Assembly: GCF_004102045.2 (NCBI RefSeq)
Contig: NZ_CP029684.2
Coordinates: forward strand, 62,001-126,000
Length of the DNA stretch: 64,000 nt
Origin: Oenococcus sicerae
GTDB taxonomy: Bacteria > Bacillota > Bacilli > Lactobacillales > Lactobacillaceae
Direction of reading: 5' to 3'
Shown one piece after another: positions 1 to 64,000 of this stretch (positions are counted from its first letter, which is position 1; the number at the start of each line of letters is the position of its first letter). A model generated the notes under the pieces. The model made no database searches. It was not told where the DNA came from and saw only the letters and a program-made list of their open reading frames with translations. The position numbers were made by a program, and so were the translations under genes.

Positions 1-392
1 CCAACCGGAATCACATTTAAAGTAAAAGGCATTACAATTACCAAACTTGAAAGTGCAATAACTGCGGGTAACAAAGCATTTTCAAAACCTTTGTTCCTTG
101 CCAATGTGTAGCCAATAACGGGTGCTAATACTAAACCAGCAATGTTAAGTGTGCCATTCGTGACCATGTTGCCCCAAAACTGTAAATTAACTAAGCTGTT
201 TCCACTTGCAATAAGTGGAAAGATAACATTATTAATTAGCACTGCTACTCCAGCTAGGATAAAAAGGGGCATAATCATTGCAAAAGAATCACGAAGAGAT
301 CTTAAATGTACTTCGTTTCCTACTCTTGCAGAGAAATCTGAAAATTTATCCAATACTTTTTTTCCTGTTGATTTTTTTTCGGAATTATCCAT
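1..392 (-). CDS. PTS lactose/cellobiose-type EIIC permease, N-terminal part
   Basis: The gene runs off the left edge; about 130 N-terminal residues are visible. It starts at an ATG at 392 behind a good ribosome site (AGAGGTG). The protein opens with a short polar stretch, then LRDSFAMIMPLFILAGVAV and further hydrophobic segments, the usual start of CelB/LicC-type EIIC membrane subunits that import and phosphorylate beta-glucosides. It lies 17 bases downstream of the phospho-beta-glucosidase on the same strand, so the two probably form one operon for uptake and cleavage of a beta-glucoside. EIIA and EIIB are not visible here. The exact sugar cannot be told from the sequence. Confidence 0.85.
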   Translation of the reverse strand, partial: MDNSEKKSTGKKVLDKFSDFSARVGNEVHLRSLRDSFAMIMPLFILAGVAVLINNVIFPLIASGNSLVNLQFWGNMVTNGTLNIAGLVLAPVIGYTLARNKGFENALLPAVIALSSLVIVMPFTLNVIPV

Positions 393-409
393 TTTTTCAC
401 CTCTTACTT

Positions 410-1795
410 TTACAATTCCGTACCATTGGATTTAATTACTTTTTGCAGCCAGTAATAACTTTTTTTTGGAACTCTTTTCAAATCTAGTAATTCATGATTG
501 GTGCGATTGACATAAACTACACCGTATCTTTTATCGACATCTCCGCGTGAACTAGGGATATCAATTAATCCCCAACCCAAATACCCAATGACATCAACGC
601 CATCACTAACTGCTTTCTCAAGTGCTTGAATATGAACACGATGATAATAAATACGATAGTCGTCATTGATTTGGTGCTTGCCATCCCAGTTTTCTCTGAC
701 TCCGATACCATTTTCGATGGGAAAAATTGGTAGATGCGTTCGATTAAATAAATCCATTAAAATACCATAAAAACCTTGAGGATCTATCTGCCAATTCCAT
801 TCGTTTGAAAGTAGGTACGGATTTTTTTTGTAACCAGCCTCGCCATAGTAATTTGGAACGGAAGCGATTGGTATTTCACTGCTAGTCAAAGTGGTAGTGG
901 TGTAATAACTAAAACTGATGAAGTCACTCCTATTACGCGATATTTCCGCAAGATCGGATACTTTTAAAATATCTTCAATATGATTCTTTTCCATGAAACA
1001 AACAACTTCCGATGAATATTTTCCTTCAGTAAAAATACGCAATAGATTATAATCAACAAACTCTTTGTACTTCCTAACTACCTCCACATCAGCTGGTAAA
1101 GCACTGGCTGGATAAACCTCCTGAAAAGCTTCCATGCCGCCAATTAGTAAATCAGGTTTTAAATCATGAACGTAATTAGCTATACGACAATGAGCCAAAA
1201 TAATATTATGCTGAATTTGATACAGTTCTCTCACAGTCTTGCCACCATTGAGATAACCGCTGCTAGCAAACGCAGAACTCAAACTAAAACAGTTTTGTTC
1301 ATTAAAGGTCAGCCAGTATTTTACTTGGTCGCCAAATATATTTATCATTTTTTTTGCATATTCAAAAAATAAGTCAACTACTCTGCGATTCAAAAAACCA
1401 TTATATTTTTTTGCTAATGCTAAAGGCATATCGAAATGATATAAACAAATCATGGGTTCAATACCAGCGTCAAGAAGTTCACTAATAAAACGACGATAGA
1501 AATCAATCCCTTCTTGGTTAAATTCTCCCTCCCCATCGGGTTGAATTCGGCTCCAGGAAATCTGAAATCGGTAAAAGTTCATTCCCAAATCTTTCATAAT
1601 TTTAATATCTTCTGGATAACGGTGGTACTCATCGATGGCAATTTTCCAGTCAGAGCTATTTTCTGTACTTGGTTTTATATCATAAATTGATAGACCTTTG
1701 CCTCCCTCGTTCCATGCTCCTTCAGTTTGCATGCTCGATGTTGAATTTCCCCAGAAAAAATCTTTTTTTAATTTCCCCACACGAAATATCTCCAT
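410..1795 (-). CDS. 6-phospho-beta-glucosidase (GH1)
   Basis: This is a full-length glycoside hydrolase family 1 enzyme of 461 residues. It hydrolyses phosphorylated beta-glucosides such as cellobiose-6-P or arbutin-6-P in the cytoplasm after PTS import. The GH1 N-terminal signature is FFWGNSTSSMQTEGAWNEGG. The acid/base glutamate lies in TFNEQN (about E166; the common form is TFNEP), and the nucleophile is E361 in PIENG. Start choice is uncertain: the ATG at 1795 has only a weak upstream GGGAA, whereas a GTG five codons later has GGAG at good spacing. It is the first gene of an operon with the EIIC gene, divergent from a GntR regulator, with a cre site in its leader, so both glucose repression and GntR control are likely. 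Confidence 0.9.
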   Translation of the reverse strand: MEIFRVGKLKKDFFWGNSTSSMQTEGAWNEGGKGLSIYDIKPSTENSSDWKIAIDEYHRYPEDIKIMKDLGMNFYRFQISWSRIQPDGEGEFNQEGIDFYRRFISELLDAGIEPMICLYHFDMPLALAKKYNGFLNRRVVDLFFEYAKKMINIFGDQVKYWLTFNEQNCFSLSSAFASSGYLNGGKTVRELYQIQHNIILAHCRIANYVHDLKPDLLIGGMEAFQEVYPASALPADVEVVRKYKEFVDYNLLRIFTEGKYSSEVVCFMEKNHIEDILKVSDLAEISRNRSDFISFSYYTTTTLTSSEIPIASVPNYYGEAGYKKNPYLLSNEWNWQIDPQGFYGILMDLFNRTHLPIFPIENGIGVRENWDGKHQINDDYRIYYHRVHIQALEKAVSDGVDVIGYLGWGLIDIPSSRGDVDKRYGVVYVNRTNHELLDLKRVPKKSYYWLQKVIKSNGTEL

Positions 1796-1811
1796 TTCCC
1801 GTAATCCTTTA

Positions 1812-1825
1812 TGAAAGCGCTTTCA
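1812..1825 (-). promoter_or_regulatory. cre site (CcpA operator) before the beta-glucoside operon
   Basis: TGAAAGCGCTTTCA is a perfect 14-base palindrome matching the catabolite-responsive element consensus. It lies between the predicted transcription start and the start codon of the phospho-beta-glucosidase, a position where CcpA acts as a roadblock or repressor. Confidence 0.85.
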
Positions 1826-1839
1826 ATGATTACAAATTA

Positions 1840-1868
1840 ATTATATGTTCTTTTTAGTTAAATGTAAA
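1840..1868 (-). promoter_or_regulatory. sigma-A promoter of the beta-glucoside operon
   Basis: On the minus strand, a TTTACA -35 and a TATAAT -10 are separated by 17 bases, just upstream of the cre palindrome. Confidence 0.75.
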
Positions 1869-1891
1869 TTCTTTTTTTTAATTGTAAACTC

Positions 1892-1914
1892 ATTTTATTA
1901 TCAAATAATAAAAT
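1892..1914. promoter_or_regulatory. AT-rich perfect palindrome, candidate GntR operator
   Basis: ATTTTATTAT-CAA-ATAATAAAAT has 10-base arms with no mismatch. It sits in the middle of the intergenic region between the divergent glucosidase and GntR genes. It is a plausible operator for the adjacent UTRA-type regulator, but AT-rich palindromes also arise by chance in low-GC intergenic DNA. Confidence 0.4.
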
Positions 1915-1976
1915 TGGTTTAATAAAAAAATTTTTTGTCATAATAAAACAGAACTAAAATTACTTAAGAGGAAAAT

Positions 1977-2702
1977 ATGGCAAAGTACATCGAAATCGCA
2001 AACATATTGCGTAAAGATATCAGCAATCACAAATATAGTGATCATGATCCCTTTCCAGACCAGAAAACTCTTGCTAAAATATTTGCTACTAGTCGCATGA
2101 CGATTCAGAAGTCACTCAATATTTTATCCGCAGAAGGATTGATTCATAGTAAACAAGGATCTGGCACTTTTGTTTCAAAAAATGCTGATTTGATTGTGCA
2201 GACTGACCTCGGCGTCGATCAGTACGTTGGAACGACGAGTCTTTTAGGTAATAAACATGTCGTTGAAAGTCAGATTATTAAATTTCTAATTCGCTATCCT
2301 GACAATGCAGAGCAAGAAGCATTGAACATATCTGAAAAAGAACTTTTATATGACATTATTCGACTTCGAATAGTTGATAAGGAACCATATGCGTTAGAAT
2401 ACAGCAAAATGCCAGTTAAAGTAATTCCGGGTATTTCAGATGAAGTGCTTAAGAAATCTGTTTATCACTATATTCAGTCCGATCTAGGATTCAGAATTGG
2501 CTCCGCTTTTAGAAAAATAGGCGCTGTCAAGCCTGACAATTACGATAAAATGTTTTTGAATTGCGTGGATGGAGATCCAGTTTTAGAAGTAAGCCAGACA
2601 GTATATCTAGATAATGGAATCGCTTTTGAATTTTCTAGAACTCGGCATCGTTATGATAAAGGCAATGTCACGGTTTTCGTGAAATCAAACCTCGAAAGAT
2701 AA
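1977..2702 (+). CDS. GntR family regulator with UTRA domain
   Basis: The protein has 241 residues. The N-terminal 70 residues form a winged helix of the GntR type (FPDQKTLAKIFATSRMTIQKSLNILSAEGLI, then KQGSGTFV). The rest resembles the UTRA ligand-binding domain of the HutC subfamily (LLYDIIRLRIVDKEPYALEYSKMPVKVIPGIS). Such proteins (BglR, TreR) repress sugar operons and are released by the phosphorylated sugar. It is divergent from the phospho-beta-glucosidase/EIIC operon, which is its most likely target. The start at 1977 has a clear ribosome site (AGAGGAAA). Confidence 0.9.
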   Translation: MAKYIEIANILRKDISNHKYSDHDPFPDQKTLAKIFATSRMTIQKSLNILSAEGLIHSKQGSGTFVSKNADLIVQTDLGVDQYVGTTSLLGNKHVVESQIIKFLIRYPDNAEQEALNISEKELLYDIIRLRIVDKEPYALEYSKMPVKVIPGISDEVLKKSVYHYIQSDLGFRIGSAFRKIGAVKPDNYDKMFLNCVDGDPVLEVSQTVYLDNGIAFEFSRTRHRYDKGNVTVFVKSNLER

Positions 2703-2752
2703 ACATGTCTATTCAATAATTTCGTTATGAGTATATTCAAGTTTACGAAACA

Positions 2753-2785
2753 AAAAATAGTCTGATAATTCAGGCTATTTTTAAT
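2753..2785 (+). terminator. terminator after the GntR gene
   Basis: AAATAGTCTGA-TAAT-TCAGGCTATTTTT forms a stem with one G-U pair followed by a T run. Confidence 0.7.
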
Positions 2786-2808
2786 TTAGCAAAACACGAA
2801 AACACCCA

Positions 2809-2837
2809 TTGTAAAGAGTCATAACACTTGATAAAAT
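2809..2837 (+). promoter_or_regulatory. promoter of the P-type ATPase gene
   Basis: TTGTAA and TAAAAT are separated by 17 bases, about 70 bases upstream of the TTG start. Confidence 0.5.
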
Positions 2838-2907
2838 GAAGTGAGCAGTTACTCGTTTCAACTAAAAAACTGCATATCAAATTGGCGTAAAAATCAAAGG
2901 AATTCAA

Positions 2908-4704
2908 TTGACTAATTTCAGAAAATTTGTTGTGACGCTACTGGTTGGCGGAGTTGCCCTACTTGCACAATTTGTGTTTCATGCACCGCTGATCGCTTTT
3001 TGGATGATCTTGCTGGCGGGTGGATCGACAACATTATCGATGTTCATCGGCATGATCCAGACACTAAAAAACGGTAAATACGGCATTGACATCCTCGCAA
3101 TCACCGCGATCGTAGCAACCTTGGCAGTTGGTGAGTATTGGGCCAGTCTAGTTGTTTTGATCATGCTGACAGGCGGCGACAGTTTGGAAGATTATGCCAG
3201 TCGCCAAGCAGGCCGAGAATTACAATCCTTGTTAAATAATTCACCGCAGACTGCCCATAAAATCAAAGACCAAGCAATCATCGATCTCGCAGTCTCTGAA
3301 ATTCAAATCAATGATCTGATCTTAGTCAAACCAAATGAGACAGTTCCTGTAGATGGCCAAATTGTGGCTGGCCAGTCAACCGTTGACGAATCTTCTTTGA
3401 CCGGTGAATCGATGGCTGTTTCCAAAAACATCGATGATGCATTGATGTCTGGTTCGATCAATGGTGATACAGCTTTAAAATTTAAAGTCACGCGATTGGC
3501 GCGTGACAGCCAGTATCAGCGTTTGGTTCGTTTGGTAAAAGAATCTGAGAGAAAACCAGCTAACTTTGTCCGTCTAGCTGATCAATATGCGCTGCCTTTT
3601 ACCTTGATCGCCTATCTGATCGGTGGTTTATCCTGGTATTTATCAAAAGATCCGGTCAGGTTTGCTGAAGTCTTAGTTGTCGCCTCGCCCTGTCCACTCA
3701 TTTTAGCCGCACCAGTTGCTCTGGTTGCTGGTATGAGCCGTTCCAGTAGAGCGGGAATCGTTGTCAAAAACGGCACCACGATCGAAAAATTAGCTAAAGC
3801 CCAAAGTGCTGCTTTTGATAAAACAGGGACGATCACGGCCGGTAGCCTTGTTGTCGATCAGATCACAGTTGACAATTCCCAAATGACGGCAAAACAGCTG
3901 TTGCAGCTGGCAGCCAGCGCTGAACAGGATTCCTCACATATCTTGGCCCGTTCACTACAAGCAGCTGTCAAAAAAGACGAAATCGACCTTTTATCTGTCT
4001 CAAATCTATCAGAAACAACTGGCCAAGGCATTCGTGCCATCGTGGACGGCAAAACAATTTCAGTCGGAAAAGCGGCGTTTGTCAAACACACTGAAACAGG
4101 ATCACGAAATCAAACAGCTATTTTTGTCGCCGTTAATGACCAATATGCTGGTATGATCACTTTTAAAGATGCCTTGCGTCCAGAGACCGAACAAACATTA
4201 AAAAAATTGAAAACACTTGGTTTAAAACGACTAATTATGCTGACCGGCGATCAAGCAGGCGTAGCTGAAAAAATTGCCAGTCAAATTGATATTGATGAAG
4301 TTCACGCACAATGTCTACCCGAAGACAAGATTCGTCTTTTAAAAACAATTCCCAGCAAACTTCACCCGATTATTATGGTAGGTGATGGTGTCAATGACGC
4401 ACCGGCTTTAGCCGCTGCCGATATCGGCATTGCAATGGGTGCACATGGTTCAACAGCTGCCAGTGAAAACGCCGATGCCGTGATTTTAAAAGATGACTTA
4501 TATCGTGTGGCTCAAGCCGTGAAAATTTCGCAAGAAACCATGGCTATCGCACGCCAATCAGTCTGGATCGGCATCTCGATTTGCGTTTTTCTGATGCTAT
4601 TAGCCAGTACAGGCCTCATTCCAGCTTTATTAGGTGCTGCCCTGCAAGAAGTTGTTGATTCTGTTTCGATCCTATCCTCATTGCGTGCTAGAAAAAATCG
4701 CTAA
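2908..4704 (+). CDS. P1B-type metal-transporting ATPase
   Basis: This 598-residue membrane pump exports or moves a transition metal using ATP. It has no N-terminal metal-binding domain and starts directly with membrane helices. Visible motifs are TGES (actuator, near residue 165), the transmembrane SPC motif (260-262, in VVASPCPLILAAP), phosphorylated D304 in DKTGT, TGD in the nucleotide domain and GDGVNDAPALAAADIGIAMG. SPC instead of CPC points to the P1B-4 subgroup (Co, Zn or Fe export, as in CoaT or PfeT). The last helix carries QEVVDSVSILSSLRA where classic P1B-4 pumps have HEGGT. The TTG start has AAAGGA seven bases upstream. No metal-sensing regulator is next to it, so the substrate is not certain. 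Confidence 0.88.
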   Translation: MTNFRKFVVTLLVGGVALLAQFVFHAPLIAFWMILLAGGSTTLSMFIGMIQTLKNGKYGIDILAITAIVATLAVGEYWASLVVLIMLTGGDSLEDYASRQAGRELQSLLNNSPQTAHKIKDQAIIDLAVSEIQINDLILVKPNETVPVDGQIVAGQSTVDESSLTGESMAVSKNIDDALMSGSINGDTALKFKVTRLARDSQYQRLVRLVKESERKPANFVRLADQYALPFTLIAYLIGGLSWYLSKDPVRFAEVLVVASPCPLILAAPVALVAGMSRSSRAGIVVKNGTTIEKLAKAQSAAFDKTGTITAGSLVVDQITVDNSQMTAKQLLQLAASAEQDSSHILARSLQAAVKKDEIDLLSVSNLSETTGQGIRAIVDGKTISVGKAAFVKHTETGSRNQTAIFVAVNDQYAGMITFKDALRPETEQTLKKLKTLGLKRLIMLTGDQAGVAEKIASQIDIDEVHAQCLPEDKIRLLKTIPSKLHPIIMVGDGVNDAPALAAADIGIAMGAHGSTAASENADAVILKDDLYRVAQAVKISQETMAIARQSVWIGISICVFLMLLASTGLIPALLGAALQEVVDSVSILSSLRARKNR

Positions 4705-4705
4705 A

Positions 4706-5707
4706 TTATAAAGATGATCCAGCAATTCGTTTGGCAGGCACTTGATCAACAATCAAATCGGGATCATTTTCCTGATTAATCGCTTGATAAAGAAGCTTCC
4801 CTGCACGCCGGCCCATTTCCATTGGATTCTGTTCCATTAAATCAATACCATCACCAACGAACTGTGACCAATCCCAATCATCAAAACTCAGTAAACCCGC
4901 ATCAATTGGGAAAGTTAAGTGATTTTTCTTGAAAAAAGTCAATAATTTGAAGAGCAAAGGACCCATTAAAGTTACGAAAACCGTTTTCTGCTGGCGATTG
5001 CCCATCGCTTTAGATAACTGTTTTGCCAGCCAGGAATCATCATGACCATCAGTATTAATCACCTGGATATGAACACGATTTGCTTCGGCAGCTTTTTGAA
5101 AACCATTAATTCGCTGTGTCTGAGCGGATATAGCCTTGATTCGACAAATCAAAACAATTGACTGGTAACCGCGATTCCCTAATTCAACGCCCAGTTCCAG
5201 ACTAGACGAAAAGTTATTTGTGACAACCTTAGCAACGCTAGTCGGCTGATCCTGGCATTCTCGGTCAACCATGACAAGCGGTGTCGCGTTTTTAAGAATT
5301 TTTTCATAAGCTTTGAAGTTCCCTTGGCTCGGCTGAATAATCAAACCATCCACGCGCTGCGCCAACAGGCGGTCGATACCTTGGTCCTCCTCCCTAGCAG
5401 CATTGCTGACATTTAGCAGCAACACACTATAGCCCAGTGGTTGAAAAACATTATAGATTCCCGTGAATAGAAAAGACGAAAAAAGGTTAGAAGTGTCGCC
5501 CATGATCACAGCGATCGTCTTCGTTTGCCGACTGCGCATGTCTCTAGCCGATGCAAAGGGCCGATAGTTCATTTGGACGATCGTATCATTGATTTTCCGT
5601 CTAGTGGCGGAACTCATTTTATTGTAGCGGCCATTTAAAAAACTTGAAATGGTCGTGGCTGAAACGCCGACTTCTTTTGCGACGTCTGATATCGTTGCAT
5701 GTTTCAT
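4706..5707 (-). CDS. LacI family regulator, probable gluconate repressor
   Basis: The protein has 333 residues. An N-terminal LacI helix-turn-helix (TISDVAKEVGVSATTISSFLNG) is followed by a periplasmic-binding-like effector domain. It is the last gene of the block with the gluconate permease and the short-chain dehydrogenase, so it probably senses gluconate or a derivative and represses them. It is separated from gntP by a hairpin terminator, so its level may be lower than that of the enzymes. The ATG at 5707 has GGGAG about eight bases upstream. It converges with the metal ATPase, one base apart. GGTGTATC-GATAAACC at 7970 is a good candidate for its operator. Confidence 0.85.
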   Translation of the reverse strand: MKHATISDVAKEVGVSATTISSFLNGRYNKMSSATRRKINDTIVQMNYRPFASARDMRSRQTKTIAVIMGDTSNLFSSFLFTGIYNVFQPLGYSVLLLNVSNAAREEDQGIDRLLAQRVDGLIIQPSQGNFKAYEKILKNATPLVMVDRECQDQPTSVAKVVTNNFSSSLELGVELGNRGYQSIVLICRIKAISAQTQRINGFQKAAEANRVHIQVINTDGHDDSWLAKQLSKAMGNRQQKTVFVTLMGPLLFKLLTFFKKNHLTFPIDAGLLSFDDWDWSQFVGDGIDLMEQNPMEMGRRAGKLLYQAINQENDPDLIVDQVPAKRIAGSSL

Positions 5708-5735
5708 TGGCTTGCTCCCTGATCAAATTTTCCCA

Positions 5736-5761
5736 CAAAAAAAGAGACCTGGATCTCTTTT
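5736..5761 (-). terminator. terminator between gntP and the LacI gene
   Basis: On the minus strand, AAAAGAGA-TCCAGG-TCTCTTTT is followed by further T residues. Its place inside the operon suggests reduced read-through into the regulator gene. Confidence 0.75.
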
Positions 5762-5775
5762 GAGCAAAACTATTT

Positions 5776-7110
5776 TTACATAAAAGCTGAAACCGCAAAA
5801 ATCGATAACAGACCAGAAACTGAAATCACAGATGTCAGTGTTGTCCAAGACAAGAAAGTTTCTTTCAAACTGAGACCGAAATACTCCTTGATCATCCAAA
5901 AACCAGCGTCATTAACATGGTCGGCAAAGACACTGCCAGCACCGATCGCCAAAACGATCAAAGCTGGATTGACACCAGAATTAGTCACGACCGAACCGAC
6001 TAGACTGGCAGCCGTAATCGAAGCAACAGTCGATGAACCAAGGCTAACACGCAGCAACGCCGCGATCAGCCAAGCGACAAAAATCGGTGACAAATTTGTT
6101 TGACTGAATAATTGACCAATATATTTGGAAACGCCGCCATCGACAAGAACCTGTTTAAAAGCACCACCACCACCAATGATCAGCAGCATCATGGAAATTT
6201 GTTTGACAGATTCGGTCATGGAATCACCAATTTCTTTAATTTTCAAACCGCGGAAAATGCCCATTGTAAAGATCGCGATCAACAAAGAAATCAGCATTGC
6301 AGCATCCGGCGCACCGATAAATTGAATAACTTCGTTGAACAAATTTCCTTTTGGCAGTACATAATCGCAAATAGTCGCAACGCTGATCAAGATCACTGGC
6401 AGCAAAGCTGTGACAACGCTGACAGCAAAACCCGGTGTCTCTTCCAATTTGAATTCTTTATATTTTCCCAACACAGAAATATTGACGTTTTTGCGGTAAA
6501 CTCTCGGATAGAAACGATGCAGGAAGTAATTGAAAATAGGACCAGAAATAATGATCGTTGGAATCGAGACGATAATTCCCAACAATAGCACATGCCCCAA
6601 AGGTGCATTTAAAGCCAAGGCTACAGCTGTCGGTGCTGGATGAGGCGGCAAAAAACCATGGGCAACGTTCAAAGTTGCGGCCATCGGAATGCCAAGATAC
6701 ATCAAGGGCAGATCGACTTCTCTGGCAATTACAAAGATGATCGGCAGCAAAACAACCAGACCAACTTCAAAGAATAAAGCCAGTCCAATAATAAACGAAG
6801 TTAGAATCACGGCGATCTGAATCCGTTTTTTCCCAAAGGTCTGAATCAGCTTATTCGCGATACGAAAACCACCGCCAGCATCAGAAATCAGTTTTCCTAG
6901 CATCGATCCAAAACCGAAAATAATTGCGAGATGGCCAAGCTGACCGCCGATCCCGGTCTCGATGCTTGTTGAAATATTACCCACCGGTACACCCAGCAGC
7001 AACCCGACAATAAAGGCCGTGATGACTAAAGACACAAAAGTATTTAATTTTAATTTCGTAATTAAAAATACGAGTAGGATGACACCCAACAACACGATCA
7101 ATAGTGGCAT
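5776..7110 (-). CDS. gntP: GntP family gluconate permease
   Basis: This polytopic membrane transporter has about 444 residues and 12 or more hydrophobic segments. Typical family stretches include FGFGSMLGKLISDAGGG near the start, HGFLPPHPAPTAVA in the middle and GAGSVFADHVNDAGFW near the end. It imports gluconate or related sugar acids (idonate, ketogluconate) with protons. The reading frame opens upstream at a TTG overlapping the dehydrogenase stop, but the ATG at 7110 begins MPLLIVLLGV as in relatives and has an AAGAGAAA ribosome site, so I chose it. It is cotranscribed with the dehydrogenase. Confidence 0.92.
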   Translation of the reverse strand: MPLLIVLLGVILLVFLITKLKLNTFVSLVITAFIVGLLLGVPVGNISTSIETGIGGQLGHLAIIFGFGSMLGKLISDAGGGFRIANKLIQTFGKKRIQIAVILTSFIIGLALFFEVGLVVLLPIIFVIAREVDLPLMYLGIPMAATLNVAHGFLPPHPAPTAVALALNAPLGHVLLLGIIVSIPTIIISGPIFNYFLHRFYPRVYRKNVNISVLGKYKEFKLEETPGFAVSVVTALLPVILISVATICDYVLPKGNLFNEVIQFIGAPDAAMLISLLIAIFTMGIFRGLKIKEIGDSMTESVKQISMMLLIIGGGGAFKQVLVDGGVSKYIGQLFSQTNLSPIFVAWLIAALLRVSLGSSTVASITAASLVGSVVTNSGVNPALIVLAIGAGSVFADHVNDAGFWMIKEYFGLSLKETFLSWTTLTSVISVSGLLSIFAVSAFM

Positions 7111-7142
7111 ATTTTTTCTCTTTTCTCTGTTTTTAACAAGAC

Positions 7143-7916
7143 TCAACGCAGCAGATAACCGCCATCGACTGGTATCGTGGCACCGGTGACATAATTAGAA
7201 GCAGCACTAGCTAGGTAAACAACAGTCCCCATTAATTCCGATGGGTCTGCCCAATGGCCAGCTGGAATATGTTCAAGAATTTCTTTATTACGCACTTTAT
7301 CTTCTTGCAAAGGCTTGGTCATTTCTGTATCGATATAGCCTGGCGCGATCGAATTAACTTGAATGCCTTCTGGTGCAAGGGCATCAGCATAGGCTTTGGT
7401 CAGACCAATAACGCCATGTTTGCTTGCCGTGTAAGGAAAAATAAATTTACCGGCACGAAACGACTGCATTGAACCAATGTTGATGATCTTGCCAGAATGC
7501 TGTTTCACCATGACTTTGGCTACTTCATGAGAAAGAAAATATAGCGCATTCAGATTAATATCGATCACCTTTAACCAGTCGCTGTCCTCATAATCCAAGA
7601 GCTTATTGCGAATCTGAATACCAGCGTTATTGACTAAGATATCCAACTTGCCATACTCTGCAACACACGCAGCAACAATTTCAGCCGCAGCCCCTGTAGC
7701 CGTGATGTCCTGTTGCAAAAAAGCGATCTTGCGATTTTGGCTAGTAACAAATTCCTCAATTTCTTCCCAACCCTTTTTCGATTGGCTAACAATGAAAATA
7801 TCAGCACCAAAAGTTGCTAAAGCCCTTGTGTAATTAGCTCCTAGGCCTGATGCACCGCCTGTGATCAAAGCAACTTTGCCGTCTAGATTAAAAACATTTT
7901 TCGAAATCAAACCCAT
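7143..7916 (-). CDS. short-chain dehydrogenase, probable gluconate 5-dehydrogenase
   Basis: A Rossmann-fold SDR of about 257 residues. It shows the cofactor motif TGGASGLG, NNAG, the catalytic Ser in INIGSMQS, YTASK (catalytic Tyr and Lys) and PVDGGYLLR at the end. Similarity to IdnO-type enzymes and its pairing with GntP suggest NAD(P)-dependent interconversion of 5-ketogluconate and gluconate. No gluconate kinase is in this window. The ATG at 7916 gives the family N-terminus (MGLISKNVFNLDGKVALITGG), but its GGGGAG lies only two bases before it. A TTG three codons in has better spacing, and an upstream TTG at 7943 has no ribosome site. It is the first gene of the operon, behind a strong promoter with a cre site. 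Confidence 0.85.
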   Translation of the reverse strand: MGLISKNVFNLDGKVALITGGASGLGANYTRALATFGADIFIVSQSKKGWEEIEEFVTSQNRKIAFLQQDITATGAAAEIVAACVAEYGKLDILVNNAGIQIRNKLLDYEDSDWLKVIDINLNALYFLSHEVAKVMVKQHSGKIINIGSMQSFRAGKFIFPYTASKHGVIGLTKAYADALAPEGIQVNSIAPGYIDTEMTKPLQEDKVRNKEILEHIPAGHWADPSELMGTVVYLASAASNYVTGATIPVDGGYLLR

Positions 7917-7969
7917 GTCTCCCCTTATTTCAAAACTATTCAATACTTTGATTACAATATGATTTTTTT

Positions 7970-7985
7970 GGTGTATCGATAAACC
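7970..7985. promoter_or_regulatory. inverted repeat, candidate operator of the gluconate regulator
   Basis: GGTGTATC-GATAAACC is a 16-base inverted repeat with one mismatched pair and a central CG, the shape of LacI-family operators. It lies between the transcription start and start codon of the gluconate operon. The right half GATAAACC recurs at 8196-8203 in front of the alpha-galactosidase gene. Confidence 0.5.
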
Positions 7986-7989
7986 AACT

Positions 7990-8003
7990 TGTAAACGCTT
8001 TCA
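7990..8003 (-). promoter_or_regulatory. cre site of the gluconate operon
   Basis: On the minus strand TGAAAGCGTTTACA matches the CcpA cre consensus. It starts at the last base of the -10 box, so bound CcpA would cover the transcription start. Confidence 0.85.
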
Positions 8004-8031
8004 TCTTAGTCTTGACTACCAAGTTTGTCAA
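8003..8031 (-). promoter_or_regulatory. sigma-A promoter of the gluconate operon
   Basis: TTGACA and TAAGAT on the minus strand are 17 bases apart, directly upstream of and touching the cre site. Confidence 0.8.
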
Positions 8032-8128
8032 CAAAAAAATTCCAAATCAATTAAATCGCAAATGCTTAGTTTTTATTTAAAATAAAGAGCATGACATTTT
8101 GGCATGCATCCGGTTATCAGTAAATTAT

Positions 8129-8157
8129 TTGATTTATTTAGTAAAATAAAATACAAT
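8129..8157 (+). promoter_or_regulatory. promoter of the alpha-galactosidase gene
   Basis: TTGATT and TACAAT are separated by 17 bases, 85 bases before the start codon. Confidence 0.6.
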
Positions 8158-8165
8158 AGTTTTTG

Positions 8166-8180
8166 AGTAAAGCGCTTACT
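8166..8180. promoter_or_regulatory. cre-like or LacI-type operator before the alpha-galactosidase gene
   Basis: AGTAAAGCGCTTACT contains the AAGCGCTT core shared by cre and GalR/LacI operators but is not a full cre match. It lies just after the predicted transcription start. The downstream GalR-like regulator or CcpA could bind. Confidence 0.5.
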
Positions 8181-8241
8181 TTATTGATTTAAATCGATAA
8201 ACCGTGCCAAAAAATTAACTAAATTGTCAGAGGAGAAGTGA

Positions 8242-10464
8242 ATGTCAGTCAACATTAGTGAAGATGGAAAATTTTTCCATTTACAGACAAAACACAGTAG
8301 TTATATTTTTCATGTCATGGAAAATGGCGAATTGGGACAGCTCTATTTTGGAAAAAGAATTCATAGTCAAAATAGTTATGGCAATCTCGCCAAAAAAGAA
8401 CGTCGCGAGGCCATGGTGTCTTGGACAACAACGGCTGATGATTTTCAACCGGATAACCTCAAACAAGAGTATGCCAGTTTTGGCAAGGGTGATTTTCGCG
8501 ACCCAGCTTATCAAGTAACAGCGGAAAACGGCAGCCGCATCAGTGAATTGCATTACGAAAGTTATCAGCTTGAAAAAGGCAAAAATCGTTTATCGGATCT
8601 ACCTTCAGCTTTTGGAAAAGCTAGCGATGGTGTGGAAACATTAGAAATATTTTTACGAGATTCCCTGCTTGATTTGAAAGTCATTTTAAAATATAGTGTT
8701 TTTCCCAACGAAGATGTGATAACAAAAAGCGTTGAATTCATCAATCTTGGTCAGCAGCACCTGACTTTAAATCGTGCTCTCAGCAGTCAATTAGACCTGC
8801 CGGATGACCAGTATGATTTGATTAGTTTTTCTGGTTCTTGGGCTCGTGAAAGGCATGAAGTCGTTGATCGGCTCAAATCAGGCGTGCAAAGCATCAGCAG
8901 TTTGCGTACTGCTTCTAGCCACCAGCATAATCCTTTTGTCATGTTGGCTCGGCCAGACGCAACTGAAGATCAAGGCGACGTTTTCGGTTTTAATTTAATC
9001 TATTCAGGTAATTTTCTAGACCAAGTTGAGGTCAGCTCTTACAGTTCGACGCGCGTTTTGCAAGGCATTAACCCAGAAGAATTTGCATGGGAAGTCAAGC
9101 CGGATGGCCATTTCCAAACACCGGAAGCCGTCTTAAGCTTCTCTGGACAAGGGAAAAATCAGCTGAGTCAGCAAATGGGCGATTTTTATGAAAAACATTT
9201 GGTAAACCCTCGCTTTGCTAACCAGCAGCGACCTGTTTTGGTCAACAACTGGGAAGCGACTTATTTTGATTTTGATGAAAACAAATTAATAGCCATTGCC
9301 AAAAAAGCGGCGGAATTAGGAATTGAATTATTTGTCTTAGATGACGGCTGGTTCGGACACCGTGATGATGATACAAGTTCCTTAGGAGACTGGTTCGTTG
9401 ATCAAAATAAGCTGCCGCAAGGGCTCGCGCATTTATCCAATCAAGTTCACCAATTGGGATTAAAATTCGGCCTTTGGTTTGAACCGGAAATGATTTCCAT
9501 TGACAGCAAACTTTATGAGCAGCATCCTGAATGGATGATCGCAGCTCCAGGAAGAACACCAACACCAGGCAGAAATCAATTCGTTTTGGACTTTACACGC
9601 GATGAAGTCATAGATTATATTTTTGATATGATGTCCGCCCGAATTGAAGAATCAAAACTTGACTACATTAAGTGGGATATGAATCGTTATATTACAGATA
9701 TGTTTAGCAGCAATCTGTCAAGATCCAACCAGCTGGAAATGTCTCACCGCTATATATTAGGCGTCTATAAACTTTATCAGCGCTTGATCGATCGTTTTCC
9801 AGAGGTCCTTTTTGAGTCATGCGCCTCAGGCGGCGGACGTTTTGACTTAGGCTTGATGTACTACGCACCGCAAGCGTGGACCAGTGACGATACAGATGCC
9901 GTTGAAAGAATTCTGATTCAATACGGTACTTCTTACGGCTATCCCCTTTCGATGATGGGTGCACATGTTTCTGATGTGCCTAATTATCAAACGGGTCGAG
10001 TAACTTCATTTGCTAGCAGAGGACAGGTTGCTTACTTCGGCGACTTGGGTTACGAGCTGGATATCACGAAACTCTCCGAAAAGGACCAATCAGAGATCCA
10101 AAAACAAGTTGCCTTTTACAAAAAATATCGTCAAATTTTCCAGTTTGGCAACTTCTATCGACTCCAGAGTCCTTTCGCTGGTGATCATAATGTCGCTAGC
10201 TGGATGGTCGTGAATCAAGACAAAACAATCGCAATTGCAGCTAGATATCAAATTCTCAATCGTCCTAATCCTAGTTATCTTAGAATTTATTTCAAGGGTC
10301 TAGATGCTGCAAAAGCTTATCGCGTCAATAACAGTGAAGAAATTTTTTATGGCGACGAACTTATGAACGCTGGTTTCTTCGTTGATCAAATTCTGAATAT
10401 CAATCAGCCGATCCAAGGTTCGGCTGACTTTAGTTCTCAACTCTTCGTCATCACGGAATCCTAA
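8242..10464 (+). CDS. alpha-galactosidase (GH36)
   Basis: This 740-residue cytoplasmic enzyme hydrolyses terminal alpha-galactose from melibiose, raffinose or stachyose. The N-terminal beta-sandwich is followed by the catalytic barrel: LDDGWFG, then KWDMNR with nucleophile D479, SCASGGGRFD, and WTSDDTD with acid/base D549, as in Lactobacillus MelA and AgaA. The length matches the family. There is no signal peptide. The start has a strong ribosome site (AGAGGAGA). It stands alone between a regulated promoter and a terminator, with a GalR-like regulator downstream. No dedicated transporter is adjacent. Confidence 0.95.
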   Translation: MSVNISEDGKFFHLQTKHSSYIFHVMENGELGQLYFGKRIHSQNSYGNLAKKERREAMVSWTTTADDFQPDNLKQEYASFGKGDFRDPAYQVTAENGSRISELHYESYQLEKGKNRLSDLPSAFGKASDGVETLEIFLRDSLLDLKVILKYSVFPNEDVITKSVEFINLGQQHLTLNRALSSQLDLPDDQYDLISFSGSWARERHEVVDRLKSGVQSISSLRTASSHQHNPFVMLARPDATEDQGDVFGFNLIYSGNFLDQVEVSSYSSTRVLQGINPEEFAWEVKPDGHFQTPEAVLSFSGQGKNQLSQQMGDFYEKHLVNPRFANQQRPVLVNNWEATYFDFDENKLIAIAKKAAELGIELFVLDDGWFGHRDDDTSSLGDWFVDQNKLPQGLAHLSNQVHQLGLKFGLWFEPEMISIDSKLYEQHPEWMIAAPGRTPTPGRNQFVLDFTRDEVIDYIFDMMSARIEESKLDYIKWDMNRYITDMFSSNLSRSNQLEMSHRYILGVYKLYQRLIDRFPEVLFESCASGGGRFDLGLMYYAPQAWTSDDTDAVERILIQYGTSYGYPLSMMGAHVSDVPNYQTGRVTSFASRGQVAYFGDLGYELDITKLSEKDQSEIQKQVAFYKKYRQIFQFGNFYRLQSPFAGDHNVASWMVVNQDKTIAIAARYQILNRPNPSYLRIYFKGLDAAKAYRVNNSEEIFYGDELMNAGFFVDQILNINQPIQGSADFSSQLFVITES

Positions 10465-10486
10465 AAAGTGTCTGATCTAGCATCCT

Positions 10487-10519
10487 AACCTAATGCCGCT
10501 ATCGGAATTAGGTTTTTTT
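10487..10519 (+). terminator. terminator after the alpha-galactosidase gene
   Basis: AACCTAAT and ATTAGGTT are perfect arms around a short GC-rich inner part, followed by seven T. Confidence 0.85.
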
Positions 10520-10630
10520 ATTCATCATTTTCGATCAAATCAGTTGTACTTGCTAGTCTTTAAAAGGCCAGCTGGAGGGCTTGCTAAAAATATTAGAAAA
10601 ATTGTAAACTGAACAAAGATATAAGCAACC

Positions 10631-11668
10631 ATGACTGTCACGATTAAAGAAATTGCAAAAATGGCTGGCGTCTCCGCCAGCACTGTTTCGAGGATCTTAA
10701 ATCAAGACCCTCTTTTGTCCGTCAAAAAAGAGACCAGAGAACAGGTTCGAGAAATAGCATTAAAGCTTAATTATCGCTCGACTCATAAAGAAAAAAGAAG
10801 AAGTTACAAGCCTGTTGCTATTATCACGAGCATGTCAGAGAAGCGGGAAAATGAGGATCCTTATTGGCGCAATATCCATCACGGCATCCGATTAGCTTCG
10901 AACAAATATGGTCTTTCAATCGCTAAAGTAATACGGCTGGGTACTGACAATATTAGAAAAAATGATGTTTCTCAATACTCCTCTTTAATTCTGACGGGCG
11001 ACTTGTCCGCAGCAGCTATCCAAGATATTTATCGAATGAATCACAATATTGTACTCGTCGATGCGAGACTTCACTTTAACAATATCGATTCAGTAGAACC
11101 GGATTTTGTTTTTACAACGGAAAAACTATTAAACGAACTTGCATCACTGGGTCGAAAACGGATTGCTTTTCTTGGCGGTATAAACGAGAGAATGAATTTT
11201 AATGGCAGTAGCCATCATGCTTGGGAAGATGAACGGACACGCGTTTATCGTAAATGGATGGAAGAGCATAACTATGTCGAGATCATTTCAAATGGTGGTT
11301 GGGGATCTGAATCTGGTTATGAAAACATTAAGCAGTTGTTAAGCAACCACGGTCCGATAGATGCGTTGATCACTGCTTCTGATGCCATTGCTATTGGTGC
11401 GATTAAATATCTTCAGGAGCAAAATATTAAAATTGGTCAGGATATATTAGTGGCTTCGTTTGATAATCTTGATTTCGTTTCCTATCTAAATCCGCCTCTG
11501 ACAAGTGTGGATCTGTCTCCAGATGCGATTGGATCAACCGCGCTTCAACAAGCTTTGGAACTAACTCAAGGACAAAGGCATTGGCATAAATGGACCATTA
11601 TTCCGGGTGAAATCGCTTATCGTGCTTCCTTTGATCCTAAAAAATTAAAGTCATCACTTCAACTGTAA
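10631..11668 (+). CDS. LacI/GalR family regulator
   Basis: The protein has 345 residues. The N-terminal HTH (TIKEIAKMAGVSASTVSRILN) is followed by DPLLSVKKETREQVREIA and LNY, a pattern typical of GalR/EbgR proteins of lactic acid bacteria. The C-terminal effector domain has DALITASDAIAIGAI and ILVASFDNLD. It probably controls the neighbouring alpha-galactosidase gene through the site at 8166. It follows a terminator, so it has its own promoter, which I could not place with confidence. The ribosome site is weak (ATAAG). Confidence 0.88.
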   Translation: MTVTIKEIAKMAGVSASTVSRILNQDPLLSVKKETREQVREIALKLNYRSTHKEKRRSYKPVAIITSMSEKRENEDPYWRNIHHGIRLASNKYGLSIAKVIRLGTDNIRKNDVSQYSSLILTGDLSAAAIQDIYRMNHNIVLVDARLHFNNIDSVEPDFVFTTEKLLNELASLGRKRIAFLGGINERMNFNGSSHHAWEDERTRVYRKWMEEHNYVEIISNGGWGSESGYENIKQLLSNHGPIDALITASDAIAIGAIKYLQEQNIKIGQDILVASFDNLDFVSYLNPPLTSVDLSPDAIGSTALQQALELTQGQRHWHKWTIIPGEIAYRASFDPKKLKSSLQL

Positions 11669-11920
11669 TCACCGGTAATATTAAGTAATACAAAAACTTC
11701 CAAAACTGCTTAAAATCAGTCCTTTTTCGAATCTAAAAAAATTTCAAATCATTAACGGCACATTTCTTTATCAGAACTATAAAATATTTCTCGAAAGAGT
11801 ATGCAGGAATGTTTTTATTTGAAACACGATAATTACTATGCATATATAGTAAGCCTATTTTTTAGCTTTTTTCGTAGTAGAAATATTTTGCCTTTGGAGA
11901 AGAAATAAAAGGGTTATCAC
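11669..11920. other. intergenic region with no recognised gene
   Basis: AT-rich stretch between the GalR-like gene and the tRNA terminator. A 35-codon frame (11801-11908, plus) has no proper ribosome site and I see no support for it. No terminator for the regulator gene is obvious. Confidence 0.5.
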
Positions 11921-11956
11921 ATAATAAAAAAGCGCTCAACCATACGGTTAAAGCGC
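11921..11956 (-). terminator. terminator of the tRNA cluster
   Basis: On the minus strand, GCGCTTTAACC-GTAT-GGTTGAGCGC (one bulge) is followed by TTTTTTATTAT. Confidence 0.8.
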
Positions 11957-11974
11957 CTTGTCAACATATTATCA

Positions 11975-12064
11975 TGGAGATTGAGGGATTCGAACCCTCG
12001 CGTCGGGATAAACCGGCCTACACCCTTAGCAAGGGCGCCTCTTCAGCCTCTTGAGTAAATCTCC
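11975..12064 (-). tRNA. tRNA-Ser(GCU)
   Basis: 90-nt class II tRNA with a long variable arm. The anticodon loop CTTGCTA gives GCU. The acceptor GGAGATT pairs with AATCTCC, the discriminator is A, and no CCA is encoded. It is the last gene of the cluster and is separated from the others by an internal terminator-like hairpin. Confidence 0.95.
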
Positions 12065-12106
12065 AGTTGATTAAATGACTTGATTAAATTATAAATAAGT
12101 CTTATC

Positions 12107-12155
12107 TAAACAAAAATCGGCAAGCAAACATCATATAAAATGCCTGCTTGCCGAT
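12107..12155 (-). terminator. terminator-like hairpin inside the tRNA cluster
   Basis: ATCGGCAAGCA (12116-12126) and TGCTTGCCGAT (12145-12155) are perfect 11-base arms around an 18-base loop. On the minus strand the stem is followed by TTTTGTTT. It separates tRNA-Ile(GAU) from tRNA-Ser(GCU) and could end most transcripts before the serine gene, or serve as a processing stem. Confidence 0.7.
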
Positions 12156-12228
12156 GGACCATCCAGGACTCGGACCTGGGACCTCTGCGTTATCAACACA
12201 GCGCTCTAACCAACTGAGCTAATAGTCC
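12155..12228 (-). tRNA. tRNA-Ile(GAU)
   Basis: 74 nt cloverleaf. The anticodon loop TTGATAA gives GAU. T loop GGTCCGAGTCC. The discriminator is A and no CCA is encoded. Confidence 0.95.
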
Positions 12229-12230
12229 AA

Positions 12231-12301
12231 AGCGAATGACGGGAATCGGACCCGCATAGCCAGCTTGGAAGGCTGGAGCTCTACCACTGAGCTACATTCG
12301 C
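12231..12301 (-). tRNA. tRNA-Gly(UCC)
   Basis: 71 nt. Anticodon stem-loop CCAGC-CTTCCAA-GCTGG gives UCC. The discriminator is U and no CCA is encoded. Confidence 0.95.
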
Positions 12302-12321
12302 AGTGGGAGAAAAATCTCCAA

Positions 12322-12394
12322 TGGCGCGGGGCGGAATCGAACCGTCGACACAAGGAGCTTCAATCCTTTGCTCTACCAACTGAGCTACCGAGCC
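12322..12394 (-). tRNA. tRNA-Phe(GAA)
   Basis: 73 nt. The anticodon loop TTGAAGC gives GAA. Acceptor GGCTCGG pairs with CCGCGCC, including a G-U pair. The discriminator is A and no CCA is encoded. Confidence 0.93.
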
Positions 12395-12424
12395 AATCCT
12401 AACTGCATCGATATTCCTACCGAC

Positions 12425-12499
12425 CGGTCCCAGCGGGGTTCGAACCCGCGATCTCCTCCGTGACAGGGAGGCGTCCTAGACCAGCTAGACCATGGAACC
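12425..12499 (-). tRNA. tRNA-Asp(GUC)
   Basis: 75 nt. Anticodon stem-loop CCTCC-CTGTCAC-GGAGG gives GUC. The discriminator is G, as expected for Asp. No CCA is encoded. Confidence 0.95.
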
Positions 12500-12556
12500 T
12501 CTTGAATATTCGCTATGTAATAGCCAAACATTCAGGGTCGGTCACAAAGTGACCTA

Positions 12557-12630
12557 TTGCGGGGGCTGGATTTGAACCAACGACCTTCAGGTTATGGGCC
12601 TGACGAGCTACCAGACTGCTCTACCCCGCG
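12557..12630 (-). tRNA. initiator tRNA-fMet(CAU)
   Basis: 74 nt. The C1:A72 mismatch in CGCGGGG/CCCCGCA and the AGTCTGGTA D loop identify the initiator. Anticodon stem-loop is TCAGG-CCCATAA-CCTGA. Pairs 31:39 and 30:40 are G-C, but 29:41 is A-U, whereas bacterial initiators normally have three G-C pairs there. No CCA is encoded. Confidence 0.95.
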
Positions 12631-12656
12631 ATAATATTAAATTTGCCTTTCGGCAA

Positions 12657-12746
12657 TGGAGAATAGAGGATTTGAACCTCTGCGCCGGTTTCCCGACCTG
12701 ACGGTTTTCAAGACCGTTCCCTTCAGCCAGACTTGGGTAATTCTCC
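12657..12746 (-). tRNA. tRNA-Ser(UGA)
   Basis: 90 nt, long variable arm. Anticodon stem-loop ACGGT-CTTGAAA-ACCGT gives UGA. Acceptor GGAGAAT/ATTCTCC, discriminator A, no CCA encoded. Confidence 0.95.
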
Positions 12747-12768
12747 AGATAACTTCCATCGGCCAAAA

Positions 12769-12842
12769 TGGACCCTGCTGGACTCGAACCAGCGACCGAA
12801 CGGTTATGAGCCGCTTGCTCTAACCAACTGAGCTAAAGGTCC
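12769..12842 (-). tRNA. tRNA with CAU anticodon, probably tRNA-Ile2 (lysidine)
   Basis: 74 nt. The body (GGACCTTTAGCTCAGTTGGT and anticodon loop CTCATAA) resembles Bacillus tRNA-Ile(CAU), whose C34 TilS converts to lysidine to read AUA. An elongator Met assignment cannot be ruled out from sequence alone, but the next CAU gene fits Met better. Confidence 0.75.
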
Positions 12843-12855
12843 TCATTCGAGCCAA

Positions 12856-12929
12856 TCGCGGCGGGGGGTATCGAACCCTCGACCTCCCGGGTATGAACCG
12901 GACGCTCTAGCCAGCTGAGCTACACCGCG
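12856..12929 (-). tRNA. elongator tRNA-Met(CAU)
   Basis: 74 nt. The body (CGGTGTAGCTCAGCTGGCTA, anticodon loop TTCATAC) matches Bacillus elongator tRNA-Met. Acceptor CGCGGTG/CGCCGCG, discriminator A, no CCA encoded. Confidence 0.85.
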
Positions 12930-12950
12930 ATCAATTGAGCATACGCCCAA

Positions 12951-13024
12951 TCGGGACAACTGGATTCGAACCAGCGACCCCCTGGTCCCAAACCAGGTGC
13001 TCTACCAAACTGAGCTATGTCCCG
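12951..13024 (-). tRNA. tRNA-Pro(UGG)
   Basis: 74 nt. Anticodon stem-loop CCTGG-TTTGGGA-CCAGG gives UGG. Acceptor CGGGACA/TGTCCCG, no CCA encoded. Confidence 0.95.
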
Positions 13025-13088
13025 AGTCAATCTGCTCAGTACACAAATAATTACTTAATTGTACTCAGACGGTCAATTACTTGACCCA

Positions 13089-13162
13089 TGCACCATGTAG
13101 GAGTCGAACCTACAACCTCCTGATTCGTAGTCAGACGCTCTATCCAATTGCGCTAATGGTGC
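13089..13162 (-). tRNA. tRNA-Arg(ACG)
   Basis: 74 nt. Anticodon loop CTACGAA gives ACG, to be edited to ICG by TadA. Acceptor GCACCAT/ATGGTGC, no CCA encoded. Confidence 0.95.
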
Positions 13163-13226
13163 ATATTGCTGCTAACCAACCATGTTAAAAACGTGGATTA
13201 GTTGACTGTTTGCAAACTCACAAACA

Positions 13227-13310
13227 TGCCGGCGCCCGGGATCGAACCGGGACGGTATCACTACCGCAGGATTTTAAGTCCTGTGCGTCTGCCTATTCCG
13301 CCACGCCGGC
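13227..13310 (-). tRNA. tRNA-Leu(UAA)
   Basis: 84-nt class II tRNA. Anticodon stem-loop CAGGA-CTTAAAA-TCCTG gives UAA. No CCA encoded. Confidence 0.95.
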
Positions 13311-13335
13311 AACTAACTGCCACGATACGTGGCAA

Positions 13336-13407
13336 AGCGAACGGCGGGACTCGAACCCGTGACCCCCACCATGGCAAGGTGATGTTCTACCGCTGAACTA
13401 CGTTCGC
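13336..13407 (-). tRNA. tRNA-Gly(GCC)
   Basis: 72 nt. Anticodon stem-loop TCACC-TTGCCAT-GGTGG gives GCC. Discriminator U, no CCA encoded. Confidence 0.95.
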
Positions 13408-13427
13408 ATATTATTGAGGAAACCCTC

Positions 13428-13500
13428 TGCCGACTAGAGGGTTCGAACCTCCGACCCCCGCTTTACAAGAGCGGTGCTCTGCCAACTGAGCTAAGTCGGC
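13428..13500 (-). tRNA. tRNA-Thr(UGU)
   Basis: 73 nt. Anticodon stem-loop CCGCT-CTTGTAA-AGCGG gives UGU. No CCA encoded. Confidence 0.95.
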
Positions 13501-13538
13501 GATACTAAGACCCTTTGGAAATGATTTCTCATTTCCAA

Positions 13539-13611
13539 TGGACGCTACAGGGATCGAACCTGTGACCTCCTGCTTGTAAGGCAGATGCTCTCCCAGCTGA
13601 GCTAAGCGTCC
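13539..13611 (-). tRNA. tRNA-Val(UAC)
   Basis: 73 nt, first gene of the cluster. Anticodon stem-loop TCTGC-CTTACAA-GCAGG gives UAC. No CCA encoded. Confidence 0.95.
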
Positions 13612-13655
13612 AAATTGGAATTTGGAATGTCGTTTGAATAACACGCGACTAAAAT

Positions 13656-13684
13656 ATAATACATAATATTTCGACGAACGTCAA
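13656..13684 (-). promoter_or_regulatory. promoter of the tRNA cluster
   Basis: TTGACG and TATTAT on the minus strand, 17 bases apart, are followed by a GC-rich GTCGCG near the start site. Such a discriminator is typical of stringently controlled stable-RNA promoters. Confidence 0.8.
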
Positions 13685-13711
13685 CAACTTTCAGGCAAAA
13701 AATTCGTTTTT

Positions 13712-14107
13712 TTATTTTTTAACTTGTCGAATCCGCTTTAAAGCTTCGGTTTTGCTGGCTTCAATCGTCTCTGCAATTGGCTTAAAACCGGCCTTTACAC
13801 GCGTTGCTGTCCAAAAATGCTTATAAATATTACGATTTTCACCTGGTTGTGGATTAGCATGTATTTTCGAGATTGACAACTGGCGAAAACTTAAACTAAT
13901 TTTTTTGCTGTAGTCATCGATATCTAATACAATTGCATCAACGTCTTGTCCAACGCGAAAATCATCAGTCAAATTATTAATTCGGCCAGCCTTGCATTCA
14001 GAAATATGAACGAGTCCTTGCGTTTTGGCATCAAGCTGCACAAAAACGCCATAATCTTGAATTCCGGAAATGATTCCGTTAACATGCTGACCAATTTTAT
14101 AATCCAT
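13712..14107 (-). CDS. cvfD: S1-domain RNA-binding protein, CvfD/YugI type
   Basis: About 131 residues. Residues 1-75 form a single S1 RNA-binding domain (YKIGQHVNGIISGIQDYGVF, then GLVHISE, VGQDVDAIVLDID and KISLSFRQL), with a short basic C-terminal part. CvfD (general stress protein 13) is a post-transcriptional regulator that associates with ribosomes. Two ATGs compete; I chose 14107 because it gives the family N-terminus. A TATAAT box lies seven bases before it, so the mRNA may start at the AUG itself. It is divergent from dedA. Confidence 0.85.
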   Translation of the reverse strand: MDYKIGQHVNGIISGIQDYGVFVQLDAKTQGLVHISECKAGRINNLTDDFRVGQDVDAIVLDIDDYSKKISLSFRQLSISKIHANPQPGENRNIYKHFWTATRVKAGFKPIAETIEASKTEALKRIRQVKK

Positions 14108-14165
14108 GTTCTCCATTATAATGTTTTCAAAAATCCGCGCGCGGGCACTGATATACTTAAATGGT

Positions 14166-14810
14166 ATGCAATTTTTGATTGATTTTATCCTTCACATAGA
14201 TGTCCACTTGGCCAACCTCGTCAACTCATTCGGCTTATGGAGCTATGCCTTAATGTTTCTTATCATTTTGATCGAGACTGGCGTGGTCGTTCTGCCATTT
14301 TTACCAGGTGATTCTTTGTTATTCGCTGCTGGTGCTTTATCAGCCAATGCCAACAATATTTTAGATGCCTGGATCTTATGGATTGGTTTTTTTATTGTTT
14401 CCCTAATTGGCGATTCTTTGAATTATTTTATCGGTCGCACGATCGGGCAAAAATTATTAAACACGAAAATCGGCCATTTTATCAAGCCTGAGCAGATTAA
14501 AGAGACTGAGAAGTTCTATGAGAAGCATGGTGCAATAGCGATCATACTAGCCCGATATATGCCGATTATTCGCACATTAGCGCCTTTCGTCGCTGCAACA
14601 TCGAATTTCCCCTATTTACGTTTTTTTAAATACTCATTGATCGGTACATTTTCTTGGGCATCAATTGCCGTCTGGGCTGGTTACTTTTTTGGCAACATCC
14701 CCTTTGTCCGTAAACACTTCACGATGATTATTTTGGCTATCATCATTGTGACAATTCTACCGGCCGTAATTGGTTTCATCAAAACACGCACAAAAAAAAC
14801 GAAGAATTAG
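14166..14810 (+). CDS. DedA family membrane protein
   Basis: About 214 residues. The family core is visible: E-x-G-x(3)-P ([20 protein letters not shown]), [13 protein letters not shown] and the [17 protein letters not shown] stretch with conserved arginine and proline. DedA proteins act in lipid carrier (undecaprenyl phosphate or phospholipid) flipping. The frame opens at 14106, but the ATG at 14166 fits better. It has no ribosome site and an extended -10 (TGATATACT) eight bases upstream, so the message may be leaderless. It overlaps rpoZ tail to tail by four bases. Confidence 0.85.
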
Positions 14811-15130
14811 TCTCCGCTTTCATCTTTATTCACTGGATCGATCCGAACGTTGCCGGCATTGATCTCTTCTAGCGCACGTCCAATCGGTTTAACGGACTTG
14901 TAAGAATCCAAGGTTGGTCCAACCAAAGTCTCTAATCTGGCAGCGATTTCCTGCATACTCTTCTTATCACGATCAGTTGGTTTTTCTTGACGCTTTAATT
15001 TTAATAATTCCTCTTTTAAACGAGGCAACTCTTCTAATTCTGTAGCACGCTTAGATGCCAAAGAAATTAGTTTATAACGAGAATCGACTTTGTTTAACAG
15101 TTCGTCGACTGACGGATACATTAGGCTCAT
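14807..15130 (-). CDS. rpoZ: RNA polymerase omega subunit
   Basis: 107 residues. The N-terminal omega signature is [26 protein letters not shown], followed by a charged region and [17 protein letters not shown]. Omega stabilises beta-prime and helps polymerase assembly. A GGAGGG ribosome site lies five bases before the ATG at 15130. It follows gmk by one base, the usual gmk-rpoZ arrangement. Confidence 0.95.
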
Positions 15131-15131
15131 C

Positions 15132-15743
15132 TTAACCCTCCAAAATTCTTATATAGCTATTAGCCAGACGCTTAGCCTTCAATCTTTCGGCCTCAATGAT
15201 GGTCTGAACCTTTTTTACTGCCTTATCCACTTTATCATTTACGACGGCATAATCATAGTTAGTCATCATTAAAATCTCTTGACGGGCTGTTTTTAGGCGC
15301 TGATTGATCACTTCATCAGACTCGGTCCCACGCAGTTCCAAACGATTACGAAGCTGCATCAGATCCGGCGGCAGCAAAAAGATTAAGATCGCATCAGGTA
15401 CTTTCGAACGGACCTGCATAGCACCATTAACTTCGATTTCCATAAAGACATCATTGCCCTGTTGACGCTGCTGTTCGATCCAAGTATTCGGCGTGCCATA
15501 ATACTGGTCAACATATTGTGCGTATTCCAACATTTTGCCATCGTTAATCATTTTCTCAAATTCAGCTTTGCTCACAAAAAAATAATCCCTGCCGTTGACT
15601 TCATTGCGGCGCGGGCTGCGAGTCGTGGCCGAGATTGAATATAGCAGTTCATGCGGATTCTTTCTAAATAACGCTTTTCTAACCGTCCCTTTTCCAACAC
15701 CGGATGGGCCGGAAAGCAAAAATAACATTCCTCGTTCATTCAT
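15132..15743 (-). CDS. gmk: guanylate kinase
   Basis: About 203 residues. It phosphorylates GMP to GDP. The P-loop is [11 protein letters not shown], with [21 protein letters not shown] for GMP binding and the R-x-R-GTESDE lid. The frame could extend to a GTG at 15818 (228 residues), but the family length favours 15743. A TTGACA lies about 25 bases upstream of this ATG without a clear -10. Downstream is rpoZ; upstream a plus-strand gene separates it from recN. Confidence 0.93.
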
Positions 15744-15868
15744 GCCAACTAGTTTAACACTGTCAAACCTTTGAAATTTACCAATTCTTAAACAACATTT
15801 TTGAAGGAATTCTATCACTTATTGTATATTACAAATTTCAATATGTGGTATTTTGTTCGGTAAACAGT

Positions 15869-15897
15869 TTGCTATTTAGAACAAGCGTTCGTATATT
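15869..15897 (+). promoter_or_regulatory. promoter with a LexA (SOS) box in its spacer
   Basis: TTGCTA and TATATT are exactly 17 bases apart, and the spacer contains GAACAAGCGTTC (15879-15890). With flanks, AGAACAAGCGTTCG matches the Gram-positive SOS box CGAACRNRYGTTYG at all but the first base. LexA bound here would block polymerase. Confidence 0.75.
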
Positions 15898-15919
15898 TAA
15901 TGGTGTTGAGGGAATAAAA

Positions 15920-16237
15920 ATGCAAAACGCAATCTTGAACAATCAAATAACAAGTGTTAAGTCATTGAAAAATCTCTTAAGCGGTATTAAGGCAATTATG
16001 CCGATAGATAAAAAAGACCAGCTTGATGCCGAGACGATTATTGACCGTTTGAATTTGGCTTTGAGCTTTGATAAAACGGTTAAATTACAAATCAACGCAG
16101 AACTTAATTCTGATCGAGTTGTTAATTATACAGGCAAAATGCTTCAGACAAGTAATGGCAATCTTTTGATTCAATCTTCGCATAAGGATTTATCTAGAAT
16201 AATCCCTAGCGAAATTCGCTTTCTAGAACTCATTTAA
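15920..16237 (+). CDS. small SOS-controlled protein, possibly YolD-like
   Basis: 105 residues; the start ATG has GAGGGAA upstream. I do not recognise it firmly. The C-terminal half (KLQINAELNSDRVVNYTGKM, then NLLIQSS and IPSEIRFLELI) has the strand pattern of YolD-like proteins, which often accompany Y-family DNA polymerases. The SOS box in its promoter supports that reading. It lies on the opposite strand between recN and gmk, interrupting an otherwise continuous operon, which suggests insertion. No polymerase gene is adjacent. Confidence 0.6.
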   Translation: MQNAILNNQITSVKSLKNLLSGIKAIMPIDKKDQLDAETIIDRLNLALSFDKTVKLQINAELNSDRVVNYTGKMLQTSNGNLLIQSSHKDLSRIIPSEIRFLELI

Positions 16238-16240
16238 AAA

Positions 16241-16319
16241 AATAAACCAATTTGGCCCGTACCCTAAAGTTAGTGGAAAGTTTTACGATACGGATTGATG
16301 TTGTAGGTTTATTTTTTTT
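16241..16319. other. long-loop inverted repeat between the YolD-like gene and recN
   Basis: AATAAACC near 16241 and GGTTTATT near 16307 pair at a distance, with an inner CCGTA/TACGG pair. A T run follows the right arm on the plus strand. It may end transcription of the small gene; the recN stop codon lies in the right arm. Confidence 0.4.
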
Positions 16320-17964
16320 GTGCTAATAATTCTCTAGCATTAGCCTTAGCTTGTTCTGTAATTTTATCGCCTGATAGCATATTAGCAATCGACAAAATCC
16401 GACCTGGTAAATCAAGCTGCCGAATATCTGTCCTAGTACGCCCTTTGATAACCGTTTTTTCAATCTGCAGTTGGTGATCAGCAATTGAAGCAACTTGTGG
16501 CAGATGTGAAATAGAAATCACTTGACGATCGCTTGTGATTGCTTTCATTTTTCTGGCAACAGCTGCAGCTGCCCGACCTGAGACACCAGTATCGACTTCA
16601 TCAAAAACAATTGTCGGCACAGACATTACCGTTGAAAAGACATTCGTCAAAGCCAATAGAATACGTGAAATTTCACCACCAGAAGCAATCTGATTCAAAG
16701 GCAGACTAGCTTCCCCGGGATTAGTTTGAATCCAAAAATCGACTTCATCAAAACCTTTTTCAGCTAGTTTTTTTGTCTGGGTAACATGAATTTTAAAAAT
16801 AGCCTCACCCAAAAGCAGATCGTTAAGATTACCATGAATTTGTTTTTCCAACAAAAGGGCGGTTTTCATACGAATTTTATGTAACTTGCTGGCGAGTTCA
16901 ATTAATTCTTTACGCAAAAGCTCAAACTGAGCACGTTCATCATGACGGTGATTATCATAGTCACTAAGCTTTTTCATTTCATCTGCAATTGAGTTGAAAT
17001 AACTGATCAGTTGGTCGCTATTACGATGATATTTTCTTTCTGCGGATTTTAATTCGCTAATACGATCCGTGACTCTTTGGGCTTCCTGCTCATCAAAACT
17101 CAGTTCAGACAACTTGGCTTTCAGGTCACGTGCCGTTTCCTGCAAATTCAAATAACTAGACTCAACTGTCTCAGAAGCTTCTTGATAGCTTGAATCAATT
17201 TCCTTAAGTGCCTTCAAATTATCAGCTGCTTGATCTAGTAATGACAAAACAGTCGCGTTTTGGGCATCGTCCAAATTGCCAGTCACTTGTTTAAGCAATT
17301 GATAGATTTTTTCAAAATTTCTAATTCTTTTATCTTCTTCGAGCAGGTCATCCATTTCATGCGGCTGCAATTTTAAATCAGATAGTTCCTTATATTCAAA
17401 CTGCAGAAAATCGAGGCGGGATTGCCGATCTTTAGTATCCTTTTCCTGTTTGATCAAATCAGATCTAAGACGAGCATATTCAGTAAATTTCAATTGATAA
17501 TCAGCTAGCTTGAGCGCTAAATCATTACCGCTAAATCTATCAACTAACTCGCCCTGCAATTGATTATCGAGTAGTTCTTGATTGTCAAATTGTGCGGAAA
17601 TTTTAACCAATTGGCGACCGATTTCCGACAATTGTTTGACCGTCAAGATAACACCGTTAACTGAGATCAAATTACGGCCAGTCAGATTAATCTCACGGCG
17701 GATAACCAGCTGATCATCTTGTTGCAGACCAAAAACTGTCAAATCGGTTTTGGGATAATCAAAAACACCTTGAATCACGGCTTTTCGTTCACCCTTTCGG
17801 ATCATTGAATTATATGAGCGCTCCCCGATCAATAAGCTGAGTGCATCTATAATAATCGATTTTCCGGCGCCGGTTTCACCAGTCATAACTGTCAGACCGC
17901 TATCAAAATTAATTTGAGCATCATCAATGATCGCAAAATCTTTAATTGATAAATTATTCAACAT
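16309..17964 (-). CDS. recN: DNA repair protein RecN
   Basis: 551-residue SMC-like ATPase for double-strand break repair. Walker A (TGETGAGKSIIIDALSLLIG) is at the N-terminus, with two long coiled-coil regions in the middle. The C-terminal ABC signature and Walker B are LPLNQIASGGEISRILLAL and TIVFDEVDTGVSG. In other Firmicutes argR lies between tlyA and recN; here the tlyA-recN gap is only about 40 bases and holds no argR. Confidence 0.95.
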   Translation of the reverse strand: MLNNLSIKDFAIIDDAQINFDSGLTVMTGETGAGKSIIIDALSLLIGERSYNSMIRKGERKAVIQGVFDYPKTDLTVFGLQQDDQLVIRREINLTGRNLISVNGVILTVKQLSEIGRQLVKISAQFDNQELLDNQLQGELVDRFSGNDLALKLADYQLKFTEYARLRSDLIKQEKDTKDRQSRLDFLQFEYKELSDLKLQPHEMDDLLEEDKRIRNFEKIYQLLKQVTGNLDDAQNATVLSLLDQAADNLKALKEIDSSYQEASETVESSYLNLQETARDLKAKLSELSFDEQEAQRVTDRISELKSAERKYHRNSDQLISYFNSIADEMKKLSDYDNHRHDERAQFELLRKELIELASKLHKIRMKTALLLEKQIHGNLNDLLLGEAIFKIHVTQTKKLAEKGFDEVDFWIQTNPGEASLPLNQIASGGEISRILLALTNVFSTVMSVPTIVFDEVDTGVSGRAAAAVARKMKAITSDRQVISISHLPQVASIADHQLQIEKTVIKGRTRTDIRQLDLPGRILSIANMLSGDKITEQAKANARELLAQKK

Positions 17965-18005
17965 CCTATTAAGAATTGTACGAAATTTTGAGTCCTTTAA
18001 AAAAA

Positions 18006-18821
18006 TTACTTAGCATAATTCTTGAAAATAAAATCCTGAATTGATTTAGGAAACAAAACTTGACTACTATTGTGATCGCCTTTCTTTAAATAAATAAGGA
18101 ATTCATGATTACCATCGCCGCCTTGGATAGGTGAATTAGTGAAACCAGCAACCGTAAATCCGAGCTGGCGACTCAACTGAATAATTTTTTCATAGGCTTT
18201 TAAAACTGGCAACGTTTTTCGCACGATACCTTTTTTGCCAACATTTTCTCGACCAACTTCAAATTGAGGTTTAAATAAAGCAATTACCTCACCATCTGCC
18301 GATAAAATCGGATATAAAGATGGCAAAATCAGCGTTAAAGAGATAAAAGAAACATCAATCACAGCTCTAGTTGGCTGCGGATCAGCAAAGTCAGACTTCT
18401 TGGCATAGCGAAAATTATAGCCTTCGATATTTTTAACACGTCGATCAGCCTTGAGACGGTCAATTAACTGGTCATGACCAACATCGACCGCATAAACAAA
18501 AGCTGCTCCCGAACGCAAAGACAGATCCGTAAAACCACCAGTAGAAGCGCCAATATCGATGACAGTCTGTTTCTCCAAAACAAAATCAAAATAATCAATT
18601 CCTTTTTGCAATTTAAAAGCACCACGCGATGCAAAATTGCTGGTTTGCGCCGTCAAATGAAAAGCAGTCTCTCTGGTAACTGAAAAACTGACTTTTTGAA
18701 AAATTTTGCCTGCCTCATCAGCGACGGTGCCATCCTTAATGGCTTTTTGAGCTTGTGTACGACTGGCAAATAGATTTTTTTCGACCACATACTGATCTAA
18801 ACGAATTGGAAAAACCGTCAT
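18006..18821 (-). CDS. tlyA: TlyA family rRNA 2'-O-methyltransferase
   Basis: 271 residues. An N-terminal S4 RNA-binding domain (RLDQYVVEKNLFASRTQAQKAI) is followed by an FtsJ/RrmJ-type SAM domain (VIDIGASTGGFTDLSLRSGA, AVDVGHDQL, FKPQFEVGR). TlyA enzymes methylate ribose in 16S/23S rRNA. It overlaps ispA by four bases in the efp-to-recN operon. Confidence 0.92.
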   Translation of the reverse strand: MTVFPIRLDQYVVEKNLFASRTQAQKAIKDGTVADEAGKIFQKVSFSVTRETAFHLTAQTSNFASRGAFKLQKGIDYFDFVLEKQTVIDIGASTGGFTDLSLRSGAAFVYAVDVGHDQLIDRLKADRRVKNIEGYNFRYAKKSDFADPQPTRAVIDVSFISLTLILPSLYPILSADGEVIALFKPQFEVGRENVGKKGIVRKTLPVLKAYEKIIQLSRQLGFTVAGFTNSPIQGGDGNHEFLIYLKKGDHNSSQVLFPKSIQDFIFKNYAK

Positions 18822-19645
18822 ACTTGATCCAGCAAATCAAGCAATAGCGAACTTTGGAAATCAGGAACTTGTTTTAAAGCATCGGCAGCCAATTTTAGGT
18901 GCTCATTCAAATTCTCCTGGCTCTTTTTTGTGCCAACTAAACTTGGAAAACTTTTTTTATGTTCTTTTTCATCTTGAGTAATATCGGTCAGATCATCTTT
19001 TATCTGAAAAGCGATCCCCAAATTAGCGCCATAGACATTCAGCGCACGGATTTTTTCATTTGAAAGACCCGCTAAAACGCCACCAGCCGTTGCTGCATAA
19101 GTCATTAAAGCTCCTGTTTTCATTAAATGAACAAATTCCAAATCCTCAACTGATTCAACCTTTTCTTGGGAAAACAGATCATACTGCTGACCACGAATCA
19201 TATTATCTGGACCAGCAGCCAAGGCAAGACTGTAAATCAGTTTTAAACGAACAGCTTCAGGCAACTGTAAATCAGACAGTTTTTTAAAAGCTTCAGTCAA
19301 AAGACCATCCCCAGCTAAAACAGCATTGCCAACGCCAAATTCCTTCCAAGTGCTGGCTTGGCCACGACGTTTCTCATCATTATCCATTTCCGGCAAGTCG
19401 TCATGAACCAAAGAATAAGCATGCACAAATTCAACTGCCGTTGCCGCATCGATAATACTGCTGTCGATCACTTTGCCAGAACTAGCAAAGCTTGCTAATG
19501 TCAATAAAGGACGCAGACGTTTTCCAGCAGAGTTCAGTGAATAAACCATAATTTTGAAAATATCATCATCACGATCAGCGAAATATTCAGCTAAATTATG
19601 ATTAATTTGCGGCAAGTAACGCTGAGAAAATTCTTTAAATTTCAT
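18818..19645 (-). CDS. ispA: polyprenyl (farnesyl) diphosphate synthase
   Basis: About 275 residues. The first aspartate-rich motif is DDLPEMDND followed by RRG. The second is FQIKDDLTDI. A GKRLRP stretch binds pyrophosphate. It makes C15 farnesyl diphosphate for undecaprenol and quinone synthesis. The chosen ATG at 19645 has an AAAGGCAG ribosome site and overlaps xseB by 11 bases. Confidence 0.93.
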   Translation of the reverse strand: MKFKEFSQRYLPQINHNLAEYFADRDDDIFKIMVYSLNSAGKRLRPLLTLASFASSGKVIDSSIIDAATAVEFVHAYSLVHDDLPEMDNDEKRRGQASTWKEFGVGNAVLAGDGLLTEAFKKLSDLQLPEAVRLKLIYSLALAAGPDNMIRGQQYDLFSQEKVESVEDLEFVHLMKTGALMTYAATAGGVLAGLSNEKIRALNVYGANLGIAFQIKDDLTDITQDEKEHKKSFPSLVGTKKSQENLNEHLKLAADALKQVPDFQSSLLLDLLDQV

Positions 19646-19865
19646 CTTGATCTGCCTTTCTTTGCGAGTCAAGATTTAATTGGCTTAGGTTGCTATCAAT
19701 CGTTTTCTGCGCATCATCAAGATATTTTTTTAAGGCTGACGAAATTTTCACACCATTTTCAAAATTATTTAATGCTTGGTCAATTGGCAAATCGCCATTT
19801 TCTAAATTTGCAACGATTTGTTTCAACTCTTTCATATTTTTTTCAAAATCAAATTTTTCCGACAT
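19635..19865 (-). CDS. xseB: exodeoxyribonuclease VII small subunit
   Basis: 76 residues. The family core is FEKNMKELKQIVANLENGDL and LDQAL-like IDQALNNFENGVKI. The ATG at 19865 has AAGGAG upstream and lies within the end of xseA, giving a 17-base overlap that couples the two subunits. Confidence 0.95.
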   Translation of the reverse strand: MSEKFDFEKNMKELKQIVANLENGDLPIDQALNNFENGVKISSALKKYLDDAQKTIDSNLSQLNLDSQRKADQDEI

Positions 19866-21066
19866 CGTGCAGCTCCTTGATTTCCGCCAAGGCCGAGCCT
19901 TGCGCAAAAGTTATTTTAACTTGATCGTTGGGTTTTAGTTCGGCAGCATTCTTGATCAATTTATGATCCTTGTAGGTCAAGGAAAAACCACGATCCAGTA
20001 CTTTCAGCGGACTTAATGCATCTAATTTGCCGGTCAAATTGATAAATTGCTGACCTGTTTTTTGAAAACGGCTAGTAAATAAATTGACTAACTGTAAATT
20101 TAGATTCTGTAATTTCTGATCATGATTCACAAAGACTTGGTTAAAGGACTTTAGCGCTGGCGAATTCGCTAGATATTCAAACTGATCAAGATTTTTTTTC
20201 AATGACCGTTGAATATCATCTGAAAAACGGTAGATCATTTGATCCAAAATATGATAATAATCTGAAATTGCTGGTGTTACTTTGTTACCGGCAGCAGTCG
20301 GTGTCTCTACACGATAATCGGCTGCCAGATCGGTCAATGTCGTATCCGTCTCGTGGCCGATAGAACTGATCACAGGTTTTGATAAACTAGCTACTAAACG
20401 GACCAGTTTTTCATCGTTAAAAGGCCATAAATCTAGCATCGAACCACCACCACGCGCAATAATAATCGCGTCAGCATCAGATTGATCAGCCTTCATCATC
20501 GCCGCCATCAGGTCATCAACTGCCTTGTCCCCTTGCACAATCGACTGAAACAGTTCAATTTGAAGCTTCGGGTTGCGATGGCCGATAGTTGAACGAATGT
20601 CATGAATAACCGCACCAGTTTTTGAAGTGATCACAGCCACTTTTTTTGGAAAATAATTTAAAGGCTTAACCGGCTTGCTAAAGAGACCTTCTTTGGTCAG
20701 CTTATTTTTGATTTCAGCCAGTTTGAGGTAAAGCTCTCCTAAACCAGCTGGCTGCATCGAAAAAACAAAGATAGACGCGTAAGCACGTTTTTCATAGAGG
20801 CGGACGCTGGCCGTTAAATTAACCTTGTCACCAGACTTAAAATCAAAGGAAAACCCCCGCAACACACTGGGTGACACATAAGCACGAATAGAAGCATCAT
20901 CATCATCACGCAGATCAAAATAAGCAGATCCGTTAGAAAGCTTATAACCAAAAACTTCGCCTGTAATCGAAATTTGCTTAAGATAAGGATCACGAGAAAA
21001 CTTAGCTGACAAATAGCGGTTTAGTGCGCCAACTGTTAAAAATTCCACTGCCTGATCAGTCATCAT
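19849..21066 (-). CDS. xseA: exodeoxyribonuclease VII large subunit
   Basis: 405 residues. An N-terminal OB fold (VGALNRYLSAKFSRDPYL) is followed by the catalytic domain with ARGGGSMLDLWPFNDE and SSIGHETDTTLTDLAADYR. It degrades single-stranded DNA to short oligonucleotides together with XseB. The start overlaps the nusB stop. folD, often found between nusB and xseA, is absent. Confidence 0.95.
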   Translation of the reverse strand: MMTDQAVEFLTVGALNRYLSAKFSRDPYLKQISITGEVFGYKLSNGSAYFDLRDDDDASIRAYVSPSVLRGFSFDFKSGDKVNLTASVRLYEKRAYASIFVFSMQPAGLGELYLKLAEIKNKLTKEGLFSKPVKPLNYFPKKVAVITSKTGAVIHDIRSTIGHRNPKLQIELFQSIVQGDKAVDDLMAAMMKADQSDADAIIIARGGGSMLDLWPFNDEKLVRLVASLSKPVISSIGHETDTTLTDLAADYRVETPTAAGNKVTPAISDYYHILDQMIYRFSDDIQRSLKKNLDQFEYLANSPALKSFNQVFVNHDQKLQNLNLQLVNLFTSRFQKTGQQFINLTGKLDALSPLKVLDRGFSLTYKDHKLIKNAAELKPNDQVKITFAQGSALAEIKELHDVGKI

Positions 21067-21458
21067 TACGAAACGAAATGTGCCAAAATGCCGTTGACAA
21101 ACTTGCCATCACTTTCATCACCAAAATTTTTAGCGAGTTCGGTTGCTTGATCTAATGCCACTTTTTTTGGAATATCGATCCGATTTTTCAATTCAAAAAT
21201 CCCAATCTGTAAAGCCACATTAGCTGTTTTGGAAATACGATCAATCGGCCAATCAGCTTTCAAAAAAGGCAGATACTGTGCTTCCAAATCTTTATGTATA
21301 GCTAAAACGCCTGCGACTAGCTGATTAAAATAGTCATCAATTGCGTTCTGCTCAAACAAAGTCTTTTTTAATAAGGCTTGGTCTTGTTCCGAATCAACTT
21401 CTAAAGCAAATAATGCTTGAAAACTCAATTCTCTAACTTGTTGACGGGTTAAATTCAA
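21066..21458 (-). CDS. nusB: transcription antitermination factor NusB
   Basis: 130 residues. The N-terminus is TRQQVRELSFQALFALE, and the C-terminal core ISKTANVALQIGIFELK is followed by VALDQATELAKNFGDESDGKFVNGIL. NusB with NusE binds boxA of rRNA leaders. It lies in the efp operon. Confidence 0.95.
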   Translation of the reverse strand: MNLTRQQVRELSFQALFALEVDSEQDQALLKKTLFEQNAIDDYFNQLVAGVLAIHKDLEAQYLPFLKADWPIDRISKTANVALQIGIFELKNRIDIPKKVALDQATELAKNFGDESDGKFVNGILAHFVS

Positions 21459-21462
21459 AATT

Positions 21463-22011
21463 TTAATTATCTTTTACTGAAGTTTTTTTCGCAATCGTTT
21501 TTTTAACAGTTGTACGTGCTGTCGGCTTTTTTACAACTGTTGTTTTCTTAGTTGCTGTTGGTGTTTTAACTGTTTCTACTTTGTTTTCAAACAAATTATT
21601 CGGATCAATTTCAGGTTTAGCACTTTTATCATGTATCAAGCTGGAAACGACAACGTCAACATCAGCAACTAACAAATCAGTTGCAGCTGAGATAGCTGTT
21701 TTAACAGCATTCTGAATAGCTAAAGCTGTTTTCGGGATATTAACACCATAAGCAAATATCGCATAAACAGTAAAGCTTAGATTGCCATCTTCATCCTGTT
21801 TCACAACAACACCTTTAGTCTGTTTGAATTTTTTTGTAAAGAAAAATCCAGAAAAACGTTCCTGGGCTTGTGCTTGCAGGCCAATAACACCATCAATCTC
21901 TTTGGCAGCAATTGAGGCAATCGTCTCTAAAGTTGATGAAGAAATTTTAGTTTCACCATCTAATTTACTACCGCCTAAAATGAAATACTTTGACCCTTGA
22001 GCTTTGTCCAT
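21463..22011 (-). CDS. Asp23/Gls24 family envelope stress protein with basic tail
   Basis: 182 residues. Residues 20-125 form the Asp23 domain (KISSSTLETIASIAAKEIDGV, FTVYAIFAYGVNIPKTA, VDVVVSSLI). The last 45 residues are rich in Lys and Thr (KKTTVVKKPTARTTVKKT), more than usual for the family. Such proteins are membrane-associated stress proteins. Its place between efp and nusB is conserved in lactic acid bacteria. Its stop abuts the nusB start. Confidence 0.9.
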   Translation of the reverse strand: MDKAQGSKYFILGGSKLDGETKISSSTLETIASIAAKEIDGVIGLQAQAQERFSGFFFTKKFKQTKGVVVKQDEDGNLSFTVYAIFAYGVNIPKTALAIQNAVKTAISAATDLLVADVDVVVSSLIHDKSAKPEIDPNNLFENKVETVKTPTATKKTTVVKKPTARTTVKKTIAKKTSVKDN

Positions 22012-22574
22012 CAGGCACGCTCCTTGTAAGACCCGCCATCAGCTGTATTCACAACCAGCTTATCATCAACATTAATGAAATCAGGAACTGTAATAACCAA
22101 ACCTGTTTCCATTGTAGCTGGCTTACCACCACCATTGACCGTGGCGCCCTTAATTGAAGGCTGCGTCTCGGTCACCTTCAGTTCGACTGTGACTGGCAAT
22201 TCAACGTCCAAAATTTCATCTTTATATGAAGTCACTTTAACTAGCATGTTTTCCAGCAAGAACTTTAATGAATCAGTGATCTTGTCGCCAGGAATATCAA
22301 CTTGATCATAGGTCTCGGTATCCATGAAAACATAGCTGTCACCGCTCGCATATAAGAATTGCATTGGACGAGTCGTGATATCAGCAATTTCCATTCTCTC
22401 ACCAGCACGGAAAGTTACTTCATTGACAGCGCCGCTACGCAGATTCTTCAACTTAGATCGAACAAAAGCACCACCTTTTCCGGGCTTAACATGCTGGAAG
22501 GACAAAATGCGCCAAATCGCGCTGTTATATTCAATGGTCAAACCGTTTTTAAAATCTGATGTATCAATCGCCAT
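22011..22574 (-). CDS. efp: elongation factor P
   Basis: 187 residues, three beta-barrel domains. Domain I contains [14 protein letters not shown] with the tip lysine that may be modified. The C-terminal domain has the EF-P signature (TEQPS-like [20 protein letters not shown]). It rescues ribosomes stalled at polyproline. It is the first gene of the long operon. A TAAAAT lies upstream. Confidence 0.96.
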
Positions 22575-22616
22575 GTTTTTCTCACTTTCTACTTAACTGT
22601 CATATTTTATCATTGC

Positions 22617-23213
22617 TTAGACAAAATTTTCAGGATTTTGGAATTCGGATGGAAATTTAAAGCTAGCGAAATATTTAAAAATATCCGCAATGGATCGGCC
22701 ACGATAAACATACTTCATGTCGGTTGCCGGTACAAAGGCTTTCTCAACCGCTTCTTCCAGCCAATCCCACAGAGTATCGTAAAAACCATCAATGTCAAAA
22801 AGAGCTAAGGGCTTTTCGTGCAAATCAATTTTGGCCCAACTAATCGTCTGAGAAATTTCTTCTAGTGTACCAAAGCCGCCTGGCAGTGCAATAAAAGCAT
22901 CCGACTCATCAATCAAAAGCTGTTTTCTCGTATTCATATCTGGAACTTGAACTAGTTCTGTGACCTGATTTGCCTTGATTGAAGCTTCGGCTAAGTTGGT
23001 CGGCGTGATTCCTAGGACCTCACCACCATTAGTCATCACAGTTGAGGCAACGATCCCCATTAGGCCATCTTTGCCGCCACCATAGACCAAACGATAGTGA
23101 TGGGCCGCTAAATATTGCCCAAGTTCCGCGGCTTTTTTGGAAAAAATTGTCTCATTTCCGAATTCAGCACCCATAAAAACACTGACCGACCTAATTCGTT
23201 CATTCTTTTCCAT
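22617..23213 (-). CDS. LOG family protein (putative nucleotide phosphoribohydrolase)
   Basis: 198 residues. The signature PGGFGTLEE and the upstream VYGGGKDGLMGIVA are diagnostic of the LOG/TIGR00730 family, whose tested members cleave AMP or cytokinin monophosphates to base and ribose-5-phosphate. The bacterial physiological role is unclear. It is divergent from rnjA. Confidence 0.88.
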   Translation of the reverse strand: MEKNERIRSVSVFMGAEFGNETIFSKKAAELGQYLAAHHYRLVYGGGKDGLMGIVASTVMTNGGEVLGITPTNLAEASIKANQVTELVQVPDMNTRKQLLIDESDAFIALPGGFGTLEEISQTISWAKIDLHEKPLALFDIDGFYDTLWDWLEEAVEKAFVPATDMKYVYRGRSIADIFKYFASFKFPSEFQNPENFV

Positions 23214-23326
23214 ATGCCAATGTTAACCCGACTTGCTAATTTTTGCTATACTAGTCTCTAGCTACTAGTTCACTTGTGGACTATTCGTGGACAAAATATT
23301 TTTGATAAAAAGGAATTTGTATAAAT

Positions 23327-25042
23327 ATGTCAGAAAATGATCAAAGCGTAAATACCTTTACGCACGAAGTTAAACTTGAAAATAACGAAGTTGGTATCAT
23401 GGCACTCGGCGGTCTTGGTGAAATTGGAAAGAATACCTATGCCGTGCAGTATCAAGATGAAATCGTTGTCATTGATGCTGGAATTAAATTTCCGGAAGAT
23501 GACTTGTTAGGTGTCGATTACGTCATACCGGACTATACCTATTTGGTACAGAATATTGAAAAAGTGAAAGCACTCGTTATTACTCATGGACATGAAGATC
23601 ATATCGGTGCGATTTCTTATTTTTTGCGTGCAGTCAATGTTCCTGTCTATGCACCACCATTTGCATTGGCCTTAATTAAAGGCAAACTCGAAGAACATAA
23701 CATGCTGAAAAAGACTGAACTGCATGAGTTCAAGCCAGATGATTTCTTCGATTTTGGCAAAATGCAGGTTGAGTTCTTCCAAACAACTCACTCGATTCCC
23801 GATACAGTCGGTGTTGCAGTTCATACGCCTGTTGGTACAGTCGTTGAAACTGGCGATTTTAAATTCGATCTGACCCCAGTAACGCAACAATATCCTGACC
23901 TGCAGAAAATGGCTAAAATTGGCCGTGATGGCGTTCTCCTGCTTATGTCGGATTCAACTAATGCTGAACGGCCAGAATTTACGAAATCTGAAGCCTGGGT
24001 TCAAAAATCTGTTGAAAGAATTTTCGGCCGCATAACAAAAGGACGTATTATTTTTGCCACTTTCGCTTCCAATTTGAGCCGTGTCAAAATGGCTATGGAT
24101 GCTGCCATCAAACACGGTAGAAAAATTGCCGTGTTTGGACGGTCAATGGAAACAGCCGTGGCCAATGGTCGTGAACTTGGTTACTTAAACATTCCCGATG
24201 AGTATCTACTGGAACCTAGCGACTTAAAAAACACACCAGCCGATGAGACCTTGATTCTTTCAACTGGATCTCAGGGCGAGCCCATGGCTGCTTTAGCAAG
24301 GATTGCAAATGGTACACATAAACAGATTAAATTGCAGCCGAATGATACAGTTGTCTTTTCTTCTAATCCGATTCCCGGCAACACAGCTTCAGTTAACAAA
24401 GTCATTAATGAACTAGAAGAAGGTGGTGCCAACGTTATTTATGGCCCTCTGAATAATATTCACACTTCCGGTCATGGTGGCCAAGAAGAACAAAAAATCA
24501 TGCTGGAGTTAATGAAGCCCAAGTTCTTTATGCCGATTCATGGTGAATATCGCATGTTAAAAATTCACAGTGGACTAGCTCAATCAACCGGTGTTCCTAG
24601 CGACCATATTTTCATCATGGAAAATGGGGATGTTTTGGCCTTGGATGGCGAACACGCTCATCCAGCTGGCCACTTCACCGCTGAGGCTATTTATGTTGAT
24701 GGCGGCGGCATCGGTGATATCGGAAGTGCTGTCCTTCATGAACGGCAGAAGCTTTCACAGGACGGCTTGGTCATCGTTACAGCTACAATTAACATGCAGA
24801 CTAAAGAGATTCTTTCTGGTCCAGATCTGCTCAGCCGCGGATTCGTTTATATGCGTGAGTCTGGTGATCTCATTAACGATGGCCGCCGCATTGCTTTTGG
24901 CACAATCAGAAAAGCGATGATGACAGCAAATGCTGATGAAGGCTCAATCAGACAAGCGGTGATTGATGAATTAAGTCATTATCTTTACAGGAAGACTGCA
25001 CGTAAGCCAATCGTGATTCCTGTATTAATTCAAGTTAAATGA
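23327..25042 (+). CDS. rnjA: ribonuclease J1
   Basis: 571 residues. Metallo-beta-lactamase and beta-CASP domains. The zinc motif HGHEDHIGA is intact, with TTHSIPDTVG, ETGDFKFD and the C-terminal HTSGHGGQEE and PIHGEYRML motifs. It is a 5'-3' exonuclease and endonuclease central to mRNA decay. An extended -10 (TGCTATACT) near 23250 is followed by a small ACTAGT-N8-ACTAGT stem at the RNA 5' end. The second paralogue, rnjB, is at 56660. Confidence 0.96.
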   Translation: MSENDQSVNTFTHEVKLENNEVGIMALGGLGEIGKNTYAVQYQDEIVVIDAGIKFPEDDLLGVDYVIPDYTYLVQNIEKVKALVITHGHEDHIGAISYFLRAVNVPVYAPPFALALIKGKLEEHNMLKKTELHEFKPDDFFDFGKMQVEFFQTTHSIPDTVGVAVHTPVGTVVETGDFKFDLTPVTQQYPDLQKMAKIGRDGVLLLMSDSTNAERPEFTKSEAWVQKSVERIFGRITKGRIIFATFASNLSRVKMAMDAAIKHGRKIAVFGRSMETAVANGRELGYLNIPDEYLLEPSDLKNTPADETLILSTGSQGEPMAALARIANGTHKQIKLQPNDTVVFSSNPIPGNTASVNKVINELEEGGANVIYGPLNNIHTSGHGGQEEQKIMLELMKPKFFMPIHGEYRMLKIHSGLAQSTGVPSDHIFIMENGDVLALDGEHAHPAGHFTAEAIYVDGGGIGDIGSAVLHERQKLSQDGLVIVTATINMQTKEILSGPDLLSRGFVYMRESGDLINDGRRIAFGTIRKAMMTANADEGSIRQAVIDELSHYLYRKTARKPIVIPVLIQVK

Positions 25043-25078
25043 TTAAAAAGCCGACTCTATACTGAGTCGGCTTTTTAA
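25043..25078. terminator. bidirectional terminator after rnjA
   Basis: AAAAAGCCGACTC-TATACT-GAGTCGGCTTTTT has perfect arms with A/T runs on both sides. It serves rnjA and the convergent gene. Confidence 0.9.
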
Positions 25079-26040
25079 TCTGTGCGAACATGAAAACGAT
25101 TTGAGCGATTAGCGATTCTGAGAATTAAATTCGTTTCCGCTTTTTTATCAATTTGTTCAATCCATCTCTCATCAAGACTACTGCGATCGGATAGCGCATA
25201 AATAGCACAAATAAAGGCTAAAATTGTTTGTCGTTGCTTGGAAAATGTTTTCACCGCTAACTTAATCGCATCATTTAGGTTTTCAGTCGAAAAAAGAACC
25301 CAACAAGCATTTTCTAAGGTATGGGTAGCACTTCCATCATGTACCAATTGATCGGCCTGTAAATCAGGTAAATCAGGCATATTCATCGGTGCGAAATTAA
25401 TCAGATCTGGTTGGAAAATAGATCGTCGAGAATAATACTCGTAAGTAATGGCGATAGCATTCTCAAGAGATTGATGGACAGATTCTCGAGCAATGATCTG
25501 AGAAATCAAAAAAGATACCATACCGGCAGACATCATGGCCGAAGGATAATCATTCGTTAAGGAGACGATATCGTGAATCGACCCCATCGATTTCTCATCA
25601 TTAATAAAGCTCGAACCGATCCTAGCTGTTTCATAAAAAGCAATCGGCATGACTCGAATCAAAACATTTTCATCGTTTTGAGCTGGCTCAGTGGCACCGA
25701 TCGAATCTAAATCGCGTGTTAATTCAAAATTAATGATTGACTGAATTTCCGTTTCAAAACGATCCGTTTGCAGCGAATTCGTCATAGAGAACTGCCCATT
25801 GCGCCACCATTCAGCAAAGTTATGCATCACATTAACTCGTGAATAGCCTAAAGAGATTGCACGGACAATGGCCAAAGTCAAACCAGTCGTTGGTGTCCAC
25901 ACAAAATCAAAGTCGCTATCATCAAGATCATTAGATGCTTTTAAAGCAGCGGCTGTATTGCGTTTGCTTAAATTCCCTAAAGCATCACCAATCGCAATGC
26001 CATAAAGTAATCTTCCGATTGTTGAGAGTCTTTTAGTCAT
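25075..26040 (-). CDS. degenerate ADP-ribosylglycohydrolase-like protein
   Basis: 321 residues with the overall DraG/ARH layout: GIAIGDALG at 15-22, a W-T-x-x-T motif at 48-52, VLIRVMPIAF near 126 and a late helix. The metal-binding residues are missing: WTDDT is WTPTT, TH(P) is TNDYP, and the C-terminal GGDTDT is SKQRQT (267-272). Activity on ADP-ribose is therefore unlikely, and it may bind a ligand or partner. It overlaps the PBP gene by eight bases, so it is translated from the same mRNA. The frame is intact, arguing against a pseudogene. Confidence 0.75.
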   Translation of the reverse strand: MTKRLSTIGRLLYGIAIGDALGNLSKRNTAAALKASNDLDDSDFDFVWTPTTGLTLAIVRAISLGYSRVNVMHNFAEWWRNGQFSMTNSLQTDRFETEIQSIINFELTRDLDSIGATEPAQNDENVLIRVMPIAFYETARIGSSFINDEKSMGSIHDIVSLTNDYPSAMMSAGMVSFLISQIIARESVHQSLENAIAITYEYYSRRSIFQPDLINFAPMNMPDLPDLQADQLVHDGSATHTLENACWVLFSTENLNDAIKLAVKTFSKQRQTILAFICAIYALSDRSSLDERWIEQIDKKAETNLILRIANRSNRFHVRTD

Positions 26041-28093
26041 TTGGTTTAGGCATTACATCATTCCAAAAAGCATTATAAATAGCTGCGGCGGCTTTTTCAA
26101 CATTACCAAAACTATCAACTTTATCGCCTGGATATGCGATCGCAATGGCATATGGCGCATAAGGTGAATACATGACCATTGTATCGTTTTGCGTTTGCTG
26201 GCCATTTGTAAATGATTCAGCCGTTCCAGTCTTGGCAGCTACTCGGGGTCTTAGTGTATGTATTAAGGTCCCGCCGGTGTTGTAAGAGCTGCTGCCGTTC
26301 GCTACATTCCACATACCGGTTTTAATCACATTCCATTCATCACTCGATAATTTCACATTCCCTTGAATCGTTGGTGTTAAACTGCTCGTCACTGACGGCT
26401 GGACACCATTTTTACCAGATTTCAAAACTGACTCAACCACTTTTGGCTGGACGAGATAACCACCATTTGCAATGACACTGACGAAACGTGCCATTTGAAT
26501 CACGGAATAAGTGTCGTATTGGCCGAAGGACTCATCAACAAAAGAACTAGCTAAAGAACCAGTAATGGAACCCCGGTAGCCAGGTGTTTCATTGGGCAAA
26601 TCAACGCCAGTCCGCAGGCCGAGACCAAATTGGCCAAAACCATTACGCATCGTATTCCAAATGGACGAACTGACTGCTAATGACATGCCGGACACGTAAG
26701 GCGTACCATTCATTTTCAAAGCTAATTGGATCATATAAGTGTTTGAAGAATCTTCCAAGGCTTGTTCGGCCGTTAAGGCGATCTTTGTACCGGTCGGATT
26801 AAAATCAGAATGTTTCTCAGGTGTTCCAGCTAATTTGATCAATTGATCATCCTGAGTTGAATTACTTGGCGTAATAACACCGGCTTGCAAAGCCATAGCC
26901 ACCATCGCCGGTTTGATCACAGAACCCATAACAATTGGATCCTGCACAGCAGCCAAATCATTTTGAGTTAGTTTTCCAGTCTGATTATTACGGTCCCAAC
27001 CAGCCAAGGCATAAAGGCCACCAGTTTTAGGATTCATAACAGCAGCATAACCACCAGTGGTTAAACCTGTTTGCATATTTTCTTTCAAAATATTTGAAAC
27101 ATCACTTTGAAATTTAGCGTTGATCGTCAACTGCAAATTATTGCCAGACTGGCCAGACTGAGTTACTTTGCTTTTAACTATTTTGTTTTGAGAATTAGTC
27201 GTAATTTGTGTCTTTTTGTTGATACCTCTAAGAGTCTGTTCATATTGTTCTTCAATTCCAGAAATACCAACACTTTCCGTTCTCGTATATCCTTGAGCCA
27301 AATAAGTCGATAATCCACTTTCTGGCAGGCCACTAGCAGATCCGGATAAGGATCCCAAAAGTGATTTAGCACTTGATCCTTGCGGATAATCTCTCGTCCA
27401 GCCTTGGTTTACTCTGATACCAGGAAATTGACTCAACCGTTCGCCAATTCTAGATATTTCACTCGTTGTGACACCTGTGGATTTTAAAGCCGTCGTTGAA
27501 AGGCTGGTCGTTTGAATCATTTTTTCGTATATTGCAACACTGTTTTTCTCAGAGCCAGTACTTTTGAAATTTTTTTTCTGCAAATAGTGAACAGTTTTTT
27601 TATAAATTTCAGAGTTGGTCAATTTATTTTTTTGTTTGCTGGTCAGTTTTAGCGCATTGATCGTCTTGTCGTTATTTTTTTTATTGGCTAAATAATAGTC
27701 AATTTCTTGACTTTGCGTTACTGAATTAGTATCGACGGATAGATATTTAGAAAGACGACCAGCAGTATTGTAAATATCTGTGGTAGAAATTTCCGGCAAA
27801 CGTTCAAAACTAATTGATGGCACTGATTTATTGCCGACCAATACTTTTCCAGTTGAATCATAAATAATGCCACGTGGTGCAGCTGTCGTCTCCACTGTTG
27901 CATCAGTCTTATTAATTAAGGCTAAATAACTATTTCCTGAAACGATCGTTAACATACCTAACTTTATAATTAGCAGCAACAGCAAAAAACCGCTGACTCC
28001 TAAAAGGATATTCAAACGCGTTGGAATAATTGAACTATTCCCTGATCGTTGTTCTTTTCTATTAAAATTTTTTAATTCTGGTTTTCTGTTCAC
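26033..28093 (-). CDS. class B penicillin-binding protein (PBP2B type)
   Basis: 686 residues. A basic cytoplasmic start and one membrane helix (about 28-50) precede the dimerisation domain (APRGIIYDSTGKVLV) and the transpeptidase domain. Active-site Ser is in GSVIKP near residue 390, then SSNT and AAKTGTAE. It cross-links peptidoglycan at septum or side wall. There are no PASTA repeats. The start is a GTG with only a weak GGA upstream. Divergent from yfhO. Confidence 0.9.
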   Translation of the reverse strand: MNRKPELKNFNRKEQRSGNSSIIPTRLNILLGVSGFLLLLLIIKLGMLTIVSGNSYLALINKTDATVETTAAPRGIIYDSTGKVLVGNKSVPSISFERLPEISTTDIYNTAGRLSKYLSVDTNSVTQSQEIDYYLANKKNNDKTINALKLTSKQKNKLTNSEIYKKTVHYLQKKNFKSTGSEKNSVAIYEKMIQTTSLSTTALKSTGVTTSEISRIGERLSQFPGIRVNQGWTRDYPQGSSAKSLLGSLSGSASGLPESGLSTYLAQGYTRTESVGISGIEEQYEQTLRGINKKTQITTNSQNKIVKSKVTQSGQSGNNLQLTINAKFQSDVSNILKENMQTGLTTGGYAAVMNPKTGGLYALAGWDRNNQTGKLTQNDLAAVQDPIVMGSVIKPAMVAMALQAGVITPSNSTQDDQLIKLAGTPEKHSDFNPTGTKIALTAEQALEDSSNTYMIQLALKMNGTPYVSGMSLAVSSSIWNTMRNGFGQFGLGLRTGVDLPNETPGYRGSITGSLASSFVDESFGQYDTYSVIQMARFVSVIANGGYLVQPKVVESVLKSGKNGVQPSVTSSLTPTIQGNVKLSSDEWNVIKTGMWNVANGSSSYNTGGTLIHTLRPRVAAKTGTAESFTNGQQTQNDTMVMYSPYAPYAIAIAYPGDKVDSFGNVEKAAAAIYNAFWNDVMPKPND

Positions 28094-28153
28094 TTTTAAA
28101 AGTCCAAATAAGTCGCAGTTTTATTGTATCATCGTTAACATAAGTTATAGTTC

Positions 28154-30766
28154 ATGCGAGAAAAAATCCAAAAAATTATTTCAAATCATTACTTTTTAAG
28201 TTTTATACTGCCGGCTATGATTATGCTCGGCTATTTTGCTTATCGCAAGATGGCGCCTTTTGGCAACAGCTCAATTCTGACTGTTGATCTAGGACAACAG
28301 TATATCGATATGTTTTCTGGAATGAGAGAGACGATTCTGCATAATCCGCATCAGCTCTTTTATAGTTTTGGCAAAAATTTTGGCGGTGAAATGTTTTCCG
28401 AGTGGTCATATTACCTTTTTAGCCCACTGAATTTGCTTTTACTATTTTTTAATCAAGCAAATCTGCCTAGCGGTATCTTGTTGTTGACTGTTTTGCGTTT
28501 TGGGTTATCCGGCTTATCAATGCAATGCTTGTTAGTCAAGCAGAATTTCGCATCAAAAAATTTAGCTTTGGTTTTCTCTAGTTCATATGCTTTGTCTGGC
28601 TGGTTTATTGCTAATCAAGTCAATCTGCTTTGGCAAGACGAAATTATCCTGCTCCCCTTAATTATTTACTTTGCCATTTCAGCAATTCTGGAAAAAAAAT
28701 ATCTGCCTTTTACACTAATTTTCGCCTTCTCAATTATCGATAATTTTTATATCGCCTACATGATCGGTGTCTTCTTGCCATTTTTTGCACTTTGGCAAAT
28801 AAGTCGCCAACCTTCAAAAATTTTAAGCTGGCTTATAAGCATGTATCGTTTTCTACTGGCCATGTTTGGTTCGGTGCTTGTTGCAGCTGTCGTATTGCTG
28901 CCAACTGCCTATCAGCTTTTGCAAGGCAAAGGCCAGGATACAATCGCTAAAATCGACTGGCAGTTTATTGCTAAACCATATTTATTAATTCTGAAATTAA
29001 TTCCGGGATCCTTTAATTTCAGCCAAATGAAGACAGGCCAAGCCAACATTTTTGTGCCCTTTGTCATCATCATCGGTTTGATAGCCTATTTCTTCTTGAG
29101 AAAAGAAAAAATATCGACAAAAATTATTGCCGGGTTCACCATTGGACTATATGGATTAAGCTTCATTTGGCAGCCTTTAAATATTTTCTTTCATATGATG
29201 CAGTATCCTGTCTGGTATCCATATCGTTACAGTTTTATTTTTATTTTCTTCGTTTTATTACTTGCAGCCATCGGCTTGCAGCAGAGCAGACATGCCAACC
29301 TCAAAACTTTCGTTTTAAGCGCTGTGCTCATCTGCGGTATTACATTAACGGCTTTCATATATGACGGCAAAATCGATTTTGTGGATCAGCAGCAGGTGCA
29401 TCTGTTTATTTTTGTCTCCGTTTTTGGACTTTTTGTTTATCTTATTAGGCGCTATATGAGTTTTAATTTTTGGTCCTACTTTCTTCTACTCGTTGCCTTA
29501 ACAAGCTCAGCTTTGAATGCTTATCTATCAACGAATAATTTTGGTTATTTAACCAACAGCGAATATCAAAGAACTATCCAAGCACTTAGACAGTCAACGA
29601 GCAATTTATCCAAAAAAGGTTTTTACCGAGTTGGCCAAACCTTTTCTAGAACACGTGGTGATCCTTTTGCGACTGGTTTTAATGGCGGCATGCATTTTTC
29701 TTCGACCGTTGATAAAAAAACGCCTGAATTATTTGGTGCTTTCGGACAGGCCGCAGGTGATTATGTGGCCTCGTATTCCTATGGCACTATTTTAACTGAT
29801 GCTATTTTTGATATGAAATACTTTATATCACCTGTCTACGGCAGTTCAACTGCAGCCGGATCATCAAGATCTATGGCTAATTCTTATCGGCCAGACCTCA
29901 CAAGCTACCAGCTGCTCCAAAGCAAGGATCAGACGATGACCATTAAAAACAATAATGCTTTGCCAATCATTTTTCCTACTTCCAAACAAGTACTGAAAAG
30001 TCAAATTTATCCTGAAAATCCCATCTTAACTGCTAATTCTCTTTGGACTAAATTAGCAAACACAAAAAGTGTGGTCAAGGAGAATATTCCCTTTACCTAC
30101 AACACAACCAACCTGCAAAGACTGCTTTATTTAAATGGACAAACGGCTGAAAAAATTTCAAACACACAGGATGCTTCGCTCAATATCAGTTTCACACCGA
30201 CAACAAATGATGCCTATTACTTGACACTACCGAGCTCATTTGCAAACGATGCCAGTTGGATCACGATTAATGGCGAAACAATACCACAAGATACAAATCG
30301 CCAAGATGTCGTGGCGTTAAATGTTGCTAATCAAGACAAAAACTTTCAGATCACTATCTCTATCCATTTAAAAAATTCCTCACTTTTTTTAAATAACTTA
30401 ACATTGTATTCAATTGATCGTACGCAGGTAAGCCAAGCAGCTAAGAAAATTCAGAAAACCGGTATCACAAACTTAAAGTTCAATCAGACTAGTTTTACAG
30501 GAAATATCCATGCTGCACAGGATCAAAAACTCTTAATGACAACTATTCCAGCCAGCCCGGGTTGGAAAATTAAAATCGATGGAAAAAATACGACAGTTAA
30601 AACGATTGATCACTATTTTGTAGGGGCAAAAATTAATCCTGGCAAACATCGAATTAAGATTTATTATGAAGAGCCTTACCTTCACATAGCATTATTCATC
30701 AGTGTTATTAGTTTGTTTATCATAATCGGATTTAATTTACGAAAACGCTTTACTAAAATTAACTAA
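28154..30766 (+). CDS. YfhO family membrane protein
   Basis: 870 residues. About a dozen hydrophobic helices fill the first two thirds. The N-terminus has the family stretch TVDLGQQYIDMF. An extracellular beta-rich C-terminal part ends in a final helix. YfhO proteins are GT-C-like and in Gram-positives help glycosylate lipoteichoic acid or other polymers; the substrate here is unknown. No ribosome site is visible before the ATG. Monocistronic. Confidence 0.88.
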   Translation: MREKIQKIISNHYFLSFILPAMIMLGYFAYRKMAPFGNSSILTVDLGQQYIDMFSGMRETILHNPHQLFYSFGKNFGGEMFSEWSYYLFSPLNLLLLFFNQANLPSGILLLTVLRFGLSGLSMQCLLVKQNFASKNLALVFSSSYALSGWFIANQVNLLWQDEIILLPLIIYFAISAILEKKYLPFTLIFAFSIIDNFYIAYMIGVFLPFFALWQISRQPSKILSWLISMYRFLLAMFGSVLVAAVVLLPTAYQLLQGKGQDTIAKIDWQFIAKPYLLILKLIPGSFNFSQMKTGQANIFVPFVIIIGLIAYFFLRKEKISTKIIAGFTIGLYGLSFIWQPLNIFFHMMQYPVWYPYRYSFIFIFFVLLLAAIGLQQSRHANLKTFVLSAVLICGITLTAFIYDGKIDFVDQQQVHLFIFVSVFGLFVYLIRRYMSFNFWSYFLLLVALTSSALNAYLSTNNFGYLTNSEYQRTIQALRQSTSNLSKKGFYRVGQTFSRTRGDPFATGFNGGMHFSSTVDKKTPELFGAFGQAAGDYVASYSYGTILTDAIFDMKYFISPVYGSSTAAGSSRSMANSYRPDLTSYQLLQSKDQTMTIKNNNALPIIFPTSKQVLKSQIYPENPILTANSLWTKLANTKSVVKENIPFTYNTTNLQRLLYLNGQTAEKISNTQDASLNISFTPTTNDAYYLTLPSSFANDASWITINGETIPQDTNRQDVVALNVANQDKNFQITISIHLKNSSLFLNNLTLYSIDRTQVSQAAKKIQKTGITNLKFNQTSFTGNIHAAQDQKLLMTTIPASPGWKIKIDGKNTTVKTIDHYFVGAKINPGKHRIKIYYEEPYLHIALFISVISLFIIIGFNLRKRFTKIN

Positions 30767-30794
30767 AGGTCAGATAATCATTTATCTTTGCTAC

Positions 30795-30822
30795 TTGACA
30801 GGTAAATAAGGCGTGTTATGCT
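30795..30822 (+). promoter_or_regulatory. greA promoter
   Basis: TTGACA and TATGCT, 16 bases apart, with TG one base before the -10 (extended type). Confidence 0.75.
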
Positions 30823-30864
30823 AATTTTGCTGTAAATTTTGAAAGGATATAAAAGATAGTACGT

Positions 30865-31353
30865 ATGGCAGAAGAAAAAACATATCCAATGACTGCTGAA
30901 GGCCTTGCTAAGCTTCAAGCAGAACTTGACGATCTCATTACAAATAAACGTCCAACGATCACGGCCCGAATTCAAGAAGCAAGAGCTTTCGGCGACCTAT
31001 CGGAAAACTCTGAATACCAGTCGGCCAAAGACGAGCAAGCTTTTGTTGAGGGTAGAGTGAAACAACTCCAACAAATGATTCAGTTTGCCCAAGTAATCGA
31101 TGCCTCAACCGTTTCAAAAAACGTCGTCACACTAGGAAAAACAATTTCCTTTAAAGAGGTTCCAGATGGTGATACAGAAACCTACACGATAGTAGGCTCT
31201 GCTGAATCCGATCCGTTAACTGGTCTTATTTCAAACGATTCGCCAATGGGAAAAGCCTTGCTAAACCATAAAACTGGCGATCAAGTTGAAATTCCCCTGC
31301 CTGGCAATAATTCGGTCACAGTTGCGATCACCCATGTTGCTAAAGCAAAGTAA
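30865..31353 (+). CDS. greA: transcript cleavage factor GreA
   Basis: 162 residues. The N-terminal coiled coil contains [20 protein letters not shown] with the acidic tip (D and E) that enters the polymerase channel. The C-terminal FKBP-like domain includes [22 protein letters not shown]. It rescues backtracked RNA polymerase. Own promoter and terminator. The AAAGGA motif is 18 bases from the ATG, so the ribosome site is weak. Confidence 0.97.
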
Positions 31354-31355
31354 AC

Positions 31356-31384
31356 AAAAACAGGTTCTGATGAACCTGTTTTTT
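31356..31384. terminator. terminator after greA
   Basis: AAAACAGGTTC-TGAT-GAACCTGTTTTTT, perfect arms. It also reaches the stop codon of the convergent glucosaminidase gene. Confidence 0.9.
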
Positions 31385-32243
31385 AATTATCATATTGGTT
31401 TAATTTGTAAGTCTCGATAATCGTGATAATTTTGTTTGCGTAATCTGGATCTGTTGCGTAACCGTCAGTCACAAGTGCTGCCGCTGCTTTTTTGTAGTCA
31501 CCAGCTGACAATACATCTTTAAATTGGGCTGAATTCAAAGCAGTGCCATTAGCGATAAATTTAGCATGAGCTAGCATGCCTGTCCGCCAATCAGAATAAA
31601 CAGCAAATTTATCTTTTTCAGTCACCCATTTGCCATTCAAATATTCTTTTGTATCCAGTTGAACGCTTTTTTGTTTGCCTTGAGCTTTAATTCCATAATA
31701 ATTGTTATATTTAGAGGCCAAGGTACTAGTTCCCCACTCTGACTCCAAGATTGTCTGCGCTAAATTAATCGAAGCGAGAACCTTGTATTTTGTCTGTAAT
31801 TCCTTAGCATATGATGCGCGTTTTTCGATGAACAATTTACGATAGACATCAATGTTTGGTCCCTTTACTAATTGCGCGTATATTTCAGACATTGATTGAG
31901 ATTTCTTCAAATAATAGGTACCAGCTTGTAAACCGCTGCCGCCTTTGCCTAACGCAAATTTGGAAAAGTATAATTCAGATCTCACCAATCCAGCTTCATG
32001 AAGATCTTTGGCCATATCTTGAACCGTCGATCCAGATTTAATGACAACCGTTTGATAACTGTTATCCTGTGGATCAACTGCTGAATATTCAGTTTTCAAA
32101 TGGTCTGTCGTGAGTTTATCAGATATATTAATGCCAAGAATAATAATCAAGATGAAAATTATCAGAACGAAGGCAATTTTTTGCAACTTGGATTTTTTTT
32201 GTTTTCTTTTTCTGGAACGTGATCGATTTTTTTGTTTTTGCAT
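31383..32243 (-). CDS. membrane-anchored GH73 glucosaminidase with MltG-type LysM-like domain
   Basis: 286 residues. A very basic N-terminus (1-21) is followed by one membrane helix (about 22-39). Residues 62-128 (VVIKSGSTVQDMAKDLHEAG, YFSKFALG, LQAGTYYLKKSQSMSEIYAQL) match the LysM-like subdomain of MltG/YceG. From about 139 to the end lies a GH73 N-acetylglucosaminidase domain with catalytic E167 in AQTILESEWG and NNYYGIKA. MltG itself, usually found beside greA in Lactobacillales, would carry a YceG lytic transglycosylase domain instead. The product probably cuts nascent peptidoglycan at the membrane. I see no ribosome site before the ATG. Confidence 0.85.
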   Translation of the reverse strand: MQKQKNRSRSRKRKQKKSKLQKIAFVLIIFILIIILGINISDKLTTDHLKTEYSAVDPQDNSYQTVVIKSGSTVQDMAKDLHEAGLVRSELYFSKFALGKGGSGLQAGTYYLKKSQSMSEIYAQLVKGPNIDVYRKLFIEKRASYAKELQTKYKVLASINLAQTILESEWGTSTLASKYNNYYGIKAQGKQKSVQLDTKEYLNGKWVTEKDKFAVYSDWRTGMLAHAKFIANGTALNSAQFKDVLSAGDYKKAAAALVTDGYATDPDYANKIITIIETYKLNQYDN

Positions 32244-32277
32244 AGCAATATCATTTTACTAGTTTTTATAGCTAAAT

Positions 32278-32308
32278 TAAAAAACAGGTCTCACGACTCA
32301 GACCTGTT
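32278..32308 (-). terminator. terminator after adhE
   Basis: On the minus strand AACAGGTCT-N8-AGACCTGTT is followed by TTTT. Confidence 0.88.
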
Positions 32309-32323
32309 AAAGATTGGCAATCG

Positions 32324-35020
32324 TTAGAACTGATCGATCAATAATTTTCTAATTTCAGCTAAACTCGGCTGACGTGGATTGCCTGGCGTGCATTGATCGT
32401 CATAAACCAAGTCAACCAAGCGATCCAGTGATTCTTCAAAAATTTTTTTATCAACACCATTGCCGCTTAAAGTCACGTCAACATCCAAAGCATCAGTCAA
32501 TTCTTTAATTTTGACAATTAATTTTTCAACTAATGCTGCATCATCTTTACCCATCAGACCAATGTGACGGGCGATATCTGCATAATCCTTTTGGGCTGTA
32601 TAAACTTCATAACGTGGGAAAGGTGTTCGTTTAACATTGCCAGTCACGGCATTAAAACGAATCACATGCGGCATTGCAATGCTGATCGCTAGGCCGTGCG
32701 GCAAACCGAACTCACCACCCGTTTTGTGTGCAAGAGAATGGTTGATCCCAAGAAAAGCGTTGCCAAAGGACATACCAGCCAAAGTTGAGGCATAATGCAT
32801 TTTCTCTCTTGCTTCTGCACCACGATTTGTTGGATGATTTGGATCATAATTATATGAGTCAACAATATTTTCGAAAATAAGCTTAATTGCTTGCAAAGCC
32901 CAAGGGCGGGTAAACTCAGAACTCATCACAGATACATAAGATTCAAGCGAGTGTGACAAGGCATCGAGTCCGGAAAGTGCAATCGTGCGCTTAGGGACCG
33001 TCATAACCAATTCAGGGTCAACGATGGCCACCTGAGGTGTTAGTTCGTAATCAGCCAATGGATATTTCACATGACTTTCGTCATCTGTAATAACAGAAAA
33101 CGGTGTCACTTCTGAACCGGTACCGGATGTTGTTGGAATAGCTACTAGTTGCGTCAAATTTTGATGTTCAAACTTCACGATTCGTTTCCGAATATCCATG
33201 AATTTTTGCTGAAGACCCTTGAATAATTCTTTAATATCATCAAGATTATCCAAAAAACCAACATGATCAGCTTCTTGTGAATACTCATAAAGAAAGCGTG
33301 CAATTTTTGCAACATCTAATGGCGAACCACCACCCAAGGCAATCACAGTATCTGGCTCAAATTCCTGCATTTGTTTAGCAATTTCTACCGCTTGGCTTAA
33401 ATAAGGATCAGGCTGTACGGAACTGTAAATACTAGTCTTAACTTGGTCTTGACGAAGTTCGAACTGTTCAAGTACACGATCAACAAAACCATATTTAACC
33501 AGTGCATGTCCCGTAATAATAAATGCCCTATTGACGTTTGGCAATTCCTGCAGATAAGTAATTGCATTTTTTTCATAATAAATATCTTTAGGCAAACGGA
33601 CCCATTGGGGCCGATTACGTCGACGTGCGACAGTTTTAATATTCAATAAATCGTAAGTAGACAAATTGTGTGACAATGAATTCTTCCCCCATGATCCGGT
33701 ACCGAGCGTCATACTTGGCCGCAAAGCGTCCGTATAAATATCGCCAACACCGCCAATCGAGTCAGGCTGGTTCACAAGAATTCGAGAAGCAGAAACGGCA
33801 TCAGCATACTCTTTGACGAATGGATCATCTTGCGCACCGATCTGAATCGCAGCATTATGGCCAGCACCTTGATAATTAAGCAGCCTTTGAACAACTTTAA
33901 TGGCTTCTTGGCGGTCAGCAACTTTATAAATCGATAGTAATGGGCTTAGTTTTTCGGAAGATAATTTTTCGCCAATATCATTTTTATCAAGTTCGAACAA
34001 AAGAACATCTTTACCTTCAGGCAAATTAATGCCAGAATGTTCAGCGATCCATCGACCGCTCATGCCAGCCACCGGACCATTCACACCGTGTTTTTCATTG
34101 AAAACAAAATCAGCTACTTTTTTATAGTCGTTTTTAGGCACTAAATAAGCACCTTTTTCTTGCATCAATCTCGTAAATTCATCATAAACCGCCGATTCAA
34201 CAACTGCTGAATTTTCCGTTGCACAAATCATGCCATTGTCAAAACGTTTTGACAAAAGCAAATCTTCAACTGCACGACGAACTCGAGCGGTATGGTCAAT
34301 GAAGATAGCGCCATTCCCAGCGCCAACACCCATCGAGGGATTTCCGGATGTTAAGGCCGCGTGGACCATGGCAGGACCACCAGTTGCTAAAATAGAAGCG
34401 ATTTTAGGATTCTGCATTAAGGCACTCGTATTCTCTAGCGACGGTGATTCTACCCATTGAATAAAGTTTTCCGGTGCACCTGCTTTCCTAGCAGCTTGGT
34501 AAACAATTTTTGCTGCAGCGACTGATGACTTTTGGGCCTGAGGATGGAAGGCGAAAATAATTGTATTTCGCGTTTTAGCCGTTAGCAAGGATTTAAAGAT
34601 CGTGGTAGAAGTTGGATTAGTGGTCGGTACAATACCAGCTAGAATACCCAGTGGTGCCGCTAATTCCACTTTTCCTGTGACAGGGTCCTCGTGGATCACA
34701 CCAACTGTTTTATCAGCTTTAATTGCGTTATAGACAGACTCAGATGCAAAACGATTTTTCGTATCCTTATCTTCAACAACACCTCGTCCCGTTTCATTGC
34801 GAGCAAAGTGAGCCAGTTCCAGCGAGTGTTCAGAACCAGCCAAGGCCATCGCAGCAACAATTTTATCAACCTGAGTTTGACTATAAACTGAGAATTCTAA
34901 CAACGCCTCATTTGATTTGTCGACTAGACCCCCAATATACTTAACCGCAGCATCCTTTTTAGCTTGAAGCTCTTCGGGAGTTAACGATTTTTTTGTGGTT
35001 TTTTTTGTTTCGACTGCCAT
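32324..35020 (-). CDS. adhE: bifunctional acetaldehyde-CoA/alcohol dehydrogenase AdhE
   Basis: About 898 residues. N-terminal aldehyde dehydrogenase (catalytic Cys in GMICATENS) reduces acetyl-CoA to acetaldehyde. The C-terminal iron-dependent alcohol dehydrogenase (ALGGGSPLDVAK, GLDALSHSLESY, GINHSLAHKTGGEFGLPHG) makes ethanol. It regenerates NAD in heterofermentation. The frame opens further upstream, but the ATG at 35020 has AAAGGAG and begins MAVETKK. A strong promoter with a Rex-like site lies upstream, suggesting control by the NADH/NAD ratio. Confidence 0.97.
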   Translation of the reverse strand: MAVETKKTTKKSLTPEELQAKKDAAVKYIGGLVDKSNEALLEFSVYSQTQVDKIVAAMALAGSEHSLELAHFARNETGRGVVEDKDTKNRFASESVYNAIKADKTVGVIHEDPVTGKVELAAPLGILAGIVPTTNPTSTTIFKSLLTAKTRNTIIFAFHPQAQKSSVAAAKIVYQAARKAGAPENFIQWVESPSLENTSALMQNPKIASILATGGPAMVHAALTSGNPSMGVGAGNGAIFIDHTARVRRAVEDLLLSKRFDNGMICATENSAVVESAVYDEFTRLMQEKGAYLVPKNDYKKVADFVFNEKHGVNGPVAGMSGRWIAEHSGINLPEGKDVLLFELDKNDIGEKLSSEKLSPLLSIYKVADRQEAIKVVQRLLNYQGAGHNAAIQIGAQDDPFVKEYADAVSASRILVNQPDSIGGVGDIYTDALRPSMTLGTGSWGKNSLSHNLSTYDLLNIKTVARRRNRPQWVRLPKDIYYEKNAITYLQELPNVNRAFIITGHALVKYGFVDRVLEQFELRQDQVKTSIYSSVQPDPYLSQAVEIAKQMQEFEPDTVIALGGGSPLDVAKIARFLYEYSQEADHVGFLDNLDDIKELFKGLQQKFMDIRKRIVKFEHQNLTQLVAIPTTSGTGSEVTPFSVITDDESHVKYPLADYELTPQVAIVDPELVMTVPKRTIALSGLDALSHSLESYVSVMSSEFTRPWALQAIKLIFENIVDSYNYDPNHPTNRGAEAREKMHYASTLAGMSFGNAFLGINHSLAHKTGGEFGLPHGLAISIAMPHVIRFNAVTGNVKRTPFPRYEVYTAQKDYADIARHIGLMGKDDAALVEKLIVKIKELTDALDVDVTLSGNGVDKKIFEESLDRLVDLVYDDQCTPGNPRQPSLAEIRKLLIDQF

Positions 35021-35050
35021 ATGTTCTCCTTTGTCACAAGTCCAATATCT

Positions 35051-35068
35051 TTGTGAACTTATTAACAT
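35051..35068. promoter_or_regulatory. Rex-like operator of adhE
   Basis: TTGTGAACTTATTAACAT fits the Rex box TTGTGAA-N4-TTCACAA with the second half degenerate (TTAACA). It lies just downstream of the -10. A second perfect half TTCACAA is at 35083-35089 in the promoter spacer. Confidence 0.6.
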
Positions 35069-35072
35069 TATT

Positions 35073-35101
35073 AATATAAAACTTCACAATCTAAATGTCA
35101 A
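35073..35101 (-). promoter_or_regulatory. adhE promoter
   Basis: TTGACA and TATATT on the minus strand, exactly 17 bases apart. Confidence 0.82.
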
Positions 35102-35140
35102 TAGATGTTTGTAAAAAAAATCACTAATTATTTTTCTTAA

Positions 35141-35168
35141 TAAAAAAGCTGCCTTTTACAGGCAGCTT
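35141..35168 (-). terminator. terminator after ackA
   Basis: On the minus strand AAGCTGCC-TGTAAAA-GGCAGCTT is followed by TTTTATT. Confidence 0.88.
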
Positions 35169-35173
35169 GTAAA

Positions 35174-36367
35174 TTATTTCATCAGTCGTTGAACGTCCCG
35201 AGCAATTTCTAGTTCTTCGTTAGTTGGAATCATAAAGGCTTTGATTTTAGAATCAGCAGTCGTAATTTCCGTAGCCGATCCCCGTTTCGAATTCGCTTCT
35301 TCATCTAATTTAACACCTAAAAATGCTAATTTATCGATGACCATCTTTCTAACCGGAATTGAATTTTCGCCAATACCAGCTGTAAAGACCAAAGCATCTG
35401 CCCCCTGCAGTTCAAAGTAATATTGGCCAATGTAGTCTACAACTCTGTCAACAAACATATCGACTGCCAGTTTGGCATGGTCATTGGTGTCATAAACATC
35501 AAGCAAATCACGCATATCACTGGAAATCGTCGAAACGCCTAACAAGCCAGATTTGTGATTTAAAATATCTAACGTTTCCTGATCAGAAAGACCTTCTTTG
35601 CCTTTAACGTAATTCATCAGCGAGTAATCAACATCCCCAGAACGTGTTGCCATCATCAGTCCGGCTAAAGGAGAAAAGCCCATCGAGGTATCATAAGATT
35701 TACCATTTTTAATCGCTGTTATTGAAGCGCCAGCACCTAGATGCATTGTGATCAGCTTTAAGTCTTCCAATGGTTTACCTAAAAGCTTAGCTGCTTGTTC
35801 GGCAACGTATTTATGAGAGGTACCATGAGCACCATATCGACGCACACCGTATTTTGTGTAATATTCGTAAGGAATCGCATATAAATAGTTTTCTTTGGGC
35901 ATTGTTTGATGAAAAGCTGTATCGAAAACAACAACTTCAACAGCTTCAGGAATGATCTTTGAAAAAGCCCTGATTCCAAGTGCATTAGCTGCGTTATGCA
36001 AGGGTGCATAAGCCGCCAGCCGCTCAACTTTCTTCAAAACCTCATCATCGACCAAAACTGATTTGTTGAACCATTCTCCACCAGCAACAACACGGTGACC
36101 AATACCTTTGATTTCATTGAAATCTTTCACGATACCAAGTTCTTTAAACTGAGCAAGCATAAAATTGATCGCTTGTTCATGATCATCGAATTCCTGGCGG
36201 CTTTTATGTTTTTCGCCATTTAACTTAATCGTGACATTATCATCCTGATCAAGGCCTGCACCAATTCTTTCAATAACGCCTTCAGCAATAACATCCTCTT
36301 CGGGCATATTCAGTAATTTAAATTTTAATGACGATGATCCAGCATTAACTGATAATATTTTTGTCAT
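35174..36367 (-). CDS. ackA: acetate kinase
   Basis: 397 residues, full length. ASKHA-fold signatures VNAGSSSLKF at the start, GHRVVAGGEWF, VFDTAFHQTMP, GAHGTSHKYV, LGAGASITAI and FTAGIGENS. It converts acetyl phosphate and ADP to acetate and ATP, the energy-yielding branch of heterofermentation that competes with AdhE. It follows ytxK by six bases, at the end of the comG operon as in Bacillus and many lactic acid bacteria. Confidence 0.97.
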   Translation of the reverse strand: MTKILSVNAGSSSLKFKLLNMPEEDVIAEGVIERIGAGLDQDDNVTIKLNGEKHKSRQEFDDHEQAINFMLAQFKELGIVKDFNEIKGIGHRVVAGGEWFNKSVLVDDEVLKKVERLAAYAPLHNAANALGIRAFSKIIPEAVEVVVFDTAFHQTMPKENYLYAIPYEYYTKYGVRRYGAHGTSHKYVAEQAAKLLGKPLEDLKLITMHLGAGASITAIKNGKSYDTSMGFSPLAGLMMATRSGDVDYSLMNYVKGKEGLSDQETLDILNHKSGLLGVSTISSDMRDLLDVYDTNDHAKLAVDMFVDRVVDYIGQYYFELQGADALVFTAGIGENSIPVRKMVIDKLAFLGVKLDEEANSKRGSATEITTADSKIKAFMIPTNEELEIARDVQRLMK

Positions 36368-36373
36368 ACGACC

Positions 36374-37171
36374 TCACAAATTTTCTTTCTTCCAATTTTC
36401 AAGCTGCGAAATAAACTTAGAAAAATTTTCTTTATTTGAAAGCTCTGGGATTTGAGCAAGCAAAACCTGAGCAACTACCTTTTCATTATCCGCTTTTCGT
36501 TGAAGAATGAGAAGGCTTAAACTCGTTTCAATATGTTTAAACAGGCTCGTTGGTAATTTAAGGATTGCGATCAATTGTAATTCTGAGTGTTTTTTTAATA
36601 AATTTGCGAAATCAGTTGACTGTAGATCAGCACTATTAACCAGTAAGATCGCCGATTCACCGTCCTTCAAATTACTTTCTTGCAACATGCGATTACTTTC
36701 TGCGGTAAAATCAATGCCCAAAATACGGCTGATAATTATTTTTTTTGCATTCGGTGATTTGAAATCAAAATGATAAAGATCGGATAACTTTTTAATATCA
36801 GCGTTAATATTCGGATCATCAGACTTGCCATACAAGCTAAAAGTTCCTTTTAATTGACTGGCAAATTGGAAAAGTAAATCCGGAAAAACAACCGCTGGAT
36901 CAAAAATATTATCTTCAAGTAAACCAAGTTTGCTAGTGATCAGCGCCATTAAGTCACCAATAACAGCGGGTGTCAGACGATTTGATAATACTAAATTTTG
37001 ATTGAATCTTTTAGCAAAAAAAAGATTAAAAGCATTCACAAGTTCTTTTTGAGAAAAAGAACTGAAATCCAGTTTTCCAGCTGCATCAATCACACTATTC
37101 GGATCAACAAAGTCTGTGCTAATATTCTCATCTAAAAGTTGAACTATTTTAACTAAATTTTCAGTATGCAT
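36374..37171 (-). CDS. degenerate YtxK-like methyltransferase
   Basis: 265 residues at the position of YtxK (class I N6-type methyltransferase, normally about 330 residues) between comGG and ackA. The N-terminal helical part and RLTPAVIGDLMALI fit the family. The SAM motif DPAVGTGNLL is changed to DPAVVFPDLL (91-100), and the region carrying the N/D-PP-Y catalytic motif seems to be missing. The C-terminal LQLIAILKLPTSLFKHIETSLSLLILQRK still matches. It is probably no longer a methyltransferase. Confidence 0.7.
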   Translation of the reverse strand: MHTENLVKIVQLLDENISTDFVDPNSVIDAAGKLDFSSFSQKELVNAFNLFFAKRFNQNLVLSNRLTPAVIGDLMALITSKLGLLEDNIFDPAVVFPDLLFQFASQLKGTFSLYGKSDDPNINADIKKLSDLYHFDFKSPNAKKIIISRILGIDFTAESNRMLQESNLKDGESAILLVNSADLQSTDFANLLKKHSELQLIAILKLPTSLFKHIETSLSLLILQRKADNEKVVAQVLLAQIPELSNKENFSKFISQLENWKKENL

Positions 37172-37180
37172 ACTTTCATC

Positions 37181-37387
37181 TTAAGGATTTTCATCATTTT
37201 CAACAAGCTGATCGTTTTTGTTTCCATAGCAATGTGTAATATTTTGAAGCGCCGTTATTTGATTAGCATGAATCAGGGCCAAACCTAGAGATAATCCAGT
37301 GAAAAGAAAGATCAGGATGATCGTTGTCAAAAGTACATAGCTATTCTTCTTTCGGCTGATACTTTGCCAGCAATAAAGTCGTTTCAT
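37181..37387 (-). CDS. comGG: ComGG-like minor pseudopilin (short)
   Basis: 68 residues. SRKKNSYVLLTTIILIFLFTGLSLG near the N-terminus resembles a pseudopilin start, and position as last gene of the comG set supports the name; the rest is not conserved. The ATG at 37387 has GGAG six bases upstream and lies inside comGF. Confidence 0.65.
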   Translation of the reverse strand: MKRLYCWQSISRKKNSYVLLTTIILIFLFTGLSLGLALIHANQITALQNITHCYGNKNDQLVENDENP

Positions 37388-37781
37388 AATTTTCTCCACT
37401 ATCGAATAATAAAGAGAAGTGTACTTTATTATCGTTTACAGTTAATTTGAATTTATCGACAGCAGCCAGCATCGGCATCGTACCACCATCGCTAGTTGTT
37501 AATTGTAGAATATGATTTTTCAAACGTAAAAATATTTTCTGTTTAATTTTATCTTCAGAAACAAAATAAATTTGTTGTGATTTTTCGTCAGACCAATAAT
37601 ACGCGCGATCATTGTTTTCTAATTGCATCAGCATTCTGTGATAACTGATTAAATTCGTAGTTGCTTTCTCTTGATTCGTGTACTGGACGGCAAACTGGAT
37701 CAAGAATAAAATGATTGCAAAAATACCAAGCGAAATAACCGTTTCAATGATTGTGAATGATTTTTGTCTATTTTTGGGCAT
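37341..37781 (-). CDS. comGF: ComGF minor pseudopilin
   Basis: 146 residues. Type IV pilin-like start KSFTIIETVISLGIFAIILF with E at position +5 of the mature form. The C-terminal part matches ComGF (YYWSDEKSQQIYFVSEDKI, VHFSLLFDSG). It is a minor component of the competence pilus for DNA uptake. Overlaps comGE and comGG. Confidence 0.82.
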   Translation of the reverse strand: MPKNRQKSFTIIETVISLGIFAIILFLIQFAVQYTNQEKATTNLISYHRMLMQLENNDRAYYWSDEKSQQIYFVSEDKIKQKIFLRLKNHILQLTTSDGGTMPMLAAVDKFKLTVNDNKVHFSLLFDSGENYETTLLLAKYQPKEE

Positions 37782-37947
37782 AAAATTTTGTTTCTAATTG
37801 CGTTCGCTGCCGATTGATTTGAATTTTTAACCTAGTAATTTGCTGTCTCTGCTGACTTTGCAGATCCAGCAAAAAGAAAATCGCCAATGTTGCGATAGAC
37901 AAAGCGATCAATGTTTCAACGAGTACAAAAGATTTTTTTCGACTCAT
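37768..37947 (-). CDS. comGE: ComGE-like minor pseudopilin
   Basis: A 59-residue frame between comGD and comGF. The start KSFVLVETLIALSIATLAIF is a prepilin motif with Glu at +5, followed by a charged helical part (QSQQRQQITRLKIQINRQR). Its ATG overlaps the comGD stop (ATGA) and its end overlaps comGF, so translation is coupled. The size and position fit ComGE. Confidence 0.75.
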   Translation of the reverse strand: MSRKKSFVLVETLIALSIATLAIFFLLDLQSQQRQQITRLKIQINRQRTQLETKFYAQK

Positions 37948-38360
37948 TTGCTTTTCTCCACACGATAATTCCCAAATCCTAATGAATAAATCAATGAAAA
38001 TTTTCTATCACCCTCCGGATTAGAAAAAATAAGTGTCATCGGTGCAACATAGCCATTGGCTTTAATTACCATCTTACGGCTCGGTGCCAGTATTTCTTTC
38101 GGTATTGCTAATCGCTGCAATCGTTTGTGACAGTCCGAAAAATAAATATCATTTTGATTGAAAATCAGTTCAGTATCCCGGTTGCTTCGCTGTGCCGATA
38201 ATTGTGCCTGGCTATAAAAAGACTCATATTTTTTCAAAAAACTTTTGGTTACTTGTTTTTCAGTCGGACGTGGCAGGCTGACGGCAATCGCACAGAGAAA
38301 AGCAATGATCGACAAAACGATCAACGATTCTAAAAGTGTGAAAGCTTTATTTCGAAACAT
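37944..38360 (-). CDS. comGD: ComGD minor pseudopilin
   Basis: 138 residues. Prepilin start NKAFTLLESLIVLSIIAFLC, cleaved before the Phe by ComC-type peptidase, followed by a ComGD-like globular part. Overlaps comGC by 14 bases. Confidence 0.88.
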   Translation of the reverse strand: MFRNKAFTLLESLIVLSIIAFLCAIAVSLPRPTEKQVTKSFLKKYESFYSQAQLSAQRSNRDTELIFNQNDIYFSDCHKRLQRLAIPKEILAPSRKMVIKANGYVAPMTLIFSNPEGDRKFSLIYSLGFGNYRVEKSK

Positions 38361-38676
38361 TCGTCCCGCTGATCTTGATGCCTAATTCTTGAGCCTTTTT
38401 AGCCTGTTTATCTGTCAAATATTTATCTGAAACCAGGTCGGCATAAGTAACATCATTATCGTCTGTTTCATTTTCATAGAGACTGACTTGTGTTTGCACG
38501 ACCGAAACCATCGCATCAGATTGAGTAGCAGCTGCTTTTTTACGCTGATTATTTAAATTCGGCAAAATTAAGAGCATCAGCAAGCTGATAATAAATAAGA
38601 CCACGGCCATTTCAATCAATGTGAAAGCTGTTTTTTTATGCTTGATTTTCCCTAAAATAGTTTTAATTTGTTTCAT
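38347..38676 (-). CDS. comGC: ComGC major pseudopilin
   Basis: 109 residues. Prepilin start KTAFTLIEMAVVLFIISLLMLLILPNL, then the ComGC pattern VQTQVSLYENETDD and YLTDKQAKKA. It is the main subunit of the transformation pilus. Overlaps comGB and comGD. Confidence 0.93.
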   Translation of the reverse strand: MKQIKTILGKIKHKKTAFTLIEMAVVLFIISLLMLLILPNLNNQRKKAAATQSDAMVSVVQTQVSLYENETDDNDVTYADLVSDKYLTDKQAKKAQELGIKISGTNVSK

Positions 38677-39716
38677 TGACTGAGTCCTCCTAGTGTTTGA
38701 TACATGGGCATTAACATTGATAAGTACAAAAAGACGATTCCGAGACCGACAAGCGCAAAACTAAGCGGCTGTACTAATCCGATCAAACGATCGACACTGC
38801 TTAAAAATTTCGTATAAATAATTTTCGAATAAACTTGAAGATTACGTTTTAAAAGCTTTTCATCTGATCCTTGTTGAAAATAAATATTGATTGTTGGATC
38901 AAGAAAAGCCAATTCTTCAAAAAAATCAGATAAGTTTTGACCTTTTTCCAACATTTCAACCATCTTGCAGGCAAATTCGGATTCAACAGACTGAATTTTA
39001 TTTTCAGCAATATCTCTTGCGATCTGAGAAATTTGCAATCCTGAAGAAGTCAGCATGGAAAGCTGCAAAGAAAATTGATAGTTGACTAAATATGAAATTG
39101 TTTTACCGAATAACGGTAATTTTGTATAAAAAGTTATTTTTTGAATCTGCGTTAATTTTCTGAAAGTGACGTATTTATATCCAACGATTAACAAGATGCT
39201 TGAGATAATGGCAACCATTTTGATCCAAAAAAAGGAATCAACGGGTTCGTTACTTGCTTGATCCGACCAGCTGGACAAAATCGGTAATAAAAATATTTTG
39301 ACTGCAACGGCTATCAAAAACAATAAAATCACTAAAATTAAAGGGTATTTCAAAATCTGTTTAATTTTATTTTCTTGTTCCAGATTTTTTTCCGCAAAAT
39401 CAGCAAGCTGTAATAATACTGTTTCTAATTTACCGTAACGGTTAGCCATACCGATTTGAAAATTAAGCGAGTTATTTAAATACGGATGAACCGCCTGTGG
39501 AAAATCTTTTCCCTGGCTTAAATTCTGATTAAGTTTTTTCAACCATGCATCGTCAGGCGAAACATGCTCCATGAACTGTATTGCTTGATTAATTGAATAA
39601 CCAGATTGAATAAGCTGACCCAGTAGACTAAAAAAAGCGACTTGTTTTTTACGAGATAATTTGTTGATAGTCTTCGCGGGTTTTCGCAGAAATTGTTTTA
39701 TTTTTAAAGGCTTCAT
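38673..39716 (-). CDS. comGB: ComGB pilus assembly membrane protein
   Basis: 347 residues, GspF/PilC family with several membrane helices (about 125-150, 165-185 and the C-terminal 320-340). LGQLIQSGYSINQAIQFM is the first GspF repeat and LSMLTSSGLQISQIARDIA the second. A strong AGGAGG ribosome site precedes the ATG, which lies 68 bases inside comGA. Confidence 0.92.
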   Translation of the reverse strand: MKPLKIKQFLRKPAKTINKLSRKKQVAFFSLLGQLIQSGYSINQAIQFMEHVSPDDAWLKKLNQNLSQGKDFPQAVHPYLNNSLNFQIGMANRYGKLETVLLQLADFAEKNLEQENKIKQILKYPLILVILLFLIAVAVKIFLLPILSSWSDQASNEPVDSFFWIKMVAIISSILLIVGYKYVTFRKLTQIQKITFYTKLPLFGKTISYLVNYQFSLQLSMLTSSGLQISQIARDIAENKIQSVESEFACKMVEMLEKGQNLSDFFEELAFLDPTINIYFQQGSDEKLLKRNLQVYSKIIYTKFLSSVDRLIGLVQPLSFALVGLGIVFLYLSMLMPMYQTLGGLSQ

Positions 39717-40623
39717 CTAATACCTCCTTAAAATGATTTGCTAGAGGATATTGTTCAGATTGAAAAATTTCGTCATTTGTTTTCCAATCAGCAATGGCTG
39801 CCAAACTGTTATCTATTTTTGGCAGCAACCGTTGATAGACTGAAAGCTTTAAAACCTGTTTTAACAAAGATTTATCCACACCTAATTCCAATAAACGATC
39901 ACAAACAGCCATCGCAGAGTTAGCATGAATCGTAGAAAAAACAAGGTGACCGCTTAGCGATGCTTGAATCGTAGCCTGAGCCGTTTGCGCATCGCGAATT
40001 TCTCCGATCAGCAGAATATCAGGATGATGACGTAATGCTACCTTGATCAAATCTAGGTATGACATAGCAGCATCGTTATTTATCTGCAGCTGAATTGTTT
40101 TCGGATTTTTGATTTCAACCGGATCTTCGATCGTCAAAATTAAATTATCATCTGCGCGATCATTTAATAATTCATGAATAGTTGTCGTCTTGCCAGATCC
40201 GGTCGGTCCGGCAACAACCACGAGACCTTGAGCCGGCAATAATTGCTTGATCGCATGAAACTGCTTTCGTTGCAGCCAGAGCAAATCATGAATTTGGCGA
40301 TCATAAAGAATTCTGATAACCATCGTTTCTTGATTATTAAAGTTACCAACCGTTGAAATTCTTAAAGACAAATTTTCTCTGTCTAAGTACCAATCCATTG
40401 ATCCAACTTGTGGACGACGATTTTCAGCAATGTTCATTTGTGCTTTAAATTTTAAAAAGCTGAATAGTTTCAATGCTAATTGGCGGCTAATAATTCGAAA
40501 GCCTGTTGGCTGACGTCCGTTATGAAATTTAATCTGATAGTTTTCTAATTCTGGCAAAAGATAAATGTCCACGGCATTTGACACAATTGCTTCTTTAAGA
40601 ATTGTTTTAAAATAGGCTTGCAT
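39649..40623 (-). CDS. comGA: ComGA pilus assembly ATPase
   Basis: 324 residues, GspE/PilT-type secretion ATPase. Walker A AGPTGSGKTTTIHELL, the Asp box TIEDPVEI, Walker B HPDILLIGEIRDAQTA and a His box STIHAN. It powers assembly of the competence pilus. The zinc tetracysteine of larger GspE proteins is absent, as usual for ComGA. First gene of an intact seven-gene comG operon. Confidence 0.95.
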   Translation of the reverse strand: MQAYFKTILKEAIVSNAVDIYLLPELENYQIKFHNGRQPTGFRIISRQLALKLFSFLKFKAQMNIAENRRPQVGSMDWYLDRENLSLRISTVGNFNNQETMVIRILYDRQIHDLLWLQRKQFHAIKQLLPAQGLVVVAGPTGSGKTTTIHELLNDRADDNLILTIEDPVEIKNPKTIQLQINNDAAMSYLDLIKVALRHHPDILLIGEIRDAQTAQATIQASLSGHLVFSTIHANSAMAVCDRLLELGVDKSLLKQVLKLSVYQRLLPKIDNSLAAIADWKTNDEIFQSEQYPLANHFKEVLDEAFKNKTISAKTREDYQQIIS

Positions 40624-40663
40624 TTTTGGCTCCTAATAAATTAATACGTATTTTTAGCCAAAA

Positions 40664-40685
40664 TAAAAAAGCCCTCGCGGACTTT
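40664..40685 (-). terminator. terminator between ylbL and comGA
   Basis: On the minus strand AAAGTCC-GCGA-GGGCTTT (one G-U) is followed by TTTATTTT. Confidence 0.75.
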
Positions 40686-40692
40686 CTGAAAT

Positions 40693-41787
40693 CTATTTTG
40701 TGTTAATGATTTTGCCTGTTTCTAAGTAATTCAAGGCATCTTGAAAATTTCGCACTGGAACCAGTTTTAATTTTGGCGCATATTTCTTTTGAGCTGCAAC
40801 AGCTGTTTGCCAATTAGTCTTGCCGCCATCCAATTTCATATTTGCTTTAGTTGCTTTAACATAAGGCGAGAAGAATATGGTCGAACCGGCTTCTTGAGCT
40901 GCAATAATCTTTTTATCAATACCACCGATCTCCCCCACGTCACCTTTATCATCAATAGTACCAGTACCAGAAATATTGCGGCCTTTTTTAATATTTTCTC
41001 CCGATAATTGTGAATATAATTGCAGAGTAAACATAAGGCCTCCCGAAGGACCTGAGATTTCACCAACATTAACATTAACTTTTGGACTCGTTGTCACTTC
41101 GACATTATCAACTAAGCTAATACCAATTCCATTGCGGCCCTTCGGATAATCCTTACTGACTGTATTCGCTAAATGAATTGTTTTTCCAGACAAGGCTAGA
41201 GTCCGATTGTGTCTCAAAACTGTCAAAGTTACCGTCTTTCCTAAGGGTACCGTGGCTAGATATTTTTGAAACCCTGAAGCATTATCAAAATGCAGACCAT
41301 CAATCTTGGTTATTGTATCGCCAATTTTTATTTTTTTTGCAAAATGCGAATTCTTAGTGATCGTCGCAACATAGATACCTAAATAATTCGATTTGATTTT
41401 GTCAGACATGCCAGCAGCTTCGAAAGCAACCTCTTCTGCCGATAAAATAGCTGTTTTCATTTGATATTCGCTGATCGCGGCATATACTTCATCAGAAACA
41501 TTTCCTTGTACATCCTCTTTGGGCTCGATCGAATACCTGCTATCAAATTTGCTTATGAGCCAATAAAAATGATTCGCTTCTGATAAATAGACTGAGACAA
41601 GCCGCAAAGAACCCTTGGTTTTATCGTGTTTACCAGCTACGGTCATGAACTGATTGATATCGTCAGCCTCTCCGGGTGTTTCAACATAGGCATTTATAGG
41701 CAAAGCCAAATAAAAAGAAATAGCTACAACGGCCATCAGTCCAGCAAAAACGCCGCTAATGATTTTAATAAATTTTTTTTGTTTCAT
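40693..41787 (-). CDS. SepM/YlbL family PDZ-Lon-type serine protease
   Basis: 364 residues. One N-terminal membrane helix (about 10-30), a PDZ domain (about 130-190) and a C-terminal Lon S16 protease domain with S248 in GPSGGLMF and K293 in GGIDKKIIAA. In streptococci SepM trims competence pheromone; the substrate here is unknown. It overlaps coaD by four bases. ftsW-rsmD-coaD-ylbL is a common order. Confidence 0.92.
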   Translation of the reverse strand: MKQKKFIKIISGVFAGLMAVVAISFYLALPINAYVETPGEADDINQFMTVAGKHDKTKGSLRLVSVYLSEANHFYWLISKFDSRYSIEPKEDVQGNVSDEVYAAISEYQMKTAILSAEEVAFEAAGMSDKIKSNYLGIYVATITKNSHFAKKIKIGDTITKIDGLHFDNASGFQKYLATVPLGKTVTLTVLRHNRTLALSGKTIHLANTVSKDYPKGRNGIGISLVDNVEVTTSPKVNVNVGEISGPSGGLMFTLQLYSQLSGENIKKGRNISGTGTIDDKGDVGEIGGIDKKIIAAQEAGSTIFFSPYVKATKANMKLDGGKTNWQTAVAAQKKYAPKLKLVPVRNFQDALNYLETGKIINTK

Positions 41788-42257
41788 TTAGTTTTTAACT
41801 TTATCAGTTCTGACACGTTTTTGGGAACGAAATGACTAATATCAGCACCAAATTTAGCAACCTCTTTGAGGTTCGAAGAGGAAATATCTTGATAAATAGC
41901 TTGAGCAGGCAGCAAGACAGTTTCAACACCGCTTAATTGCCGATTCAGTTCAGCGATGTCTCGCTCATATTCATAGTCCTTGACATTTCTGATGCCACGA
42001 ATAATGACATCAGCCTCGATAGAGCTTACGAATTCGACCGTTAATCCCGGCATTTTAGCTACTTCAGCATTTTCGAATTCTTGAATATCATCTGTGATCA
42101 GCTTGATTTTTTCTTCAGTTGAAAACATGCCTGTCTTACTTGTATTAATGCCGACAGCTACAACAACTTGATCAAAAAGTTTTGCAGCTCTGCGGATTAC
42201 GTCCATATGTCCTAAAGTTAACGGATCAAAAGATCCAGGAAAAACAGCTTTTACCAT
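41784..42257 (-). CDS. coaD: phosphopantetheine adenylyltransferase
   Basis: 157 residues. FPGSFDPLTLGHMDVI is the nucleotidyltransferase T/HxGH-type motif, and ISSSNLKEVAKFG the C-terminal one. Fourth step of coenzyme A synthesis. Confidence 0.97.
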   Translation of the reverse strand: MVKAVFPGSFDPLTLGHMDVIRRAAKLFDQVVVAVGINTSKTGMFSTEEKIKLITDDIQEFENAEVAKMPGLTVEFVSSIEADVIIRGIRNVKDYEYERDIAELNRQLSGVETVLLPAQAIYQDISSSNLKEVAKFGADISHFVPKNVSELIKLKTK

Positions 42258-42260
42258 AAA

Positions 42261-42821
42261 TTAGTCCTTTTTGATTACTGTCAAATATGTAATGCCATAA
42301 TTTTTTTGTGCCAGCACACTGAAACCTGCAGGGAGATTATCGTTGACAGAATGGAAGCCATGCTCATCCGTTTCCGCCACAAGCAGTGCTTGGTCTGCAA
42401 GAAGACCGTGTTCCAACAAATCAAGAATATCTTTTGCGATATGCTGTTTTGCATAAGGAGGATCAAAAATAACAAGATCAAAAACAATTCTTTGCTCAGC
42501 AAATTGCTTAATAGCTTGGCTAGCAGGTGCTTTGATCATAACAAAACTATCCAAATTTTTCGTTGCTGCCACATTCATTTTAATCGTTTCGATCGCTGGA
42601 CCAGCATGATCCACAAGATAAGCTTTTTGATATCCTCTAGAAACAGCTTCTATTCCCAAAGCGCCAGATCCAGCATATAAATCAAGCACCAGATCACCTT
42701 TAGTATAGGGCGCGATCACAGAAAAAAGCGCCTCTTTGACTTTGTCTGTCGTTGGTCGTGTCAATTTGGATGAAACCATTTTTAGGCGCATTCCTTTATT
42801 TTTGCCAGCAACAACTCTCAT
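42261..42821 (-). CDS. rsmD: 16S rRNA (guanine966-N2)-methyltransferase
   Basis: 186 residues. MRVVAGKNKGMRL and RPTTDKVKEALF at the N-terminus, SAM site LVLDLYAGSGALGIEA and catalytic FDPPY. Overlaps ftsW by four bases and lies three bases before coaD. Confidence 0.95.
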   Translation of the reverse strand: MRVVAGKNKGMRLKMVSSKLTRPTTDKVKEALFSVIAPYTKGDLVLDLYAGSGALGIEAVSRGYQKAYLVDHAGPAIETIKMNVAATKNLDSFVMIKAPASQAIKQFAEQRIVFDLVIFDPPYAKQHIAKDILDLLEHGLLADQALLVAETDEHGFHSVNDNLPAGFSVLAQKNYGITYLTVIKKD

Positions 42822-44044
42822 TTATCAGCCTCCAAATTTTGTCTCCGCTGTTTTCCCGATAGCTTTTGGTTTTTATAAACACGTGATACGCTACAAGCGA
42901 TCCCGACCGAGATCGAACTGATCAAAAAAGAGGAACCGCCGTATGAAATGAAAGGAAAAGTGACCCCCGTCAAAGGCATCACACCAATGATTCCACCTAA
43001 GTTAACTAGTGCTTGAATGAAGAAATAGCTACCAATTCCATACAAAATCAAGCGGCCAAAATTATTTTTAATATGAAAAGCAATATAAAACATGCGGCCG
43101 ATCATAATCAATAAAACTGCCAAAACAATAAATAATGTGACCGATCCCAATTCTTCAACAAAAACAGCCATAATAAAATCAGTATTCGCCTCAGGCAGAT
43201 AACCCATTTTTTCAATCGAATTGCCTAAACCGACACCGAATAAACCGCCATGAGCAATTGCATAAAAGGAGTTTACCAACTGAAGTGATTGGTTCTTTGC
43301 ATATGGCCAAGGATCAATATAAATAAGCAATCGCAAAGCCTGATAATGTTTGGTTAAAAAGTGATTCGGAATCACCTTTAAAATCGACGGTAGCGCCACG
43401 TAGATAGCGGTGACTGAGGCGATTGCAGCAAAAAGATATCTTGGCTTTAGACCAGATGAAAATAAGACCACAGCCATTAGAAATAAAGCGATCAAAGCAT
43501 TGCCTAAATCCGGCATAATGAGCACCAACCCAAAATTAAATAGGACGAATAAAATTTGTGAACGTGTATATCCTAAAAAACGATGGTCACCGAAATTTTT
43601 GTTCGTTGACAAAGAGGGCCTTCGCAATTGCCGTTCATACTTATCGAGCCGATGAGCGGATAGTGAAGACAAATATAAAACCACAACAATTTTGAAAATT
43701 TCAGCCGGTTGAATGTTAAATAATGGCAAATTGATCCAACCATGTGCGCCGGTTCCAGCTGTTGCTGGCGCAATAAAGCGAGCAAACAAAAGTAATATAC
43801 AAGTGACTAATAATGCAAAACTAGCGACCTTTTGAGAAGCCAGCCATTTAATTTTGACAAAAAAACAAAAAAATAACACGATCAAAATACCAATCAGAGC
43901 AAATAATGATTGACGCATTAGAAAACTAAAAGCACCGGCAGAATAAGCAGCTGAGGCAGAAAAAACCATTAAAACACCAATTAAACTTAAAAATAAAAAT
44001 GGCCCAATTAAGAACCAGTCCAATTGTTTCAGGAATCTAACCAC
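42818..44044 (-). CDS. ftsW: SEDS peptidoglycan polymerase FtsW
   Basis: 408 residues, about ten membrane helices. Typical SEDS segments: FILMRQ-like FSFLMRQSLFALIGI, PAEIFKIVVVLYL, GLVLIMPDLGNALI, HGGLFGVGLGNS and PLTGVTFPFISYGGSS. It polymerises glycan strands with a class B PBP at division. The GTG start has no clear ribosome site. An extended -10 (TGATAGAAT) lies six bases before it, so the mRNA may be leaderless. Confidence 0.92.
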   Translation of the reverse strand: MVRFLKQLDWFLIGPFLFLSLIGVLMVFSASAAYSAGAFSFLMRQSLFALIGILIVLFFCFFVKIKWLASQKVASFALLVTCILLLFARFIAPATAGTGAHGWINLPLFNIQPAEIFKIVVVLYLSSLSAHRLDKYERQLRRPSLSTNKNFGDHRFLGYTRSQILFVLFNFGLVLIMPDLGNALIALFLMAVVLFSSGLKPRYLFAAIASVTAIYVALPSILKVIPNHFLTKHYQALRLLIYIDPWPYAKNQSLQLVNSFYAIAHGGLFGVGLGNSIEKMGYLPEANTDFIMAVFVEELGSVTLFIVLAVLLIMIGRMFYIAFHIKNNFGRLILYGIGSYFFIQALVNLGGIIGVMPLTGVTFPFISYGGSSFLISSISVGIACSVSRVYKNQKLSGKQRRQNLEADK

Positions 44045-44097
44045 CTATTTATTCTATCAGTCGCAATTAAGCTTGAAAACTGTGGCAAGATAAAAAC

Positions 44098-44568
44098 ATG
44101 AATGAAATCGTAATTTATACCGATGGTGGCAACCGTAATACTGGAAATAAATTAGGTCAGCACGTAAATGCCAAAGATTTATCGGCATGGGCCTATGTTA
44201 TAGATGATGGATCGAAACAAATATCAGCCTCGGGCTTCCAACTGGGTGCTACAAATAATGCCATGGAATTGACCGCTGTTGGTTCAGCCTTTCGCAAAAT
44301 ATTATCAAATAGTGACTTGCAGAGGAGGCCCATAACACTTGTTAGCGACTCGCATTACGTTTTAGACCCAATGACGAAAGGCTGGCTACATAATTGGATG
44401 AAAACAAAAAAAGAGCGTCCAAACCTGCTCCTCTGGCAAACCCTATATCCAATGTATTTAGAACTAAATCCTTACCTAAGTTTTAAATGGGTTAAAGGCC
44501 ACTTAAAAACCAAGGGCAATCTACAAGTAGATCATCTCCTTAATCAAGAAATGGACAAACATCTATAA
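44098..44568 (+). CDS. rnhA: ribonuclease HI family protein
   Basis: 156 residues. Catalytic carboxylates appear in order: IYTDGG, NAMELTAV, VSDSHYVLD and KGNLQVDHLLN; WVKGHLKTKGN carries the His. It cuts RNA in RNA-DNA hybrids. Start at 44098 without an obvious ribosome site, divergent from ftsW. Confidence 0.9.
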   Translation: MNEIVIYTDGGNRNTGNKLGQHVNAKDLSAWAYVIDDGSKQISASGFQLGATNNAMELTAVGSAFRKILSNSDLQRRPITLVSDSHYVLDPMTKGWLHNWMKTKKERPNLLLWQTLYPMYLELNPYLSFKWVKGHLKTKGNLQVDHLLNQEMDKHL

Positions 44569-44579
44569 CTATTTAAAAT

Positions 44580-45215
44580 TTATTTGCGAAAAATATCTAA
44601 AAATTTAGCAAACCAAGATTTCGATTCTTCAATGACTGGTTTTGCTGTTTCAACAGCTTTATCAGCAGCATCACTCGTAGCTGTGGCAGCCTTTGAAAGG
44701 ACTGAACTAGCACTTTCGGATGCCTTATCAAGAACTGGTTTTGCTGTTTCGGCAACCTTGCTAGCAGCCGAACTGACAGCCTTTTTAACAGTTGATTTCT
44801 TAACAACAGCTTTTTTCACAGGCTTCTTAACTGAAACCGTGGCTTTTTTAGCTGTTGATTTAACTGCAGCAGTCTTTTTTGCAGCAGTCTTTTTACTAGA
44901 CTTAACAGCTTTAGTCGCTGACTCTTTAGCAACAGCAGCTGTCTTCTTAACAGCTTCTTTAGCCGAATCAGCCTTTTTAGCAGTCTTTTTTGCAGCTGAG
45001 ACTGTTTTAGTACTAGTCTTCTCGCTAGCTGCAGAGGCTTTTTTAGTCGTTTTTTTAACTGCTTTTTTAACTGGCACGGTCGTTTTTTTGGCTGCAGCAG
45101 ATACTTTCTTTGCAACTTTGCCACCTTCGGCTGTCGCTTTGCTGGCAGCTTTCTTAGTAGTGGCTGCGGCTTTTTTAGTTCTTTCACTAACCGTTGTTGC
45201 TTTCTTTTCTGGCAT
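44580..45215 (-). CDS. Lys/Ala-rich histone H1-like protein
   Basis: 211 residues of low complexity. From about 10 to 150 it is built of Lys, Ala, Thr, Ser and Val in KKA/AAKKT-type repeats (for example VKKAVKKTTKKA), like the tails of histone H1 and chlamydial Hc proteins. From about 150 it becomes less basic and LEA-like (DKASESASSVLSKAA) and ends in an amphipathic SWFAKFLDIFRK. It probably binds nucleic acid or another polyanion; the C-terminal helix might bind a membrane or partner. A good ribosome site (AAGGAGA) and promoter support expression. Function unknown. Confidence 0.8.
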   Translation of the reverse strand: MPEKKATTVSERTKKAAATTKKAASKATAEGGKVAKKVSAAAKKTTVPVKKAVKKTTKKASAASEKTSTKTVSAAKKTAKKADSAKEAVKKTAAVAKESATKAVKSSKKTAAKKTAAVKSTAKKATVSVKKPVKKAVVKKSTVKKAVSSAASKVAETAKPVLDKASESASSVLSKAATATSDAADKAVETAKPVIEESKSWFAKFLDIFRK

Positions 45216-45239
45216 TTTCTCTCCTTAGTAACGAGACAA

Positions 45240-45268
45240 ATTTTAACAAAATTTTAAGGATGTGACAA
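45240..45268 (-). promoter_or_regulatory. promoter of the histone-like gene
   Basis: TTGTCA and TAAAAT on the minus strand, 17 bases apart, immediately after prfC. Confidence 0.7.
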
Positions 45269-45273
45269 ATTTT

Positions 45274-46788
45274 TTACATTTTTGATTCAAGTTTAACATT
45301 TGGATACTTGTCAGCAAACCAAGTTAATGCAAAACGGTTTTCAAAAAGAATCACAGGATTGCCTAGTCGGTCCTTTGCCAGCATTGACCGAGAGGTATTC
45401 ATTCTCTCGTCCAGCTCATCTAGCCTGATCCAACGAGCAATTTTTTTGCCAAGTGTTTCAAAAATAATTTGTGAATTATATTCATTGGCCATTCTGAATT
45501 GAAAAACTTCAAATTGCAGCTGGCCAACAGCACCCAAAATATATTCTTGGCCATGCCAAGATTCGAATAATTGAATCGTGCCTTCTTGAACTAACTGATT
45601 GATGCCCTTGTGATAGGACTTTTGTTTCATAACATCCTTAGCAATCACACGATTGAATAATTCCGGCGTAAAAGTTGGCAAAGGTTCAAATTCAACCGTC
45701 TGTTTTCCTTCATAAATGGAATCACCTATTTGAAAATTGCCAGTATCGTAAAGACCAATAATATCGCCAGGAACAGCGGTTTCGATATTTTCCCGTTCAT
45801 CGGCCATAAATTGTGTCACATTGCTGAGTTTTAATTTCTTGGCATTGCGAGCCAGCGTTACTTCCATTCCTTTGTGAAATTCACCAGAAACGATGCGAAC
45901 AAAGGCGATCCGGTCACGGTGATTAGGATTCATATTAGCTTGAATTTTGAAAACAAAAGCCGTGAACTGCTCGTTATCTGGTTGGATTTCTAAATGATCA
46001 ACTGTTCTTTTGTAAGATGGCGCTGGCGCATATTTCAAATACTCAGATAAAAATTCTTCAACACCAAAATTAGCCAGTGCAGACCCAAAAAAGACCGGTG
46101 TCTGTTGGCCGTGTAGAATCTTACTCTCGTCAAATTGATTGCCCGCATCCTTTTGCAGCACAATTTCTTCCATTGATTCATCATAAACAGACTGGTCAAT
46201 TGTTTTAGTGCTGTTGTAACGGATCAATTTATCATGCTGCAGATCATAAATGCCTTGTAAGACTTGGCCGGAACCGATCGGCCAATTCATTGGACAAGCC
46301 TGAATTCCCAGTGTTTTCTCCAACTCATCAACCAAATCAAAGGCATCTCGGCCATCACGATCTAATTTATTAAAAAAAGTGAAAACGGGAATGTGTCTTT
46401 TTGAAACAATTTCAAACAATTTTTTTGTCTGTGGCTCAATTCCCTTAGCTGAGTCAATCACCATCACAGCTGAATCAACAGCCATGAGTGTTCGATAAGT
46501 ATCTTCAGAAAAATCTTCATGCCCAGGAGTATCAAGAATATTAATCCGTTTGCCAGCATAATCAAACTGTAAAACCGACGATGTGACTGAAATTCCTCGT
46601 TGCTGTTCAATCGCCATCCAGTCTGAAGAAGCCATTTTATTCGATCCACGACCCTTAACAGTGCCAGCCTGCCGGATGACGCCACCATGCAGCAGCAATT
46701 GTTCAGTCAAAGTTGTTTTCCCGGCATCCGGATGTGAAATAATCGCAAAAGTAATGCGATTTTTGTATTCGTCTTTAAAATTAGTCAT
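45274..46788 (-). CDS. prfC: peptide chain release factor 3
   Basis: 504 residues. GTPase motifs [35 protein letters not shown] and the RF3-specific [12 protein letters not shown]. It recycles RF1/RF2 after termination. The N-terminus fits the family at this ATG, yet seven T of a terminator hairpin lie directly before the ATG and no ribosome site is visible. Confidence 0.95.
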
Positions 46789-46818
46789 AAAAAAATCCGC
46801 TACTCAAGTATAGCGGAT
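46789..46818 (-). terminator. hairpin and T run directly before the prfC start codon
   Basis: On the minus strand ATCCGCTA-TACTTGAG-TAGCGGAT runs into seven T and then the prfC ATG. It can end transcription of the BI-1 gene, or act as an attenuator for prfC. The loop also contains TATACT, a possible -10. Confidence 0.8.
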
Positions 46819-46841
46819 TCCATCATTCTGTACATATTAGC

Positions 46842-47564
46842 TTAGTTTCTTTGATTACCAAAAATTCTTAGCAAATAAACGAAAATGTTAACAAAATCAA
46901 GATACAAACTCAGCGCACCTGAAATTGCCAAGCCATTCGTTGTATCGTTTCCTTGGCTTTTTAATTGAAAATACATTTGTTTCAAACGGTTGTTATCGTA
47001 GGCCGTATAAACACTAAAAACAACAACAGCTAAAATAGAAATGATCAAATTAAAACCAGGAACAAATATGCTGAGAATCAAGCCGACGATGACTGCGATC
47101 ATACCGCCAAATAAAATCGGCGCCAATCCAGCCAGACTCTTTTTTGTAAAAAAGCCGTACAAGGACATCGCGGCAAAATCAACGGCAGCCATTAAGAAAG
47201 CCGAAACAATTGATGTCACACTGTACATGGCAAAAAGTGCTCCAAAGAAGATACCTTCAACAACCGCAAAGGCTAACAAACCGCCAAGTGCCAGTGTTGG
47301 ATTTTTCAACGCGTTGCGTCCGATCAAAAAAACAACCGCTAACTGCGCAATTGCCAAAACGATCCAAGTGATCATCCCATGGCTGGCATAAAACTGGCTA
47401 AACTGCGTATAAAATGGATAAGCTAATGCATAAGCTAAGCCAAAGGTTATCAGCAATGCCGCTCCCATATATGCGTAAGTACGTTGGAAAAATGCCGCTA
47501 AACCAGATTCATTTGTTGAATCAGTTACGTCCTTTAACACGCGATTATCAGAAAAATTTTGCAT
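46842..47564 (-). CDS. Bax inhibitor-1 family membrane protein (YetJ-like)
   Basis: 240 residues with seven hydrophobic helices. The TYAYMGAALLITFGLAYALA start, VYTAYDNNRLKQMY and LSLYLDFVNIFVYLLRIFG are typical of BI-1/YetJ proteins, which conduct calcium in a pH-dependent way. The ATG at 47564 has AGGAGG upstream and was preferred over the longer frame. Confidence 0.9.
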   Translation of the reverse strand: MQNFSDNRVLKDVTDSTNESGLAAFFQRTYAYMGAALLITFGLAYALAYPFYTQFSQFYASHGMITWIVLAIAQLAVVFLIGRNALKNPTLALGGLLAFAVVEGIFFGALFAMYSVTSIVSAFLMAAVDFAAMSLYGFFTKKSLAGLAPILFGGMIAVIVGLILSIFVPGFNLIISILAVVVFSVYTAYDNNRLKQMYFQLKSQGNDTTNGLAISGALSLYLDFVNIFVYLLRIFGNQRN

Positions 47565-47645
47565 TTTAACCTCCTTTCTGACTATTATAACAGGCAATTT
47601 ACAAAATGGTCTGACTATTACTGACCATTTTATTTATATTTAATC

Positions 47646-48953
47646 TCATTTATAGCCATCAACTAATGCAGTTTCATACTTTTCAATATCCCCAGCACCC
47701 ATAAATACAAGTACAGAACCATGTTCACCGCTCAATTTATCAAACGCATTTTTTTCAGTTAGTATCGCAGCGGCATTCGGAAGTTCAGACAAAATATCCT
47801 CACTTTTAGCATTGCCGGCTTTTTCTCGTAAAGAACCAAAGATGGGTGTGATATAAACTTTATCAGCAGCTTTTAAAGCTTCGACATATTCTTCTTTAAA
47901 AGCGCGTACCCGCGTATAAGTATGAGGCTGAAAAACAGCCACAAGTTGTTGATCAGGAAACTTTTGTCTGGCCGCATCGATCGTTGCTTTAATCTCATTG
48001 GGATGGTGTGCATAGTCGTCAACAATTGTTAAGTCGGCAACTTTGCTGATACTGAAGCGCCGTTTGGCGCCTTTGTAGGTCAGCAGCTCTTTTTGAATCT
48101 GATCAGCCGATAACCCTAAATCGTCTGCAGCCCCAATCGCTGCCAAAGTATCCAAAATACCATGATTTCCCTCGATGCTCGTAAAAAAGTCACCAACTTT
48201 GATAGCGTTTTTAAAAACGGAAAAATAGCTGCCTTCTGTCTTTCTAAGAATATCAGCGGCATACAGATCATCAGTTTTCTCTAAACCATAGGTACAAATC
48301 TTAGCGGTTTTAGGACGCAATTTTTTGATTTCCGGATCTTCGCCATAAGCATAAATTGTTTGTTGTACATGATCTGCAAATTCGGCAAAAGCTTTTTCCA
48401 CATCATCTAAACTTTTATAGTAATCTGGATGATCCCAATCAATATTCGTGATAATAGCAATCTGTGGTGTGTAAGGCTGAAAATGACGGTCATACTCATC
48501 GGCTTCAACAACGAAATATTTCGAATTCGTAATGCCTTGACCAACGCCATCACCAATTAGAAAACTAGTTGGTTTATAAGCACTTAAAATATGTGATAGC
48601 AAGCTCGTCGTGCTCGTCTTTCCATGGGCCCCAGCAACGGCAATCGTGAAATGCCTGCGAATCACTTCTTCAACAGCCTGCGGATAAGTCAAAACTTGTG
48701 CTCCGATTTTATGGGCTGCCAAAACTTGTGGATGGTCATCAGCAAAAGCATTCCCCTTGACGATGACGTAATCATCTTTAATCAGTGCTGGGTCGAAATC
48801 CGTAATCTGAATACCAGCCTTGATCAATGGAAATTGAGTAAAAGTTTCTTTAGCGATATCAGATCCCAGCACCCGATGACCTTGATCATGCAAAATCATA
48901 GCCAAACTAGCCATGCCTGTTCCTTTGATACCAATAAAATAATAAGTTGTCAT
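47646..48953 (-). CDS. murC: UDP-N-acetylmuramate--L-alanine ligase
   Basis: 435 residues. [19 protein letters not shown] binds the UDP part, [15 protein letters not shown] is the ATP P-loop, [11 protein letters not shown] and [10 protein letters not shown] follow. It adds the first amino acid of the peptidoglycan stem. Follows ytpR closely. Confidence 0.97.
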
Positions 48954-48955
48954 GT

Positions 48956-49567
48956 TTAGTTATTAAACTCCAATTGATTTGCTTTTTCAAAATTAAAACT
49001 GTCGCCGATTTCTGCAAAATCATCTGGCAATATGATCATCCCAGCATGGTCAGGTGCATTTTTCAAAGCGAGTTCTCTAGGAGCAGCCATCATGCCATAA
49101 GAATCAATTCCGCGTAATTGACCCGGCCAAATAATTTTGCCAGAAGGCATAATTGCACCAGGCAAACAAACGACTGTTTTGACACCCGATGCAAGATTAG
49201 GGCTGCCAGAAACGATTTGAACCAATTTATCTTCAGAAATTTTCACTTGAGCAATATGCAAATGATCAGAGTCTGGATGCGCTGAAATTGAATCAACATA
49301 GCCGATCACAAATTTCGCCTGAGTATCAGGGGCTAATTCAGCCTTAAAACCAGTTCTGAGAAGCAGTCCATTTAATTCTGCTATTTGAGCTGAATTTAAG
49401 TTTAACGGGCCTTTTTGAGGCTCTGGCAAGCCAGCAAAATGATATGCCAGCGTTTGATCGCCGCTGTAGATCCTCGTGATGGTGTTTTTCGTTTCTGAAA
49501 GTGAATTTTCTACCTCTGGTGCAAGAAAAAGAATTAAAGTGTCTGAATTGTAATCGGCAACAAGCAT
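48956..49567 (-). CDS. ytpR: YtpR-like tRNA-binding-domain protein
   Basis: 203 residues. An N-terminal DUF4479-type part is followed by a tRNA-binding OB fold (about 95-200; [43 protein letters not shown]) like those of PheT and MetRS. Role uncertain. A TAAGAT box ends six bases before the ATG, so a leaderless message is possible. Divergent from a small membrane protein gene. Confidence 0.85.
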
Positions 49568-49604
49568 ATTTCTATCTTAAAACAAAAATCATATAATGAT
49601 TTGC

Positions 49605-49925
49605 ATGAACAAAAAACATGGTAACTTAATTGCTGCTTCAATCGGTATTTTATTAGGCAGCGGCCTTTCCATTTTGTTAGCAAAAAAAATCAAAGAAAAT
49701 AATGCTGATAAAATTCTCGAAATTGTTAAAAACACACTTTCTGAGCAGGGAAAAGTTTCAAACGCATGGATTAAAGGCCAGCGTATTGGCGGCGATGAGT
49801 ACGACGCAGCCAGCGTCTATAACGGTGGTGCCAAAATTACAAATGAAAAAGGTGAGGAAAAAAGCATCAGCTTCGTAGCAGATGCTGACACAGGTGAAAT
49901 ATTTTCTGTAGATATTCTAAATTAA
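49605..49925 (+). CDS. small membrane-anchored protein of unknown function, PepSY-like
   Basis: About 106 residues. An N-terminal helix (NLIAASIGILLGSGLSILLA) is followed by a soluble part ending in SFVADADTGEIFSVDI, which recalls PepSY domains. The ATG at 49605 lies seven bases after a TATAAT box; the earlier ATG at 49596 overlaps that box and is unlikely to be transcribed. It converges with trmB with a four-base overlap. Confidence 0.65.
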   Translation: MNKKHGNLIAASIGILLGSGLSILLAKKIKENNADKILEIVKNTLSEQGKVSNAWIKGQRIGGDEYDAASVYNGGAKITNEKGEEKSISFVADADTGEIFSVDILN

Positions 49926-50587
49926 GCTGGGAAATTAGCTTTGATCCAATATTCCGGTTGATTCATTGATGCAAATTTTTTTTCGTATTCTGTTTCGATA
50001 TTGGCAGGATTTTTTTTGATTTCATTATGCAGGTCATAACTAATTTCGTTATCAGACCAAACAAGGCCAAAATTTTTAAAACTTGTCAATGAGTATTCAA
50101 ACAAACCAAGATTATCAGTTTTAAATTCAATCACGCTGGCAGGCATTAAAATTTCTGCATATGATTTTAAAAAATTAGGGGCAGTCAAGCGCCTTTTTTC
50201 GTGCTTAGCTTTCGGCCAAGGGTCGCTATGATTTAAAAACAGTTTACTAATTTCATTTTCAGCAAAATAAGTGGTTAGATCAGCACCGTTGCCAAGAATT
50301 AATCGCAAATTAGTTAATGGCTTGCCTGATTCAACAGCATTTTTACCAGCAATTGCCACAGCTGTTGGCTGAATTTCTAAACCAATAAAATTGATAGTTG
50401 GATATTTTATAGCGTTTTCCAAAATAAATTGGCCCTTACCAGATCCGATTTCTAAATAAATTGGACGCTTATTTTGAAAATTGCTTGCCCACTTGCCCTT
50501 CATTAGTTCAGCTGATGGATTATCAATGATTAGAGTACGATGATCGTTGATAAAGGGCTTAGCCCATTTTTTACTTCTTAATCTCAT
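49922..50587 (-). CDS. trmB: tRNA (guanine46-N7)-methyltransferase
   Basis: 221 residues. SAM site YLEIGSGKGQFI, NFIGLEIQ, and catalytic NHSDPWPKAKHEKRRLT. Overlaps ecsB by 17 bases. Confidence 0.96.
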   Translation of the reverse strand: MRLRSKKWAKPFINDHRTLIIDNPSAELMKGKWASNFQNKRPIYLEIGSGKGQFILENAIKYPTINFIGLEIQPTAVAIAGKNAVESGKPLTNLRLILGNGADLTTYFAENEISKLFLNHSDPWPKAKHEKRRLTAPNFLKSYAEILMPASVIEFKTDNLGLFEYSLTSFKNFGLVWSDNEISYDLHNEIKKNPANIETEYEKKFASMNQPEYWIKANFPA

Positions 50588-51635
50588 ATTTAAATCCTAC
50601 CAAACGAGGCAAATACCCTTTCACGATCAGCCAAGCGGCTAGACCAATAATTAAAAATGAAATCGAAACCGCTGTTGACTGATGGCCAAATAATAAGCAA
50701 ATCAGTAGCAACAAGACAATCGGTGAAAAAATTTTAGTTGCTAAAAGTTGAAAATCGGCTAATTGCTTTTCACTATCTTGTGGATATATGCGTGCAATTC
50801 GATGCTGAGCATAATGTGAGAAAATCGGCTTCAATTGATAGGCAATTGCAAACAAAATAAAAATAGCAGCAATGGTTGCAGCGACAAGCGATGGCAGCGA
50901 AGCTGTTAAAAGCATACCCAAAATCGTTGTTGCAATCATCGTTAACATAAATTGCCGGCTTCTAAAAAAATAACGTGTAAAGAGAATCCAGTGATAGCTT
51001 TTGTTGTATCGCTGCAGTTTGTTAAGCACAAAATCCCAAATTCTTGTTGGCCGATTATCATGTTTAATTTCTTTAACATCTGTGAAGAAATTGAAAAATA
51101 GATTGATGCGATTGACACGTCTTAATTCAAGATTAATAGCATACGGCCAATTGATTTTTTGCTTCTGGACCATTTTGTTATATTTTAATATCAGCAAAAG
51201 CAGCTTGACGAATAGCGAAAATAAATAATAGCAAAATGCAAACCACCAACCAGATACTTTCAACATCATCGGCAGCAGAATAATATTTAGCATTGTTTGA
51301 ATCGCAAAAGAGAACAGCAGTGATCTAAAAAGTGAATATTTCAATTGACGTTCTAGATCTGGAAAATTGGCAATCAAAAAAACTTGATCAGCTGTCTGCA
51401 GATAGGTTGTGAGATCACCAAAAAAAAGACCAAATACACTGATGATCAGCAGCGGTAAAATCAGCCAATAACCATTTTTCACAGTAGACAAACTATGTAT
51501 ATATTCATAGCCTAATAATGTAACTGCGATGAACAGAAAACCAATAAACTGGTCGTTAAAAGCACGGCTTAGATAGCGAAAATTTCTTCGAAAGGATATT
51601 TGTCGACGGTGCTGAAAAACATCATTCATGTTCAA
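50571..51635 (-). CDS. ecsB: EcsB-type ABC transporter permease
   Basis: 354 residues with about eight membrane helices in two groups. FQHRRQISFRRNFRYLSRAFNDQF is the typical EcsB N-terminus. With EcsA it forms an exporter linked to membrane proteolysis and secretion. Overlaps ecsA by 14 bases. hit-ecsAB-trmB is a conserved neighbourhood. Confidence 0.9.
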   Translation of the reverse strand: MNMNDVFQHRRQISFRRNFRYLSRAFNDQFIGFLFIAVTLLGYEYIHSLSTVKNGYWLILPLLIISVFGLFFGDLTTYLQTADQVFLIANFPDLERQLKYSLFRSLLFSFAIQTMLNIILLPMMLKVSGWWFAFCYYLFSLFVKLLLLILKYNKMVQKQKINWPYAINLELRRVNRINLFFNFFTDVKEIKHDNRPTRIWDFVLNKLQRYNKSYHWILFTRYFFRSRQFMLTMIATTILGMLLTASLPSLVAATIAAIFILFAIAYQLKPIFSHYAQHRIARIYPQDSEKQLADFQLLATKIFSPIVLLLLICLLFGHQSTAVSISFLIIGLAAWLIVKGYLPRLVGFKYEIKK

Positions 51636-52356
51636 CCTCTTTCGCTAACCGAAAATAAATTTCATTGATGTTCTTTTGTTTGGGAAAAGCCTTAAAAATA
51701 TCCTTTAATTTGCCTTGTACACGAATTTTCCCTTGATCAATCAGCAAAAAATCATCAACAAATTGTTCGGCTTCTTCGATCACATGTGTACTCATTAGGA
51801 TCGTTTTACCGGCAGCTTTTTTTTCCTGCAATAATTCAATCAAATCCGCAACAGCTAAGGGATCCAGGCCGATAAAAGGCTCATCAATTACTAAAAGCGG
51901 CTTATCCGCTAAAAACGCCGTCACAATCATCACTTTTTGCCGCATGCCCTTAGAAAAATCGATCGGAAACCAATCTTGTTTATCAGACAGTCGGAAAATA
52001 GTTAATAATCGTTCAGCTTCCTGCTCGGCTTTTTGAGCATCGAGATGGTAAGCGGAAATCGTTGTCTGGATATGTTCTCGCAATGTTAGATCATCGTATA
52101 TGACAGGCAATTCAGGAATATAGGCTAAACTATTTTGATATTGGATCGCTTCCTTTTGGCTATCTAGGCCATCAAAAGAAATTGTTCCCGATTTCGCTGT
52201 CATTAAACCGATCACATGATTAATCGTAGTTGTCTTGCCTGAGCCATTCAAACCAATCAACGCTGTCAAGCTACCCGACGGGACCGTAAAATTTAAATCT
52301 TTAATTGTATTAACCTGGCTGTATCCGCCAGTCAAATGAGTCACTTCTAATGTCAT
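51622..52356 (-). CDS. ecsA: EcsA-type ABC transporter ATP-binding protein
   Basis: 244 residues. Walker A GLNGSGKTTTIN, signature FSKGMRQKVMIV, Walker B LLVIDEPFIGLDP and the switch His in STHVIEEAE. First gene of the ecsA-ecsB-trmB operon, divergent from hit. Confidence 0.93.
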   Translation of the reverse strand: MTLEVTHLTGGYSQVNTIKDLNFTVPSGSLTALIGLNGSGKTTTINHVIGLMTAKSGTISFDGLDSQKEAIQYQNSLAYIPELPVIYDDLTLREHIQTTISAYHLDAQKAEQEAERLLTIFRLSDKQDWFPIDFSKGMRQKVMIVTAFLADKPLLVIDEPFIGLDPLAVADLIELLQEKKAAGKTILMSTHVIEEAEQFVDDFLLIDQGKIRVQGKLKDIFKAFPKQKNINEIYFRLAKEVEHE

Positions 52357-52395
52357 AGTATCGATTAAATTTTAGCAGATAGATATAATGTAGGC

Positions 52396-52815
52396 ATGAC
52401 AGATATATTCGATAAAATCATAAGTGGTGAAATTCCCAGTTATAAAGTTTACGAAGATGATGATGTTTTAGCTTTCTTAGATCTTTCTCAAGCAACCCCG
52501 GGCCATACATTGGTCATTCCTAAAAAACATGTACAGGATATTTATAGTTACGATGATGACCTATCGGCAAAAGTTTTGAGCAAACTGCCTGTGATCGCAC
52601 GGGCAGTCAAAGCTTCCAATCCTAAGATCATCGGCATCAATATTTTATCTAATAACGGTGCAGCAGCTGGGCAATCAGTCCCCCACTCGCATTGGCACAT
52701 CATTCCAAGGTATCAAGACGACGGACTGGATCTGCCAGGCGCAGTTGATCATTCAGATGAATATAGCCCCAGCAAATACGAAGCAGTTGCCAAATCTATT
52801 CGTGAGCAGTTTTGA
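52396..52815 (+). CDS. hit: HIT family nucleotide-binding protein
   Basis: 139 residues. DIFDKIISGEIPSYKVYEDD at the start and the histidine triad VPHSHWHIIPRY. It hydrolyses nucleoside phosphoramidates or dinucleotides. A TATAAT box ends six bases before the ATG, with no ribosome site, so the mRNA may start at the AUG. Confidence 0.94.
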   Translation: MTDIFDKIISGEIPSYKVYEDDDVLAFLDLSQATPGHTLVIPKKHVQDIYSYDDDLSAKVLSKLPVIARAVKASNPKIIGINILSNNGAAAGQSVPHSHWHIIPRYQDDGLDLPGAVDHSDEYSPSKYEAVAKSIREQF

Positions 52816-52817
52816 AT

Positions 52818-53093
52818 ATGGATCAGCAAAACACAAAGAATTTTTTTCAAACACAGATTGATCAGCTGATCAATCTGTTTAAAACTGAAATATCCGTATT
52901 GAAAAAAGCATTTCAGGCGGCTAAAATCTTGACGATGCAAAGTTCTGTGCAAAAAAATAATCTCGATCAGCTTTCGCAACATTTCGATCAAGGAGAAAAA
53001 GAAATCGATCAAGCCACACAGAAGTTAGACAATGATTTGGCATCATTGAAAGAAGAATTGTCAACTGTCAAATATCCTTTTTCAAAGAAATAA
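52818..53093 (+). CDS. small coiled-coil protein between hit and prsA
   Basis: 91 residues, mostly helical and charged (FKTEISVLKKAFQAAKI, EKEIDQATQKLDNDLASLKEE), without membrane segment or known motif. I do not recognise the family. It follows hit by two bases, in the place where other lactic acid bacteria keep a small YtxH-like gene. The ribosome site is weak. Confidence 0.65.
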   Translation: MDQQNTKNFFQTQIDQLINLFKTEISVLKKAFQAAKILTMQSSVQKNNLDQLSQHFDQGEKEIDQATQKLDNDLASLKEELSTVKYPFSKK

Positions 53094-53151
53094 TTTGAGT
53101 TAAGGCCTAACTTCCGTTAGAATTAAAGGGTTATAAACTCACGGAGGAAAT

Positions 53152-54108
53152 ATGCGTAAATTTGTTTGGACAGCAATCGTGCTTTTGTTTTTAGCCGGTT
53201 CTGCCTATCTTGCATTAAATACATCAAAAGTTCTCGTTACCTCGAAATCTGGTGCGATTACCGAAGCTCAATATATGTCATCGGTTACAAAAACATCCGC
53301 AGGCGAACAACTCTTTGTCAGTATGGTTATGAACAATTCTTTGGAAAAGTTTTACGGAAAATCAGTCGCTCAGTCAGTTGTTGACAGCGAATACAGTCAA
53401 CAAAAAGCTCAATATGGTAGTTCATGGTCAACATACTTATCCGAACAAAGCACCACTGCTTCGGCATATAAAAAACAGGTTCGAACTCAACTTCTCTTAA
53501 TTCAAGCAGTTAAGGATTATCACAAAGTTTCAGCAGCTCAATTAAAAAAAGCTTATCAAAGCTACACGCCTAAAATGAGTGTTTCAACTATTACAGTTAG
53601 CAGTTCAGCCAAGGCTGATACAGTCCTAAAAGACTTAAAGGCTGGTAAAAGTTTTGCTTCAGAGGCCAAGGCAAACTCCTCTGACACATCTACTGCTTCT
53701 AAAGGCGGATTGATGCCCAGTTTCGATTCGACTTCTTCCGTTGTCTCCTCGTCAATCATCAAAGCAGCCAAGGGATTGAAAGTTGGATCATATACGGAAC
53801 AAGCAGTTAAAAGTAATTCTGCATATATTATCGTCAAATTAAATTCAAGAGCTGAAAAAAAATCAATTTCAACTTATAAAAATATTTTAACAAACTCAAT
53901 TATCAACACATGGGTTAACAATTCCAACAATACAACTAAGATTCAAAAGATTATTGGTAAAGTAATGAATAAGAACGATGTTCAGGTCAAATCATCATCC
54001 TATCCAACATTGAAGAATGCAATTGATCAATATATCATTTCTAATTCTTCTAGCACAACGACGAGTTCAAGCTCTTCCAGCAGTGCTAAATCATCCTCGA
54101 GCAAATAA
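53152..54108 (+). CDS. prsA: PrsA-like foldase, membrane-anchored without lipobox
   Basis: 318 residues. An N-terminal hydrophobic segment (VWTAIVLLFLAGSAYLAL) has LAGS at 14-17 where PrsA lipoproteins have an L-A-G-C lipobox, so it cannot be lipidated and probably stays anchored by the helix. SurA-like N-domain and a parvulin-like middle (SVSTITVSSSAKADTVLKDL to AYIIVKL) follow, but the parvulin histidines are absent. The tail is nearly all Ser/Thr. It assists folding of secreted proteins outside the membrane. A strong GGAGG ribosome site precedes the ATG. Confidence 0.85.
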   Translation: MRKFVWTAIVLLFLAGSAYLALNTSKVLVTSKSGAITEAQYMSSVTKTSAGEQLFVSMVMNNSLEKFYGKSVAQSVVDSEYSQQKAQYGSSWSTYLSEQSTTASAYKKQVRTQLLLIQAVKDYHKVSAAQLKKAYQSYTPKMSVSTITVSSSAKADTVLKDLKAGKSFASEAKANSSDTSTASKGGLMPSFDSTSSVVSSSIIKAAKGLKVGSYTEQAVKSNSAYIIVKLNSRAEKKSISTYKNILTNSIINTWVNNSNNTTKIQKIIGKVMNKNDVQVKSSSYPTLKNAIDQYIISNSSSTTTSSSSSSSAKSSSSK

Positions 54109-54118
54109 TAAACCAACA

Positions 54119-54154
54119 AAAAAGCCCTAGTCTTAATTGACTAGGGCTTTTTAT
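54119..54154. terminator. bidirectional terminator between prsA and rplT
   Basis: AAAAGCCCTAGTC-TTAATT-GACTAGGGCTTTTT, perfect arms. Confidence 0.92.
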
Positions 54155-54164
54155 GTAACAGCAT

Positions 54165-54758
54165 TTACTTAACTAATGCAAGTAAATCAGCTTTTTTAGC
54201 ACTGGCAGTATACTTAATGCTATTCGCATCAAGATAAGCCTTAATTGCAGCAACAGTAGAAGCTGCTGTTGGTTTCTCAACCACAGCTACTGCTGGTTCA
54301 GCAACAGTTTTTTTGCCAGGTTCAAGTACAAGTGGTTTTGCACCACCATTGTCAACACGCGCTATTTTAACATCATTATCTAATGTAGGTGCCTTACGCA
54401 AAGGTGCTGAAACTTGTTTTTTCGCAGCTTCAGCAAGACTTGAAAAAGTTGTAAAATCAGTGATCGCCAATTCCGCCAACATTTTTCTATTCAGATCAAT
54501 GCCGGCCAGCTTTAAACCATGCATTAACTGAGAATAAGAGATGCCATTCATGCGACTTGCCGCGTTGATACGCGCAATCCATAATTTACGGTAATCGCGT
54601 TTAACATTCTTGCGGTCACGATAAGAATACAGATATGATTTCCAAACCTGTTGCTTAGCAACTTTAAAATTAATATGACGTTGGCCACGGTAGCCTTTGG
54701 CCAACTTGATGATTTTCTTACGACGAATACGTGTAACGTTCGTTCCTTTAACTCGCAT
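54165..54758 (-). CDS. rplT: ribosomal protein bL20 with C-terminal HeH/LEM-like extension
   Basis: 197 residues against about 118 for normal bL20. Residues 1-117 are a standard bL20 ([59 protein letters not shown]). A Pro/Ala/Val-rich linker (118-165) leads to [20 protein letters not shown] and ADLLALVK (167-197), which matches the helix-extended-loop-helix (HeH) motif of the SAP/LEM type found in phage and termination proteins. The frame is continuous, so this is a genuine fusion. It is the last gene of the infC-rpmI-rplT operon. Confidence 0.92.
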
Positions 54759-54780
54759 AACTTATCTCCTTGACCAAAAA

Positions 54781-54978
54781 TTATAGATTACTTAATATCT
54801 TTGCGTAGCGCTTAACATTAACTTTGTTCATCATAGCAGTTCCACGTAATTGGCGGCGCTGCTTCTTAGTTTTTCCATGAAAACGGTGGGAAGTAAATGC
54901 TTGAGCGGCTTTGAATCCACCTGAAGCAGTTTTCTTGAAACGCTTTGCTGCTGCGCGATTAGTCTTCATCTTTGGCAT
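54781..54978 (-). CDS. rpmI: ribosomal protein bL35
   Basis: 65 residues ([37 protein letters not shown]). AAAGGAG ribosome site within the end of infC; the start overlaps infC by 20 bases. Confidence 0.97.
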
Positions 54979-55558
54979 CTGTATTCTCCTTTATTTTGTT
55001 TTTCTTTTCGGATTGAGCTTTTTTAACAACATCTGGCTTAGGCGAAAGCAATAAGGACATCTGACGTCCTAGTAGCTGCGGCATCTGATCAATATTAGCT
55101 AACTCGCTCAATTGTTTAGCCATATTCAAAAGTACTTTACGGCCAACATCTTGATGAGTCATCATACGACCACGAAAACGCAAATTCAGTTTAACCTTAT
55201 TACCCGCTACCAGAAACTTTGTCGCCGCTTTCTTGCGTGTTTCAAAATCTCCTTCACCAATAACAGGACTTAATCGGACTTCTTTAGTTTGAACAATTAC
55301 TTGCTTTTTCTTGTTCTCACGAATTTTCTTTTGTTGCTCAAATTTAACTTTACCCCAGTCCATGATTCTAGCGACTGGTGGTTGAGCTTTCGCTTGTACA
55401 ATAACTAAATCCAGACTTCTTTGATTCGCGATTTTTTGAGCATCGCGAGTACTCATAACCTTTTGTGACCCGCTATCAATGAGCATCACTTCGTGGAAGT
55501 GAATATTTTCATTGACTAGATCAATTTGGCGCTTGGGCCGTTGCTGTGGTCTTGCTAT
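54959..55558 (-). CDS. infC: translation initiation factor IF-3 (AUA start)
   Basis: About 199 residues. The frame upstream of the first ATG continues with [19 protein letters not shown] and then [10 protein letters not shown], the normal IF-3 N-terminus, back to an ATA codon nine bases after GGAGG. Non-AUG starts are a hallmark of infC and let IF-3 repress its own translation. The C-domain has [18 protein letters not shown] and [13 protein letters not shown]. The tail ([17 protein letters not shown]) is longer than usual. Confidence 0.93.
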
Positions 55559-55701
55559 AAGAAAAATCCTCCATTTTAAGTTAGAAAAAGCGAGTCATGC
55601 AATCATGCAAAACCCGCCTCATAAAAGAATAATCAACCAACATGGTATTTCACATGCGGCGAGAGGCGGGAACCTCTACTTAATTCAACCCAACTAGTAT
55701 A
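55559..55701 (-). promoter_or_regulatory. infC operon leader with extended -10 promoter
   Basis: TGTTATACT (extended -10, 55696-55704) starts a leader of about 130 bases. CCCGCCTC (55663-55670) and GAGGCGGG (55613-55620) form a long-range stem followed by TTTT, terminator-like. Firmicute infC leaders are controlled by L20 binding or by tRNA-dependent antitermination; which applies here is not clear. Confidence 0.6.
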
Positions 55702-55707
55702 ACATAA

Positions 55708-56679
55708 TTAATTATGTGAAGCACGCTTCTCTTCATCGTGCTCACTTTTAACAATCTGATTAATTAAAGTATCAAGCTGATCGAAAATAGCTCTTTGTTT
55801 ATCGGACATCTTCGAAATACCAGTTGCACCATTGTACTGATTAATCATCTCATCAATCCAATTCTCAGTCTCAAATATACCAGTGGAAATCTTAGGATAG
55901 AGCAAGCTGGTCTGCATCCTTAAGTTTGCTGTGAGCATTTCACTAGCAACCGGATCATCAGCTCCCAGTTGTTGGTCTAATCGTTTTTTGAGACAAACGT
56001 AGCTATCCATCAATAGCAATTCTTTTAAATCAGATGGCGTAACCTGATAGATCTTCTTGTCGATCCAATAAAAATCAACTTTTTCATCAATCCGAAGTTT
56101 TTGAGCCGTTTCAATTAAGCTCGATCGAATCAAAGGGCTTATATAAGGATCTAGCAGCAAAAACTTGGCACCACTCCACCACTCATGTAGCGGTAATTTA
56201 AAAGAACTTTCAAAACGACTTCGTTGTTTAGCAAAACCACCATCAGACAAATGATAGAAAGACTGAGCTAACGTTTTTTGTGTCGCCGCCATTTGTGAAC
56301 GCGACAAGGCTTCGTCACGCTCAACCTGTTCAAAAGCCTCATCATACCAACGAGGATCAGCAAAATTAACCATTTCACGGGCATAGATAAAATTCTGATT
56401 CTTCAACAAAATGTTCAGCGCTAATTTAAACAATTCTTTGCTGTTCAAGTAATCATCAATGAAATCTTCCAAATAAACATTTGCAAGACTATATTGCTGA
56501 TCCTCATACAGAGTACCAACTAGAATTCGGTTAAGATCCAACTCTTGCTTTTGACTATAAGCCATTTCAAAATAATCAGCTGCTTGGTGAAAATTATTGT
56601 GATCAAACTCCAAGTGGCCTTGCTTAACTAATTCATCAAAAGACAATTGTTGTGAACTATCAGACATTCTCTTCAACAT
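55708..56679 (-). CDS. TPR-type helical repeat protein
   Basis: 323 residues. The N-terminal third has tetratricopeptide-like repeats (GHLEFDHNNFHQAADYFEMAY, LVGTLYEDQQYSLANVYLEDF). The rest is helical and acidic, without a known catalytic motif. It overlaps rnjB by 20 bases, a pairing seen in lactic acid bacteria, so it may assist RNA decay or be a general adaptor. Function unknown. Confidence 0.7.
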   Translation of the reverse strand: MLKRMSDSSQQLSFDELVKQGHLEFDHNNFHQAADYFEMAYSQKQELDLNRILVGTLYEDQQYSLANVYLEDFIDDYLNSKELFKLALNILLKNQNFIYAREMVNFADPRWYDEAFEQVERDEALSRSQMAATQKTLAQSFYHLSDGGFAKQRSRFESSFKLPLHEWWSGAKFLLLDPYISPLIRSSLIETAQKLRIDEKVDFYWIDKKIYQVTPSDLKELLLMDSYVCLKKRLDQQLGADDPVASEMLTANLRMQTSLLYPKISTGIFETENWIDEMINQYNGATGISKMSDKQRAIFDQLDTLINQIVKSEHDEEKRASHN

Positions 56680-58558
56680 TTTGCTGTTTCTCAGCTAATT
56701 TTGCATTGATTTTTTCAAGCGTTTCCTTTTTCGGTCGAATTGATCGTGGTGTGGATTTAACCCTTGGTCTTGGCCGGCGGTTCTTAGGAGTCTCTTTTTT
56801 CTCATTTTTTTCTGCTACAACTTCTTTTTTAGAAGTAGATTCGGTTTTTTTCTTATTATTCGGTCGACGATTTTGATTAACTTCCATCACAACTGGCATA
56901 ATTACAGGCCGACGTTTAGTCTTTTCATAGAAAAACTTTGCCATAGCATCTTTGACACCGGATTTCAAATCATTCCAATCAAAATCTTCACTGTTATCCA
57001 AATAAAGTTCGATCTGGTCCACCATGACCTTGGCCGATTCATGAATCAGTTCACGATTCGTTTTGACAAAAATAAAGCCGCGCGTCGTAATTCTTGGCGC
57101 AGCGACGACCTTCTTTTTCTTACGGTCAATTGTTGCAGCCGCGATCACAACGCCATCCTCAGAAAGCATTTTACGATCACGCAGTACAATGTTGCCAACA
57201 TCAGTATTACCGGAACCATCAATCATCGTGTCATCAACTTCGAAAGAATCTTCTAACTTAAAACTATTATTTTCTGAATTAAATTTGTATTGATCACCCT
57301 TCATAGACAAGAAAATATGGTCTTTAGCCAGACCAACCTCTTGCGCCAGATAATCAGCTACGGAGAAAACACGATACTCACCAGAAACCGGGAAAAAGTA
57401 ATTCGGTTTCATAAAATTAAGCATGAACTGTAAATCATTTTGGCTGGCATGACCCGAGGAACGCAAATTATCTTTGATCGAAATAACGTTAGCACCGCGA
57501 CGGAAAATTAAATCACGTGTCTTGGCCATGATCGATTCGCTAGAAATAGATGGTGTGGTGGCAATAAAAATCAAATCGTTTTCATTAAAGGAAACGTATC
57601 GGTCATCACCGCTTGCCATCCTCTGCAAATCACGGATCGGTTCGCCCATTTTACCAGTTTCAAGAATCGTCAGTTTATTAGCTTCAATTGATTTTACATT
57701 TTTAATGTTCGTAAATAATTTATTGTAACTGGCAGGTAGAATCAGGCGGTTTGAATCCAAAGCCGTTTTAACCACTTGTTCCAAATCATTACCAGAAATA
57801 GCGATTTTTCGTCCAGTTTGAAAAGCTGCATTAATAACTTCTTGAATTCTCTGAATATTAGAAGCCACTGTTGCAACAATAATTCGGTGATCAGCATTTT
57901 CACGAAAAGTTTGAAAAACAAACTCATCAATTGCAGATTCATTGACCGACTCGCCAGGCGTTTCCACACCATTAACATCAGCCAGTAAAGCTAATACACC
58001 TCGCTGACCAATCTGAGTGAGACGCGCGTAATCGGTCTTGTATGTTTCCTTAGCTGTATTGTCAAATTTAAAGTCCCCGGTATAGACAATTTGACCATAC
58101 TCGGTTTCCAAAACAATACCAATAGAATCTGGAATTGAATGTGTTGTACTGAAAAACGAAACTTTTGTCTTACCAAACTCAACAACTGAATCTGCTGTCA
58201 CAACATTGTAATCATTAAAATCCGACAGAGATTCGCGTCTAGCAACTTGCTGTTTGGCTAGATCAATCGTCAATTCCGTGCCAAATACAGGTACACGCAA
58301 AGCCTCGAGCAGATAAGGAAGTGCCCCGATCGAATCAGCATGTCCATGTGTCAAAAAGACACCTACGACTTGGTCGGCATGGTCAACCAAATAATTAAAG
58401 TCAGGAACGACAACGTCGACTCCTAAAAGATCCGTTTCTGGATACTTCAGTCCAGCATCCAATATATAAATTTCGTCGTTAATTGTAACGGCATACATGT
58501 TTTTTCCGTTTTCCCGGACGCCACCAAATGGGATGATGGACAGAGCAGTTTTTACCAT
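56660..58558 (-). CDS. rnjB: ribonuclease J2 with basic C-terminal tail
   Basis: 632 residues. The beta-lactamase motif is HGHADSIGA rather than HGHEDH, as in RNase J2, whose activity is weak and which works in a complex with J1. TTHSIPDSIG and YTGDFKFDN follow. The last 75 residues (from about 558) are Lys/Arg/Glu rich (NQNRRPNNKKKTES, KNRRPRPRVKS), an extension beyond the usual 555-560 residues, probably unstructured and RNA-binding. GAGGTAAT precedes the ATG. Confidence 0.93.
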   Translation of the reverse strand: MVKTALSIIPFGGVRENGKNMYAVTINDEIYILDAGLKYPETDLLGVDVVVPDFNYLVDHADQVVGVFLTHGHADSIGALPYLLEALRVPVFGTELTIDLAKQQVARRESLSDFNDYNVVTADSVVEFGKTKVSFFSTTHSIPDSIGIVLETEYGQIVYTGDFKFDNTAKETYKTDYARLTQIGQRGVLALLADVNGVETPGESVNESAIDEFVFQTFRENADHRIIVATVASNIQRIQEVINAAFQTGRKIAISGNDLEQVVKTALDSNRLILPASYNKLFTNIKNVKSIEANKLTILETGKMGEPIRDLQRMASGDDRYVSFNENDLIFIATTPSISSESIMAKTRDLIFRRGANVISIKDNLRSSGHASQNDLQFMLNFMKPNYFFPVSGEYRVFSVADYLAQEVGLAKDHIFLSMKGDQYKFNSENNSFKLEDSFEVDDTMIDGSGNTDVGNIVLRDRKMLSEDGVVIAAATIDRKKKKVVAAPRITTRGFIFVKTNRELIHESAKVMVDQIELYLDNSEDFDWNDLKSGVKDAMAKFFYEKTKRRPVIMPVVMEVNQNRRPNNKKKTESTSKKEVVAEKNEKKETPKNRRPRPRVKSTPRSIRPKKETLEKINAKLAEKQQNVEENV

Positions 58559-58712
58559 GAAATATTACCTCTTTGTTATTTTAAAAAATTTGAAAATTTT
58601 CCTGGACGCGTAGACGTTAGTCCAAAATGGATTCAATACAGTAAGTTTAACATTTTTTCGAAACATAAAAAGCCCTAGAACAAAAATCAAAGCTGAAAAA
58701 ACTAAATTATTT

Positions 58713-58721
58713 TGCTACAAT
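58713..58721 (+). promoter_or_regulatory. extended -10 promoter of rpsO-rpsT
   Basis: TGCTACAAT lies about 97 bases before the rpsO start. The leader holds a CTGTG-TTTA-CACAG stem and an ATTCGCGAAT palindrome. Confidence 0.55.
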
Positions 58722-58817
58722 ATAAGAGCTGTGTTTACACAGTGATCCTTTTGCTTAGTTATTCGCGAATTTGCCTTTACGAATTGCCCGGTAACTGGAA
58801 AATTTGAGGAGGTATAC

Positions 58818-59087
58818 ATGGCTTTAACTCAAGAAGCAAAGAACCAGATTATTAAAGAATACGCTCGCCACAGTGGCGATACTGGTTCTGTAGAAGTTCA
58901 AGTGGCTGTTTTGACTGCTGATATTAACGAACTGAATAACCATATGAGCGAAAACAAACATGATTTTTCTTCACAGCGTGGCTTGATGAAGAAAATCGGT
59001 CATCGTCGTAACTTACTGCGTTACTTGCGTGACAATGATGTCGCTCGTTATCGTGAACTTATTTCGAAGCTCGGACTTCGTCGTTAA
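58818..59087 (+). CDS. rpsO: ribosomal protein uS15
   Basis: 89 residues ([40 protein letters not shown]-like core, [12 protein letters not shown]). GAGGAGG ribosome site. Followed by rpsT 17 bases downstream. Confidence 0.98.
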
Positions 59088-59104
59088 TATTTTAGGAGGA
59101 AAAA

Positions 59105-59371
59105 ATGCCAATTATTGAATCTTCAATTCAACGCGATCGCTTGAATAAAGTTGAACGTGCTATACGTGTGCCACAAATCAGTGCCTACCGTACGGCTATC
59201 AAAAACTTTGAGAAAGCTGCTGCTGCCGGTGCTGATAATCTCGACAGATTATATAGTAAGACAAGCGCTGCCGTTGATAAAGCGCAAAGCAAGAATTTAA
59301 TCAAAAAGAACAAGGCTTCCCGTGACAAGGCTCGTCTTTATCTTTTGCTTAAATCTGCCAGCGCTAAGTAA
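59105..59371 (+). CDS. rpsT: ribosomal protein bS20
   Basis: 88 residues. MPIIESSIQRDRLNKVERAI start, helical body, KNLIKKNKASRDKARLYLLL near the end. AGGAGG ribosome site. Shares the rpsO promoter. Confidence 0.96.
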   Translation: MPIIESSIQRDRLNKVERAIRVPQISAYRTAIKNFEKAAAAGADNLDRLYSKTSAAVDKAQSKNLIKKNKASRDKARLYLLLKSASAK

Positions 59372-59388
59372 TTATTATTTTAATTAAT

Positions 59389-59423
59389 AATAAAACCCGA
59401 TTCACAATGAATCGGGTTTTATT
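59389..59423. terminator. bidirectional terminator between rpsT and cshB
   Basis: AATAAAACCCGATTCA-CAA-TGAATCGGGTTTTATT, perfect 16-base arms. Confidence 0.92.
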
Positions 59424-59429
59424 GTGTTC

Positions 59430-60794
59430 TCATTTATCTGATTTTGCTTTTCTTCTGGCTCGAGAAGCTGTTCTTTGGCTTACCTTTTTGTCCTTGATTT
59501 GTTTAAATCTGATCGCACCTTGGATTTGTCGCCGATAACCCGGTTTCACATGAGCTTTTTTCTTCTTAACAAGACCAATTAGTTCTGGATCAAGCTGTTT
59601 TTGAGAAGCATGTCGATGGCTGCGCTGATTGCGATCCTTAACATCAATTAATTGGTGGTCCTTTAATTGTTTTGGCTGAAACTTAATACCCAGCTGTTCC
59701 AATTGCTCAACTTTATCCTCTTCATCGGGGCCATAAAGTGTAATAGCAGTCCCAGACAAACCATTTCTTCCGGTCCGGCCAACTCGATGGATAAAAAACT
59801 CTAAATCAACCGGGATATCATCATTAATAACTTCGGAAACGCCTTCAATATCTAAGCCACGAGAAGCCAGATCACTAGCAACAACATACTGAAACTCTTG
59901 ATTTTTAATACGTCTCATCGTACGACGACGTTCTCTTGGCTCGATACCACCATGAACCTCAGCAACCTTCAAACCTTGAGCAGTCAAAAACTTAGCAATT
60001 TCATGTACACGTTCTTTCGTGTTGGCAAAGACCAAACTTAAGTAAGTCTCGCCACGCGTCAATAGATCATAAATAACTTCATTTTTGTTTTTGGACTTAG
60101 TTGCTAACAAGTAATTGTCAATCGTATCAGCAACAACTGTTGAAACTGGAATTTCTTCGATCAGTGGTTCTTTCATGTACTTCTTCAAAAAAGGTGTTAA
60201 TTTATCTGGAATCGTCGCCGAAAAAACCAGCATTTGCAAATCCGATGGCATAGCGCTTGCAATTATATTAACATCAGTCAAAAAGCCCATATCCAAAGCC
60301 ATATCAGCTTCGTCAACCACGAAAAACTTATTGTGATTGACCAGTAACAAATTCTGACCCAAAAAGTCTTTCAACCGGCCTGGAGTACCAATAACCACTT
60401 GCGGTTGATTCTTTTCAAGCTGCTTCGTTTGTTTATGACGATCAGTGCCGCCAACGTAATTTGCAATTCTTAAATTACTAAAGTTTTTATCAATTTCTGA
60501 AAGGCTTTTTTGAAAATCACGAAAAGCCTCGTAAAGTTGTTCAGCTAATTCTCTAGATGGCGATGTAATAACGGCTTGGACCTCATTGACCGAAGGATCC
60601 AAAGCATTGAAAATGGCTAACAAAAAAACATGTGTTTTACCAGATCCCGTCTGTGATTGACCAACGACATCTCGACCAGCGATCACTGCCGGAATCAAAC
60701 GCTGCTGAATTTTGGTCGGCTTAACAAAGCCAATGCCATCTATCGCTTTTATAATATTTGCTTTTAAATTAAATTGTCCAAATTGGTTTGTCAT
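59430..60794 (-). CDS. cshB: DEAD-box RNA helicase, CshB type
   Basis: 454 residues. Motifs: Q motif FVKPTKIQQRLIP, Walker A SQTGSGKTH, PSRELAEQ, VDEADMALDMGF, VFSATIP, and VASDLASRGLDIEG with HRVGRTGRNG. A basic C-terminal tail (RRQIQGAIRFKQIKDKKVSQ) binds RNA. It unwinds RNA in ribosome assembly and cold adaptation. A 200-base leader with inverted repeats lies upstream. Confidence 0.93.
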   Translation of the reverse strand: MTNQFGQFNLKANIIKAIDGIGFVKPTKIQQRLIPAVIAGRDVVGQSQTGSGKTHVFLLAIFNALDPSVNEVQAVITSPSRELAEQLYEAFRDFQKSLSEIDKNFSNLRIANYVGGTDRHKQTKQLEKNQPQVVIGTPGRLKDFLGQNLLLVNHNKFFVVDEADMALDMGFLTDVNIIASAMPSDLQMLVFSATIPDKLTPFLKKYMKEPLIEEIPVSTVVADTIDNYLLATKSKNKNEVIYDLLTRGETYLSLVFANTKERVHEIAKFLTAQGLKVAEVHGGIEPRERRRTMRRIKNQEFQYVVASDLASRGLDIEGVSEVINDDIPVDLEFFIHRVGRTGRNGLSGTAITLYGPDEEDKVEQLEQLGIKFQPKQLKDHQLIDVKDRNQRSHRHASQKQLDPELIGLVKKKKAHVKPGYRRQIQGAIRFKQIKDKKVSQRTASRARRKAKSDK

Positions 60795-60868
60795 TTATTT
60801 AGTTAATCAATGAGCCCTTTGCCTCATTCGTCTCTTTTTTACGACTAATTCCCGTTTAACGAAGCTGT

Positions 60869-60947
60869 TTAGGCGATGTTTTTTAAACTTGAAAAATAAT
60901 TCAATAGGATCAAAATTGAATTTAAAACGATTTTTAGTTCCGCCTAA
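60869..60947 (-). promoter_or_regulatory. nested inverted repeats in the cshB upstream region
   Basis: Outer arms TTAGGCG (60869-60875) and CGCCTAA (60941-60947) enclose inner arms AATTCAAT (60898-60905) and ATTGAATT (60915-60922), all perfect. If transcribed, this gives a structured 5' leader for the helicase mRNA. Confidence 0.5.
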
Positions 60948-60998
60948 TCAGTCTAACAGTTCGAGCACACAATTGTCCTAAACTGCAGACGAAAAAAC

Positions 60999-61958
60999 TC
61001 ATTCCATCGAAAATGACTGCTTTTTAAATGCTTCAGTTGATGTTTTCAACTCTTTCACAATTTGGTCAATTTCCGCAAGATCTTTCGCCTTGGCACCACT
61101 AGCCATATCGTGTCCACCACCGTTATGTAATTTAGCGATCTCATTAACATTCGGTCCTTTGGAACGTAAACGAACTCGAAAACTGCCATCGTCGTTTTCA
61201 ATAAAATTGGCCCAAGCAGTTACTTCTTTAATAGCACCAAACATACCAACAATAAAATTCGTTCCCTCGCTGCCAAGATGGGCTGCTTCAATTTCCGCTC
61301 GTGTCAAAGTGATCCAGCCGACAGCATCTTCAACTTTCATTTCGCCATAAACAACAGCAGAAAAACGTGCCTGTACCAAACTGATCGAAGACATTCTCCG
61401 ATTGATTTTCTCAAAATCAATTGCAAAACGGTATAGTTTGCTAGCAGCAATTAAGGTTTCCGGTGTTGACGCATACATAAAGCGGCCCGTATCACCTACT
61501 AAGCCAATATATAAATCACGAGCTGAATCCTGCGTTAATTGAAGCGGCAGATTGGTGTCTAAGAAAAAAGTCACCATTTCTGAACAGGATGAGCGAGTAG
61601 GTTCGACCCACATTAAATCACCGTAGGGTTCATCATTGGGATGGTGGTCAATTTTGATCAAGGCATCCCCTTTATTAAAACGATCATCGTCGATTCGAAC
61701 AGAATTTGCCGTATCGATCACAATTACCAAGGCATTATCATAAATTGAGTCAGCGACTTTGTCCATGCTGCCAACCCAAGTTAGCCCGGTTATTTCTTTG
61801 CCAACAGCATAAACATTTTTTTCTGGGAAAGCTGCTTGAAGACCGGCTTTTAGGCCAAGCTGCGAACCAATAGCATCCGGGTCCGGCCGCTGATGGCGAT
61901 GAATAATAATTGTTTGATATTTCTCAATTTGTCTTAAAATTTTCTCTTGAATATCCAT
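60999..61958 (-). CDS. nrnA: DHH family nanoRNase/pAp phosphatase NrnA
   Basis: 319 residues. HRHQRPDPDAIGSQLGL, VIVIDTAN, KIDHHPND and GLVGDTGRF form the DHH metal site; GGGHDMASGA is the DHHA1 substrate motif. It degrades 2-5-mer RNA and dephosphorylates pAp. Confidence 0.93.
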   Translation of the reverse strand: MDIQEKILRQIEKYQTIIIHRHQRPDPDAIGSQLGLKAGLQAAFPEKNVYAVGKEITGLTWVGSMDKVADSIYDNALVIVIDTANSVRIDDDRFNKGDALIKIDHHPNDEPYGDLMWVEPTRSSCSEMVTFFLDTNLPLQLTQDSARDLYIGLVGDTGRFMYASTPETLIAASKLYRFAIDFEKINRRMSSISLVQARFSAVVYGEMKVEDAVGWITLTRAEIEAAHLGSEGTNFIVGMFGAIKEVTAWANFIENDDGSFRVRLRSKGPNVNEIAKLHNGGGHDMASGAKAKDLAEIDQIVKELKTSTEAFKKQSFSME

Positions 61959-61976
61959 GCTTCTAGTCTATCCGAA

Positions 61977-62669
61977 CTAGAAAACAAATTCTTGATCAAC
62001 TGTAGGCAAAAAGCCAACACCCGTAGCTAATTGATCAATAAATTTTTGCGGATCGGCTTGAATACTTGGATTTGTATTGTAGTGAGTGGGAATCACACGT
62101 TTGGCCTGAAGAAAATCAGCTGCCACCAGTGCATCATCAGCGTCCATCGTAAAGTGACCGCCAATGCAGATCAAAGCTAAATCTACTGGCCGCTTCCTAG
62201 CAACTAACTTAAGATCGGAAAACAAACAAGTATCACCTGTATCATAAATTAACTTATTCTCAACCGTGATCGCCATGCCTGAAGCAACACCAAGCGGCAT
62301 CAATCGACCATCAACAACGCTAGCATCGGTATGCCAAGCCGGAAACAGTTTTACGGAAAAATCGTCCGCGTAAAATGTGCCGCCAAAATTAATACCTTCT
62401 GCATGGCAATCATGAGCTTCGGGCAAAGAATGATTAATATATTCAGCAAAATCTGTCTGGGTCACGATCGTTGCATGAGTGCGTCGGGCAATATCAAAAC
62501 CGTCTCCCACATGATCACCGTGAACATGTGTCAGCAAGATATAGTCAGCTTTTAAGTCATTCGGATCAACCTTCGTATGTTTGTTGCCTGTCAAAAAAGG
62601 ATCAACTAATATGGCAGACTTGCCGGATACAATTCTAAAAGCACTGTGACCAAAATAAGTGATTTTCAT
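61977..62669 (-). CDS. UPF0173 metal-dependent hydrolase (YtkL-like)
   Basis: 230-residue metallo-beta-lactamase fold: TYFGHSAFRI start, LLTHVHGDHVGD zinc motif, IYDTGDTCLF and VIPTHYNT. Substrate unknown. Lies between nrnA and yajC on the same strand. Confidence 0.9.
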   Translation of the reverse strand: MKITYFGHSAFRIVSGKSAILVDPFLTGNKHTKVDPNDLKADYILLTHVHGDHVGDGFDIARRTHATIVTQTDFAEYINHSLPEAHDCHAEGINFGGTFYADDFSVKLFPAWHTDASVVDGRLMPLGVASGMAITVENKLIYDTGDTCLFSDLKLVARKRPVDLALICIGGHFTMDADDALVAADFLQAKRVIPTHYNTNPSIQADPQKFIDQLATGVGFLPTVDQEFVF

Positions 62670-62689
62670 TTTCGTTTATCTCCTAAAAT

Positions 62690-62715
62690 AAAAAACAGCT
62701 CAAACCGGCTGTTTT
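62690..62715 (-). terminator. terminator after yajC
   Basis: On the minus strand AAAACAGC-CGGTTTGA-GCTGTTTTTT. Confidence 0.85.
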
Positions 62716-63088
62716 ACTTTGATTCTTTTTTATCGTCTTTATCATCCGCAGGACCGGTAATTTTGTCAGCTGTTTTGGTACTTTCTGCTGGAGATATTTT
62801 AGCAATTGCCCGCTGATCGAAAGTCAGAAAAACGCCTTCTACATCCAATGTCACAATTTTCTTTTCACTATCGATCGAATCAACAACACCGTGCAAACCA
62901 CCAATTGTGACTACTTTGGCCCCTTTAACCAATTCTGTATGCATTTTCTCTTGCTGGGCTGCATTTTGTTTACGGCGTCTAGAAGACCACCAAAACATAC
63001 CACCAATCAAAACAGCATAGATTAAGACCATCGGTACCCAAGAACTCGAGTTACTTTTTGCGGCCGCTATAATTAAGTTATTGAACAT
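62714..63088 (-). CDS. yajC: preprotein translocase subunit YajC
   Basis: About 124 residues. One membrane helix (VPMVLIYAVLIGGMFWWSS), then RRRKQNAAQQEKMHTELVKGAKVVTIGGLHGVV typical of YajC, and a charged tail. GGAGG five bases before the ATG at 63088. Downstream of tgt, as in many Firmicutes. Confidence 0.93.
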   Translation of the reverse strand: MFNNLIIAAAKSNSSSWVPMVLIYAVLIGGMFWWSSRRRKQNAAQQEKMHTELVKGAKVVTIGGLHGVVDSIDSEKKIVTLDVEGVFLTFDQRAIAKISPAESTKTADKITGPADDKDDKKESK

Positions 63089-63123
63089 AAAATCCTCCAA
63101 TTTACTATTCTATCAAAGCTTAG

Positions 63124-64000
63124 TTAGAAAAGACGAGCATTTGGTCTATTGTATCCATATTCTTCAAGAACCTTTTCTCTAAGATCCAAAAGCTGATCAT
63201 TTTCAATCGCCGTACGCATATCTTCCATGAGTTTTAGCAGATAACGAAGATTGTGAATGGAAGCCAAATTATAAGCTAACAATTCATTTGTGTTAAAAAG
63301 ATGATGCAGGTAAGCTTTAGTGAAATGAGTTGAGGCATAATCGTCGAGATCTTCGTCAAGCTGACTAAAGTCCTCTTTATACTTATGATTTGTAATCACG
63401 ATCCGGCCAAATCTGGTCATCAAACTGCCTTTGCGGGCAATACGCGTTGGCAAAACGCAATCAAACATATCAATGCCGCGAATCACAGAATCAAACAGCG
63501 AATCCGGTGCACCGACACCCATCAAGTAACGCGGCTTGTTTTCCGGCAGCCATTGCGTCGTGAAATCCAAAACACGATTCATTTCAGCTTTGGATTCGCC
63601 AACCGATAAGCCACCGATCGCATAACCTGGCAGTCCTAACGAAACTAAATCTTTAGCGGAGTTCTCTCGAATTTTTTTAAAACCAGCACCTTGAACGATA
63701 CCAAAAAGTGCTTGGCTATCTGTTTTTTTATGTGCTTTAAGTGCTCGTTGTGCCCAACGTGCTGAACGCTCAGTTGATTGCTTAATGTAATCATAACTTT
63801 CGAAATACGGAACTGCTTCATCTAACTGCATCATAATATCAGCACCCAGATTATTCTGAATTTTCATGGCCACTTCAGGTGACAAAAACATCGTCGAACC
63901 ATCAATATTGTTCTTAAAAGTGACCCCCTTTTCCGTAATTGATCGAGAATCAGCTAAACTAAAGACCTGAAAACCTCCGGAATCAGTTAAAATCGCTTGA
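63124..64000 (-). CDS. tgt: tRNA-guanine transglycosylase, 3' part, without zinc cysteines
   Basis: The gene enters from the right edge; about 291 C-terminal residues are visible. Catalytic parts are intact: [33 protein letters not shown] and [15 protein letters not shown] with the nucleophile Asp. It inserts preQ1 at position 34 of GUN tRNAs. The zinc site is not intact: the usual C-x-C-x-x-C stretch ECDCYTCKNYSRAY reads [15 protein letters not shown], so all three cysteines are gone, while the later His (SIHN) remains. The C-terminal [12 protein letters not shown] matches the family. Confidence 0.93.

Follow-up and report, generated by a model that had tools for sequence, protein, structure and literature searches.

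Ribosomal proteins rank among the most conserved proteins. One of them, bL20, is an early assembly protein that in some species also acts as an autoregulator, repressing its own operon. Two NCBIfam models describe bL20 variants that carry a further domain at the C-terminus, PRK14537 (L20/unknown domain fusion) and 50S_L20_sunset, so a bL20 fusion as such is already known. The domain that concerns us here is HeH (PF12949), a relative of Ish1, SAP and LEM with an extended loop between two short helices. Of these relatives, SAP binds nucleic acid, contacting DNA near the start of helix 2, and LEM binds protein (BAF). HeH modules also occupy a C-terminal place in phages of lactic acid bacteria and streptococci. 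The FluMu prophage protein of PDB entry 2out, a small protein that we take to consist of two domains with a flexible linker between them, was reportedly proposed to bind nucleic acid; we found no paper on it in the open full-text literature. In eukaryotes and some actinobacteria, Ku, an old nucleic-acid protein, has likewise gained a small C-terminal HEH domain, perhaps on more than one occasion; the excerpt of PMC3056875 that describes this treats the HEH domain of Ku and, separately, archaeal L20a, and an excerpt of PMC8409312 places the HeH clan among translocating domains.

In the window, the whole stretch of 64,000 nucleotides of Oenococcus sicerae DNA that we analysed, an HeH module stands at the end of bL20. 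This location on a ribosomal protein distinguishes it from the family as otherwise described, from 2out and from Ku, which is a DNA repair protein. The initial annotation knew of no description of such a tail, and we likewise found no paper on an HeH tail of bL20 or bS16 in the open full-text literature, searched by title and abstract start (most subscription papers lie outside it).

The bL20 gene and its tail

The bL20 gene is a single open reading frame on the minus strand (54165–54758), which starts with ATG and runs for 197 residues without an internal stop. The uninterrupted C-terminal extension proposed from the sequence alone is thus real, and because HeH stands on bL20 in all seven genomes of the genus, the frame of the tail is not a product of chance. 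Residues 1–118 (54405–54758) form the core, with Pfam PF00453 (Ribosomal_L20) matching residues 2–108 at 146 bits, and the protein far exceeds the equivalog cut-off of the NCBIfam model TIGR01032 rplT_bact (151.7 bits; cut-off 65.65). A linker predicted to be disordered from AlphaFold2 and pN/pS covers residues 119–161 (54276–54404), and the C-terminal HeH module with its KPT lead-in covers residues 162–197 (54168–54275), with PF12949 at residues 168–197. The limits first drawn for linker (118–165) and module (167–197) were correct to within a few residues. The stop codon, TAA, lies at 54165–54167 on the same strand.

The hairpin of an intrinsic terminator starts 12 bases beyond the stop codon (54119–54152, minus strand; a perfect 14-bp inverted repeat followed by a T run), and a gene end before the tail is ruled out, since this is the sole strong terminator on the coding strand and it lies 3′ of the tail. 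The terminator scan found two candidates against 0.9 expected; the one on the other strand is weak, with five pairs. Upstream on the minus strand lie rpmI (bL35; 54781–54978) and infC (IF3; 54959–55489 as listed, although its true start may be further upstream), both named from the sequence alone. At Rfam gathering thresholds the whole window gave tRNAs only, and therefore no L20 leader; 15 tRNA genes are clustered at 11975–13611 on the minus strand.

Assignment of the tail to HeH depends on how much of the protein is presented to the profile. PF12949 scores 25.7 bits on the whole protein, under its curated cut-off of 28.9, 27.4 bits with the last 80 residues, and 29.6 bits (E 5.7e-7) with the last 38, so that the tail alone passes the cut-off. 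The same match reaches 28.1 bits in a genome search, and scores on bL20 of relatives reach 41 bits. Several PHROGs families match the tail (best E 2.1e-10). A profile that we built from 20 ribosomal HeH modules, hereafter A1, gives 74 bits (E 2.2e-20) on the window module, a score that arises by construction because this module is the first row of the profile. The window protein falls under the cut-offs of both known fusion variants (136.7 of 187 for PRK14537 and 128.3 of 375 for 50S_L20_sunset), whose extra domains, judging by names and scores, probably differ from HeH.

AlphaFold2, run on the window protein with 33 aligned bL20 sequences, predicts helices at residues 169–178 and 189–194 with an extended loop between them (block means 77–82). 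Block means are 88–96 for core residues 31–110, 58–68 for residues 1–30, and 38–60 for linker residues 121–160; the overall pTM is 0.45, and therefore the relative position of core and head in the model carries no meaning. A like fold is predicted for the bS16 tail discussed below (helices 110–120 and 130–136, block means 62–76). In a structure search with the ribosomal HeH profile, 2out was the sole solved relative above noise (residues 93–120, E 4.7e-4); the tail alone matched no solved structure at E up to 10. Together, the profile, the predicted fold and this solved relative support the view that the tail is an HeH/LEM-like module. Of the broader HeH/SAP/LEM pattern in the initial annotation, the HeH part stood; the Pfam SAP and LEM models did not match the window protein at E up to 10, in searches where HMMER filters discard most weak matches. 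Among 18 bS16 sequences scanned, the FANC_SAP model matched three (best E 0.083).

Distribution, selection and history

How widely is the tail found, and on which proteins? We refer to genera by label: g1 is Oenococcus, the genus of the window, g17 is Leuconostoc, g19 is probably Weissella, and g2 is by inference Fructobacillus. In a family-wide survey of the length of rplT, a check that the initial annotation had advised for Leuconostocaceae, bL20 was found in 150 of 151 genomes from 40 genera, and frames of at least 182 residues occurred in g1 (six) and g19 (five) only, all others having 150 or fewer (these lengths may include a few residues 5′ of the start). Of 397 family genomes, 92 have an HeH match. 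Where loci of g2, g7, g8, g17 and g39 were read, the module stands at the C-terminus of a different ribosomal protein, bS16.

A scripted comparison of coordinates showed that HeH lies behind exactly one of bL20 and bS16, never both, in 69 of 69 genomes from seven genera. It is on bL20 in g1 (7 of 7) and g19 (25 of 25), 32 in all, and on bS16 in Leuconostoc and four related genera, here called the Leuconostoc group: g2 (13), g7 (2), g8 (1), g17 (19) and g39 (2), 37 in all. The 69 were chosen from genomes with some HeH match, and the listing does not show every match-free genome; all 27 genomes of these genera that had been drawn before any HeH search are among them. Frame lengths agree with a single open frame for module and ribosomal protein in 68 of the 69; genome G347, a draft of about 890 contigs, has a frame shift within the HeH module. 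The 18 scanned bS16 proteins, three of them tail-less g19 proteins added for comparison, contain S16 in every case and HeH in 15. Tail-less bS16 of g19 has 90 residues in the four proteins read, g1 bS16 frames have 96–105, and no HeH match lies behind bS16 in the g1 or g19 genomes among the 69 (one g19 genome, G373, gave no bS16 match).

The bL20 proteins read from the Leuconostoc group have 139 residues; their short final stretch, AATxExxVxV, corresponds in the alignment to the first part of the linkers of Oenococcus and g19. Searched at E 0.1, 20 loci gave no remnant HeH behind these genes (a few loci share a genome, and two, L099 and L100, have fewer than 100 bases downstream). In the related genus Periweissella, bL20 has 119 residues in four of four genomes and lacks this stretch; no remnant HeH lies behind it at E 0.1 in four loci, and no HeH match occurs anywhere in the four genomes, although the same search gave two matches in each of three Leuconostoc genomes. 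A1 matched three of 398 genomes of the class: that of the window and two from a different family of its order, where the matching frames have 57 and 116 residues. Of 398 genomes of the phylum it matched two, that of the window and one more, in a frame of 65 residues. Both samples were spread evenly across larger groups and apparently contain hardly any further genome of the seven genera; they therefore bound the spread outside the group only.

We considered whether the tail compensates for loss of the termination factor Rho. None of the 21 genomes tested, including seven that lack a ribosomal module, was found to have Rho, while 9 of 14 controls have it; the idea was rejected because the absence of Rho does not track the tail.

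Patterns of substitution set the head apart from the linker. In six Oenococcus bL20 sequences, pN/pS is 0.09 for the core, 0.44 for the linker and 0.26 for HeH; the corresponding values are 0.21, 0.61 and 0.22 in 12 g19 bL20 sequences and 0.16, 0.53 and 0.21 in 13 bS16 sequences of the Leuconostoc group (pairwise Nei–Gojobori proportions, uncorrected, with pS of 0.57–0.61 in HeH and so near saturation). Gap cells number zero in HeH in all three sets, and 78, 214 and 732 in the linkers of Oenococcus bL20, g19 bL20 and bS16, respectively. The HeH domain is under purifying selection without indels and the linker is far less constrained. This pattern, together with conservation in seven of seven genomes of the genus, rules out that the tail arose by chance or from a sequencing error; it is a real, selected HeH module, held on a flexible leash by one ribosomal protein per genome.

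These observations bear on a role away from the ribosome, in which the tail would tune the synthesis of its own protein or help that protein's assembly. The early assembly function of bL20 and its autoregulation in some species speak for such a role, but the Rfam matches in the window include no L20 leader and the same module sits on bS16, in the other subunit; we consider this explanation very improbable. The hint in the initial annotation at autoregulation of the bL20 operon is likewise weakened, because other genera carry the module on bS16.

How the two arrangements arose was approached with trees. In a tree of the RpoD core and DnaG from 40 genomes, the group with HeH on bS16 is one clade (100/100), and Oenococcus is joined with the Leuconostoc group (89/80) with g19 outside; long branches meet here and the join is not safe, though the N-terminal HeH on RpoD described below supports it. 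The bL20-HeH genomes are paraphyletic on this tree and the labels need two changes, as they would if bL20 had acquired the module once and bS16 had later taken it over. A history in which g1 and g19 each acquired it on bL20 independently, and the Leuconostoc group on bS16, takes one step more and is likewise possible. A tree of the HeH modules alone (35 columns, with two phage rows, L242 and L243, cut out of register) is too poorly resolved to show a single origin or a relocation: it rejects neither a single clade of all ribosomal modules (p-AU 0.26) nor one of both bL20 groups (p-AU 0.24).

Other carriers of the module

The module is also found on the main sigma factor, RpoD, where it is N-terminal, before region 1.1 (L205–L232, L306–L325). 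It is present in 5 of 5 g1 and 14 of 15 Leuconostoc-group genomes, and in 0 of 15 g19 genomes and 0 of 5 outgroups. A HeH protein of 430–460 residues was considered as trigger factor and rejected; it is RpoD. In one genome (G007:C8:82121-82204; L219, L317) the HeH before RpoD is out of frame with region 1.1, through a frameshift or an assembly error. The window's own genome has three proteins with HeH at E 0.001 or better, bL20, RpoD (L310, G000:C1:1517098-1517190) and a membrane protein for which hydropathy indicates three hydrophobic helices, and a fourth, partial match at E 0.07. A membrane protein of about 200 residues with a terminal HeH lies beside a frame read as rnc (L057:988-1593, L058:1003-1593, L064); for that of L057, Pfam gives HeH and a weak Ish1 match only, and NCBIfam gives none. 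A PspC-domain protein in G151, a metagenome-assembled genome of the Oenococcus genus, also ends in an HeH module (L065).

Such a set of carriers raises the idea that HeH heads bind each other, linking the ribosome to the HeH-bearing sigma factor (and hence RNA polymerase), to the membrane protein or to other ribosomes. The three HeH proteins of one genome would allow this, and 15 of the 18 scanned bS16 proteins (15 of which are tailed) weakly match the T4 endonuclease VII dimerisation domain (best E 5.2e-4). However, RpoD lacks the module in all 15 g19 genomes, yet bL20 keeps it there, so coupling to sigma cannot be the general role; moreover, sigma is normally released after initiation. We therefore hold head-to-head binding to be improbable.

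Viral sequences contain the module at 37 viral-contig loci and 81 phage-record loci, and one viral-contig module is 72% identical to that of the window over 36 residues, including the KPT lead-in and the final Lys. In the four phage records that we opened (L276–L279), the major capsid protein annotated in Lactobacillus phage KC5a ends in the module, in the same frame. In Leuconostoc phage phiMH1, Lactobacillus phage LF1 and Streptococcus phage Javan393 the module comes immediately 3′ of the capsid gene but in a different frame, where no gene is annotated. The out-of-frame arrangement is as for a frameshift extension. Other viral modules form the ends of small proteins of 94–109 residues, so capsid genes are not the sole viral carriers.

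Could the ribosomal tail then be a phage-derived passenger, a C-terminal module spread by recombination onto gene ends and tolerated there, or a decoy for the ligand of the capsid module? The close identity to a viral module, its place at or after the end of the capsid gene in four phage records and the presence of tails on several unrelated proteins suit this idea. The compact HEH domain of Ku is thought, according to an excerpt of PMC3056875, to have been recruited to its C-terminus more than once. However, all 69 genomes have retained the module, which is under purifying selection and free of indels, and it is always on exactly one ribosomal protein, as would not be expected of a random passenger; we regard this explanation as unlikely.

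Candidate ligands and biological meaning

The carrier belongs to the 50S subunit in some genera and to the 30S in others, the linker varies in length and sequence, the head is conserved and each genome has one. These features suggest a head that the ribosome needs to carry, though in no fixed position. Both carriers are exposed on the solvent side. The initial annotation had proposed that the tail could tether DNA, mRNA or a factor, and this is possible. The best explanation we can offer, tentatively and at somewhat less than even confidence, is a leashed docking module for the whole ribosome. The tail would stay on the assembled ribosome, where the linker would let the 30-residue helix-loop-helix head reach out and hold its ligand, as related SAP domains do. 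One head per particle would be needed, whichever subunit carries it, so the place of attachment would matter little, and the module may have come from a phage capsid tail. The tail could instead be clipped off, which would count against docking.

The ligand that we predict, with similarly guarded confidence, is nucleic acid, either nascent mRNA or DNA. Twelve columns are invariant among the 20 aligned modules (K2, P3, V9, K13, L16, S26, A27, K28, K29, L32, L33 and L35). The lysines at profile columns 13, 28 and 29, which correspond to K173, K188 and K189 of the window protein, are present in 20 of 20, and columns 28 and 29 lie near the start of helix 2. By analogy with SAP, these three lysines would favour nucleic-acid binding over LEM-like protein binding. 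In addition, since the module is common to the ribosome and to sigma, and so to polymerase, a shared ligand such as nucleic acid would fit. Other characteristics count against it: the net charge of the module is 0 to +4, and 0 or +1 in g19, which is weak for an electrostatic nucleic-acid binder, and the protein binding of LEM relatives and the weak dimerisation-domain match argue in the same direction.

The module might instead dock onto a protein, much as LEM binds BAF, bringing a nuclease, helicase, modification enzyme or membrane protein to the ribosome. The modest charge of its surface and its LEM relatives would agree with this, and the mean column identity of 79% among ribosomal modules would suit a specific interface; but capsid, membrane and sigma proteins carry the module too, so that either one shared partner or several would be needed. 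We consider a protein partner possible, though doubtful.

Docking to nucleic acid can be extended to the group as a whole. Exactly one leashed head per ribosome would have been kept while the carrier changed from bL20 to bS16, forming a whole-ribosome tether derived from a phage capsid module, and where the main sigma factor bears this head too, as it does in part of the group, it would mark a ligand common to ribosomes and polymerase that brings both onto one nucleic acid or scaffold in cells without Rho. We put this wider picture forward as a speculative and rather unlikely one.

What is new here is the HeH head on bL20 or bS16, fusions of bL20 to other domains being known already, and it suggests a previously undescribed tether for the translation machine. 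A selected extra domain found on different subunits in related genera, and always once, is a natural swap experiment, which argues that it is the head on the ribosome that counts and not its place. One small module thereby links the ribosome, the sigma factor and phage capsids, and makes what bacterial ribosomes hold besides mRNA directly testable in tractable food bacteria.
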